64,000 nucleotides of DNA. It comes from Diphasiastrum complanatum (Eukaryota > Streptophyta > Lycopodiopsida > Lycopodiales > Lycopodiaceae). A model generated the notes under the pieces. That model was given only the letters and a program-made list of their open reading frames with translations. It was not told where the DNA came from and made no database searches. Location of the stretch: the NCBI GenBank assembly GCA_029204225.1, contig CM055113.1:26215462-26279461 (forward strand), read 5' to 3'. This document shows, piece by piece, positions 1 to 64,000 of the stretch. The position numbers and the translations under genes were made by a program. How positions within the stretch are numbered: the first letter of the stretch is position 1; the number at the start of each line of letters is the position of its first letter.

Positions 1-3000
1 ATGATAGGAGCACAAAACAATAGACATCCTCGAGAGTCTGCCCATGCACACCTGGTAGATAACTCCTATGATCACTCATATCATCATGATACATCAATTC
101 CATCATCTAGCCATCACCATTATCCAACCGACAACTCATGCTCGTGCAAACAAGGTGAGTATTCCACACCACTAGAAAACCCAACACAGCTAGCCATCCA
201 AGATGGTTATGCTATCGCCACTGGACCCATGAGCAACCGCTGCTTTATTTGTGGTGAAACATGACATTTCATGATTGACTGTAAAGTTAAACACCAATAC
301 CATGCAGAATGTCCCGATTGTGTATGTAAACACAATTTCAAGGATTGTCCTAAACATCCTAGCAGGATTCTCCCAGCACGTCATATCTCATCCGAACCTG
401 TTAGAGTTCTTACTAGAGCACAACGCCAACAACAAGAACAACAACAACACCATGGAAAATCAGCTGACCTACATGGAAGCCATTTGATGGCCTCCACATT
501 ACCAAAAGACTACCCGGACCCAAAAGTGGAACAAAGGCAATACAAGAATTTCGAGATGAATTTTTGCGAGAGAAAAAACATACTAAAAGTCCGTTATCAG
601 CTCATATCCCCGAAAAGGAGCAATCCCTACAAGGACTTGAAGTATTTTCTGACCTCCTGCAAGGTCAACTCACTATGCCCTTCCATAGTGCAATCAAATC
701 CTTCATCGGACTTCAATGCTATATCCATCGTAGTTTTCAGCTGCCTCCTATTCTTGATGAACAGCGAAAACCAGAAGAGATTCCCGAAATTCCTCAGATT
801 CCTATGAATCTGATGAACATAGGTGTTGGTAAGGGGAATAACATCACACTACCTTTGTCCTATAAAGATTATCCCGCAATATCTGCTATCCTCAATAGTG
901 GATCAGGCGTTAATATAATGGCTTTGTCATTGGCAAAGTCATGGGGCTTTCATACCCTCGATCAACCACGATATAAACTTTGTATGGCTGATCAACGAGT
1001 TACCAACCCTGCTGGTCATTTATCAAATATAAAAGTTCGGATAGCAGGTGTCAAGTTTGCTATCGATTTTGTCATCTTAGACCTACCAGAAGATGCTAAT
1101 ACATATAAACTCCTTCTTGGTACACCCTGGCTCCAGATGGCAAGTGTTGTCCAAGATTGGAAGCATAGTAAAATTACCTTTGGCAACCACGAGAAACGAG
1201 TCACTATTGACTCAGCAGGCCATGTCAAGCCAGCCAAGGTATATGATGATTGCTCATCTACAACATATGACGAATCAAATAGTGCCCCGATCCAACCAAA
1301 AGGCCATTATACACGATCCATGGACATAATCAATTGGGGTCATGCACTAGCCATTGTGGACTGTGCGGATTCCAATCGATGTCGTATCAAAATCGCTATA
1401 GCAAATGTGGATATTATCCCATCTTCTATAGACATTGACACACCCATCATCCCACTTATGATGATTGACCCGATTCCTATAGCTTGGTGCCCAGGAGAAC
1501 CTCGCGTCTCTATCGCCCATTTTTTGGAAGAAGGTATTATTTCCATAGATGATGTAGAAATGACGGATGAACATGTACTCCTCTATCTAGATGCCCAACC
1601 TCATCCACCAAAATCAATTCCTAAGGAGATCAAGACTCCAGGACCGCTGGCTTATGTCCAAATGACGTCCAAAATACCCAACACACAAGCATACAGGCCC
1701 AAATCCAAAGTTTATACATGGATGTGTATCCAGATGAAGTCTGAGATACAATCAATGATGATATGATAAGTGAGGTAACAACATTGCCCAGTCAAAAACC
1801 GCAAAAACCTCGGTTACAAAAAAATAAAATCATTGATACACAATCAACCGAGCATCAAAAATAGATGCGTGCAAAGCTTAAATAGCCGATAAAGCCCTTG
1901 TCTAAGAAGATAGAAATCAAACAATCAGACCAAGCTTCCACGTCCGATAGTGAATCAACTCAGATTATTCCCAAAGTCCCAGAAAATTTTGTGGACCCGC
2001 CTTTTGATCTTCCACAGAAGTGAATTCCATGTACATATTGACGCAAGTAAGTATGCCATTGGAGGTCTTCTTGCACAACTGGGCGAGTATGGCAAAGACT
2101 TTTCCATACGTTTCTTAAGTAGGCAACTGGTGCCTGCTGAAGTAAACTATACAACTACCGAAAGAGAAGCATTGGCAATGCTCTACGCTGTAAAACAACT
2201 AAGAAATTATTTATTAGACCAGACCTTTGCTTTCTACACAGACCATCAAGCACTTCTATATATCGTTAATAAGTCTTGTAAGACGGGACGAATAGCTCGA
2301 TGTCTACTGATTTTGGAGGAATTTAATTTCCGTGTAGTCATTCGGAAAGAGACCCAACATTTCATGGCGGACCACCTTTCCAGACTACCAAGTGCTGAAA
2401 AAGCAACTGCACCAGTCAACGATGATCTCCCTGATGCATGCCTTTTTCAGATCGATGCTACACCCTTATGGGCTGAGGAGATCACTCAGTTTCTCACAAC
2501 AGGCCGACTAAAAGAAGGCCTGAGTACAACGACGAAAATAAATTTTTTAATAAAAGCAGCACCCTTTCAGTTAATTGCGGGACAACTTTACAAAAGGGGC
2601 ATTGACGGCATTATTCGACGATGTGCTTATGAATTTGAGATACGACCGATAATATCTCAGGCTCATGAGGGCATTGGGGATGGCCACTTTTTTGTTGAAG
2701 CCACAACGAAGATTATCCTTAGAGCATGATTGTGGTGGCCATCTTTGTTTAAGGACACGTTTGCTATCATTAAAACGTGTGATGTCTGTCAACGAGCAAA
2801 GAAAAATACCAAAGCAGACTTCACACCATTGACTCCCATTATAGAAGGCAAAGCCTTCCATAAGTGGGGGATTGACTTTGTTGGACCAATCAGTCCAGCA
2901 GCAAAACATACCCAAGCTTGATACATCCTCATAGCCACCGATTACGCCACTAAGTGGGTGGAGGCTCGAGCAACAAAGGATGCCAACGCAAAAACCGTTG

Positions 3001-3758
3001 CAGGTTTTCTTTACAAAAACATTATTACCCGTTTTGGCTGTCCCATAGAGCTTGTAAGTGATCGTGACATCCATTTTTTAAATGCTATCGTTGATAATCT
3101 CTTGTGCCATTACCTTGTTGTTCACAGAAAAAGTACACCGTACTATCCTAGGTGTAATGGCCAGGCTGAATCAACTAACAAGACGATCTGTAAAATTTTA
3201 ACCAAGATAGTTGAAACCAGTCGCTCTAATTGGGAAACAAAACTTTTCTCAGCTATCTGGGCATACCGCACCACCCCGAAAAAAGCCACTGGGTGGATTA
3301 CACCTTTCCACTTAGTATATGGTCAAGAAGCGGTAATGCCCGTAGAATTCTTAGTACCTTCGCTAAGAGTTACGATAGCTTTTTCAACAGATCTCTGTGA
3401 AAAGACTTCAATAGAACAACAAGTCAAAACCAGGCTATTTACGTTAGCCCAGTTATGCGAGACAAGACTAATATCTTATCACGCACAACTAGTTAACAAA
3501 CGACACCAAAAGGCCTGGCATGACCGTCACCTGCACAATAAAGATCTACACTTAGGTGACCAGGTGTTTTTTTATACATCAAAGAAGCACCCCGACAAAT
3601 TGAAGCTCAAAAGTGAGGGGCCACACGTTATTAATAAAAATTTTCCTAATGGTGTAGTCCAATTACAAACACTTGACGGGATACTCCTAGACACTGTCGT
3701 AAACGGTGGTCATCTACGGCGGTATTATGAAGAGTTGTTCTTTGTTGACCCAATTTAA
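1..3758 (+). mobile_element. Ty3/gypsy retrotransposon fossil, gag end and pol parts
   Basis: Parts are recognisable in the usual Ty3/gypsy order. The end of gag has two Cys/His zinc knuckles (about 220-360). A retropepsin-like protease follows (about 830-1200) with an SGSGVN active-site-like motif and the LLLGTPWL flap-side motif. RNase H lies at about 2020-2400 (DASKYAIGG; YTDHQALLYI). The integrase zinc-binding region is at about 2640-2810, its core at about 2850-3320 (WGIDFVGPI; ELVSDRD; NGQAEST) and its C-terminal part ends near 3750. RNase H preceding integrase identifies gypsy rather than copia. The element is broken, with several breaks, and its 5' end lies outside the window. The 3' LTR proposed at 8259-9349 and the extra ORF before it suggest a Tat-like clade member. 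Family is secure; clade is inferred. Confidence 0.9.
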
Positions 3759-4159
3759 CATCTTTTCCCTAGTATGTATTTCACATTTTCTTATTTTTAA
3801 TTTTTAATTTCATTTATTATTTTATTATTTTATTTTATTTTATTTCCTTACTTGTACTTCTTGTTTTGCATGCCTTGTTTTATGTCCTTTCTATGCATTT
3901 TCCCTTCCTGTACATACTCATGGATCATGAATGTCCTAGATCAACAAATGATAGGCTACACCATAGGAACTGATTCTCACACTTTAGCCACCTCATCTCT
4001 ATGTCTAACTGGTATCTCAGGCATACAACCATTCCTGGGGATACACTCTTCTCACAAGAACTTCTACTCTGTACCACAGTCATATTTTCCCCCTGAAGTT
4101 CTTCACTTGCATACAATAGATCCATTTTTTCATATTGAGGTTTTGACAAATCTCAACCT
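3759..4159. other. AT-rich spacer after integrase
   Basis: No gene seen. The stretch starts with an AT-only run of TTTTATT units (about 3775-3850). It probably belongs to the non-coding spacer between pol and the extra ORF of the gypsy fossil. Confidence 0.5.
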
Positions 4160-4415
4160 ACGGGATCCACTTCAATCTCAGCCAACGGGATTCACTTCAA
4201 TCTCGACCGATGGATCTTCATAAGATCTTGACCGACAGACCTTCATAAGATCTCGACCGATGGACCTTCATAAGATCTCGATTGACGGACCTTCATAAGA
4301 TATCGACTGACGGACCTTCATAAGATCTAGCCAGATGGACTTTCATAAGATCTCGACCGAGGGACTTTCATAAGATCTCGACCGACATGACTTCATTAAA
4401 ATCTCGATCGACACT
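4160..4415 (+). repeat. 25-bp tandem repeat, about 10 units
   Basis: The core CTTCATAAGATCTCGACCGA recurs at exact 25-bp steps: starts at 4170, 4195, 4216, 4241, 4266, 4291, 4316, 4341, 4366 and 4391 (one step is 21 bp). Units differ by a few substitutions. They are head to tail without spacers, so this is not a CRISPR array. It lies between pol and the extra ORF of the gypsy fossil, where Tat-like elements often carry tandem repeats. Confidence 0.9.
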
Positions 4416-5014
4416 ATAGACATGTTCCATCTCGCTCGCGCCCATCCAAAGGCATCCATAAATGCCATCACTTTGACCACATTCGCACCTCAGCGAAGTG
4501 CAAACTCTGGAGCTCCCTAGCGACGAGATCCTCTAGCAATTTTCAAACTCTCCTACATGATCCTGGTGCTCTCTCATCCGGTGCATCCGTTAGTGCTTCT
4601 ACACCATCTCCACCAGTTTCAGCCATCCTCGTGTCTTTTTCATTGAGAGCGCCATCACAAACCATTTCCAACCCTAATATTGCCAGTGGAAAAAAGCATT
4701 TGATAAATTTCGCATGCTGAGGGGTAGTGTCACGCAAGCATTCCAAATGCTTCCATTACACTACTGAGCATCAACTTTTAACCTTCCACACTTTTCATCC
4801 TCTCCAAACAACCGTCTTCACCAAACGTCACTTTCTTTACATCTCTTCACCTCTTCCGCTTAGTCACAACCATATACCCACATCTCCTTTTTCAGAACCT
4901 CTACAACCCATTGTTCACACCATACTTCGATTACCACACATCCTAAATACCCTTCCATCCACAACACCTCCACTTTCACACACCCTCCTTCCCATCCCCA
5001 GTTTCTCATAGTCC
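4416..5014. other. Spacer, no gene seen
   Basis: Pyrimidine-rich sequence with short open frames but no recognisable domain. It joins the 25-bp and 26-bp tandem repeat arrays and is best read as part of the same retroelement spacer. Confidence 0.45.
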
Positions 5015-5352
5015 ATTCCTTTTCCACTCCATCTCAACCGACGTCTTTTCCACTCCATCTCAGCAGATGCCTTTTCCACTCCATCTTAGCTGACGCATTT
5101 TCCTTCCATCTCAGTCGACGGTCTTTTCCACTCCATCTCAGCCGACGCCTTTTCCACTCCATCTCAGCCGACGCCTTTTCCACTCCATCTTAGCCAACGC
5201 CTTTTCCACTTCATCTCAGCCGACGCATTTTCCTTCCATCTCAGCCGACGCTTTTTCCACTCCATCTCAGCTGACACATTTTCATTCCATCTCAGCCGAC
5301 ACCTTTTCCTTCCATCTCAGCCGACGCTCTCCGCCCCCATCTCCACCGACAC
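5015..5352 (+). repeat. 26-bp tandem repeat, about 13 units
   Basis: Units of the form TTTTCCACTCCATCTCAGCC followed by GACGCC recur at 26-bp steps (5020, 5046, 5072, 5098 and on). Later units shorten or drift. The shared ATCTC-CCGACG words suggest kinship with the 25-bp array at 4160-4415. Confidence 0.9.
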
Positions 5353-5453
5353 CCTTTTTTCAGATTATTTGTTTCTCTCTTTTTCCAATTTCTTCATCAT
5401 GTCTACCAACCCTGCCTCCAGCAACCAATAAGCTTGACATCCACTTATCCACA

Positions 5454-8222
5454 TTGGACATTACAGAAATGCAACATTGTTACCAAAAGACGACACCTTT
5501 CCTTCAAGCAATTGAGTTTCAAATGCCTGTCCTAACGGGGTATCAAAGCCCCTATCTCGTGCACATGATCTACGCCAACTACAATGCTACTGCAAGGTCG
5601 TGCCAGCTAATAGTCCCTCCTGTGAGGAACTATGTTTACAACCTATCATTTGCACCGGCCGACTTGCAACCTTTTGGGTTCCCAAGAGGACCCAATGCTG
5701 TCACGAGAACACTTAAGAAAATCGAGCAGACAGCGTATTTCAAATTTTTTGATCCATCAGTGGCAAACTGGAAAAACAAGGATGGGTATTGAGTTGACGC
5801 AGTCAATGACTCCTAATTACAAGCGGCATGTGCGTACTTGACAAAGTGCACGCAACTACCAAGGAAAAAATTGCAGAGGGTACCCATGTCCATATTTCAC
5901 ATGATGGCAGATTCACGACTGCACTCCTAGAATCTCTATGACTAAGCACAATTTGTTTCGAATTGTCTTCATGAGTGCATAAACAACAAGCAGCCCATCA
6001 CAGTATTGGGATATCTGATGACATATATCACTCTTCACCGAGTACAGAACGGGCCAAAGCTTCAACAACAACTGTAGCTTGAGGACAAGGCATGGGAAAT
6101 TCCCATTGAACACAAGACGTCCAAGCGTGCAAGGAACACTTCACCATCGAGATCCCAGGCTAAACGAGTCAACACCAGTATCTCCTCTCTGGTGCAGAAG
6201 CCAAGAAGCCCACCATAGGATCCACAAATAGCTGCAACTTCCGGAGCTCAACAGGCAGATACCTCAAAGGCTCAGTTGCCGGTTCACATGGCAACAACGG
6301 AGGCAAGAGAAGCTTCAAGCTAAGAGCACATTACCGGTGGAATCAGTTTCAGATGGTTCCACTTTAGATGCTGGCAGCTCATCAACGACATCACAACAAC
6401 ACTCGTCACCCTCACATGTCATCTATGAGGGTGATGGAGCAACTACATCTACGCAACCACCTGATACGGCAGTAACTCAAGCCACAGGTCAAGCAGATGA
6501 AGCCACCACCCCACCCACACTGATTACTATGCCAACGCCACCAACATCACCTCTGGCACAATTTTTGGGGGGGGGAGGAGTGGAGATATCCAGTCCCCAG
6601 GACACAGAAGCAGCTCAGCAACCACAGGCCCAGCAAGTCCACACACTGGACACGTCGCAATATTTTGATGCTAAGGACTTGTTGGAAATAAGCGACGACG
6701 AGCCAAAAAAGGGTATGCAGCCAAGAAGAAGTCAGACCCCTCCACTAACCACCACCACCACAACAGTCATTAACATCATCCCTTCACTCTCTCCACCTCC
6801 ACCTCCATCTTCAACTCTAACACTGTGTTTATTTTTTGGTTTAGCCTCACCATCCCACACTCCAGATCAGTACCCAACCCTCACTAACCCTAAAAAGCGT
6901 ACTGAAGCAGCCAAGCGCTCGATGATTGGCCTATCCAAAATGAGCTACCACATGCATTGGTTGGTGAGCGAGCACCAAATGCTCAAGAGCAGAGTCCAAC
7001 ATCAAGACCAAGAGATTGTGCAATATCAAAGGCTGGTCAAAGAGAAAGAGAAAGAAACAGTGGAAACCAAATCTGTGATGGCTGGGCAGAAGTCCACTCT
7101 AGAAGAGGTCCAGCAACAACTGAAGCACCAGATCGTCCAAATCGAACAAGTACGAGATGGATCATCGAGTGCAATGAGAGTCGTCGCACCTCTAGTCAAG
7201 CCTGAGGACATTCAATTCCAGGCCCCACAGGCCTCAGCCATCTGGATGGAAAAATACATAAGACTAATCCAGGAACGGGAAGCCAAAAAGCGACATTTTG
7301 AAAACATTGTGGCCAAACAAGAGAAGGTCATCCTGGAGTTCCAGAAGCAGCTAGAAGACACTACGAAGTCCCTGCAGTAAGTTTTGGACAAGGTGAACCA
7401 GCTATGGGACACGGCGTACAAGGCTCAAGCAGGTGCTCAATCAACAAAGTTGTGGGATGATGATGGGAATGATGGTGCAGGAAATCAAGGCGGGCAAACC
7501 CGCCCTTCAGACGGTAGCTCAAGATTGGGAGGCCAGAGAGCCGGTGCTGCTTCCACGACTTTTTTCTGATCCCCTCCCACCTTTAACCCTTCCTCCTACT
7601 CTGCATTTAATTTTTTTGAAACATTCATTCCAACTTATCCAATTCTTCCATCTCCCCTCTCTTCATCACCTCCTAGAAAAATAATGGGCCCATCAAAAGG
7701 TCCAGCTGACATTACAAAGCCCGACGGGACGAGTTCCTCCAACAACTCCACTCCCCCGGTGCTGCGTATAACTTGTTGATTCCACCTCCTCCTAAACCTA
7801 TCACCCCCGACCCCTCTCCCCAGATCATTCCATCCCCAACCTTTCAGAAACTAACACTGACATGGGGGGTGATAATGACTTCTTGGCAGACCAACCAGAA
7901 ACGAGAAGGTTCTCACTCAGACCAGACACGGGTGCAGCTGAGTTGTCGACAAGTGAGCAAGCTAAAGAGAAAGATACAGGAGATGATTATCTGGCAAGGC
8001 CATCCCAGCTGCGTAGGACAACTTCCCCTACTAGGCCCAGAGGCAAACTAGCTGACACAAGGCAGGATTCACAAGAAGTGCCCAAGAGGGCTGGTATGTA
8101 GCGGCCAATTGAGATACTTCCAATTTCGACGAATAAATTTTGTGGATAATAAGAACCTGGTTTCACGAAAGCGAACAAAGATCCACGCTTTTTCAAGTGC
8201 CAAGCGGAAGACATCATCGATG
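5454..8222 (+). mobile_element. Extra-ORF region of the gypsy fossil (coiled-coil protein)
   Basis: Two long open stretches stand out: 5454-5792 (112 codons, unrecognised) and 6337-7380 (347 codons). The second begins with a low-complexity Ser/Thr/Pro/Gln-rich half. It then has a basic TEAAKRSM block, the motif YHMHWLVS, and a long heptad-rich segment (about residues 210-347) predicted by eye to be a coiled coil. The same AAKRS...WLVS block recurs at about 15960-16040 and 29250-29320, each time upstream of a TGTTAGC LTR, so this is a conserved part of one element family. I know of no enzyme match. Extra ORFs between pol and the 3' LTR are typical of Tat/Ogre-type gypsy elements. The region is broken in places; how it was expressed is unknown. 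Confidence 0.65.
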
Positions 8223-8258
8223 TTGCAGTGGGTCCTACAACAGATTAGGGGTGAATAA

Positions 8259-9349
8259 TGTTAGCAGATTCTAGAGAATCTCCAAGTGACGAGCCAAGCT
8301 GAAGACACAAGTTATCTCTCACCCATGATCGAGGAGGTCTCAGAAGGAAGAGAGCAAAAGAAGCTGAGAGCTGAGCATGAGAGCCGAGGAAGTACTAGCT
8401 AGGAAGACAGTGAGTTATCTATGTGAGCCTACATGGTGTATCCCAAAGAAGGAATGGCCATGTAGGAGCTAGTAATATTTCCTAGGCATTGTAAATAAAG
8501 GTAGACCCCCCTTAAATTAGTTAGAGTGAGCCACCTTTTGATGGTGACCTTTAGTAGAAGGGCAAATTCCACATGTAATTTCTAATTTGGTGGAATTGCC
8601 ACATGGGCTCCACATGGGCAGCCTTCTTGCTTATTTAAGGGCCCCCCTCTCTTGTGAGGGAGCTTTTGAATGTATTGTCAAGCTCTCTTGAGCTAATAAG
8701 AGGATCCTCCACGAGTTCTTGATGATAGCTAAGCTCCTTGTTCATGGCAATGTTCTTGAGTGAGATTTCTATGAGCATGCTTGATTCCTTTGCATTGTGG
8801 ATTAACTAGGTTCTTGTTTCTTGTTTCTTGCTTAGTTGTGGATTAGGATTCAGTTCTTGTTTGTGGAATAAGGTAGTAATCAGCATTCAAGTAAACTAGA
8901 TAGGCTGGTTTGTCGTATAGATCTTGCATACTCCCTTGCAACGCAGTTCTTGATTGTTCTTGAGTAATCTAAGCATCAAGTAATGAGTGTTTTTTGATTC
9001 TTAGATTATTAAAATGCTGCTAGGAATCTTGTTTCTTGAATCTTGTTTCTTGTTCCAGTAGTTAATCTTGTCTTTGATTGTTTCCGATTCAGTAGATAAT
9101 GGTAAGATTTCTCCCTGTACCAGAATGCTGATCCTCTTGAGCTATAGATGGATACATGGCTGGTTATGCATGTAGCTGAGTATTGAAACCATGTCTCACA
9201 TTGACAGACTGGGAAATACATGTTGAAAACTGAGTAACGCTTCTGCTTGTAACTGTTCTAATAAGAAGAACTACCATAAAGAACCGTAACTATAGAAGTA
9301 TAAGAAGAAGCAGAAAACCGTATTCACAGATTCAAGGAATCCGTGAACA
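8259..9349 (+). mobile_element. LTR (3' LTR of the gypsy fossil), about 1.09 kb
   Basis: It starts TGTTAGCAGATT after a purine-rich stretch (ATTAGGGGTGAATAA) and ends GTGAACA, giving TG...CA ends. Start, middle (CTCCACGAGTTC) and end match the LTR at 17005-18176. A TATA-like TTATTTAAG lies near 8631. Flanking sequence from 9352 matches a different repeat, which supports the end call. A target-site duplication cannot be tested because the other LTR is outside the window. Confidence 0.7.
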
Positions 9350-9470
9350 TTGCCCCATTGATCTCTTTGGATGAATTTTTTTTTTTTATAAGTGTTGCGG
9401 AGAAAATATGTGTAGTAGAGTCAAAGGAAATGCAAAGAAATTCAATAGAGAAGGAACTATGTTCGAACCA
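9350..9470 (-). repeat. Fragment related to 41578-41677
   Basis: From CCATTGATCTCTTTGGATGA onwards the sequence matches the reverse complement of 41578-41677, including AATAGAGAAGGAACTAT. That piece is the upstream part of an unrecognised minus-strand coding region, so the gypsy LTR seems to have landed in another copy of that repeat. Confidence 0.6.
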
Positions 9471-11179
9471 TCAGGCTTTGATGAGTGATTCCTTCTCCTC
9501 GGTGCATGAACTACACCTAATATGTCCAAATCAACTATATCATGACAAAAATCACAATTGATGTTTCTTGATCCTCGCTTTAAAATCATCAAGAGCATAC
9601 TCGAAATAGTCTCTTGTACTCACTCTCAATCTTGAACAATCTAAGGTGGAAGGAAGCCACTCTGGATCAATTTTTATTTATAAATAATGAAGATTGAGAA
9701 TTAGATAAGAGGTTGCTACTTATTATGTAGGCTTTGCATTGGAAATCTATTTACAAGGCATTGGATCAATCACTATATGATGGCCCACGGTAGATCATGA
9801 CAGAGTTTAATGCACTTGCTTGAAGTGCCTTGTCAGATCGAGAATTGGTTGACAATGTACTTAGTCTTTGTGTTAAAGTGCATGTTCAAACACCAAAGGG
9901 TTGGATTTGTACTGGGCCATCAAACGTCATAGTCATACATGGCTGATAGGCGTAGGTGCTCATAAAAATCCCATAAGAAGGCTTCGCAAGAAGTCATAAG
10001 TGGCTGGTCATAGATCGATAGATTTCATTTGATAATTTGATGACCGTCCGAGAAGTCGATGATCTGCCAATTGTTTGACAATTGAATGGATCTAGATTAA
10101 AAATTAGGCTTTTCTCTATTTCTCCAGCGAGCAAATAAAATTATAGAGAGAGAGAGAGAAAAAAAAAGTGGGGGGGGGGAGGGGGGTATAAATCCAACAA
10201 TAAGTACATGGAAAATTAAACAATAATTACATATGCATGTTAGTTATGTCATTATCTTCAATCACATTATCTCAAGTTACTCTAAAAAGATAATGTGATT
10301 CACATTGATTATAAACAACTAAGTTTGTAGATTGCACTCCTAACATCTTCTCTCAAAAATTCTCTTAACACCAAGATGAGCATGCACTATATAATTGAAA
10401 ATAATGTTCTCATTGAGATCCACAGATCAAGGCTATAAACACATTTATATCAATAAATAACATGCTAACTTGTAACAATTTGTGTTAGTCATGAGACTTT
10501 AGGCCATTTAGTTTGTTGTCTCTTGTGAAGGCAACCTTCAGACATCTCATATGTCTTGTTGGGGACTTCAAAATTAGGCTATTATGCCCTTTACAATGGT
10601 CTATTTCCTCCTCGGGAATATCCACGGATGATTACATTGACAATCGTTTGTGGCCATAAATCTACCATTCTTTCTATTTCATATAAGTTGTCTCATGCAT
10701 CTGTTTATCTTTGGAACCTCCCAGATTATAATTCATACATTCTTGTATATGTGTATTGGATCCAAAAGATGGTTTATCAATGATAGTCCCTAATAATGAA
10801 ATTCATAGGATATGGACAAGCCACTTCATACCAAGAGGGAGGCATTGTGGAGCTTGTTGGCATCTCAAAATATGATGCCAATCACTTGCCTTCTAAGAAA
10901 AATCATAGATGTTATATTTTAATAAGCAACGATATACATGTCATTACAACATATATAGTCAATGTTACAAGATGCACCAAACAATAATCCTTAAGTATGA
11001 TGTACCATCATAGGATGGGGTCTGTGACCAACAAGTGTGTCATGTGAAGTTAATGAGTTTGATCCTCATATACCATCTTTCTAAGGTGTTGAGAGTGACA
11101 TGCTTGCAAATATTTGTCACACATGCTAGTTTAGTGTCCAAAAAAATAATAGACCTACATATGAGAGTAATATTAATGT
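9471..11179. other. Gene-poor stretch with a short inverted repeat
   Basis: No gene supported. It contains a purine-only low-complexity run (about 10140-10190, AG repeat then A and G runs). It also has a perfect 13-bp inverted repeat, AATCACATTATCT at 10260-10272 and its complement at 10288-10300, with a 15-nt loop. Short open frames (10556-10987) look unconstrained. Confidence 0.5.
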
Positions 11180-11720
11180 ATCAAGAAGTAAAAGTTAGCA
11201 ATATCAGTTGTATCTATGCTTTTTTGAAAATTGGTGTAAAATAAATAAAAATAATATCTTGCCCAACACCAAGAAATCCTTGCATAGTGCACATCAAAAC
11301 CTCCTTCACTATGAAATTTCGGCCTTTAACTTACTCAATGATCCATGGTGGATTGATATTGAAGCAGAATTTCATATGGCATGTAACAAAGAGTACTTTC
11401 ACTTCTTTGGTGCCTTATGAAGAAGAGAAGAAGGTCATCAACGTGGCCAATGGTGGTAAAGGTGTGATCAAGGTGCATTACTTTTTTCTTATCTACAAAT
11501 GGGAATGTTCATTTGAAGAATGTTTTGTTCATACCTTCGATTACTAAGAATCTTCTTAGTGTGTGTCAAATGATTGACAAAGGGCTCAAAGTGGAATTTG
11601 TTCATGATTCTTGCTTGATCAAAAGGAATGAAGTCTTGATTGCCGAAGGCAAGAGACAAGGTGTGAGCTACACAAACTTGATAGATATGTTGTTTCTGAC
11701 CATCGTGGTTTGAAGGCAAA
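11180..11720 (+). mobile_element. Ty1/copia fragment (protease to GAG-pre-integrase)
   Basis: A WWID-type protease start (near 11340) is followed by KNVLFIPSITKNLLSVCQMI, the typical GAG-pre-integrase opening of copia pol, and then by VEFVHDSCLIK. Only this short piece is recognisable. It is a broken old copy with no LTR found nearby. Confidence 0.8.
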
Positions 11721-14210
<2,490 letters not shown>

Positions 14211-15598
14211 ATTGTTCAGATTTTCAGGGTTGATTTGACATATCAATCATATCCTATCAATTCAATCATATCTGAGAAACAATCAAGATTTTGGTAACGA
14301 TTCAGTCAATGACAAAATACATGTCCATTCATGCCCAAGTACATACGAGGCTATAAATAACTGAAGATCCGACAAGATTCTATACTATAACTAAAGCTAC
14401 ATCCAACAAGAACTTCACAGAGTCACCATATTTTATATCTGACTCCTCAATCTCGTCACATCCGATTTCATGTCCAATGCTTGACTATTTCATATTGATT
14501 GAAATACATTCAATGAGACCATTTTTCTATCTTACATCCGATGTTATATCTGATGGTTCGTATATTACCAAAATCCACTGAATGTTAAAACCAAGGCTCT
14601 TTAGCCGAGGCTTCCATCTGAATGTTTTGAGCCAACTCTCTTCCACCGAACTCTTCAACCGAATCTTCACTAAGGAACTTAAACCGAGTCTCCTAGACTG
14701 AGAGGTTCAACCAAAGTTTTCCACCATCGGCACTATCTGGCATCCACTCTCTGCTGCATGAAATTTTTGTTTGACAAGCACTCTGCATTTATTGACTCTC
14801 TGTAAATGACAAGTCATACTTGTAGAATAGCTCAAGAATGAATATTTTATTTATCTATCCATCTCCAGATCACCTTATAGAGAGTTTAGGATATTTGTGC
14901 AATCCAAGTTTATGAGAAATCCATGTCACTTCACAGTTGATTCATGCTTATAGTAGAGATATTGGTCTTTGAGTCAACTACAGAGACATTATGAAAATTT
15001 GGTCCAACGTATTTCGACCAAATGTTCCAACCTAGCACTCCACCCAATGTTCTACCTGAGTGCCATGACCAATGCTCTCACATAGTGCTACAATCACACC
15101 GACTTCAATCAAATCTCTTGATCAAACTTCAACAATATCTTTCAACCAAGGGATTCTATCTTAAGCAATTACCCGAAGACTCAACCAATGGCATCAACTA
15201 ACAGACCAACCAAAAGAGTCATTTATTCAATGAAAGTATAGCTTGGATACATAAAAAATGCCTATATCACCAAATGTGTAGTAGCGAGACAATCTTCATG
15301 AAGAGGAATGCAAATTGCAGACCAAATCAGCAGCAAACGAACATCACCTGCCACTTCCTCCCAACAACTACCGTTGATGGATAATCATTAGCCATAATCA
15401 TCACAAGTCCAATCACCTGCTGCTTCAAGATCCAGGTCCCCATCACCAACTGGGGCATTCCAACTACTGCCATCATCGCCTTGCATCCAACAACCAGTTG
15501 ATTTTGTGGTCGCATTTCCACATCCACCATAGGCAACAGATTCAGGAGAGGGTGAAAGGGAGTTGCCTGCAACTACACAAGCAAAAGATACACTTGCA
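14211..15598. other. Gene-poor stretch before the duplicated block
   Basis: No gene supported. CCGA-rich words (AACCGAGTCTCC and similar) continue to about 15100. A minus-strand open stretch just left of 15599 is richer in GC and codes for a Gly/Asp-rich peptide ending WTCDDYG. I do not recognise it. The stretch ends where homology with 28882 onward begins. Confidence 0.4.
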
Positions 15599-17004
15599 GT
15601 TGATTCCACTAAATAAGATAGGTGAGCAATCCAATGGGATTCAACCAGAATAAGCACCCCAGTCATAAACCTCAGGTTTTGAGCACCGGGGAGATGAAGA
15701 TCCTTAAGGAGGGGGAAGTACAAGCATTGGAAAATCAGTCTTCTCCTTTAACCACTCCTACATCCACATCATTCACATTCCATCATCCAATTCTCTTGTC
15801 ACAACATCTATATCTACTTCCATGTCTGTTATATCATCCATATCATCTACCAATATCACTACCACCACAACTTCCATCATCAGAATACCACCACCACCAC
15901 CACCACCTTACCTTACATCTTTCTATTATTCCACCATCTCACTATTCATCTCTTTTCAGATCCTATACCAAGGCAGCTAAAAGGTCATTATAGTGTTATG
16001 CGAAGACCAACTATCACCTACATTGGTTGGTCAGCTAGAAACAATATTTAAGAAAACAAGTGAAACTACAAGAAAAGATATTACAAAATAAAGAAAAAGA
16101 ATCAAAGAGATCCAGCTGAAAAGGTCAATACAAAAGAAAAGATCAAGAAGCAAGACAAGATCTTGGCCGAGTCTCAACAAATAACGGATCAAAGGAAAAG
16201 ATGAAGATGACAGTGGACCTGCAAGATAAAGTGAGCTCCATACCAAGTAATTCTTGATCAAGTCTTGACACTACAAAGATCTAAAGCTGCAATTGTAATA
16301 TTATCAGTCGTTTCACCTTTCACCAAACCCCTCATCATGTTTCCCTACCATCATCAACCCATCCATCTCAATCTGTTTCTATCACTAGCTTCATAACCCC
16401 CTTGAAGACTGATAACCCAAGGTTTGTGTGACCTACCAATTGAAAGTTCTACTCTTCTTGCCAAGACAAGAGTGTCGATGATGTCGGGACTTCGACTGGA
16501 AGAAGAACTAAGGAAACACCTTGAAGTAGAAGGAGGATACAACGAGTGCCAAGGCAATTCATGATTATTTGGCAAGACTTATGAGAGAATTGTCTCAAAA
16601 ATCCAAAGAAAAGGTCCAAAGGCAATTTTCCAAAGGACAATATGTTCAGATGATCGAGAGCTGGTACACATACAAGCTTATACCAGTGGTTAGGCCTTAT
16701 TTGGGACCTATTCTATTGGGCATAAAAATGAGATTAATCACATTCGAAGTCATCAAAAAGAAGATAGGCTATGAGAAGTCTCTTGACAAAAAGAAAGCTG
16801 AAAATGACAAGCAAGAGACTCTCGGTTATGTAGGACTATCTCGATAATCTGCTGTGAGTTTGAAGTATTGCCGAGAAGCACGACGATATCAACCAATAAG
16901 TTCTTGGTTTTATGCAGGCAAATGCTGATCCATGCCTTTCCAAGAATCAAGCGTCAAACCTGAGGCATTGCAGTGGGACTTGCAATACTATAGGAGGAGG
17001 ATAA
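15599..17004 (+). mobile_element. Extra-ORF region, gypsy element copy A
   Basis: Homologous to 28882-30244 and, more distantly, to 5454-8222. It keeps the AAKRS block and YHLHWLVS (near 15970-16040) and an open stretch at 16569-16847 with FSKGQYVQMIESW and KKAENDKQETLG. It ends in a purine tract, AGGAGGAGGATAA, just before the LTR, as expected for a polypurine tract. Several breaks are present. Confidence 0.65.
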
Positions 17005-18176
17005 TGTTAGCTAATGCCATGCCCCTAACGTGTCGATGCAGTGTCTCATCACCCAAAAAGGGCTTAGAGTAGAGATAAAGTTGGGAGCCAAGTCTGAGAG
17101 CACGAGAATTACTAGTGATACGCTAAATGAATATTCTGTGAGCCCCATGGTAGTTCCCGAAAGATGGATAGCCATGTGAGAGCTAGCAATTTCGACTATC
17201 TAAAGGCATGTTTTTAATAAAGAGGCCTCCTATTATCAAGTAAGAGGTGAAACTCAAATCCTTATATATTGGGGTTCACTCTGTTGTAAGAGGTGGAATC
17301 CTGATTATGTTACAATTGGATTCACCGACTTGTGGGTATAGATAGAGGACTCCTCCACGAGTTCCATAGTTTGTATTATGTACTGAAATGTTGTTGCTCC
17401 TTGAACTGAAGATTCTACTACTTGTATTTCTTTACATGCTCCATCTTCATGCATATAGTTTGGGTATTGACATATGAATGTGTTTGTTGTTGTTTATTTT
17501 TCTTTTAAGAATTGGTTGGGGATTAGTGTCAGGTAGATGTGTAAGGCTTGGAGGCTGATCCATCATTCTACTCAATTCATATGCTTTCTAGTTATCGGCC
17601 TGAGGAGTTCTTCTTACAACTGTTGAGTGACAGTTGTAACAAGCACTTTGTAGTATTCTCATTTGTGTTAGCATCAAGTAGATTTGTAGGAATTGGAGAT
17701 TGATCTACCATTCCACTTATTTCTGACATTTCTTGATTTTTGGTTCCATGAGGAGTTCTTCTTGCAGCTGTTGAGTGATAGTTGTAAGAAGCACTTTGTA
17801 GGTTCTAAGATTTCAGTTAAATATTGTTGTGTTGATTCTGTGATTTCAGTAGGAGTAGATTAAGTTTAATTCTTTGTTCCTTTCTCATATTGGTTTAATA
17901 GTCTATAGTTTGTAACAATAAAGCAAAAACTGCAGCAGTTTGTAGAAAGTAGAAGAATGAGTTCGTGACAGATCCTATATCCAAGATGAGCTACCATTGT
18001 CAATAAAAGACCGAAATTAGGTCATAGGTGTGCCATTGACAGGCGGGACACACTACCAATATATCATACATAGCAGTCTGTCAGCATAATTGTAGCACAC
18101 AAGGAGAGAATCTCTGCAAATAGAAGATGAATAGGTGCTAATAGAGAAGTAGAGCTAGGAGATGCATCTGTAAACA
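17005..18176 (+). mobile_element. LTR of copy A, 1172 bp
   Basis: TGTTAGCTAATG start, CTGTAAACA end. It contains a TATA-like CTTATATATT near 17261 and the CTCCACGAGTTC block shared with the LTR at 8259-9349. It is preceded by a polypurine tract and followed at once by TTGGCGCC, the usual start of a Tat-type primer site. It therefore reads PPT-LTR-PBS, as in a tandem arrangement or an LTR shared by two elements. Confidence 0.75.
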
Positions 18177-18190
18177 TTGGCGCCCATACA
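18177..18190 (+). promoter_or_regulatory. Candidate primer-binding site
   Basis: TTGGCGCCCATAC begins directly after the LTR end; copy B has TTGGCGCCAGTAC. TGGCGCC is the start of the primer site used by many plant Tat/Ogre elements. Only seven bases match well. Confidence 0.45.
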
Positions 18191-19197
18191 ACAAATATCT
18201 TGCAAAAGTGCAACACGTATACATGCATTGAGATATTTTATTGGATGTGGCTGTTGCTGATAGAACCATACAGTCACATTGTAGGTCTCACCTCTTTTAT
18301 TCTTCTGTTAACTATTATGTTTGAATTATTCTTATGTCATTGTAATGGATAATAATGTTGCGTTAATGCTTGGTGCAGATGTCTTTCCTTCAAATAGCTT
18401 CTATTGGCGAAATGTGAAGTCCTTCATTGAAAAATTCTCCGCCATACACGCCAGATATGGAGAGCTAATATATGGTGGGTTGACATCCTCTAGCATGATC
18501 AAAATGGGCATTTTCTTTTACGATCACAGGTACGAAGTTTAAAAAAAAAAACTTCGGCCATGACAAACTAGCATCACTTTCTGAGCCTACGATCGATTCT
18601 CATGAGTGGGTATGTGCTGACCAATTGAATATTGAATTAATGAAGAGGCAACTTCTCAAAGAGATTATTGGGAATACGAAGCCAACATTCGAATCCAAAT
18701 GAGTCTATTCTAGCATCTATGTGTCGATCACCGTATTTGTTGCCATATTTAAGGCTGTCCCCTTTAGGAAAACAAACACATGTGGGCTTGGGAAGCAACA
18801 GAATCATCACTATTGGATAACATATTTGTCGCATGGGATTCAAATGAAATGGAGCACAAAGGATATTTAATATGGTGTAAGCTCTCTTGCCAAACAATGA
18901 CCATAAGGTATCATATTTCATGTCAAATGTGCTCCTTAAGTTTTATCCTAGGCGATATAAGTTTGCGCATGGCCGATGGGATGCCTTGGACACTGAGACG
19001 AATCAGCAAGAGGCAGAAATATCCATACATTTGCCTCACGATGAAATATGAGAAGTTTATACTAACAGGGAGTGTAGCCTAGAAGATCTTCGGAATATGC
19101 TTGGATTGACCTGATGTGCCATGAAATTTTATCTTCACTCGTAATGGACAAAATGTAAGCCCCTAATTTAAAACAAGATCCTTGAATTTTACCTAGT
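18191..19197 (+). mobile_element. Leader and 5' internal region, copy A
   Basis: Matches 30608-31605 closely. An open stretch at 18321-18542 (SFYWRNVKSFIEKFSAIHAR) and scraps downstream are shared by both copies but match no gag I recognise. Homology with copy B stops at about 19192-19198, where copy A passes straight into a copia gag end. Confidence 0.5.
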
Positions 19198-19462
19198 GGG
19201 AACTCAATGGACACCTTGGAAGTGCGCCCTCCTACTAGGTCCCGTGGCCCAAGTTGTGCTTGTATACTTTGGTCCAAGAGCAATAAAGCTTCTATATCTC
19301 AAGTTGGAGAGCAGGAGGCTATGTTCTCAAAGGGCATGTTCAAGGGCAAGACCAAAGCCAAGTGGTGTAAAGGACAAGATCAAGGTGATCCCTCTACTTT
19401 TGTTGCGAAGAAGAAAGATAGATCTAAGCTAAAATGTCTATTGTAGAATGAAAGGACATTTT
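19198..19462 (+). mobile_element. Ty1/copia gag C-terminal fragment, copy A
   Basis: Encodes RPPTRSRG, a Lys-rich KGMFKGKTKAKW block and KKKDRSKLKC, the lead-in to a copia CCHC knuckle. The sister copy at 36880-37270 reads further into the knuckle (CFYCRMKGHFESH). Both then run into the same tandem units. A broken fragment. Confidence 0.7.
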
Positions 19463-19737
19463 GCATCACACGTGCACACGCACACTCTAAACTCTAAAAT
19501 CATAATACACACGAGGATTAAAAAAAAAACATAGTAGAGTGCTAATCAAAACTCCCGAACCATACGGTTATATCCTATTCCAGAACGTCACCACATGCTC
19601 GCTCCCTATGATGTTTGGGCTTTCTTGTGGAACTTATCGTCAAACAAGAAACATTTGAACCACACCTTTATCGGAAGAAAACAAGGGCTACACACCTTCC
19701 TAGAATTGGGAGTGTTGGTTAACTTTAACTCTTTCAT

Positions 19738-19841
<104 letters not shown>

Positions 19842-20313
19842 AATCTCTCGCTCTCTATTTCTAAGCATGAAAACATAACCAATACACAACACATAAACTA
19901 TGATCTTGTCAATTAAAATAACAGGACTAGGTTAAGATCCTACAAATGAGAGTAGCACAAACTAGTAAGCATGAAACATAAATCAAGATTCTTCGAATTA
20001 GGGTAGCAACAACTGGTAATCATGAAACATAAATGAATGGCATCACACATGCACACGCACACTCTAAACTCTAAAACCATAACACACACAAGGATAAAAA
20101 AATAACATAGTAGAGTGCTAATCAAAACTCCCGAACTATACAGTTATATCCTATTCTAGAATGTCACTACATGCTCCCTCCCTACGATGTTTGGGCTTTC
20201 TTGTGGAACTTATCGTCAAACAAGAAACATTTGAACCACACCTTTATCGGAAGAAAACAAGGGCTACACACCTTCCTAGAATTGGGAGTGTTGGTTAACT
20301 TTAACTCTTTCAT

Positions 20314-20315
<2 letters not shown>

Positions 20316-20346
<31 letters not shown>
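20316..20346 (+). repeat. (CT)n tract in unit 2
   Basis: Short CT run of about 31 bp at the same place in the unit; it explains why this unit is shortest. Confidence 0.95.
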
Positions 20347-20351
<5 letters not shown>

Positions 20352-20797
20352 AAAACATAACCAATACACAACACATAAACTAAGATCTTGTAAATTATAA
20401 TAACAGGACTAGGTTAAGATCCTACAAATCAGAGTAGCACAAACTAGTAAGCATGAAACATAAATCAAGGTTCTGCGAATTAGGGTAGCATGAACTGGTA
20501 ATCATGAAACATAAACGAATGGCATCACACACGCATATGCACACTTTATACTCTAAAACTATAACACACACGAGGATAAAAAAAAAGAACATAGTAGAGT
20601 GCTAATCAAAACTCCCGAACCATACAGTTATATCCTATTCCAGAATGTCACCACATGCTCCCTCCCTAGGGTGTTTGGGCTTCCTAGTGGAAGTTATTGT
20701 CCAACAAAAAAACTTTGAACCATGCCTTTATTGGAAGAAAACAAGGGCTACACACCTTCCTAGAATTGGGAGTGTTGGTTATCTTTAACTCTTTCAT

Positions 20798-20907
<110 letters not shown>

Positions 20908-21236
20908 AATCTCTTGCTCTCTATTTCTAAGCATGAAAACATAACCAATACACAACACATAAACTATGATCTCGTAAATTAAAATAACAAGACTAGGTTA
21001 CGATCCTACAAATCAGAGTAGCACAAACTAGTAAGCATGAAACATAAATCAAGATTTTGCAAATTAGGGTAGCATGAACTGGTAATCATGAAACATAAAC
21101 GAATGGCATCACACACGCACATGCACACTTTGAACTCTAAAACTATAACACACACGAGGATAAAAAAAAAAGAACATAGTAGAGTGCTAATCAAAACTCC
21201 CGAACCATATGGTTATATCCTATTCTAGAATGTCAC

Positions 21237-21843
21237 CTGCTCACCAAGGGAGAAACTCTTCCTCACATGGTTCTGGGGGAGGTTCTAATGGGAGACATGA
21301 TACTTTGACCGTATTCACCCCGATTTTGATCTCATCATCAAGGGTGACATGTTTTTGATTTGAGGTTCTCAATTCGAACTCTCGATTGGTTTCTCGAAGT
21401 AGGGAGATAGTTCCTCATTAGGAAAAATATGGGCTCAAAATGGGCCCTTTAAGAAATTTCACTTTCGAGAGAGGTTACGTAGAGAGAGAATGCAAACCGA
21501 AAACTTTTGGTCATCGTTTTTCGAGTTTTTGGCCTTGCCCGATGTTTAACTGGTATGGTTAAATTCAGACATTAGTTAGTTAATCTGGAGATGTAATAAC
21601 TCCTCTACATGCTTGTTTCAAAATTCGGGGCTAGAGCTTTAAGACTGTAAAGCTTGGTGTGCTGATTGCAAAAATTGAAGCGGGAGTGCAACGAGCACTT
21701 TTGAAATCTTTGTATGCTTACAGTGAAATATAAGGCCGGACGATTTTTCAGCACAACATAGACATTACAAAAGTAAGGTATGCTAGATCTATTCGGTTTG
21801 ACTTATTGTAGTTTGAAGCATTTACGGATTGTAGCTTTCAACA
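21237..21843 (+). mobile_element. TIR-family end and leader, copy A
   Basis: At 21416 the sequence CATTAGGAAAAATATGGGCT begins a stretch that matches the inverted-repeat element end at 58879 and 36210 (TGGGCCCTTTAAGAAATTT, then GAGAGAGGTTA). It leads into the unrecognised coding region at 21844. This suggests that the coding region belongs to a DNA transposon of that family. No matching right end was found. Confidence 0.5.
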
Positions 21844-22470
21844 ATGGAAAGGTTCCATTTGCATATTGCACTTCCTATGGAATGCACTCCAATTATTAAG
21901 AAAAATTCAAAAGTTGTAGAGAATGTTGCTGCTATAGTTAGAGAATTGAGAACGAATAATTATAAGAATATAGATTTGTGGTTGGATGGATCAATTTAGC
22001 CTAATGGTCCAGCTACCAATTTGTGTCCAGATTTTAAGTCTGTAGCTCATCTTCTCAGATTTGTATGTGAAGAAAATAGTAGATTACTTGGATATTGTCA
22101 AAGGTTGTGTGATATTGGAATGCATAGTGTATCTTGTATTAATCAACAATAACAGTTTGCTAATCAACAATTGCAACGTGCAAATCAACAATTTCTTCAT
22201 TATGTGCAACACACTAGTGCTGAAAACAATGCACTCAAGTATGCTATATCAGAGTTGAGTGTTACAGTCACTACTCTTCAGGGATCAGACCTAGAAATGT
22301 TAGAATCCATGGAGAAGTTGCGATCTGACAGTTTAAAATCTGTTGTTGATATAAAAGTTATCAAAACGACAATGATGACAAGAAAAAGAAAGAGAGTACC
22401 AATGAAGAATGTTGATGACTTATCTATCTACACACAACAGCAATCTGAAAAAAAAGATTTGAGCATTTAA
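21844..22470 (+). pseudogene. Unrecognised repeat-borne protein, part 1, copy A
   Basis: One frame runs from ATG at 21844 (MERFHLHIALPMEC) to 22470. It is interrupted by TAG near 21998 and TAA near 22150, each at a place where glutamine (CAG or CAA) fits the surrounding Gln-rich sequence. The second half (ANQQFLHYVQHTSAENNALK) looks helical and ends in a basic RKRKRV nuclear-localisation-like block. The second copy (39617-40230) shares both stops, so they predate the duplication. No family recognised. Its position next to a TIR-family end suggests a DNA-transposon protein. The following open region at 22571 may be a second exon or separate gene. Confidence 0.45.
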
Positions 22471-22570
22471 GTATGTTTTCTTATAAACAGTTTATTTGAT
22501 TTGTATTGGTCATACAAGTTTCATTTGCATTTGATAATATGCATTATCAATTTATTAAACATAATTCGAG

Positions 22571-23052
22571 TTTTATATGTCTGTTGCAGATCATTTTTGG
22601 TGGCAAAAAACTATTTAACAGATCGTTCATGCATCGGATCTTCTTTAAGACTTGTTTTACCAAGAAAGTCAGCAAAGGCAATGATGAAAAATGCTCGGCT
22701 TGAAAAAATAAAAAATGAAATTGCAGAGACTTTGAATAAGGTACAAACTTATTTGGATGCAAATGTGATACTAGGGGCATGTGATGTTTCTGGAATTAGC
22801 ATAAATGCTTATTCTACTATTTTTAGAGTAGTTAAAGAAGCCTTTTCTCAAGTGATAGTGAAGAAAACATATTTTCCTTGTCCATATCAGGTAAGATTAG
22901 CAAGAAATTATTATAATGACAGAATGTTGAAAGTAGTTGGCCAACCACTTCATATAACTCAATTATGTAAATCAGAATATGGTGAGTGCAATTACAATGA
23001 TTGTAATAATATTTTCCTTGATATTGAAAGTGTTCTAAAATACATTATTTGA
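22571..23052 (+). CDS. Unrecognised repeat-borne protein, part 2, copy A
   Basis: The open frame gives SFLVAKNYLTDRSC, then RKSAKAMMKNARLEKIKNE and GACDVSGISINAYSTIF. It ends with a short Cys cluster (CKSEYGECNYNDC). After its stop at 23050 the same coding style continues briefly (GKIIIVIKLDETEIIK), so the reading is probably interrupted there. CTGTTGCAG just before the start looks like a splice acceptor, which would make this an internal exon. Copy B at 40339-40796 is nearly identical. No domain recognised; a transposase-like protein is an inference from its repeat context and acidic DETE motif. Confidence 0.4.
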
Positions 23053-23149
23053 TTCTATAAACTAGACGAACATCAAAAAAATGGAAAGATCATTATTGTA
23101 ATAAAATTGGATGAAACCGAAATCATCAAAGGTTAAAAGTTGAAACGAG

Positions 23150-23330
23150 TGAGTCTCACGTCGGGGACTTTTGAACAAGATGCGCGTTGATTCGATATTC
23201 CGTTGGAAGAGGCTGATATCGCTTCAGCGCGCGTGAATGATTATGATCGGGGTGTCAAAAACCAGGTGCACATTGAATCGATATTGCATAAGAAGAGGTT
23301 GATATCACATCAGTGCACGAGAGGAGATTG
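23150..23330. repeat. Paired GCGCGTTGATTCGATAT hairpins
   Basis: Two imperfect inverted repeats lie side by side: TGCGCGTTGATTCGATATT (23180) against CTGATATCGCTTCAGCGCGC, and GTGCACATTGAATCGATATT (23265) against TTGATATCACATCAGTGCAC. The words match a motif repeated at 32.6-32.8 and 59.5-60.8 kb. The same pair occurs in copy B at about 40948-41095. Confidence 0.7.
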
Positions 23331-23811
23331 TCCTCTTGTGAAAGTATTTGCTTCCAGCTCTCTATTCCGAGGTGCACACCTCTTTCTTAGCTGGGTTTTT
23401 CTCTTGGAAATAAAGGTTGTATCGTTTCTAATTCGAAATTTGGCCTTGGAAAAACTTTCAACAATTTCTTGGTGGGATGTATTATGTGAATCATCATCAT
23501 GCACAATCCAATTGAATCCATAACATGAATTCACATTCTTGTGAGCACTCGCTTTCATCAAACTTATATCATAATCTAGCACGCTAGCATGGATCTCGGT
23601 ATATTTACTATTCTTCTCAGTAAACGCTTTCAAGAAAACTGAGCCACAATCATTTAAGCCTTCTTGAATGTCAATCACACATTCACAATTCAGTTTCTTT
23701 CTAGCATCCTTCTTGAAAGCAAAAAAAAAATGTCACATTTTCATCAAAGTCCATCACTTCGAAGCACCACTTATAATTATAGTCAATCTCAACAAAATTG
23801 TCCAATTCACC
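23310..23811 (-). pseudogene. Unrecognised minus-strand coding region, copy A
   Basis: The minus-strand frame has CVIDIQEGLNDCGSVFLKAF, a HDDDSHNTSHQE acidic/His block and FISKRKTQLRKRC. Copy B (41202-41658) has the same peptide and extends it upstream. I do not recognise the family. It faces the plus-strand regions at 21844-23052 across the hairpin motifs, so the two could be convergent genes of one transposon or separate insertions. Confidence 0.35.
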
Positions 23812-24006
23812 TCTCTGCCTTATGACTGAGAAATGGATGCTCAACCATCAAAAACACTTGTTCTACAAAAATGCTTGCATTGGATTGGTTGTTACAGTTC
23901 ATACCACTTAAAAAAGTGCATATCCAACCTACCAAATTCTCCTTATCTACAACTCTTATATTGCAACAAAACCGTCCAAATGACACAACAACAATCAAGC
24001 ATGCCG

Positions 24007-24060
<54 letters not shown>

Positions 24061-24375
24061 TACAAGTTACCAATCTATCTCTCCATATCATTCATATAAA
24101 GCACGAAATGAAACACCAAGCATTTGAATATAGAAAGATGTTAACAACGTCAACAATACCATGGCCATGTGAACTTTCCAATCACTTCATCTTCACTCCA
24201 ACAATAGAGGATACACAAACAGTTTCCAAATAGTTCATACACTAATCCAGGCACAATAAAGCATGAATATCTCTAAACCTGTTGTATAAAATTCCAACCA
24301 ACTTTCTACCTACATCATGTCTACTCCATCAATGAGAACATAAACATAATTTATACCAAACAAACAAAAACCTCC
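23812..24375. other. No gene assigned; (CT)n at 24011-24057
   Basis: Homology with copy B ends at 23811. A 47-bp CT tract lies at 24011-24057. A minus-strand open frame at 23807-23998 is unrecognised. Confidence 0.5.
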
Positions 24376-25282
24376 CTATGCATGCTTCATAAAACTACAA
24401 ATGACATCTTTGAGCTCCTTCAAAAAATCCAGTCTAGCCTGTTCAAATTCTCTTGCTACTTTTTCCTTCTCAATTTCATGTTTGGCCAAGTTGACTATTG
24501 CATCTTCGATATTCTCCAAGGAGCGTTTGTCCCTCATTTTTTCATTTGCTATTTTGCTCTTGTCCACCCGCCTCTCTATGCCCACAGGTTCATCACTTGG
24601 TTTCCCTGATGGAAGACCCTCATTATTGGTTTCCATTTCGACTTCTTCCTCCACATCAATAGAACTAACATGTGCATGGCACACGGACATGTGCTCTGTT
24701 GTGTATATATTGATCAATAATGTCAAAGTGCTTTAATTTTGTGGATCTTTTGTTTCCGGAAATACTATTAGCCAATTTGTCTTCCTTGTATTCTTTGTAA
24801 ATCGTCTTCCATTTTTTTCGACAAGCTTCAACATCTTTATCAAAGTCGGGGCAAGTTGAGCAAAGTTGTACGAACAATTTGTGCCAAACATCAATGCCTT
24901 GTTTTGGTGGCTTCAGAAACTCTTCTTGCATTTGTCCCTGAACGTGAATGAGATTCACAACCCAGTGCTCCATCCACCTTTTCCCCTTCGACCTATTGGA
25001 TACATGAGCAATGTCTTCAGAGGAAATCACCCTTCCCCTTTTCATGTTTGATTGTGTTTCTGCTTGTGGCTCATTGCCCTGTTGCGAATTAAAATCTATA
25101 TGTAGCCCTGGAAAAGTTCTTTTGGCATGTGGATGGAACATATTCCGAGTCATCCAAAGTATGTTGGCTCCATCTTGTTGCTCACTACAATCGTCAAAAG
25201 GCCTATACGGAACAAATCTAGATGCCATGTCCAACAAGTAGTCGTGTGAACCTACAAATGTCAACATCCATATTGTAAACAT
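24376..25282 (-). pseudogene. Trihelix (Myb/SANT-like) DNA-binding protein gene
   Basis: The upstream open frame (25282-24665, 205 codons) has an N-terminal region, a basic SNRSKGKRW stretch and a trihelix domain at about residues 95-185. Its spaced tryptophans sit in WMEHW, DVWHKLF and KKWKTIYKEYK, the last being the classic third-helix pattern. The second frame (24726-24376) adds an acidic EVEMETNNEG linker and a C-terminal coiled coil (HEIEKEKVAREFEQARLDFL), as in many trihelix and Harbinger Myb-like proteins. The two frames overlap by about 60 bp and do not share phase, so the gene has either a frameshift or an unseen splice near 24700. It could be a host trihelix gene or the Myb-like ORF of a PIF/Harbinger element; no transposase partner was found. 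Confidence 0.65.
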
Positions 25283-27240
25283 TGGGTATCAAGCACTCTT
25301 GAGCAAATACGAACATAAACTGTTGCTAATTTATGGTAGATTGTTTACAAATTTGTAACCCTAAACATCCACAATATTAAAAACCAAGACATGAAGTCCA
25401 CCCAAGCGATAATTGTTTTCTCAGCACATACATGCGTGTAAGTCATGACAACATAAACTTTGACGCACACAACATAAATGTCAGGCTGAGGGCAAGGGCA
25501 TTGAAATTCAGAAAAGTTTTAAGGGCTGAGATTTCTGACAATGCCTTCCCAGTTGTCGGAGGCATCACACTTGTGAAGCTCTCTTACAGAATGTCTCTGG
25601 CAAAGGATGTTAATTATAACCCCAAGCTTATAGAATCAGCAAACGGCATTACATCAGCAATGGTTGTGCCTGCCTTATGTAGTTTATTTTATAGCTGCAG
25701 CTCATTTTGGCGGGTCTCCTCTGGCAGCCACAGTCCTCCTTTCTAAGTTTAAATCTAGTCTTTCAATTCCACTGCCAAACTTAGCTGCCTTATTTCTTGT
25801 CTGTCTCTTTGTCTATGTGTGTGTGTCTCCCAATCTCTACCGTGCTTGCACACACAGACAACAAAAAAGAGCTGCAGAAGTAGTGTGCAGTGGCTGGGGA
25901 GGTAGTAGCAAGTAGCAAGAGGTGATTGCTACAATCGCAAGAGGTAGTAGCTTGTAGCAAGAGTTGGTTGCACTTGCTAGCTTCGATCCATAGATGGTAG
26001 GAGAAGCATAAGTTTCAGAGTACTAGCAGCTAGCAGCTCAAGGCCCATCCTTGGACTGTTGCAGAACAAGACACTACCCAGTGATGTCCAGCATGGAAGC
26101 TGAACCTTTATGGAGCTCGCTTAACATGATGCCACAATGCAAGTGTAAACTTGCATTGTCCCAAGCTCCAACAATCCAGGGCTTTTTTGTCCTCCAATAT
26201 CTGGTTGAAATTGCCTACTTTGTAGTTATTTCATTTTCCTTCTGGAGATTACAAATCATATTTGTGCACTGTCAACAGAGGAACGTGGATAAACAAAGTT
26301 GTTGGTCATCAAGTGTGCCAATGGTGTTTAATAGCAGAGAACCAGAGAAAAAAAAACAAGTAATTCAAGACTCTGACAAAGTAGAGAAGAGACAAGAAAT
26401 AGTAATTGAGCTCAAGACACCCACAGTACACGGATTCTCAACAAATCCAAAAGATGAGTGACATCAAATGGAGTTAAACCAGCTAAGGAGAATGCCATCA
26501 TTGTTTGATGCGGACAACAACTGCACGAGGGCGGCCAATTGTGCGTTGGAAAACTCTGCGCTGGAAATATTCGCAGCCATTCTCAATCCATGAAGCGCTG
26601 GGATTGGAACCATTCCCAATCCAGGAGTGTTGGAGTTGCAGAGGCAAGGACAACAAAAAAAACATGATTTGAAAAAGAGAATCAAGGATAGCTGTTGCCG
26701 CTGTTATTGGAGAAGATGATGATTCAATCGGCCAAGACGATGGAGAAGCAGCACCACGAGAGAACGGAGCAACCAACGATGTGCACAAAAAGCTTTTGGA
26801 AGTGGAAGCGGGAATGCATTCTAAACTAGCGATGGCGGGAAGGCTGATCATTGGGCAGTTGCAGAATAGGCCCTGGGCCTCCCGTTTTGGGCCTGCATAT
26901 GCCCCTGGTATCTCCCAGGGCCTAAGATATCCCAAGGTCGCAGCCACATCAGCTGCCACATGGGGGCAACTATAAACCCATGTGGAATAGTCTCAGGCCC
27001 TTTGGAATGTCTCGGCCAACCAGAATGCTAGAATAGAGGTGAAGGGACTTACCCCCCATCCCATGTGAAACCACCCTTAGACGTCTGCAAGAGACTACCC
27101 TTGCTCTTTCCTTAACGCTGAAAAAATAGTCGCAAATGCAAATTCATTCACGTAATGCCTTGTGCTCAGGTGTCCTTTGTATTTTGGGACCACCTCCAAG
27201 AGCATAATGTCCATCCAATTTTCTCTTTCTTAGGAATCTA
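25283..27240. other. No gene assigned
   Basis: Open frames at 25432-25746, 26051-26461 (plus) and 26498-26959 (minus) match nothing I know. A peptide near 25500-25660 (RAEISDNAFPVVGGITLVKL) looks protein-like and might be a decayed exon. Short AGTAGCAAG repeats lie at 25900-25965. A perfect 9-bp inverted repeat, CCACATGGG/CCCATGTGG, lies at 26956-26985. Confidence 0.4.
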
Positions 27241-27390
27241 TCATTCTCTCTCCTCTCTCCGGTGGAATTCACTTTCTCTCTCCTCTCTCCGGTGGAATGC
27301 ACGTTCTCTCTCCTCTCTCCGGTGAAATGCACGTTCTCTCTCCGGTGGAATGCACGCTCTCTCTTCTCTCTCCGGTGGAATGTGCATGTG
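27241..27390 (+). repeat. About 30-bp tandem repeat, 5 units
   Basis: TTCTCTCTCCTCTCTCCGGT followed by GGAATGCACG repeats about five times, one unit shortened. It lies about 400 bp upstream of the chitinase TATA box. Confidence 0.9.
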
Positions 27391-27782
27391 CTATGTGGCA
27401 GCCCATCATTCGTTGTCAACATGCACATTCCACCACAAACGTAAAAAGAATTGCGAAAAAAAATTGGCAAAAAACCGAAAAAAAAAAAAAAACTGGTCTA
27501 TGCGTACGGCCGTACGGCCAAAAAACGAAAAAATAAAAAAAAATAAAAAATAAAAAAACCTTAGCACAATGGCATTACCTAGGGGAAGGCCCGAAGGCCT
27601 GCCCTCGAGCTCCCGCCCTCGGGCAAGGGCCCTCCCAGCAAGGAAGGCCCTCAGGCATATTTCTTTATGGGAGTTTCAACACGCCCCCTATAATAATGGA
27701 TAGACTAACTCAAGCAACTGACTTAGTTGCTCTATTCCACAACATTAGACGCGAATTCCTCTGCCCCAAGTCTTCACGAGCC
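27391..27782. other. A-rich run and GC-rich segment upstream of chitinase
   Basis: An A-rich stretch (about 27455-27560) is followed by a GC-rich piece with repeated GGCCC and CCCTCGGGC words (27575-27660). No gene. Confidence 0.5.
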
Positions 27783-27783
27783 C

Positions 27784-27792
27784 ATATAAATA
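27784..27792 (+). promoter_or_regulatory. TATA box of the chitinase gene
   Basis: ATATAAATA in CCCATATAAATAAAATG, 178 bp before the ATG at 27970. A start site near 27815 would give a leader of about 150 nt. Confidence 0.6.
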
Positions 27793-27969
27793 AAATGTGC
27801 TCTTCCCTACTGTCATTCACAAATTCCCAAGCATAATTGCACTGCACTGCTCTGCTCCATCTCATAATTCATATCCCCTCGTCGTCTCATCTGTGAGCCC
27901 ACAATTCGTCAACATACCATATATACATACAGCACTACTCTAGTAAAGGCTGATTCAGAAATTATTCCG

Positions 27970-28899
27970 ATGGCACAGAGGCGAGGAATTCAACTTCCCC
28001 GGGTTTCAGCTATGCAACCTGTGCTGCTGATGATACTATGTATGATGGCCATCAACGCGGCCTATGCGCTCAGACAGTTCCCTGGGGCAGGAGGTCGTGC
28101 ACTCCTCCAATCCAGCCACGGCAACCTCATCGTAGATTACATTGGCGCCTCTGGAGCATCAGACCTACAGTTCACGGATCTCCCTATCTCTGCCTCCCTA
28201 CCTACAATACATCTTACCGCTGTCCTTCGCCATCGATGCAGACGCATCGGGACACACTCAGAATGGTAACTTCAATGCCTTTTGGGCTTCCAGTCTCACT
28301 CCTCAGTCTGCACAGAGCTTCAAAGAGAGCAATCCCAACGTCAAGCTTCTTGTCAGCCTCGCAGGCTTCTCCCAATTCCTCTCAGACGGCACCACCAGGA
28401 ATGTCGACTGGTACAACCCCCCAGCACCGACACTTGGATCAGCAATGCAGTCAGCTCCATCTCCAACCTCGTCTCTCAGTACTCGCTGGACGGCGTCGAC
28501 GTCGACTACGAGAACTTCCCCACCTCTGCCACCTTCACCACGTGCATCGGTGGTCTCATCTCCCAGCTCAAGAGCTCTGGAACTATTTCCATAGCCTCCA
28601 TTGCCCCTTTTGGAGCCACTATCTCCATCTACGCAGACCTCTTTGCCAACTTCGGCTCCTCCATAGACTACGTCAACTATCAGTTCTATGCTGATGGCTT
28701 GGCATCGCAATCCGACTGCATAAGCAGATACAACACTGTGGCTGGCAGCTTCGATGCTAGCAAGCTGCTACCTAGCGTGGAGGCGGCTGGCCGAGGACTG
28801 CAGGGATCCGACTTCATTGGAGCCGCCCAGCAGTTGACCATCCCAGGCATCATGATCTTCAACGTGGACAATGACAAAGGGGTTGATCCCACTAAATAA
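27970..28899 (+). pseudogene. GH18 chitinase, chitinase 2-like, damaged
   Basis: A secreted family 18 glycosidase that cleaves chitin beta-1,4 links in defence. The ATG at 27970 opens a signal peptide (hydrophobic VLLMILCMMAINAAYA, residues about 18-33). The mature part has NLIVDYIGASG (first barrel strand), VKLLVSLAGFSQF, and LDGVDVDYENF, which is the DxxDxDxE active site with its catalytic Glu. ASIAPFG, IDYVNYQFYA and GIMIFNVDND match later barrel strands. The whole is about 303 residues, close to the family norm. Reading the protein needs two frame changes, near 28190 and in a C run near 28420, so it is a pseudogene or carries sequence errors. The last family residues are missing: from 28882 the DNA is the 15599-type repeat, giving an abnormal GVDPTK end. 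No intron seen. Confidence 0.85.
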
Positions 28900-30244
28900 G
28901 ATAGGTGAGCAATCCAATGTGATTCAACCAGAAAAAGCACCCCAGTCATAAACCTTAGGTTTTGAGCACCGAGAAGATGAAGATCCTTAAGGAGGGGGAA
29001 GTACAAGCATTGGAAAATCAATCTTCTCCTTTAACCACTCCTACATCCACATCATTCACATTCCATCATCCAATTCTCTTGCCACAACATCTGTATCTAG
29101 TTCCATGTCTGTTATATCAACCATATCATCTACCAATATCACTACCACCACAACTTCCATCATCAAAATACAACCACCACCACCACCTTACCTTACATCT
29201 TTCTGTTATTCCACCATCTCACTATTCATCTCTTTTCAAATCCTATACCGAGGCAGCTAAAAGGTCATTACAGTGTTTTGCGGAGACCAACTATCACCTA
29301 CGTTGGTTGGTCAGCTAGAAACAATATTTAAGAAAACAAGTGAAACTGCAAGAAAAGATATTACAAAATAAAGAAAAAGAATCAAAGATCCAGCTAAAAA
29401 GGTCAATACAAAAGAAAAGATCAAGAAGCAAGACAAGATCTTGGCCGAGTCTCAACAAATAACGGATCAAAGGAAAAGATGAAGACGCAGTGGACCTGCA
29501 AGATAAAGTGAGCTCCATACCAAGTAATTGGTGATCAAAGCTTGACACTACAAAGATCTAAAGCTGCAACTGTAATATTGTCAGTCCTTTCACCTTCCAC
29601 CAAACCCCTCATCATGTTTCCCTACCATCATCAACCCATCCATCTCAATCTGTTTCTACCCCCAGTTTCATAACCCCCTTGAAGACTGATAACCCAAGGT
29701 TTGTGCGACCTACCAATTGAAAGTTCTACTCTTCTTGTTGAGACAAGAGTGTTGATGAGGTCGGGACATCAATTGGAAGAAGAACTGAGGAAACACCCTG
29801 AAGCAGAAGGAGGATACAAAGACTGCCAAGGCAATTCATGATTATTTGGCAAGACTTACAAGAGAATTGTCTCAAAAATCCAAGAAAAGGTCCAAAGGCA
29901 ATTTTCCAAAGGACAATATGTTCAGATGATCGAGAGCTGGTATAGATACAAGCTTATACCAGTGGTTAGGCCTTATCTGGGACCTATTCCGTTGGGCATA
30001 AAAATGAGATTAATCACATACGAAGCCATCGGAAAGAAGATAGGCTATGAGAAGTCTCTTGACAAAAAGAAAGCTGAAAATGACAAGCAAGAGACTCTTG
30101 GTTATGTAGGGCTATCTTGATAATCTGTTGTGACTTTGAAGTATTGCCGAGAAGCACGACAATGCTGATCCATGCATTTCCAAGAATCAAGCGTCAAACC
30201 TGAGGCATTGTAGTGGGACCTTCAACACTATAGGAGGAGGATAA
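28882..30244 (+). mobile_element. Extra-ORF region, gypsy element copy B
   Basis: Near-identical to 15599-17004, beginning with GTTGATCCCACTAAATAAG at the chitinase 3' end. It keeps TEAAKRSLQCF, YHLRWLVS and the FSKGQYVQMIESW open stretch (29926-30120). It ends with the same AGGAGGAGGATAA polypurine tract. Several breaks. Confidence 0.7.
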
Positions 30245-30595
30245 TGTTAGCTAATGCCATGCCCCTAACGTGTCGATGCAGTGTCTCATCACCCAAAAAG
30301 GGCTTATAGCAGAGATGAAGTTGGGAGCCAAGTCTGAGAGCACAAGAACTGAAGCAGTCTGTAGAAAGTAGAAGAATGAGTTCCTGACAGATCCTATATC
30401 CAAGATGAGCTACCATTGTCAATAAAGGACTGAAATCAAGTCATAGGTATGCCATTGACAGGCGAGACACACTACCAATATACTACACATAGCAGTGTGT
30501 CAGCAGAATTGCAGCACACAAGGAGAGAATTGCTGCAAATAGAAGATGAATAGGTGCTAATAGAGAAGTAGAGCTAGGAGATGCATCTGTAAACA
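30245..30595 (+). mobile_element. LTR of copy B, short form (351 bp)
   Basis: Same TGTTAGCTAATG start and CTGTAAACA end as the 1172-bp LTR at 17005-18176, but much shorter. TTGGCGCC follows directly. Confidence 0.75.
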
Positions 30596-31605
30596 TTGGC
30601 GCCAGTACGGTGAATATCTTGCAAAAGTGCAACACATATACATGTGTTGAGATATTTTATTAAATGTGGTTGTTGTTGATAAAACCATACAGTCACATTG
30701 TAGGTCTCACCTCTTTTATTCTTGTGTTAACTATTATGTTTGAATTATTCTTATGTCATTGTAATGGATAATAATGTTGCATTAATGTTTGGTGCAGATG
30801 TTTTTCCTTCAAATAGCTTCTATTGGCAAAACGTGAAGTCCTTCATTGGAAAATTCTCCGCCATACACGCCAAATGTGGAGAACTGATATATGGTGGGTT
30901 GACATCCTCTGGCGTGATCAAAATGGGCATTTTCTTTTATGATCACATGTACGAAGTCCAAAAAAATACTTTGGCCATGGCAAACTAGCACCACTTTCTA
31001 AGCCTACGATTGATTCTCATGAGTGGCCATATGCTGACCAATTGACTATTGAATTAATGAAGAGGCAACTTCTCAAAGAGATTATTGGGAATACAAAGCC
31101 AACATTCGGATCCAAATGAGTCTATTCTAGCATCTATGTGTCAAACACTGTATTTGTTGCCATATTTAAGGCGGTCCCCTTTAGGAAAACAAACACCATG
31201 TGGGCTTGGGAAGCAACATAATCATCACTATTGGATAACATATTTGTCGCATGGGATTCAAATGAAATGGAGCATTAAGGTGTAAGCTCTCTTGCCAAAC
31301 AATGACCATAAGGTATCATATTTCATGTCAAACGTGCTCCTTAAGTTTCATCTATAGGCGACATAAGTTTGCGCATGGCCGATGGGACGCCTTGGAAACA
31401 GAGACGAATCAGCAAGAGGTGGAAATATCCATACATTTGCCTCACAATGAAATACGAGAAGTTTATACTAGCAGGGAGTGTAGCCTAGAAGATCTTCGGC
31501 ATATGCTTGGATTGACCTGATGTGCTAGGAAATTTTGTCTTCACTCGTAATGGACAAAATGTAAGCCCCTAATTTAAAACAAGATCCTTGAATTTTACCA
31601 AGTAA
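30596..31605 (+). mobile_element. Primer site, leader and 5' internal region, copy B
   Basis: Counterpart of 18177-19191, starting with TTGGCGCCAGTAC. The SFYWQNVKSFIGKFSAIHAK open stretch (30740-30988) is shared. It ends at the copia LTR at 31606. Confidence 0.55.
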
Positions 31606-32027
31606 TGTTGAATGCATATAGAAGAATTATCAATTATGTGTCTAGTTTTGTAGATACGGAGACGAGGCGAAAAAGACCAGAATTGTGTTTCATTTTTACA
31701 ATCAGGGACATTAGGAGTCAATGGGAATAAAGGATTTTATGTAATGAAATGTAGAAAGCACAATTGGTAGAAATCAATAATAAACTTCATTGTTACTGTT
31801 TACAAGGTACATTAATGTTGACAGTTGTGACCAGCTGTCAGTAGCCGTAGGCTAGTCTATTAGTCTACTCGTAAGTTTTCTCTCTCTATCAGAGATTCAG
31901 AGTCTATTTGTACATCTTACATTCTGTAGAAGTTAGAGCGATAGTGTGATAGTGAGTCTTCTTCTTCCGCCTTCTTGTGGTGATTGCTTATGGTGAATGC
32001 TTGATGTTGCATATCTAATTATTGACA
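31606..32027 (+). mobile_element. Ty1/copia LTR, 422 bp
   Basis: TGTTGAATGCAT start and AATTATTGACA end, directly followed by TGGTATCTAAGCAG, a close match to the initiator-tRNA-Met primer site. It begins exactly where copies A and B stop matching, so it marks an insertion into copy B. Confidence 0.8.
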
Positions 32028-32041
32028 TGGTATCTAAGCAG
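32028..32041 (+). promoter_or_regulatory. Copia primer-binding site
   Basis: TGGTATCTAAGCAG, complementary-type sequence for the initiator tRNA-Met used by plant copia elements, adjoining the LTR end. Confidence 0.75.
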
Positions 32042-32399
32042 TGATAGTCCTGCGTGCCTAATCAGTGGATACAGCTTGTCACAAGCTCCGCAATAAAGTG
32101 AGAAAGTCCTTTACGGGAGGTGAAAGCTTGGAGAGACAAAAACGGCTGGAAGAAATCCTTCTTTGGTGTATTTTGCAGATTTGGAGCTCAAAATCATCAG
32201 TGGGGAACGAAGACAAAAGTCCTGGAGGCATCAGAAAGTTTAGGGCAGTATCAAACAGATTGAAAATTTTTTGAGTGGGGAGATTTTTACAATTCTTTCT
32301 AGTTGTTGTGAAAAGTGCCATTTGTGTGAGAGCTTTGCCAAGAAAACTCTCATTTGTTTATTTGGAGTACCACAAATCACACTAGACAGTGTCTAGTAC

Positions 32400-32573
32400 T
32401 GCCATTCAGAGTTAGGAGGCTTCATACTTTTCACATTACTGATCTCTGTCTTTTGAACGATCACACATTTCGAAATCTTTGCAAAGAGGAGGCGGCGTAG
32501 CCGCCGCGCCGAAGTGGAAAATCTAGAATATTCTCTCTGAAAGTATTTATATTCTCTCTACTTTTCATCTTTT
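32400..32573 (-). repeat. Fragment related to 60590-60710, inverted
   Basis: The reverse complement (AAAGATTTCGAAATGTGTGA, AGTATGAAG, ATTCTAGATTTTCC) matches 60590-60710 of the foldback element. It also holds a GC-rich palindrome, GCGGCGTAGCCGCCGC, near 32490. Confidence 0.65.
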
Positions 32574-32815
32574 CCGTACCAATATTGGATCGACGTGCCA
32601 GAGGTAAGAAAAAGCCTGAACAGTCGTACATCTGTGCATCATACAGATATAGCATATCCATACCAATATCAGATCCACACGCCAAAGGTAATGAAAATAT
32701 TGAGCAGTCGTATATCCGCGCATCATACCGATATCGCATATCCGTACCAATATCGGATCCACCCGCATGAGCTAAAGAGAGTCCACCCGCGAGTCATACC
32801 GATATCAGGTGTCCA
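32574..32815 (+). repeat. 84-bp tandem repeat, 2.9 units
   Basis: Starts at 32574, 32658 and 32742, each with CCRTACCAATATYRGATC, then AGCAGTCGTA and CATCATACCGATATCGCATA. The GATATYGGATC words relate to the motif in the foldback element at 59.5-60.8 kb. Confidence 0.85.
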
Positions 32816-32918
32816 ACCAAAAATTTACAGTTCTGTGGTGTGATAAATTTTGTGATCTAGACTCATCTATCCAGTAATAGCAACTCTAAGCGAGAGTGTC
32901 CTTAATGAGTCAAGCAAA

Positions 32919-33632
32919 TTGGAAGGTCCCAACAACTATGCAGTTTGGAAATTCAAACTAAAGAACATTTTGATGGAAAAGGAGCTATGGGAGATCGTGA
33001 CAAGTGAAGAGACAAGGCTAGTGATTGAGAAAGATCAACGGGCATTGGATAGGAGAAAACGGAAAGCCCAGAATGTCATCAACTTATCATTTAGAGATGC
33101 AATTATTCCCTATATTTCAGATTTAGAAGGACCAAAAGAAGCGTGGGATACATTGAAGGCATTGTTTGAAATGACAAATACATCCTGAATACTATTTCTG
33201 AAGACAAAGTTGCATACATTGCGGATGGATGATGGTGCAACTATTGTCGATCACATACTGAAGATCAAAGAAATCCGTGACCAATTAGCAGCAGTTGGAG
33301 AGCGAGTACAAGATCGTGAGATCGTGCAATTGACTTTGAATAGTCTGAGTGAGTCACATCAGATGTTTGTGATGAGTATAGCTACAAGAGAAAATCTTCC
33401 AGTCTATGAAGAACTAGGTGGATTGCTTTTGCAAGAAGAGCAACGTCAAGAGAACTTGAATCATCGTAATAGGGGCTATGATCAAGCTCTTGCAGTTAGA
33501 GGACCAGGTGGAAGATTTGGTCGTGGAAGGTATCAATCGAGAGGAGAAAACTCAAGTCGGGGATCATTTCAACAATTTCATGAGCAAGTCAATGATAGTC
33601 CGAATAGAGGCAATTGGAATCAAGGCATCTGA
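32919..33632 (+). mobile_element. Ty1/copia gag
   Basis: Encodes YAVWKFKLKNILMEKELWEI, AWDTLKALFEM, LKIKEIRDQLAAVGE and ENLPVYEELGGLLLQEEQR, the ordinary order of a copia gag (UBN2-type), followed by a Gly/Arg/Asn-rich tail. It belongs with the LTR at 31606. The copy is incomplete and ends at 33629, where another LTR begins. Confidence 0.85.
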
Positions 33633-34471
33633 TGAAAAAATCTAACTCTTCACTATGAGAAATGAATGTCAGAAATAATTCTAAGTGTTCTGTAAGGAAA
33701 AAAGAGGCTGCTCTCGAGTAGAGAGAGAAAATCATACATAGAAAACTCGGGTAGAGAGAGAATGAGTCCGAAACACCAAAATCTCAATATTCACAATGTG
33801 GCAAAACATGCCCATGCCCAGCTTTCCCTACATGAGAGAGACTCGAATTCCTACAGTGGAGTTGCATGAAAAGTCCACTTAATTGAACTAATTCACCTAC
33901 CAGAGATCCACATGTGTAACTGCATGCATTTATGTTGCATGTACTACATGTCAGCTCATAAAACTGCCTAGACATGTGTAGATCACAGAAACTACTTTGC
34001 ATGTTGCATGCATTGATTGCATGTGGCTTGCATGCATACTGTAGAACTTGCATGCTATCTAAACATCTGCATGTCATCATAAGTGAACCTATCTAACTCA
34101 AATCTGAGCTACACTAGAAGGATATGTGCTCAATTCACACTCCTTTTATGTACAACATGAAATCTAGTGAAAATCATCATGGACATGACCCCAAACTCTA
34201 GATAGGAAGATAATATTTTAATAATCTTCACAAAAACTAGTACCTTAATCTAAAGGCACATACCCCTAATTCTAAGGGTATCCCTTACCCAAAAGTAATT
34301 TGATTCCATACCTCTGACCAAAGTATAGTCACTTGTCTGCCCTTATCCAAAGACACCTACCCTTAATCCTAAGAGTACCTCTTATCCAAGGGTAACATGC
34401 CATTTAGCCCCCAACACTAAATGGACATATAGGGGTCACTGAAGTACTGCTAATTACATAGGTATGTAACA
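33630..34471 (-). mobile_element. Probable gypsy 3' LTR, 842 bp, GCATGC-rich
   Basis: On the minus strand a polypurine tract (TTTAGGGGGAAGGAA) is followed at once by TGTTACATACC at 34471. The other end, TGATGAAAAAATC on the plus strand at 33630, cuts into the copia gag. It carries many GCATGC and TGCATG words (33905-34075). The adjacent minus-strand pol scraps fit its orientation. The outer end is inferred. Confidence 0.55.
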
Positions 34472-35990
34472 TTCCTTCCCCCTAAACTTAAATTTTTCCT
34501 TGTAAAGAAAAATTTGAAAAATTATTTTGGAGATCAATCTCCTTTTCCCAAGTATCCTCTTCTTCTAATTTGCCCCTCCACCTAACTAAAAATTCCCGAA
34601 GCACTTTATTCTTTAGAGTTTTCTGCCAACTATTACCAATGGCCTTGAGTTCAGGTAGTCCACTCGCGGACTAATCACGAAGAAGCTCCACTAGATCTTC
34701 CACAGGGACTAGGGTTTTCCCAACCCCCAACGAGGGTTTCAACTTACTAACGTGGAAAACAAGATGAATTCCAATGTTAGCTAGAAGGTCTAGTTTGTAT
34801 GCGACCTTGTTTATCACTTGGATAACCTTACAAGAACCACAATACCTAGGTGCCAACTTTGCACACTTAATAGTTTTCAAGCCCCTAGAGTGACTAGGAA
34901 CCCTCAAAAACACCCAGTCGTTGACCAAAAATACCTTGTGCTTCCGAGATAGATCAGCATAGTGCCTTGCCCTATCCTGGGCAATTCTTATGCTATCTTT
35001 AACCAGCTGTAACATTTCTTGCATATCCGCAAGGAAATCAGTTGCGGCTTGCACTCTAAGGATTTTTATGCCAATACAAATCGGTGATCGAGGTTGATAA
35101 CCATACATAAGCATGAAAGGGCTGAATCCGGTCGCTGAATGTTATGCACTATTATATGCAAATTCCACCAGTGGAAGGTAATTTTTTCAATCAGACTGCC
35201 AATGGCCACATATGCTCACAACATATCCTCCATCGTGTGATTGGTCCTTTCCGTTTGACCTTCTGATTCTGATTGATTTGTATAATCAATGATTAAAGTC
35301 CTTTCCATATTTTCAAATACCGCTTGACAAAATTTTTCAATTTTGGGCCATGGTCACTCACAATATTGGAAGGCACCCCGTACAGTCAAAAAAGCTTCTC
35401 CACAAACAATTGAGCTAGTTCTAGAGCTTTACTAGTAGTTTTTGTTGGGATAAATTGAGCAAACTTCATAAGTCTGTCAACAATGACCCAAATCAAATTC
35501 GTGGCCCTTCCCTACACGTGGAAGCCTGACCACAAAATCCATAGTTATAATTTTCCACGTTCTGGTAGGAATATCTAAAGGATGTAATAGGCCACTAGCT
35601 TTTAGACTCTCTGCTTTATTTAACTGGCACTTAGCACATTTAAGTACATAGGCCTTTGCTTGACTTTTCATCTTAGACCACCAAAATTGTTGTCAAACTA
35701 AGTCAAGTGTTCTTTGTATACCCAGATGTCCTATGCATGGACTATCATGACACTCATGCAAGATTTGGGCCCTTATTATGTCATTCTCTGGTACACACAC
35801 CTTGCCGTTACGAAACAAAATCTTGTTTTGAATTGCAAAATCCATTTCAGTCTTTCCCTGATTTGAGAAATCTTGCATACCTAAATTGACCCCAGACAGT
35901 ACTTGTTGCCAATATTGAATTTGTTGGTATAAAAGCTTAACAGCTTGTGCCACATTGGATGGGTTTGATAGCTAAAATGATGAGTTTTCA
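34472..35990 (-). mobile_element. Ty3/gypsy pol fossil, integrase part
   Basis: Read on the minus strand: an integrase zinc-binding segment (HECHDSPCIGHLGIQRTLDL), CAKCQLNKAES, core scraps with WKIITMDFVVRLP, then an integrase C-terminal region with a chromodomain-like stretch (LAPRYCGSCKVIQVINKVAY; VFHVSKLKP). Old and broken, with several breaks. It lies next to the LTR at 33630-34471. Confidence 0.85.
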
Positions 35991-36209
35991 TTGGTTTGAT
36001 CCATTGGAGTTGCTTGTCTGTTTTCCTATTATGCAAATACAACATGTGATTCTAATTAGAATGATAGAAATGCTTCAATTCTTACATAATCCAATGCAAA
36101 TAAAAGCATTTACTTCTACTCATTCAATACTTATTGTTTGTAAGTTCAATCCATGCCTACTTTTTGCAAGCTCAATCCAAGCTTAAGAGAAAACTACACC
36201 AAGCAATTT
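35991..36209. other. No gene seen
   Basis: AT-rich joint between the gypsy fossil and the TIR-family piece. Confidence 0.4.
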
Positions 36210-36800
36210 CATTAGGGGAAATTTAGGCCCAAAATGGGCCCTTTAACAAATTTGGCTTTAGAGAGAGGTTACAGAGAGAGAGACTAGAAATCGGTACCAT
36301 TTGATTACCGTTTTTCTAATTTCCAGTAATGCCTGCATTCTTAGAACTAGCTCTAACTTCAGACATTAATTAGTTAAGTGTGTTTGTAATAACAACCATA
36401 CATTTGTCATATAATCTGGGGCTGTAAACGTCTACCAATAAATTACAACATGGTACCTGCGCCTAAAAATAATGAATGGTCTATCATTAAAGCCTAATGT
36501 TCATCGAATTCCATACCTAGAGATATGATACATTCACGGAAACTCATGAGGCTCCGCTCTACATAAGCGCAAACATGACAATAAAAAAACTTTACGTTCG
36601 AATTTCACGTCCAATTATCGATTCAGCGCGTTCACAGATCATTCGGATATCCTTCAGCCATGGCGGGTCACGTGGCATGCACCTTGGCCTAGGAGGCGGT
36701 GGTGGAGGACGAGGTGGTGGTGGATTTCCTTGGTGGCCTCCTTGCATTGGGACACCTCCAAGATGAATTTGTGATGTTTGCTTTGTGCGAGCCATTTGCA
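36210..36800. mobile_element. TIR-family element piece, related to 58878-59490
   Basis: Begins CATTAGGGGAAATTTAGGCC and AAAATGGGCCCTTTAACAAA, the same end as the element at 58879. The match continues through TCTGGGGCTGTAAACGTC and TGGTACCTGCGCCTAAAA to the GC-rich segment at 36660-36795. The right end was not found; copia gag follows. Confidence 0.75.
36592..36795 (-). CDS. 67-aa ORF with histone H3-tail start (MARTKQT)
   Basis: A minus-strand ATG at 36795 opens 67 codons ending in TAA at 36592. Residues 1-7 are MARTKQT, identical to the histone H3 N-terminus including the K4 position. A Gly/Gln segment, a proline run (residues about 25-37) and PWLKDIRMICERAESII follow. That last piece can be loosely aligned to the H3 alpha-N region (ALREIRRYQKSTELLI), with LKDIR against LREIR. 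The related element at 58878-59490 carries the same start (MARTKQT) but its frame is interrupted after eight codons. This may be a captured H3 or CENH3 5' segment, a TE-encoded H3-tail mimic, or chance. I see seven identical residues; any function is inference. Confidence 0.5.
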   Translation of the reverse strand: MARTKQTSQIHLGGVPMQGGHQGNPPPPRPPPPPPRPRCMPRDPPWLKDIRMICERAESIIGREIRT

Positions 36801-36879
36801 AATCTCTCCCCCTCCCTATGGGCACCCTCCTCCCCTCATATGGATGGCAAATGGCACCCTCCAATACACTATGGAGTTC

Positions 36880-37270
36880 CATGCACAACCAATGAGAAAG
36901 AGAGAGGCCTAGGGGAGTTAAAGAACCTTCATAGGCTTATGGAAGGTCAAGAGACTTCTTCCACAACCTATGACTCTTTGAATATCTTGCTTGTGGGAGT
37001 TGGGAACTCAATGGACACCTTGGAAGTGCGCCCTCCTACTAGGTCCCGTGGCCCAAGTTGTGCTTGTATACTTTGGTCCAAGAGCAATAAAGCTTCCATA
37101 TCTCAAGTTGGAGAGTAGGAGGCTATGTTCTCAAAGGGCATGTTCAAGGGCAAGACCAAAGCCAAGTGGTGTAAAGGACAAGATCAAGGTGATCCCTCTA
37201 CTTTTGTTGCGAAAAAGAAAGATAGATCTAAGCTAAAATGTTTCTATTGTAGAATGAAAGGACATTTTGA
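36880..37270 (+). mobile_element. Ty1/copia gag C-terminal fragment, copy B
   Basis: Counterpart of 19198-19462 but with more gag upstream (ELKNLHRLMEGQETSSTTYD) and the start of the CCHC knuckle, CFYCRMKGHFESH. It then runs into the tandem units. Broken. Confidence 0.75.
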
Positions 37271-37540
37271 ATCACACGTGCACACACACACTCTAAACTC
37301 TAAAATCACAATACACACGAGGATTAAAAAAAAACATAGCAGAGTGCTAATCAAAACTCCCGAACCATACAGTTATATCCTATTCCAGAATGTCACCACA
37401 TGCCCGCTCCCTATGATATTTGGGCTTTCTCATGGATGTTATTGTCCAACAAGAAACATTTGAACCACGCCTTTATCGGAAGAAAACAAGGGATACACAC
37501 CTTCCTAGAATTGGGAGTGTTGGTTACCTTTAGCTCTTTC

Positions 37541-37614
<74 letters not shown>

Positions 37615-38087
37615 AATCTCTCGCTCTCTATTTCTAAGCATGAAAACATAACCAATACACAACACATAAACTACGATCTTGTAAATTAAAATAACAGGAC
37701 TAGGTTAAGATCCTACAAATCAGAGTAGCAAAAACAAGTAAGCATGAAACATAAATGAAGGTTCTGCAAATTAGGGTAGCATGAACTGGTAATCATGAAA
37801 CATAAATGAATGGCATCACACATGCACACGCACACTCTAAACTCTAAAACCATAACACACACGAGGATAAAAAAAAAAACATAGTAGAGTGCTAATCAAA
37901 ACTCCCGAACCGTACGGTTATATCCTATTCTAGAATGTCACTACATGCTCCCTCCCTACGGTGTTTGGTCTTTCTTGTGGAACTTATCATCAAACAAGAA
38001 ACATTTGAACCACACCTTTATCAGAAGAAAACAAGGGCTACACACCTTCCTAGAATTGGGAGTGTTGGTTAACTTTAACTCTTTCAT

Positions 38088-38166
<79 letters not shown>

Positions 38167-38613
38167 GAAAACATAACCAATACACAACACATAAACTAAG
38201 ATCTTGTAAATTATAATAACAGGACTAGGTTAAGATCCTACAAATCATAGTAGCACAAACTAGTAAGCATGAAACATAAATCAAGGTTCTGCGAATTAGG
38301 GTAGCATGAACTGGTAATCATGAAACATAAACGAATGGCATCACACACGCACATGCACACTTTAAACTCTAAAACTATAACACACACGAGGATAAAAAAA
38401 AAAGAACATAGTAGAGTGCTAATCAAAACTCCCGAACCATACGGTTATATCCTATTCTAGAATGTCACCACATGCTCCCTCCCTAGGTGTTTGGGCTTCC
38501 TCGTGGAAGTTATTGTCCAACAAAAAAAATTTGAACCATGTCTTTATTGGAAGAAAACAAGGGCTACACACCTTCCTAGAATTGGGAGTTTTGGTTTTCT
38601 TTAACTCTTTCAT

Positions 38614-38675
<62 letters not shown>

Positions 38676-39000
38676 AATCTCTTGCTCTCTATTTTTAGGC
38701 ATGAAAACATAACCAATACACAACACATAAACTATGATCTCGTAACTTAAAATAACAAGACTAGGTTATGATCCTACAAATCAGAGTAGCACAAACTAGT
38801 AAGCATGAAACATAAATCAAGATTTTGCGAATTAGGGTAGCATGAAGAGGTAATCATGAAACATAAACGAATGGCATCACACATGCACACACACATTCTA
38901 AACCCTAAAACCATACCACACACGAGGATAAAAAAAAAGGAACATAATAGAGTGCTAATCAAAACTCCCAAACCGTACGATTATATCCTATTCCAAAATG
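37271..39000 (+). repeat. Tandem units of about 525-542 bp with CT tracts, copy B
   Basis: Three whole units and a partial one start at 37271, 37813, 38338 and 38874. They have the same architecture as 19463-21236. CT tracts lie at 37545-37612, 38091-38163 and 38616-38673. Confidence 0.85.
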
Positions 39001-39616
39001 TCACCTGCGCACCAAGGGAGAAACTCTTCCTCACATGGTTCTGGGGGAGGTTCTAATGGGAGCCATAATAATTTGACCGTATTCACTCCGATTTCGATCT
39101 CATCATCAAGGGTGACATGTTTTTGATTTGAAGTTCTCAATTCGGACTCTCGATTGGTTTCTCGAAGTAGGGAGATAGTTCCTCATTAGGGAAAATATGG
39201 GCTCAAAATGGGCGCTTTAAGAAATTTCACTTTTGAGAGAGGTTACGTAGAGAAAGAATGCGAATCGGAAACTTTTGGTCATCGTTTTTCGAGTTTTTGG
39301 CCATGCCCGACGTGTAACTGGTATGGTTAACTTCAGACATTAGTTAGTTAATCTGGAGATGTAATAACTTCTCTACATGCTCGTTTCAAAATTCGGGGCT
39401 AGAGCTTTAAGACTGTAAAGCTTGGTGTGCTGATTGCAAAAATTGAATTGGGAGTGCAACGAGCACTTTTGAAATCTTTGTATGCTTACAGTGAAATATG
39501 AGGCCGAATGATTTTTCAGCGCAAAATAGACATTACAAAAATAAGGTATGCTAGATCTATTCAGTTTGACTAATTGTAGTTTGAAGCATTTACGGATTGT
39601 AGCTTTCAACAATAAA
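39001..39616 (+). mobile_element. TIR-family end and leader, copy B
   Basis: Counterpart of 21237-21843. The CATTAGGGAAAATATGGGCT end is at 39184. Confidence 0.5.
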
Positions 39617-40230
39617 AAGGTTCCATTTGCATGTTGCACTTCCTATGATTCCAATGCACTCCAATTATTAAGAAAAATTCAAAAGCTGTAGAGAATGTTG
39701 CTGCTATAGTTAGAGAATTGAGAACGAATAATCATAAGAATATAGATTTGTGGTTGGATGGATCAATTTAGCCTAATGGTCCAGCTACCAATTTGTGTCC
39801 AGATTTTAAGTCTGTAGCTCATCTTCTCAGATTTGTATGTGAAGAAAATAGCAGATTACTTGGATATTGTCAAAGGTTGTGTGATATTGGAATGCATAGT
39901 GTATCTTGTATTAATCAACAATAACAGTTTGCTAATCAACAATTGCAACGTGCAAATCAACAATTTCTTCATTATGTGCAACACACTAGTGCTGAAAACA
40001 ATGCACTCAAGTATGCTATATCAGAGTTGAGTGTTACAGTCACTACTCTTCAGGGATCAAACCTAGAAATGTTAGAATCCATGGAGAAGTTGCGATCTGA
40101 CAGTTTAAAATCTGTTGTTGATATAAAAGTTATCAAAACGACAATGATGACAAGAAAAAGAAAGAGAGTACCAATGAAGAATGTTGATGACTTATCTACA
40201 CACAACAGCAATCTGAAAAAAAAGATTTGA
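39617..40230 (+). pseudogene. Unrecognised repeat-borne protein, part 1, copy B
   Basis: Second copy of 21844-22470. It lacks the start ATG (ATA instead) and has a 4-bp insertion near its beginning. The interior TAG and TAA stops are shared with copy A. The open part 39943-40230 reads QQFLHYVQHTSAENNALK and ends after a basic RKRKRV block. A 3-bp difference near 40195 changes the end relative to copy A. Confidence 0.45.
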
Positions 40231-40338
40231 GCATTTAAGTATGTTTTCTTATAAACAGTTTATTTGATTTGTATTGGTCATACAAGTTTCATTTGCATTT
40301 GATAATATGCATTATCAATTTATTAAACATAATTCGAG

Positions 40339-40796
40339 TTTTATATGTCTGTTGCAGATCATTTTTGGTGGCAAAGAACTATTTAACAGATCGTTCATGC
40401 ATCGGATCTTCTTTAAGACTTGTTTTACCAAGAAAGTCAGCAAAGGCAATGATGAAAAATGCTCGGCTTGAAAAAATAAAAAATGAAATTGCAGAGACTT
40501 TGAATAAGGTTCAAACTTACTTGGATGCAAACGTGATACTAGGGGCATGTGATGTTTCTGGAATTAGCAGAAATGCTTATTCTACTTTTTTTAGAGTAGT
40601 TAAAGAAGCCTTTTCTCAAGTGATGGTGAAGAAAACATATCTTCCTTGTCCATATCAGGTAAGATTAGCAAGAAATTATTATAATGACGGAATGTTGAAA
40701 GTAGTTGGCCAACCACTTCATATAACTCAATTATGTAAATCAGAATATGGTGAGTGCAATTACAATGATTGTAATAATATTTTCCTTAAAAATTGA
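40339..40796 (+). CDS. Unrecognised repeat-borne protein, part 2, copy B
   Basis: Second copy of 22571-23052, differing at a handful of codons (for example IVKKTY to MVKKTY). It ends NNIFLKN* where copy A continues for ten codons. The CTGTTGCAG acceptor-like sequence is kept. Function unknown. Confidence 0.4.
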
Positions 40797-41201
40797 AAGT
40801 GTTCTAAAATACATTATTTGATTCTATAAACTAGACGAACATCAAAAAAATGGAAAGATCATTATTGTAATAAAATTGGATGAAACCGAAATCATCAAAG
40901 GTTAAAAGTTGAAACGAGTGAGTCTCACGTCGGGGACTTTTGAACAAGATGCACGTTGATTCGATATTCCGTTGGAAGAGACTGATATCGATTCAGCGCG
41001 CGTGAATGATTATGATCGGGGTTTCAAAAACCAGGTGCACATTGAATCGATATTGCATAAGAAGAGGCTGATATCACATCAGTGCACGAGAGGAGATTGT
41101 CCTCTTGTGAAAGTATCTACTTCCAACTCTCTATTCCGAGGTGCACACCTCTTTCTTAGCTGGGTTTTTCTCTTGGAAATAAAGGTTGTATCATTTCTAA
41201 T

Positions 41202-41677
41202 TCAAAATTTGGCCTTGGAAAAACTTTCAACAATTTCTTGGTGGGATGTATTATGTGAATCATCATCATGCACCCAATTGAATCCATAACATGAACTCAC
41301 ATTCTTGTGAGCACTCGCTTTCATCAAACTTATGTCATAATCTAGCACGCTAGCATGGATCTCGGTATATTTACTATTCTTCTCAGTAAATGCTTTCAAG
41401 AAAACTGAGCCACAATCATTTAAGCCTTCTTGAATGTCAATCACGCATCCACAATTCAGTTTCTTTCTAGCATCCTTCTTGACAGCAAAAAAAATATGTC
41501 ACATTTTCATCAAAGTCCATCACTTCAAAGCACCACTTATAATTATAGTCAATCTCAACAAAATTGTCCAATTCACCAATTATAGTTCCTTCTCTATTGA
41601 GTTTCTTTGCATTCTTTTTGACTCTTTTCTCCCCAACACTTATAAAAATAAATTTCATCCAAAGAGATCAATGGAGC
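41202..41677 (-). pseudogene. Unrecognised minus-strand coding region, copy B
   Basis: Extends the copy A peptide upstream: MKFIFISVGEKRVKKNAKKL, IDYNYKWCFEVMDFDENV, then a frame change into CVIDIQEGLNDCGSVFLKAF. A fragment of the same upstream part lies at 9350-9470, so it is a dispersed repeat. Family not recognised. Confidence 0.4.
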
Positions 41678-42134
41678 AAGACAAAACTCAACAATAATGG
41701 CAATGTGCCTTGATAAGTTAGTTTTTAGTTGATCGTAGTCTATTAGTATCATTTATTTGTGATGTAATATTAATCTCATGATATTATCAATCCAAGCATC
41801 ATCCATAGCCGATCGATGTTTTCTTCTAGAGTGATTTATGAAAACATTGAAAGGCTTTGTAAGGCGAAGGGTAAGGCATAGGGCAGCATGGTGGAAGGGT
41901 GGCTAGTGCAAGAATTCATAGTCTCTACCATGGAGGTCATTATATTCCTCATGTTTGGGAAAAGAAGAATGAAAAGAAGGATGATCTGTGTCTTTTTGGG
42001 AAAAGAAGGATGATTTGTGTTTTGGGGGGTACTTTTATGTATTTTACATGTTCAACACATCTTGACATATATTATCAATCAAAATTTATTTCACTGATAC
42101 CTTTTGTTAATTTTTTTTAGTACAAAAATACAAT
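41678..42134. other. No gene seen
   Basis: AT-rich. A short direct repeat (GGGAAAAGAAG, GGATGAT, TGTGT) occurs twice at about 41955-42020. Confidence 0.4.
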
Positions 42135-42470
42135 ATGCATGGACGACATTTTCTTGTGGAGCACATTGATAGAAACACATATGACTGTGGGGTCACGACA
42201 AATATTACTTAAGGGAGTTGACCAAGCACGATATTGTGGGATGGTCAATGATATCTTGGAAATTGGATTTAGGCAATTCAAACTTTTTAAATTTGATGTA
42301 ATTAAAACTATTTAAGATTATTTGTAATGGTCCTGATGACATGCGGCGAAAGTTGAGAACAACTATCTTGTTATTGACTCCACTAAGCTTTGGACATATT
42401 AGTCAAGTGATAAATTTGTAGTTCCTCAACAATGTGAGCAAGTACATAAATGTGTTGAATTGCAAATAGT
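42135..42470 (+). mobile_element. CACTA (En/Spm) transposon fragment, DUF4216-like
   Basis: ATG at 42135 gives MHGRHFLVEHIDRN and TYDCGVTTN. A second frame then gives ARYCGMVNDILEIGFRQFKL and FKFDV, resembling the YYG-ILKDIIEL-Y-VVLFKCDW pattern of the DUF4216 domain downstream of CACTA transposases. DKFVVPQQCEQV near 42410 fits the later FVLASQAEQV motif of the same domain. At least one frame change and several stops separate these pieces. No TIR found. Confidence 0.5.
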
Positions 42471-42599
42471 CCCAATTATTGCCCTTTTTGTGTTAATTAG
42501 TTAATCTTCTATATATAAATTGTATATGTATATATGTACTTGAGCTCAAGCAATTATAACATGCACTACTTTATTGGATGTGTGCTTCTTTGTGGACTA

Positions 42600-42985
42600 C
42601 AAGAGACAGCTAACCACCCGTGCTTTAGACGCGAATTTGAACAGCATCTCTGTATCAATGGTTAACCCATACAGTTCGAATATGTCGCCCCGCACCCCAC
42701 AAAGCACAGACCGTGCTTACCCCAACCTAATGGCAGCACAATGCCTCATCTGTCCTACGTGTAGACAGCGCCAGGCCCGAACCGCGAGAACTGACCGTGC
42801 TTACACCTCAAGGGCAGCACTTTGACTCATCAAGTCCCCCGTTCTGCCGACCACCCCAACCGTGGACGCACCCGTGCTTACACTGTGGGCAGCACCTTGC
42901 ACAACAGTTGTCTTGATGAACCCCAAACCGTGGCCATTTCTGTGAGATCCGCATAGCTGACCAGCCAGTCGGCTCTGATACCACA
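42600..42985 (-). mobile_element. Gypsy-type leader with primer site, outer element
   Basis: On the minus strand TGGTATCAGAGCC (primer site, plus coordinates about 42970-42983) lies two bases after the LTR end. Repeated GTGCTGCC...GTAAGCACG words follow. It matches 53650-54029 and, inverted, 44653-45050. Confidence 0.7.
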
Positions 42986-43734
42986 TGTAGTGCAGACATC
43001 CCAAAGGGAGCCGGGAACCACGACTTAGCTTCCCAGCCTTCAACTCTTGCCATCCAAACCCACTTGACATACAAGCAGCCAACTCGCCAACATTGTTCAG
43101 ACTTAACCAACTTGAAGTTCTGAAAACCAACATTGAGATCCAACATGGCGCCATGCCAGATCGAGGGTCCCGATGTGGATGACTTCCTTCCAAGCAAGCC
43201 GCCCGACATACATCAAACTTAACTAACTCGAAGCTCCGTTACAAACGAGTAACATCCATTCCAAGCAAGCGGTCTGACTTACATCAGACTTAACCAACTG
43301 AAAGCTTCATCACGAGCGCTGGAAGCCAACCTGGCGCCACGCCAGACTGGACAGCCATAAATAGGTAACTTCCACCCAAGCAAGCCATCCAACTCAGCCG
43401 ACGGGTTAGAGCCCGTTCCCCAAGAGCTTAACCCATTCATGTTCATGCAAGGAACACTCAGAACCACAAGCCGCGACAGATATGGAAACAACCAGTTCCT
43501 GGACCAAATGGTCTGGACAGCATACCGCTGGCGCCACAGACCGAATGGTCTCGACGGCATACCGCTGGCATCCCGGGATACGACCCTCAGCTATGTGCCA
43601 ACTTAAAAATTTGGAAGCGGCCTTACAATGGGCACTTTTATCGAACACTGAAACCCAGAAGGTAATCAGAGTCAGTTTGAGGAAAATCCCACTTTATTGA
43701 TAAATCTGAGAAGGTTACATTTCAAGTATGTGAC

Positions 43735-44652
43735 TGTTGTAAAGCCCGACTCGGGTGCACCCAGCGTGCCCTGTAAGACTCAAAGGGGTGACACTCTCTA
43801 AGGTCCCAGAGCAAATAGAACGTCAAGGACTGAGCCTCCGACCTGTGGTGAGCCAGTCAAGTAGTCACAAGTCATGAGCTAGCTCTGGAGCTCGAGTCGT
43901 GGCCTAGTCAGGAAAGTAAGTTGATTCGGCCACCAGGACGGCTCCCGGGACCCATGTCCGGGAGCCAGACTGATTCTGCCAGGCTTGCCAGGCTTAATCA
44001 ACAAAATAAAAACTAAGTCCCAAAAAGCGTGCTTTACCAGAAAGCACTATGTTTCAGAACAGAGGGGGTGCGCCGAATCACAACAGAACTATAGGGGGAG
44101 TCCGGCAGACAGAAACTTGGGCAGCTCAACAAGCGCCAGGAATCCAGTCGCCAGGTCTCAGCTCCCTCTACCAGCACGAGCCAGACACAAGCCCAGCACG
44201 TGTTGGTGGCCCCGAGACCGGTCAGTCTATGTATGAATGTAACCTCTTTCAAATCTAATAAAGCCGATCCTTGGGGATGATTACCATTTCGGTTTCGCCT
44301 CCGGGACTGGTCCAAGTGGAAGGACCCTTACTACAACCTTTTTGCGTCGCTGGCGCCTAAGGGTCCCTGTCATCAACATGGGGCTTGCCGCTATGCCAAT
44401 TGGTCAGTTTGGCGACCACTATGCCTTGGGTTTCATGTGTGGCTTGTCTTTGCCTTTGGTTACCTTTTGGGGACGGATTCTGAGTTGGCTTTCGGGTTGG
44501 TTGGGATTCCAATTTTCTTAAGTATGAATGGTTAAGCTTGTTACGTTTCTGAGTTGGCTTTTACGTAAGTGCATGATGGATGAATGTTAGACTTAAGCAC
44601 GTGTTGGGGAAACCGCTCAAGTCCCAGTTCCCTTTGAGGCGCCGGCGCAACA
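43735..44652 (+). mobile_element. 5' LTR of the gag-only element, 918 bp
   Basis: TGTTGTAAAGCC start, GGCGCAACA end, flanked on the left by GTGAC (43730-43734). Same length as the 3' LTR, with a few percent differences by eye, implying a fairly recent insertion. Confidence 0.92.
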
Positions 44653-44654
44653 TG

Positions 44655-44666
44655 TGGTATCAGAGC
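44655..44666 (+). promoter_or_regulatory. Primer-binding site, tRNA-Met type
   Basis: TGGTATCAGAGC, two bases after the LTR end; the standard initiator-tRNA-Met primer site. Confidence 0.9.
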
Positions 44667-45473
44667 CGACTAGCCAGTCAGCTACGCAAGTCTCACAGGG
44701 ATGGCCACGTTTTGGGATTTGTCAAGACAACCGTTGCGCAAGGTGCTGCCCACAGTGTAAGCACGGGTGCGTCCACGGTCGGGGTGGTCGGCAGAATGGG
44801 GGACTTCATGAGTCAAAGTGCTGCCCTCGAGGTGTAAGCACGGTCAGTTCTCGCGGTTCGGGACTGGCGCTGTCTGCACGTAGGACGAATGAGACAAAGT
44901 GCTGCCTAGGTAGGTGAAAGCACGGTCTGTACCTTGTGGGGTGCGGGGCGACATATTCGAACTGTACGGGTTAACCATTGATACAGAGATGCTGCTCGAA
45001 TTCGGGTGTAAAGCATGGGTGGTTAGCTGCCAGTGTGGGATAGCTGCCGATCGTTTAGCTATAAGGGCTATCGACCAAAAAGTGGTGTGGCGTGACTGAG
45101 GCAATGTGCTGCTTACCATGTTTGGTTGGATGGATGTTTCCCCGTGGGCTAATTCTGTGATAGATTTGTGTGGGCGCGGCTAGGCAAAGGTCCTACGGCC
45201 GGTCTCAGGGGGGTTTGTGGCTTGAGAGGGATCCTCTGTGTTTGCTTTGGTTGGTATGTTCCGTTTGTTGTGTGCTTGCTTGGACACAAATGACCTGGTT
45301 CCTACTTGGCTCTCAGGTGATGTGGGCGTGCTAAGTTTGAAGAGGGGATATTTTCATTGAAGCTGATTTAATAAAGAAGAAAAGAGAGCTGTGGGGCCCG
45401 GCCGACAGAAAGGAGAGTTTCAAATATAAAAAGGATTGAGGCGATAATCTGGTGGAAGTACACCTCTGACTAT
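44667..45473 (+). mobile_element. Structured leader of the gag-only element
   Basis: Non-coding. Four or five degenerate units of about 75-85 bp each carry GTGCTGCC followed by GTAAGCACGG, which can pair (GTGCT with AGCAC). They may be packaging or translation-leader structures; that is inference. Confidence 0.6.
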
Positions 45474-45852
45474 AATGGAGGACCATCTTGAAGAGTTACG
45501 AGCATTGACGGACGAAGAAAAGCTGGCTCTAGAATGCAGCTCTCGCATGCATTGAGATGGCACCAGGTCCAAGTCGAGAAAGAAAGAGCGTATGCACTCC
45601 ACAGTGGCGCCTCTCCAAGAAGAGATGGGTGGCCCTTCTGAACCTACACCAAGAGATGAACCCTTGCCAGAGGCACAACAGGACCTCTTTGAAGTGAAGA
45701 TGTAGCAATACTTATCGAGCGCAATGAAGGCTATGCTTAGCGAGGTAAAGAAGGACAGAGAAACAGAAAGGAAAGAATGGCAAACATCCTTGCGAACCAT
45801 GAACCTTACTCAATTTAACCTTGCTAGAGAAATGAGAGATGGGCTAACACAA

Positions 45853-48800
45853 GGTGGGGTGGTGTCGTCAGGGGTGCGTCCTGACGGCGCCTAGGGATTG
45901 CTGACCTCCTCGTGGTCCCACTGGTAGCACCTCCGGGTGGCTAATAGTAATCATGGACCCTTGGTCGGGGACAAGCTGTCACCGCTGGGTGCTTTTTTGT
46001 CCCCTCCCTTGGATCTTTTGTCTGCTTCTGTGCACTTTTGCTGGAATAAATGGCAAGAAGAAGCGGCTAGGGTGAAGTTTCTCCTTCAAGTTGCCTCGGT
46101 CAAGAATTTCGACAGAATAATTGAAAGAGGTAAAATGCTCGCGAGATCGGGGGATTATAAGCCGTTTTGGAGATGGCTCAAAAACCTCATGGGGAGGCGG
46201 AGCGGTGTTGGGAGCGGCCAACCAATGACGGATAAATCAGGACAGCTTCAAGCCTGTCCTGATCGCACGAACACTACTCCTCACTCTTGAGGGATTCTTC
46301 GGGGCACAGTTTGGACCCTGGCTTTTGGCGTAAACATTCGGTTACACAGAGTAGGCATCTCCACGAGATCAACGGTGCACTCTCGTGGGATGAGGTTATT
46401 CGCTTTGTCCGCAAGGCAAAGTCAAACAAGGCACCAGGGGTTGACCTGTTACCGGCGGAGTGGTTTAAGTGTATACTGGAAGATCCAGAGGGGCCCCAAA
46501 CCCCTATGACCAGAGCCCTGATGACGTTGATGACTAGAATGTGGGAAACAGGGCGGATCCCCGAAGCACTGAATACCTCGATCTTGGTCTCGATCCCGAA
46601 AAAAGGTGATCTTTCAAGGGCGGACAACTATCGGGGCATTTCTCTGATTCCCGTTGCACTTAAAATCCTTACTTCGATATTGATTGGTCGCTTGGCGGGA
46701 TCCCTTGAGAGTGATGGGTTTTTTCTCCGAGGCCAAGCGGGATTCAAAAAACTGGAGGAGTGCGCGGGCCAAGTTGTCTCGCTTCAGGAAATCATCCTTC
46801 GACGCAGAAACATTGGCCTGCCTACTTTTGTGGTGTTCATCGATTTCCGTAAGGCTTATGACATGGTCCCTCACGGGGCTCTCCTCCACAAATTGGCAGC
46901 GGCGGGGGTATGCGGTAGGATGTTGGATTTTTTTAAGGGATTGTATGCACACTCAAGCGTGAGAGTCAGAGTTGGTAGCAGATTGTCGGAGCCAATTCCG
47001 GTGCAAAGGGGAGTTCGGTAGGGATGCCCAGCCTCGCCTACCCTGTTCAACATTTTTATTAATGATATCATTGACGAAAATGTGGCGCTTCGTGTTTTGG
47101 TGCCTGGCCTTGGTAATAAGGTGCAAGCCTTACTCTACGCGGATGATGTTGTGCTTTTGGCCGACAGCCCTCAGAAGCTCCAGGAGGCACTGAATCGGAT
47201 CTTTGCGTGGGCCACCAAGTGGGAGATGGACTTCGGTTATGACAAGTGCCAAGTTATGATCTGGAGTCCTAATAGGAACTTGGGGAGGGACTTTAGTTTT
47301 TTTCTTGGAACCACACAGTTGCAGCAGTGCCAAAGTTATAGATATTTGGGGGTCACATTGACCCCAGACTGGAACATTGGGGAGGCGATCAAAGATAGAC
47401 ACGCCTTTGGGTTGAAAGCACTGAATGGCATGAGACATCTCCTGGTCTCAAGAAAAGTCCCGATGAACTCAAGAATCCTCCTCATTAAGGTGGTGTTGGC
47501 TCCGGTTCTTGCTTTCGGTGCTGAGCTCTTTGGAATGCACGATCAGAAGTCTTTTAACTCCCTCCAAGGTATCATCAATACCGTTGTAAAGTGGACATTG
47601 GGGAAGGCCGGTAAATCCACGTCTGTGTGCTCCTCAGTTATTTGTCGTGAGTTCAATATCCCCCCTCTCGCGGCGTCCTTTGCCTCGCACTGCATCCGGA
47701 TTCTGAATAAGTTACCTTTGCTTCATACTTGGGCGCCACTCCTAGTGGCTAGTTCCCCAAAAGTCACTTTTAAGTCGGGGTCCAAATGGACCTAGTTCCA
47801 ACGCACTAATAATTGGATGAACAAGCTTACCTCGAGGGGGCAAAGGAACGAAAAGGGGGTAAAAACGAGCATGTGGGACCAATGGGACATACAACGCGGG
47901 AGCATCGGCCTCTCTAACTACACCAAACACGGTTTTTTGGCCTCTAGGAAATACCAAGCCCGAGGGGGGTTGAAGGGGAACAAAGTTAACCGTGGCCTTA
48001 GACTGCTTGCGCTTCTAAGGATGGGAGGGCTGGTACTTAACCAACGTGCCATCCGGTTCGGCATTGCTGACCCGTGCATCTGGGACACTTTTGTTATGTG
48101 AGGGGAAGATGGGAAGGGGGACAGTATAGGGCATCTGCTCTTGTCATGCCCAGCCACCTCCGAGCATAGGAAACAGCTCTTGCAACCAGCCATCGATTGG
48201 CTTAACAATCGCAATTTGGGTACCCTCGCTGCTGAGAAAAAGTGGCCTGTGCTGGCAGGTGGCCACATAGGCGGAATAAGGTTACCTATGTGGGGAGGTG
48301 TCCCGAGCAAAAACACTCCATAGTGGGGATACGAACGGATGGCCGAATTTCTGGCTGAAGTCATTCCTCTACTAATGAAGAAATTTGCCAATAGTCGAGT
48401 GAGAACTACCCATCCTCCGGCTGCTGGTAGTGGCACAGGGTCTGGGGGATCAATGTAAGTGGTCGATTTGTACCGTATGAGGGACGGTCTCGGTGGGTTG
48501 GCTCGGAGGCGGGATTGGCGTATGCGACTATGGTCGCACTTTTGCAGTCAGAGGCCCTCTGTTCTGCACGACGGACTGAACCGGGGTAACTTGGGGAGGC
48601 CGCGACTGTCGCCCCTAGGCAGCCGGTGGGCTCTGAGTAATCAGGCTCTTTGGGGGGACTACCTTTCCCCATAGCATGCCAATGCACCGTGAGTGTTCGG
48701 CACTTGCCTTGTCGCACTATGCCATTTAATTCACACCCTAGTGCGGCGGTCCAGCCTCCAGCTTGGGTTTAGTGGGTGAGACCCCCACACGACCTGCACC

Positions 48801-48956
48801 TACGCGGTGTTGGTGCCTACCACTCCGCCTGTTGGGGGCGGCCGCGGTCGAACGCGAGGTGAAAATTCGAAGGGAAGCAATTGCGGCCCAACGGTAATAA
48901 CTCTGGTGCATGGGTTTTCCTTGCAACGTCTATGGAGGCTTGCAAAAAAAAAAAAA
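45853..48956 (+). mobile_element. LINE (non-LTR retrotransposon), 3.1 kb
   Basis: A LINE flanked by a 14-bp target duplication, ATGGGCTAACACAA (45839-45852 and 48957-48970), and ending in about 13 A. One frame (46287 to about 48460) holds the reverse transcriptase: ILVSIPKKGD, NYRGISLIPV, FVVFIDFRKAYDMV (block A), QRGVR*GCPASPTLFNIFIN (block B), YADDVVLLADS (block C) and YRYLGVTL. An HLLLSCPATSEHR zinc-ribbon-like end follows. The frame is closed by TAG at 47019, TAG at 47793, TGA at 48099 and TAG at 48321; an upstream open piece (45937-46290) is in another frame. No APE endonuclease is seen, so it is 5' truncated or of an internally reduced form. It is more GC-rich than its surroundings. Confidence 0.92.
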
Positions 48957-50312
48957 ATGGGCTAACACAACTCGAAGCCAGGTTTGAAGAGTTGGAAGCA
49001 ACTAGGGGGAATGCAGTGGCGCCTCCTCCACGGATACCAAGAGAACCACGAGTGCAAAACATGGAAGGCCCAAGGGAGACTGCCAAAGTGAAAGCACCAC
49101 CTACTTTCAAAGGAGAGCGTGACATTCGAGTTGTGGAAGATTGGTTGTTTCACATGGACCATTACTTTCGTCTGATGAACACTCCTGAGGAAGAAAGAAC
49201 TGACTTGGCATTAGCATATTTTGAGGGCTACACTACAAACTGGTACCGGATGGCAGGAATGCATGTTTAGACATGGGACGCATTCAAAGCCGCGTTACGA
49301 GAGGAGTTCATACCGAAGGATTCACACATGAGATTGAGGACAGAATTATCGGGGCTCAAACAAAAAGGGTCATTGTGAGAGTACCTAAATAAATTCAGAC
49401 AGAGTGTATGGGTTATTGCAGATATGTCCGAGGCGGACAAAACTCAGTACCTATTGTCTGGAATGCAATCTTGGACCTGGCGTGCGATAGACAGCTACAT
49501 GTCCCATGATTTCAATTCAACTATTCGAGTGGCTGAAATGGTTTGTGATTGTGAGAGCACATTGGCACCAGCTGCTCCCGCAACCTCAACAAGAGTATTT
49601 AGTGGATCCAGACCGAGTCCGAGCTTCTTTTCAAGGGGGGACTCAGCTCCAAATGGCAACCAAGCCTCGAGTAGTGTGAACAAATTCCCAACAAAAACAG
49701 GGTTTGGCAACCAAGGCAACAATGGAGGGAACATGTTCCAGAGAAGAAACAATGTTGGACCTTCAGCTAGTCACAACAATAGCTCACCAACAGTGGGCAG
49801 TTCCATGCGTTGCTTCAACTGTCATCAACAAGGTCACTCTTGGAGGTCATGCCCCAAACCATTGAATAAGCGAATCATGGCTGCCATTGAAGGATTTGAT
49901 AGGATGGAGAGAGAGGCATTTGATCAAGAAGATGGTGAACAGGATGACGAAGAGGACCCAGAAACGGATTTGACGGAGTCTGACCTGAATGCCTTACAAC
50001 AGATACCTTTTTCTTTCATGTTAATAAAGTAAGCCGCATTTCTCATCGAGGAGTGAGCTTCAGTCTAATGTCTAAGTGCAACAGCTTTACACAGGTTTTA
50101 CGTAAGTGAACTAGATCCACACTTTTCCTGTGCTGGGTGCAAAACACAATATCATTACTTCTCTTTACAGTTGGTTTCCTTTGGCTGGTGAATCAAGCCC
50201 GTGCCCTTGTATATGTGACTAAAGTCTGGCCGATGAATTAAGCTCGTGCCATGAGTCTTAGGTTCTAGTTTGGCCCTGATGAGGACATCAGGTTTCTCAA
50301 ACGAGGGGAGGA

Positions 50313-51230
50313 TGTTGTAAAGCTGACTCGGGTGCACCCAGCGTGCCTTGTAAGACTCAAAGGGGTGACACTCTCTAAGGTCCCAAAGCAAGTTAGAACG
50401 TCAAGGACTGAGCCTCCGACCTGTGGTGAGCCAGTTACGTAGTCACAAGTCATGAGCTAGCTCTGGAGCTCGAGTCATGGCCTAGTCAGGAAAGCAAGTT
50501 GATTCGGCCGCCGGGACGGCTCTCGGGACCCATGTCTGGGAGCCAGACTGATTCTGTCAGGCTTGCCAGGCTTAATCAGCAAAATAAAAACTAAGTCCTA
50601 AAAAGCGTGCTTTACCAGAAAGCACTATGTTTCAAACCAGAGGGGTTGCGCCGGATCACAGCAAAACTATAGGGGGAGTCCGGCAGACAGAAACTTGGGC
50701 AGCTCAACAAGCGCCAGGAATCCAATCGCCAGGTCTCAGCTCCCTCTACCAGCACGAGCCAGGCACAAGCCCAGCACGTGTTGGTGGCCCTGAGACCGGT
50801 CAGTCTATGTATGAATGTAACCTCTTCCAAATCTAATAAAGTTGATCCTTGGGGATGACTATCATTTCGGTTTCGCCTCCGGGACTGGTCCAAGTGGAAG
50901 GACCCTTACTACAATCTTTTTGCGTCGCTGGCGCCTAAGGGTCCCTGTCATCGACATGGGGCTTGCCGCTATGCAAATTGGTCAGTTTGGCGACCACTAT
51001 GCCTTGGGTTTCATGTGTGGCTTGTCTTTGCCTTTGGTTACCTTTTGGGGACGGATTCTGAGTTGGCTTTCGGGTTGGTTGGGATTCCAGTTTTCTTAAG
51101 TCTGAATGGTTAAGCTTGTTACGTTTCTGAGTTGGCTTTTACGTAAGTGCATGATGGATGAATGTTAGACTTAAGCCCGTGTTGGGAAAACCGCTCAAGT
51201 CCCAGCGCCCTTTGAGGTGCCGGCGCAACA
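50313..51230 (+). mobile_element. 3' LTR of the gag-only element, 918 bp
   Basis: TGTTGTAAAGCT start after the polypurine tract, GGCGCAACA end, then GTGAC. Confidence 0.92.
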
Positions 51231-51685
51231 GTGACCGACCCTAGTCTCCGGGGCGCTAGCATGCCAAGGCGAGAGCCATGACAACATTCCTGCAAGGGAG
51301 GTTGAGACTTGGTTGGAGCTCGCCCTGAGTCGCAACTCGCACTCCCCTATAGTATTGGTGTGATTCAGCACCCCCCCTCATACCAAGCACTCTCTAACCA
51401 GCTGGTAAAGCACATTTTTCTCTCTCTAGAATTTTCTCTTTCTAGAAAGTCATTTTCTCTCTCTAGATTTTATTGATCTTAGGCTTCCTTTAATCATGCC
51501 TAGATCGTGTGAGGTGATTGCACATCGATCTGAGATCTCTGGACTCAACTAGAACCGATCAAAGATTTTCAGCCATAGGAACTTGGCGCCGGCTGAAATC
51601 TGGTCACGGTGGCGCCGGGAGCGATGCCGGCACCGGGAGCAGCAGGGGCGCCGGAAGTAAAGCTTGTAAAGGTAGCTTTACAACA

Positions 51686-54029
51686 TCCACCCCACCTTTA
51701 TGAAATCTGATGTCCTCATCAGATGTCAGATTAAAGGAAAGGTGACCCCAATTAAAATAACTATACATTTAAGCTACTTGGCGCAGTACTCAATTTATTG
51801 GCCACTTTTTATTAACATTGAAGCTGGCACACCACAAGTCGGAGGCTCAGCTCTTTGTACTGAAAAATTACATAACTTGAAAATATATCTTTGTCTGGGA
51901 AAAGCGTAGATTTGATATCGCTTTCGTAAAACCCGAGAACCTTATTAACTGGTGACAAAGGCCTTTCTTTGAAACGTTCGCCCCTGTCGCTTCTGACTTT
52001 CGACTTTGGAACTCCTTTGAGCTCCTGATTTGTCCTTGATGCACTTTGTGTTGAGCTCCCTGAGTTCCATATTTGTTCAGTCCCGCACACATGTATCAAA
52101 GCTCCCTGAGTCGAAGGATTTATCGTTTGATTGCCCACTTTATGGTCCACTCCGTGCCTTGTTGCTTCTGCACCTTGATTTCTCTCCTTGTCCCAGCCTG
52201 ATCTTGATACTTTTCCATCTTGGCTCTTTGAGGTAGGTAAAGATTGAGTACTCCGCAATGCACCTCTCACTTAGCTTGAAGTAGCTCTTTGAATCAACCC
52301 AAATGTAACCATTGACCTCGTGGAAAGCCAAAGGGTCGCACCAGTTTGATCCGCATCCAAACTATCTCTTCGCGTTTGTTTGAAGCACCATGTCCGTCGC
52401 GCAAAACTTGACTTTCACAATTCCATCACTGGTCAATTGCCTCATAGTCAAAACAAGAAGTGTACATCGAGCTTGGCTTCAAGTAGCTCTCTTTGAATCA
52501 GACACATGCACCCAGAGTCTGCACTAGTCCGAACACAACGCGAAATGTCCCTTAGCGTCCGTTCGAAATACCAAGTCTCTCATGCAAGACTCAACTTTCA
52601 CAGTTCCTTCATTGATCAGCTGCCTTACACGTAACACAAGCCAACGTACTCATATGTTTCCTCATCATTGCTGGTCCAGAGAAAGCCTATAACAAACTTT
52701 CTTTTCCACAACAAAAACTTGTCAACTTATTAGGTCCAAAGTTCGCCAGTCTCCTCGTGTGAGTATGGCTAGGTCACCTTGAATGTGCCCCCGTTTTGAT
52801 CAACTTTCATTCAAAATTTGCCCCAAGAGAGAGGTGTATGTGTGATAGTTCCCCTCCACTTATAAAATCAGCTAATCGGACTTAGAGTAGAGTTCTTCGG
52901 ACAAAAAGCCTTTCCAACACTTTGTTTCCCATCTGCTAGGATTACGGCTCGATCCAACTTGTTGCCAATCTATGAAGAGGATCCTAGTCTTTCCCCTTTG
53001 AGGAAAAATCCGACTGATATTGGACATCACCCATGCTCAGTGAGTTTTAGTTCCGAAGGTGGCCGTCCCAAAATGAAGACCAATTGCTCCATAGAAGATC
53101 TCCCCTGAAATTGCCTTTTCCAACTTTTGACTTCCTGTTTGCGTCTGGTGGGCGTTGTCGCAAATGAAACTAACCCAAGAAACAGGCTATCCATCCATCC
53201 TTTGCAAACATTGAGTCGTTTCGTTGCCGTTCACATGCAAGCACTTGAACTGCAAATCCGCCCCACAGATTCTGTACTCCTCTTTGTTTGATGGTATCAG
53301 CCTTCAAAAGAAAAGGTTCCTTCTCGAGCCATCAACTCCTTGTATCACAAGCAATCATGCAAACCAGGCAAACCACGAGTACTAAGACTCACCACAAATA
53401 CATACAAGTAAGACACTCAGGCAGGTTTAATAACAAGTAACAAAGACAAGGTCCCCCTTTGAGATGGTCCTGCCAACGGACCTTTGCCTGGCTGCGCCCA
53501 TACAAATCGATCACGGAATCAGCCCACATAGGACACCCCTTCAGCTATCCGTGCTTTCACCATTAAGCAGCACATTGCCTCAGTCACGCCCCACCACTTT
53601 TTGGTCGATAGCCCTTATAACTAACCGATCGGCAGCTATCCCGCACCGACATCTAACCACCCGTGCTTTACACCCGAATTCGAACAGCATTTCTGTATCA
53701 ATGGTTAACCCATACAGTTCGAATATGTCGCCCGAACACCCCACAAAGCACAGACCGTGCTTACACCAACCTAATGGCAGCACACTGTCTCATCTGTCTT
53801 ACGTGCAGACAGCGCCAGGCCCGAACCGCGAGAACTGACCGTGCTCACACCTCAAGGGCAGCACTTTGACTCATCAAGTCCCCCGTTCTGTCGACCACCC
53901 CAACCGTGGACGCACCCGTGCTTACACTGTGGGCAGCACCTTGCACAACAGTTGTCTTGATGAACCCCAAACCGTGGCCATTTCTGTGAGATCCGCATAG
54001 CTGACCAGCCAGTCGGCTCTGATACCACA
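51686..54029 (-). mobile_element. Internal region of the outer gypsy-type element
   Basis: Lies between the two outer LTR copies. The leader and primer site (about 53470-54029) match 42600-42985. An imperfect tandem pair of about 190 bp lies at about 52270-52640 (CTTGAAGTAGCTCTTTGAAT; GACTTTCACAATTCC). An open stretch at 51812-52270 (minus) is unrecognised. No pol part seen, so this too may be a non-autonomous element. Confidence 0.55.
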
Positions 54030-55255
54030 TGTAGCGTAGGCATCCCAAAGGGAGGCGGGAACCACGACTTAGCTTCCCAGCCTTCAACTCTTGCCATCCA
54101 AACCCACTTGACATACAAGCAACCAACTCGCCAACAACGATCAGACTTAACCAACTTGAAGTTCCGAAAACCAACATTGAGATCCAACCTGTCGCCATGC
54201 CAGATCGGGGGTCCCGATGTGGGTGACTTCCCTCCAATCAAGCCGCCCGACATACATCAAACTTAACCGACTCGAAGCTTCGTTACCAACGAGTAACATC
54301 CATTCCAAGCAAGCGGTCTGACTTACATCAGACTTAACCAACTAAAAGCTTCGTCACGAGCGCTGGAAGCCAACCTGGCGCCACACCAGACTGGACAGCC
54401 ATAAACAGGTAACATCCACCCAAGCAAGCCATCCAACTTAGCCGACAGGTTAGAGCCCGTTCCCCAAGAGCTTAACCCATTCACGTTCATGCAAGGAACA
54501 CTCAAAACCACAAGCCGCGACAGATATGGAAACAACCAGTTCCTGGACCAAATGGTCCCGACAGCATACCGCTGGCGCCACGGACCGAATGGTCCCGACG
54601 GCATACCGCTGGCATCCCGGGATATGACCCTCAGCTATGTGCCAACTTAAAAATTTGGAAGCGGCCTTACAACTGACACTTTTATTGAACATTGAAACCC
54701 AGAAGGTAATCAGAGTCAGTTTGAGAAAAATCCCACTTTATTGATAAATTTGAGAAGGTTACATTTCAAGTATGTGACCGACCCTAGTCTCCGGGGCGCT
54801 AGCATGCCAAGGCGAGAGCCATGACAACATTCCAGCAAGGGAGGCTGAGACTTGGTTGGAGCTCGCCCTGAGTCGCAACCTGCACTCCCCTATAGTATTG
54901 GTGTGATTCGGCACCCCCCCTCATACCAAGCACTCTACCCAAGCTGGTAAAGCACATTTTTCTCTCTCTAGGATTTTCTCTTTCTAGAAAGTCATTTTCT
55001 CTCTCTAGATTTTATTGATCCCCAGGCTTCCTTTAATCATGCCTAGATCGTGTGAGGTGATTGCACATCGATCTGAGCTCTCTGGACTCAGCTAGAACCG
55101 ATCAAAGATTTTTAGCCATAGGAACTTGGCGCCGGCTGGATTCTGGTCACAGTGGCGCCGGGAGCGGCGTCGGCGCCGAGAGCAGCAGGGGCGCTGCTGG
55201 CGCCGGGGACATAGCTGGCGCCGGAAGTAAAGCTTGTAAAGGTAGCTTTACAACA
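54030..55255 (-). mobile_element. Gypsy-type LTR copy 2, with the empty site
   Basis: 1226 bp, starting TGTTGTAAAGCTACC at 55255 on the minus strand and ending CTACA at 54030, before TGGTATCAGAGC. It reads TTTCAAGTATGTGACCGACC without interruption at about 54763-54782, which is the site occupied by the gag-only element in copy 1. Confidence 0.88.
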
Positions 55256-56660
55256 ATATTGTTAGAAGAGTAGCAAAGATAGCCGCTTCTTCTTCCATAG
55301 GCTAGAACCTTCCGGGATTTGTCAAGAATTGTGTAGCCTTCTATATCGAATTCGACCCTCTGACCTGAATCGGTGATTCTACTAATTGAGAGCAGATTCT
55401 TGGTCAGATTTGGAATGTCGAGAATGTTGGACAACAACTTGACCTCACGTCTTTTGAACTCAACTCTGACTGTTCCTGCACCTTCGATTGAATGTGATGA
55501 GTTGTCTCCAAGTTGCACAACTCGAGAGTGGGTGAATGAATTATAGTCTTTGAACCGGTCGTGATGGTGAGTCATGTATTGAGTTGCTCTAGAATCTAAA
55601 TACTAGGAATCGATATCTTGTTGTTCTCCGACTTTGGTCATGAAAGCTGCTTCATCTTCTTCTTGTTGCTGATTTGAGTGACTGGTTGTAGCACTATGTG
55701 CTTGTTGTTGGAACTGTTTCTTCTTTTCGTTGTTGTATTTCAAAGTTCGGCAGTCCTTGATTTCGTGGCCAGTCCTCTTACAGTATCTGCAGAAAAGTTT
55801 TTGCACTGGTTGGAATGATGAAGAGCTTGAATTCGATCCTAAACCGGAATTCGGTCTTGTTCTTCTTGCCAGTATAGCCTGACTTTGTAGATATCTTGGA
55901 TTCAAACTTTTCATTTTTTGAATATAGGGCTTGAGGATCTGATCTTGAGCTTAAGGAGAATGCTGATCTTCTGATCTCCTCTTGTAGGAGTAGCGACATT
56001 ACTCTTGATAGAGTGAGGTGCTCCTGGGTAGAAATTGCCATTACCCAATTTTAGTAGGCTTCAAGTAGACTTGATAATAGAGTCATGAGTGCATCAAAAT
56101 CTTCTATGACTGAGCCAGTTGCAGTCATTTGTTTCATAAGATTTTTGAAGGTGTTGAAATGACTCAAAACACTATCTGCATCAGACATTTTGAGGGTGAA
56201 GAATTTCTTCCTCAGATGAAGCTTGGAAGTAATGTCTTTGATGTCATAGAGAGTTGCTAGGATGTCACATGCATTCTTAGCAGTTTGAGTAGTACATATG
56301 TGGCTGATCTGAGTATCCTTGATGTTGAGGGTGATCATGGCAAATGCTTTGCCATCCCTCAGTCTCCACCTGGTGATGCTGGTTGCATCTCCTTCTGGTT
56401 TGAGCTCTGTGTCATCACCGATGTCCCATAGTTCTTTGGCTAAAAGTATAACCTTCACTTTGAATTTCCCGAGCCATCAACTTTGTCAATGAGAGATGAA
56501 CTAGATGATGGATCCATTCTGGTTGAATGAGATCGTTGTTAGAAACAACGATTGTCGGAATACTGTTGGCTGTGCGTTTGCTAGAAAGATGTCTTGATAG
56601 AAATAAGACTAATAATCCGCAGTAGAAATGCATATTACTGAAATGCCTGCTCTGATACCA
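55256..56660 (-). mobile_element. Ty1/copia gag to pre-integrase, minus strand
   Basis: From the primer site (TGGTATCAGAGC, plus 56649-56660) the minus strand encodes gag (WDIGDDTELKPEGDATSITR; FFTLKMSDADSVLSHFNTFK), a CCHC knuckle (CRYCKRTGHEIKDC, near 55780) and a GAG-pre-integrase segment (LSNILDIPNLTKNLLSISRI) at 55260-55575. It is cut off at 55255 by the gypsy-type LTR and has several breaks. Confidence 0.88.
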
Positions 56661-57106
56661 TGTCATAAAACGTGGGGATGACCGACAGTGGAAGCTCAAA
56701 GCCTTGAGCGTAGGCGTGTAGGAATGGAAACGCAACAGTTAGCAGTAGAAATATTCAAGAAGAATGATTCATACAAATTGCTCAAATGAACAATATAGTA
56801 GTGAGACAAAAATTGCACTCTGATTAATATCAACAGTGACACTTTGTGCATGCCTTGCATGTCACTATGGATCACTTACAATTAATGCATGTGAATTGCC
56901 ACGAGTTTCTACAAGCATAATTTTGCTAATTCTATGTCTACAAACTATATGCAAGAAGTACTCATCAATCTAGATATGACATATCCATGTAGCTCGAGTT
57001 CTATCTAGGCCAGACTTGGCATTTTGCATTTATGAACAACATACTTGCATGGTACAATATTTGTAGCAAGCCTAAAGTAAAGATGGATTATTTTTCCATT
57101 TCAACA
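56661..57106 (-). mobile_element. Copia LTR, about 446 bp
   Basis: Ends TATGACA directly before the primer site at 56660. The start, TGTTGAAATGG at 57106, follows a purine run (TTTTTAGGAGGAG) on the minus strand. The start is inferred from that tract. Confidence 0.6.
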
Positions 57107-57389
57107 CTCCTCCTAAAAACAATCTATATTGACTTGAACATGGATCTTGGTATTACTCTACACACAAAATCCAAGTGCTCCCCCTTGCCCGCAAAGGGGC
57201 TGGTACCAAGGGACATTAAACACTTAGACATTTACCACTTATATCCACTTTGAACAAAGTCCCACTTCTACTTATGGGATTTCTTTGAGTGTGGACTGTG
57301 GCTCCACTTTGCCATTAATAACATAGAATCAATTAATTTTGGACTTTGACAAAACAATTGGACATTTTTTAGGATTTTGCCCCCCCCTC

Positions 57390-57392
<3 letters not shown>
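57107..57392. other. Probable copia 3' remainder
   Basis: Non-coding sequence preceding the polypurine tract on the minus strand; no domain seen. Confidence 0.35.

Positions 57393-57480
<88 letters not shown>
57393..57480 (+). repeat. Compound (CT)n(CA)n microsatellite
   Basis: CT run to 57449, then CA run to 57480. Confidence 0.95.
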
Positions 57481-57482
<2 letters not shown>

Positions 57483-58281
57483 GGATATAACATGGAAATG
57501 AAATTTGGTTCCACATTCACCACATATTTAAATACACTCGTTTTAATATTTCGATTTTAATTTTATATTCTTATATATAAATTTAGTGTATCGCTTATGA
57601 AAATTACATTCACTGCCTACAATTATGACATCTCAAGAGACATATAACATTGGGATCTTCAAATTAGTTGCGTAGACTTTAAGGTTCATGAAATGAGAGA
57701 AAGAAACTAATTTGAGATGTTATTAGAATATGCACTATTAGAATAAACATCATTTTGTAAGAGCATCATGATCATTTTAAATTTGCAAAAAACACAAAAA
57801 GAAACACAAAACTGCAATTAAGACACATCATGGATTCAGTAACCAAAATTGCAAAATATTTTTTTTATTGAAAAGTATGTGCAAATGTACATAGGCAAGG
57901 ATTCCTTTCTGATTGTTGAATGACTATTACAAAATGTGCACCTCTTTGGTGCAATTTTAGAGCTTGAACCAAAATGTACAATCATATTGCACATCGTGCA
58001 TTTGCCAAAACCAAAGAGTAGAATATGCACAAGTTTAACCTTGAATTAGACTAAATTATTCTAACCTAAAGGTTGCAAATTCAAAGCAACTATTTCGATC
58101 CTTTAGAATCTCTAAAAGTCGTTAAACTTTCCACATTACAACTTCCTCATGGTCTTACAATACACATGCCATGGAATACAATTAACTTGGGGTTACATGC
58201 CCACCCTAGCATACAAAAAACCGGGTTTTTACAAAATTGTTAGGCTAGAACTGCAACTGTCAAAAAATTTACAGCTTCAAC
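57481..58281. other. No gene seen
   Basis: AT-rich sequence downstream of the DUF7869-like gene end. Nothing recognised. Confidence 0.4.
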
Positions 58282-58877
58282 CTAGTACTCATCAACATCA
58301 GCTGCACATGCACCAACCAATTTGTACAAATACTCCTTGATGTGTGCTCGAGAGATTTTTGGAATAGATATTGATCTTTCGAGATCATATCCACATTTCT
58401 TTACCATCTTTTTTGCCTTGGTTTTCCATGCATAAATCACAGCATTAATATCTACATCTTCTACACCTTAAATTGTTTGAAACCCAGTCTTTTGAAAGAC
58501 AGTCTTCGTATAATTCTTTGTTGTCAATTGGATTGTTTCCACGTCTCCGAGTGGAGTTAGGTTCATACCATAATGCTTTGAGTGAAGTGGCCATACCATC
58601 AGCATTGGTCCCTACTCCGACAACCTTTGCCATCCAGAATGAGGCTCGTGCTACAACATCTTCATCTGGAGGTCGTCGTATTGCAACAAATTTGTTCATT
58701 GCAAACTCTCTACTAAGTATGAATTCCGATAATGGTGCATCTCCTTTCCATCCGCAATAATGACGAGGTAAGAGTTCTATTGTATCCATTTCGACTTCAA
58801 TGTTCACATTAGAAGGCATGCATCCTGAAGGTTGAAAAGCAATCGTAAAAGATTGTGGCCAAAATGTAGTTTGGTTG
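58282..58877 (-). pseudogene. DUF7869-like gene, C-terminal part
   Basis: The minus strand reads FWPQSFTIAFQPSGC, LLPRHYCGWKGDAPLSEF and KFVAIRRPPDEDV. ARASFWMAKVVGVG and LKALWYEPNSTRRRGN, a small beta-rich module like the C-terminus of DUF7869 proteins, follow. A frame change near 58470 leads to INAVIYAWKTKAKKMVKKCG and a TAG at 58282. It is cut from the rest of the gene by the TIR element at 58879-61269. The linkage rests on order, strand and family resemblance. Confidence 0.6.
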
Positions 58878-58878
58878 C

Positions 58879-61269
58879 ATTAGGAGAAATTTGGGCTCAA
58901 ACTGGGCCCTTTAAGAAATTTGACTTTAGAGAGAGGTTAGGTAGAGAGAAAATGAAAACCGGTACTGTTTGGTTGCCGTTTTTTGAATTTCCAATATTGC
59001 CCACATTCTAACTACTGTGGTTAAAACTAGCTCTAACTTCAGGCATTAATTAGTTAAGCATGCTTGTAATAACAGCCATACATTTGTCATATAATTCGGG
59101 GCTGTAAACGTCCACTAATAGTAATATTACATCATGGTACCTGCGCCTAAAAGTAATGAATGGTCTGTCAATAAAGAATAATGGCCACCAAATTCCGTAC
59201 CTAGAGATATGATACGTTCACGGAAACTTACGAGGACAATCATTTCTGAAGCTCCGCTCTACATAAGCACAAACATGACAATAAAGAAAACTTTACGTTT
59301 GAATTTCACGTCCAAATATCGATTCAGCACACGCATAGATCATTCGGGTATCCTTCAGTCATGGCGGGTCACATGGCGTGCCCCCTTGGCCTAGGAGGCG
59401 ATGGTGGATGACGAGGTGGTGGTGGATTTCCGTGGTGGCCTCCTTGCATTGGGACATCTCTATGTTGTTTGCTTCGTGCGAGCCATTCGCGGACCCAATA
59501 TTGGATCAGCGCGCGCGTAGAAAGTCAGCAACTGTAGAATGTAGGTCGGGCACGCCAAACCGACATCAGACAAAACAGTCGGAAACTAGGCGATATCGGA
59601 TGTTGCACGCGGGAGTCCGGAACAGGAATATCACGATTGGGTCGGACACGCTGAACTGATATTGAAAACTCAAACTTTTGAAAGACAGCTCAAATTGAGA
59701 CGATTACAATGCCATTGGAAAGCCCTCGACAAGAGCTTTTCAAAACATCCAACATGACCCAATTTTGAGATACGGTTAATGAGATATTATCAGTCAAAGT
59801 TTTGGGCGATAAATAGTCAAAGGTCAACATAATATCGGATCTGCGAGTGGTTGACCAGTTTGACCCGGTAAAATCCTAAGGGCACGCGTCGATCCGATAT
59901 TAGAGTTTTCAACTTTTTTTTTTTTCAAAGAGCTTGACGAGAGCTTCGCAACGGCACCAGAATGACCTAATTTCGAGTTACAATTCAAAAGTTATAGGCA
60001 GTCAAAGTTTTGGGGCCTATAACTTTTGAACCGTAACTCAGAATTAGGTCATTCTAGTGCCGTTGCGAAGCTCTGGTCGAGCTCTTTCCACAAAAAAAAA
60101 AATGAAAACCTTAATATTGGATCTACGTGCGCCCTTAGGGTCTGACCGGGTCAACTGGTCAACCGCGCGCCATCCGATATTAGGTTGACCGTTGACTATT
60201 GACCGCCAATACTTTGACTAAGAGTATCTCTTTAACCGTACCTCGGAAGTGGGTCATGTTGGGTGCCGTTGAAAAGCTCTCGTCGAGGGCTTTCTAATGG
60301 CATTGTAATCGTCTCAATCCAGGTTGTCCTTAAAAAGTTACCATTTTTTTTGTAACAACAGGCAATATCGGTTTAGTGCGCCCGACCCAATCGTGATATT
60401 CTTATTCCAGACTCCCACGTGCCCATCCGATATCGCCTAGTTTTCGAATTTTCTGTCTGATATTGGTTCAACGCGTCCGACCTACATTCTATAGCTGCTG
60501 ACTTTCTACGCGCGCGTTGATCCAATACTGGGTTTGCGAATGGCCTCTGGTACTAAATGAAAACCAAATGAAATATTCTAATTTTTAGAGGGGATATTCT
60601 AGATTTTTCCTTTGACGTGGAGGCAGCCGCTTCTAATCTACAAAGATTTCAAAGTGTGTGATCGTCCAAAAAACAAAGATCAGCATGGGAAAAGTATGAA
60701 GACTCGGGTTATCGATTTGGCGTGCGCCTCCTATACTGCCTCACTATTGATCTGTACACATGCGCGTTGATCCGATACTAGGACATCGCATCGCCCGCAC
60801 CAAACAAACTGCTCGTCTTCATCCTGGTCGGCATCAATGGTTCCTCTTGGTCTCCAATCGTGTGTCGCCATTAGTCCAAGATATCTCTATGGAAGTTGAG
60901 TATGAATGAGAACAAAGAGAATGAGAGGTATACGTAAGAATGACAAGAAGTTCCTAAACTACATGGATTAGTTAACTACAGTTTATAACTATTTACGTCA
61001 AATCAACCTCGAGTGTACAAATATGGGCAACAAAAGAGTATTCGGGCAGTAATTGTGGTCCAATCACAATCGTTTGTACTGCCCGGCAGGATTTTTGAAA
61101 ATCACCAAAATTTGACCAGGAAAGGCAAAAGCAATTTCCATCCGTCAACCACTGTTACAGTTCGTCACAGATGGACACCATTGATTTGGCCACTTAAGTG
61201 TTGAAAGCGTGCGAAGTTGAAAAAAACATCTTGACAAAGGGCCCATTTTGAGTTCTAATATCCCCTAAT
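58879..61269. mobile_element. TIR element with a large foldback, about 2.4 kb
   Basis: The left end ATTAGGAGAAATTTGGGCTC with TGGGCCCTTT is mirrored at the right end (61222-61269, reverse complement ATTAGGGGATATTAGAACTC with TGGGCCCTTT). That is about 34 bp of imperfect terminal inverted repeat. The interior holds a degraded MARTKQT start (minus, near 59485) and the hairpin at 59483-60544, but no transposase, so the element is non-autonomous. Target duplication is unclear; AT on both sides is the best candidate. Confidence 0.75.
59483..60544. repeat. Foldback: inverted arms of about 520 bp
   Basis: Arms run about 59483-60000 and 60014-60544, centred near 60010 (AAAAGTTATAGG against CCTATAACTTTT). 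Matching words occur along the whole length: CCATTCGC/GCGAATGG, GTAGAAAGTCAGCA/TGCTGACTTTCTAC, GAGACGATTACAATGCCATT and its complement. Arms differ by scattered substitutions and small indels. RNA from it could form a long hairpin. Confidence 0.88.
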
Positions 61270-63309
61270 ATATACTGATAGTGGCAAATTCTTTTGTTTT
61301 GTGAGGTACTCAAGAAGTTTTGTGTTTTCATCCACAGATGAGAAATTTTGGTCTTTGTATTCTGGATACTTCTCGCACATATATTGTCCATATTTATGAA
61401 AGGATATCAATCCTTTCATCTCATCATTGTCCAGTTCATTTGTGGGTGCCAAAAAGATCACTTCCTCTTTTGAAGACCAAGAGTGCAACAATCTGAAAGG
61501 TTCACTCCATGTATCGTCTCCATCAGTGCAATAATACTTCCACTGCATGGTTGGTTCGCCATTCAACATTTGAAAATGAAAGTAGTGAGAATTGGTGTGT
61601 CCTTCTAGACCATCATTTCTATGAACAATAAATTGCTCTATGAATCCTTTCCAATCCACCATTCGTTCTAACAAGTCTACTTCAGTACTTTCAGTATGAC
61701 CACCACCTATCTTTTGGCTAATTCGTCCTAACATATCAGGCATAGTAAGAACGAATTTACATTTCAATGTCCTAGAGATTACACTAAAAACTTGATCGAT
61801 TTCTTCATGCATGTGTTCGACCATCAAAAATTCCATTTCAACAGTCTGAAATATGTTATGTGCCACAAGCATAGAACAAAGACCAGAGATGAACCTATTT
61901 TTATTTTCCCTCCAACAGTTGTCAGCTTGAATATGTAAGATGGGAGGGAGATTGTCACGTGCAAGTTGCACCTTTCGTATTGCTCGGATAATGGATGTGA
62001 CCACCTGATTGCTGTCATGCAGATGCAAGGTGTCTATCCACACATCACAGAGAAATTTGAATTCGTGAATTAGCACTCCACAAACATGTGTTTTCAAAAA
62101 ATGGTTACCCTCCAATCTTGGAGGAGTCTTTTTGAAGTGGGGCAATGTTGTTGTATTTTGATCCATGCCATCAATAATAAGGCACAACGATTGCTCTGGA
62201 TGTGATCTTGATTCTTCTTTCCAATATGTGTATAGCTTTCTCGAGTCAAAAACATGCAATAAGTGTCGATTTCTCGTTGCAATATGGCGATCTCGCACCT
62301 TAATATCAGTATAAGTTTTGATTTAATTTTTTAGCTCATCACAAATCTTGCATTTGGACATTCTTTTTTTTGTTGGAGTCTTGACATATCGAAACTCATG
62401 TCTCCACAACCGATACAATGTATTTCTAGAGATTGTGGACATGCTAGTTTCTTGAAGTTCTTTGTTGATGGAATTGAAGACATCACCTTTAGACATGCCA
62501 AGAGGGAGATGATGTTCACAATGAACTACTCCATGTAAGTGATTTTGCGTATACATAATTTCTTACAAAAAGGCTGCATCAAAATTCCTTTTATATGTTG
62601 TAGCGATATATTGCATTGGACTCTCAAAACTTTTCTTGTGTGATTGACCAACTCTTGATACAGATTCTTTTAACATTTCATTCCAATTACCTATCTCGTC
62701 ATCTTCATCAAAATCAAATATAGAAAAATCTGAATCATGTTGTCTAGAAGCTGTAGAAAGCAATGCTGCAGAGGATGCACCTGTTGTCTTTTTGGATTGT
62801 CTTGCCATTTGAGAAAGTCTATGACTGTGACTGTCGGTGATAGCATTTGCTTGAGATGGATTGCAGTGTCCATTTTCCTCATTAACATTTCTCATATGCA
62901 TGAATAAGTTTTAACTAGACCCATTTCGCCGAGATACATTATTGTTAACCACATTGTCTATCCCAGTTAGGATTTTTGAGTTGTATGTCGATCGTGTCAG
63001 ATCATAACCAGTTGCATCGTCCACGCCTGTCAAAACATCAGAGTTGTACAGAGCTGGTCTTGTAGCAGTGCTATCAGTCACATCATGAGCATTGATATCA
63101 TCCACACCGGTGAGAACATCCGAACTATACCTAATCCGTTTGAAGTTTGCACTATTATTATGATTGACATCTTCCACGCCAGTGAGAAAATTAGAATTAT
63201 ATGTTGTTTTTGTTGATGTTCTCTTGTCGTGATTGAAGGTAGTTGTACATTGCATACGTGTTGATGATCTGTTGTAATTGCGATCATAATATGTGTAATA
63301 CTCATTCAT
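61270..63309 (-). pseudogene. DUF7869-like gene, N-terminal and catalytic-like part
   Basis: A single minus-strand frame runs from 63309 to the element junction, closed only by three TAA codons (62911, 62563, 62323), each where CAA (Gln) would fit. Order: a four-fold LTGVDD repeat (62945-63205), a Ser-rich acidic linker, a Cys motif with basic flank (KKRMSKCKICDELK), then the conserved core CLIIDGMDQNTTTLPHF, ILHIQADNCWRENKNRF and HMHEEIDQVFSVISR. Core acidic residues D, D and E suggest an RNase H-fold transposase-like enzyme, but that is inference. I recall this core as the family called DUF7869 (repeat-rich in plants and invertebrates). The real start is uncertain; 63392-63682 may be an upstream exon. 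Confidence 0.6.
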
Positions 63310-63391
63310 TGTCTCGTCGAACGATACGTGCCTAATCTGTCATCTACCATGGCATTTTGAATGGTTCATTCATTTGTAACCGATATTAACT

Positions 63392-63682
63392 TTACAGTGG
63401 CAAACAACTGATTTTTGTCAAAACTATAGTACTACCTTTGAAGCTAGTTGAACAAACTATATTTCCATCAAAATCCATACAATCAACAATATCATTGTTG
63501 TTATAAATATGACATGCCAGGACTGCAAGATCGTCAATCTTCACCACGTCATTGTTACCCCACAATAATCTGTTTGCCATTAAGTCCAACAAATTATCAT
63601 AAATGTTTGCAAGATGAGTGATACCCGTCTGTGGGTATGGCAAAGGACAATCCATCTTGAGCACTTTTGATATACTCACCAT
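63392..63682 (-). CDS. Short ORF, possible first exon of the DUF7869-like gene
   Basis: 96 codons from ATG at 63682: MVSISKVLKMDCPLPYPQTG, HLANIYDNLLDLMANRLLWG, VLACHIYNNNDIVDCMDFDG. Protein-like composition. AAAG/GTAGTA near 63442 resembles a splice donor and GATGACAG near 63340 an acceptor, but joining them does not keep the downstream frame, so the link is unproven. Confidence 0.4.
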   Translation of the reverse strand: MVSISKVLKMDCPLPYPQTGITHLANIYDNLLDLMANRLLWGNNDVVKIDDLAVLACHIYNNNDIVDCMDFDGNIVCSTSFKGSTIVLTKISCLPL

Positions 63683-64000
63683 GCATTTATTTGTGCCAAT
63701 TTCACGAAAAAAAAAAACATCTGGCTTGGTTCAGTACTCAAAATTTGACCGAATGCAACGACTTTTTTTTTGATATAGCAAGACAACACAAACATTTTTC
63801 TCACGATCGTTTTCCATTGCAAGCCCTACACACACAGAGAGAAATTATGATGTCAACATACGTTGGAACATACATACATACATAGATGTAAATTTATAAA
63901 ACACAATGTAAATAGCTGGATAAATATACCCAGGTTTGAAATTGTTTGAAATTATCTTGAAATAGTTTTATGTAATTTAAATATCTTTATAAAACATTAG
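63683..64000. other. No gene seen
   Basis: AT-rich sequence upstream of the short ORF, possibly its promoter; no clear TATA box chosen. Confidence 0.35.

Follow-up and report, generated by a model that had tools for sequence, protein, structure and literature searches.

Probable histone H3-derived relics on a group of DNA transposons in Diphasiastrum complanatum

The open reading frame considered here, which begins with the first residues of the histone H3 tail, is best understood as the decayed remnant of coding sequence that derives from histone H3 and travels on a group of DNA transposons, a reading to which we assign a probability of roughly 0.78. It lies in a 64,000-nucleotide stretch of DNA (the window, meaning the whole stretch analysed), where the first-pass annotation had described a transposon-borne frame of H3 type. 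This description is borne out by a genome-wide family of elements, by a second H3-tail relic carried on them and by H3-like genes in a large repeat with a related end.

The MARTKQT start is present as annotated, on the minus strand from 36795 down to 36592, where it opens a frame of 67 residues (c1) that translates as MARTKQTSQIHLGGVPMQGGHQGNPPPPRPPPPPPRPRCMPRDPPWLKDIRMICERAESIIGREIRT followed by a stop; the frame opens with MARTKQTSQIHLGG, passes into a proline-rich segment and closes with PPWLKDIRMICERAESIIGREIRT. The second, more decayed minus-strand copy announced near 59485 is also real: c2, at 59486, reads MARTKQTT and then a stop, and its frame is damaged by an 11-nt deletion and a 1-nt insertion. 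Since 3 of the 19 ORF changes between c1 and c2 are synonymous (25% expected) and the changes fall on the three codon positions as 7/7/5, coding constraint is not apparent between them. A degenerate search, with one mismatch, added a third copy absent from the earlier annotation, c5 at 60790 on the plus strand, which reads I-ARTKQTAR-LHPGRHQWF... with ATC for the start codon ATG. The DNA upstream of c5 is homologous to that of c2 (score 49 against 30.5 for the best of 300 shuffles), and the homology continues more weakly downstream (c1/c5 score 32, best shuffle 29), while the nucleotide similarity of c1 and c5 past codon 13 is not significant (p 0.90). The features concerned are as follows.

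36210 to 36241, plus strand: A-type terminus of the c1 element, CATTAGGGGAAATTTAGGCCCAAAATGGGCCC
36592 to 36795, minus strand: c1, side-A H3-tail relic, MARTKQTSQIHLGG...PPPP...WLKDIRM..., 67 aa
58878 to 61270, no strand assigned: small transposon of about 2.39 kb with inverted termini, holding c2 and c5 and sitting inside a DUF7869-domain coding frame
58878 to 58909, plus strand: A-type terminus of that element
59293 to 59486, minus strand: c2, side-A relic of the second element, MARTKQTT and a stop, frameshifts thereafter, W codon replaced by TGA
59448 to 60582, no strand assigned: internal palindrome between the two relics, 79%, 1.1 kb, whose mirrored start at 60540 (plus strand) reads MASGTK and a stop
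60790 to 60906, plus strand: c5, side-B H3-tail relic, IARTKQTARLHPGRHQWFLLVSNRVSPLVQDISMEVEYE and a stop, the family majority being MARTKQTARLHPGPHQWF...
61239 to 61270, minus strand: B-type terminus of the 58878-61270 element, ATTAGGGGATATTAGAACTCAAAATGGGCCC
39184 to 39215, plus strand: c3, related terminus of another element of the same kind
21416 to 21447, plus strand: c4, related terminus in a segmental copy of the c3 region

The element at 58878-61270 belongs to a family of small DNA transposons with CATTAGGG-type ends, side A of which carries the relic MARTKQTTRIH(P/L)G...PPPP...WLKDIRM, many members having on the other side (side B) a second relic that begins MARTKQTARLHPG; both relics read outward. 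In the window it splits a DUF7869-domain gene (61255-62298 and 58448-58879, minus strand, E 3.5e-47), the halves of which join in one frame, and the frame is restored when 58880-61269 is left out. The element has inverted terminal repeats of 34 bp (82%). At this element, the only one checked, no target-site duplication was seen, in that no word longer than 2 bp is shared and the frame rejoins without one, nor was there an 8-bp target duplication of the kind that marks hAT elements. Its ends, like those of L040-L054, have a subterminal hairpin and CTAA followed by T on both sides in inverted orientation. A Helitron, with a 5' TC end and a single 3' CTRR end with a hairpin, was considered and rejected for the window element, of which both ends are of the CTAA/hairpin type and inverted, and the same inverted arrangement in the 6 of 15 larger loci with both ends located also contradicts it. 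The element is thus neither a clean Helitron nor a usual terminal-inverted-repeat element. The arms of the palindrome (59490-60545) contain GATCCGATATTGG-type words, which recur beside the starts of both relics and may be protein-binding repeats.

The c1 relic is half of another element copy, with an end at 36210 and other DNA beyond the start codon, the translation of which contains a putative gag-like zinc knuckle, CFYCRMKGHFESH, a name that reflects a reading of the translation alone. The junction upstream of c1 (36795-36830, into the gag-like sequence) is found also in three other copies, L002, L003 and L004, on the same contig, C22, and the c1 variant has therefore itself been duplicated. 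Elsewhere in the window a segmental duplication of 4.6 kb at 94% (19197-23811 and 37001-41577) holds 0.5-kb tandem copies with long (TC)n arrays between them.

The search that had been proposed for further copies of the frame revealed an element family spread through the window's own assembly (1.74 Gb). From 871 first-look candidates it gave 40 scored side-A matches, c1 and c2 included; the other 38 were retrieved, with L001, which is the c1 locus, left out of the side-A counts, and near-identical loci (for example L035/L038/L039, L019/L020 and L030/L031) were kept, the counts being of loci, not of independent events. MARTKQT is exact in 18 of the 40. In fifteen loci of 8 kb (4 kb on each side of the relic), A-type ends (CATTAGGRGAAATTTGGGCTC) lie on the side of the relic and B-type ends (CATTAGGGGATATTAGAACTC) opposite; six loci have both ends located, 1.4-3.2 kb apart, which gives the size of the small elements, seven have a single end, of A type except in L049, where it is of B type, and two have none. 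A c5 homologue with its start codon region occurs in 8 of the 15, and L040 retains just the part before the start. The side-B majority is ATG GCC CGC ACC AAA CAA ACT GCT CGC CTT CAT CCT GGC, and MARTKQTAR is exact in 5 of 20 side-B places, ten smaller duplicates of larger loci having been left out of the side-B counts.

The differences between the two sides concentrate at third codon positions and so suggest an old constraint at the level of protein: over codons 1-13 they are distributed 2/0/7 when codon 12 is taken as CCT (third position 7/9, p 0.008) and 2/1/7 when it is taken as CTT (7/10, p 0.02), CTT being as common as CCT (10 vs 9 rows). Counting against an H3-derived origin, the third-position pattern between c2 and c5 extends a few codons upstream of the ATG, as would be expected had the methionine lain inside a longer frame. 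An upstream frame containing DPILG.R was tried as proof of a longer protein and rejected: within 42 nt, 10 of 12 changes fall on third positions, but the share drops to 12 of 22 when the stretch is widened to 63 nt, and the pattern is absent between c2 and c6.

An H3-like gene with both tail and fold is present in a larger repeat. When histone H3 was compared with the genome, the best 150 of 6,060 candidates were scored, giving 154 matches (150 listed), and the counts are accordingly lower bounds: at least 13 ordinary full-length H3 genes at 97-99%, at least nine matches at 79-93% (eight of them C-terminal pieces, the other interrupted by stops) and at least 128 H3-like matches at 44-57%, distributed over all 24 large contigs (C1-C24) and several small ones, with open frames of up to 440 aa. 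All seven of the H3-like loci read, out of these at least 128, code for an H3 core such as PHRKRRIAKWLQDIRSYQKSVKFLIPSAPFVRLVKEIVDEFSLGNRV...LARRLRRER. The 440-aa frame of L065 opens with MSEEMAWTKQTARDPRV; some 290 inserted residues, rich in turn in Q, S/R and proline, then separate the tail from a fold that is recognisably that of H3 (Pfam PF00125 Histone, E 2.3e-25; PDB H3.1, E 3e-24). MSEE-MARTKQTAR (MSEEMARTKQTAR) stands in five of six further N-terminal pieces (L066-L069 and L073, reading MSEEMARTKQTARDPRVTALLHRDALAT(L/F)DERERR or similar); L070 is cut before the tail, and in L065 the tail is MAWTKQTAR, with W for R2. In a genome search with this N-terminus the best 150 of 407 candidates were scored. 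Compared with the ARTKQTARKS of H3, the large-repeat protein retains ARTKQTAR in five copies, has DP in place of K9 and S10, and is preceded by MSEE. Among six copies read through the Q-rich part, L065 is open throughout, C10a, C13, C8 and C6 have stops and C17 has a frameshift; C156 has a stop-free frame of 417 aa reported at both tail and fold and read at the tail alone, and at C12 and C4 stop-free frames of matching length, 399 and 366 aa respectively, are likewise reported at tail and fold.

Around the first ATG of the H3-like gene the bases at -3 and +4 are C and T, and around the ATG of MARTKQTAR both are G, in all five copies with upstream bases, so that by the start-context rule the second is presumably the better-placed start. 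Because of this better context, leaky scanning that exposes the H3 N-terminus is possible; a start at the second ATG could, to judge from the sequence, expose it exactly. A transposase was not found; in Pfam, the remaining four frames of L065 belong to no family. A frame of 224 aa upstream of the H3-like gene (L065 2395-3066, plus strand) is without a Pfam match and is possibly the element's own protein; similar DNA occurs in L071 and in the window at 18194-19197 and 30607-31768. The three ordinary H3 genes that were read (L062-L064) have A31, Y41, S87 and L90, which we take to be a mixture of plant H3.1 and H3.3 residues.

The large repeat is represented in the window by three pieces, beside which no histone part was seen.

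30607 to 31768, plus strand: large-repeat piece, upstream of the H3-like gene, 87% to L065 2085-3262
18194 to 19197, plus strand: second large-repeat piece, 88% to L065 2091-3099
11716 to 12124, plus strand: degraded left end and first part of an element of the larger type, 85% to L065 1250-1686

Its left end, CATTAGGGCCCTTTTTGGACTCAAAAAGGGC, begins at the same base in both of two copies with unrelated flanks; a right end was looked for and not found. Past the shared first bases, this left end resembles six small-element ends, of which c3 and c4 represent a single duplicated locus, more closely than shuffled sequences do (p 0.0005-0.002); without gaps, small and large ends agree at only 16-21 of 32 bases. 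This kinship of the termini bears directly on the strongest of the alternatives, namely that the small elements acquired their tails straight from an H3 gene of the host, with no involvement of the large H3-like repeat. Such separate captures would explain why the tail codons of the side-B copy L041 differ from those of the H3 gene L063 at four third positions only, and why the small relics continue with H(P/L)GG, nearer to the KSTGG of H3, where the large gene continues with DPRV. We nevertheless consider them unlikely, given not only the related termini but also the word WL[KQR]DIR, which with proline-rich sequence is common to side A and the H3-like proteins, where H3 itself has ALREIR.

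The same word clarifies a further claim, that the frame past its proline-rich linker resembles the alpha-N helix of H3. Taken directly against H3 this resemblance does not stand: the alignment gives p 0.29-0.48, with 116 of 425 comparable frames in the window scoring equally high, and residues 36-67 of three side-A copies give p 0.27-0.71. It stands in an indirect form, through the H3-like protein (WLQDIRSYQKS): against two H3-like proteins of the genome (2 of the 7 copies), the six comparisons of residues 36-67 give p 0.001-0.021, the window ORF scoring p 0.002 with L061 and p 0.021 with L056, and its two sister side-A copies p 0.001-0.017 with the same pair. Past the tail, the likeness of the window ORF to the H3-like protein is short and lies in proline-rich sequence. 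In Pfam the 67-aa frame has no histone match at E<=10 and hence no H3 histone fold, and the short ORF and the side-B frame together gave no result against Pfam, NCBIfam and PDB (best PDB E 1.1, best Pfam E 0.5). The best match in the window to the H3 core (residues 10-136), at 20.8 bits, falls within the range of 20 shuffles (19.2-23.5). Rfam and tRNA scans gave no result, and none of 44 pattern matches in viral contigs or of 588 in bacterial and archaeal contigs was confirmed as a relative.

Could the MARTKQT start simply have arisen by chance in one transposon and been copied with it? Markov models of the window predict 3.7-5.9e-5 occurrences of ATG plus ARTKQT in a stretch of this size, or about 0.9 per Gb, and for this reason a lone MARTKQT in a 1.74-Gb genome would be unremarkable. 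A length of 67 aa is ordinary too (114 of 1,819 ATG frames in the window are at least as long), and the short ORF decays neutrally, such that from the window alone the start would count as chance. It is the rest of the genome, with its side-B relics and H3-like genes, that raises it above chance: the side-B relic opens with nine residues, MARTKQTAR; a repeat with a related end holds an H3-like gene that has this tail; and when nine codons of the tail are compared among three H3 genes, an H3-like copy and a side-B copy (both of the latter picked for their intact tails), all differences are synonymous. Together these observations make a chance origin very unlikely, and the earlier reservation that similarity to H3 genes might be lacking is removed.

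No more probable, in our estimation, is that the H3-like family consists of host genes, for example a fast-evolving variant of CENH3 type, which spread without a transposon and lie near repeats by accident. The fold of seven copies shows 24 synonymous, 23 non-synonymous and 1 stop change from the majority, and the synonymous share of 24/48 exceeds the expected 0.232 (p 4.6e-5) with changes treated as independent, which they are not, being counted per copy against the majority so that shared changes enter more than once. As judged from these substitutions, the H3-like fold shows apparent purifying selection, as host genes would; the tail has too few changes for such a test. The LIPxAPF motif in the fold, which we take to recall plant CENH3, also favours the host-gene explanation, as does the identity of L056 to a maize CENH3 sequence (51/98), nearly as high as that to H3 (53/98). 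The protein shares with plant CENH3 a MARTK start, a divergent tail and this motif, and differs from it in aligning with higher scores to the genome's H3 (260-263, against 194-224 for two CENH3 sequences). The suggestion that the end of an H3 or CENH3 gene had been captured is upheld as regards an H3-derived origin; between the two sources, the scores favour H3 and the identity to CENH3 is nearly as high. Against host genes spreading on their own stand matches that cover contigs C1-C24 without exception and several small contigs besides, a pairwise difference of 3-6% among copies (means of 2.7% for the tail part, 4.8% for the middle, 4.3% for the fold and 5.7% beyond the stop), and the left boundary common to both copies despite unrelated flanks.

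The short side-A frame itself decays neutrally, without coding constraint: non-CpG changes over the whole frame in 40 copies fall on codon positions 1/2/3 as 131/121/115, so that it fails the test of constraint that had been proposed for it. Hence, even with an intact 67-aa frame in c1 and a weak lean towards third positions in the first codons (first seven of side A 4/6/10, third position 10/20, p 0.09; first nine of side B 4/5/13, third position 13/22, p 0.012), the proposal that the window ORF is a working mimic of the H3 tail is scarcely credible, because the frame as a whole is unconstrained, a frameshifted side-A subfamily with an 11-nt deletion has itself multiplied, and the full frame is retained in 7 of 40 copies, three of them near-identical.

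Returning to an H3-derived relic as the preferred explanation, we would envisage that a forerunner of these elements acquired an H3-type gene from its host, and that the first residues of the tail were retained for their protein sequence, K9 and what follows being lost. In all three forms of the tail R2, K4 and R8 are retained and K9 is replaced by D, I or L. The large form would have lost K9 and S10 and acquired a long inserted linker, and large elements may have made an H3-like protein until recently, or may still do so; the small elements would have lost the body of the gene and been moved by the enzymes of another element. The most likely role for such a protein would be to present an H3-like N-terminus together with a histone fold to chromatin factors of the host, and it could enter nucleosomes, or bind H4, H3 chaperones or readers of H3K4/R2, without offering an H3K9 for silencing. 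That the group thereby encodes its own K9-less H3 variant as a means of counter-silencing, its copies carrying marks of K4 type and not of K9 type, is a tentative and on balance doubtful extension.

In carrying fragments of host genes, the present elements are akin to Pack-type elements (Pack-MULEs and gene-capturing Helitrons), which are likewise non-autonomous DNA elements. They differ from these in their CATTAGGG ends with a subterminal hairpin and in the lack of a target duplication at the window element; CTAA followed by T after a hairpin recalls the 3' end of a Helitron, but is present on both ends in inverted orientation. Closer in content is a hAT transposon of Pyrenophora tritici-repentis that carries an H3-like gene, H3L (PMC3538342). 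There, too, the gene lies between inverted ends, in tens of copies and with a shorter non-autonomous form, although the host is a fungus, the element has a hAT transposase with a dimerisation domain, and the available sections of the account mention no long insert between tail and fold (PMC3538342). The elements described here, by contrast, lie in a plant genome of 1.74 Gb; no transposase was found for them, the tail of the large form is some 290 residues away from its fold, and the small forms have decayed, outward-facing tails. Histone H3 has also been captured by hAT elements in Pseudocercospora, Cercospora and Sphaerulina, with amplification to hundreds of copies in P. fijiensis according to the sections available (PMC6710886); in the present case the H3-like fold still has a synonymous excess among its copies. 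Among the literature matches listed, titles and abstracts described no H3 capture outside fungi, a search whose coverage leaves out most subscription journals. Capture of H3 by transposons is thus already known in fungi, and the present case differs as a variant of it.

Ordinarily it is transposons that histone marks target. With a mobile family multiplying an H3-like gene whose tail start is intact, whose K9 is exchanged and whose fold is conserved, mobile DNA would have a direct means of acting on the silencing machinery, and H3 capture would be shown for a lineage other than that of the fungal hAT elements. The survival of the same tail in three forms, with the loss of K9 as their common feature, provides sequences that can be put to the test. 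In short, fragments of a protein that packs chromosomes seem to have been dispersed through this genome by mobile DNA.
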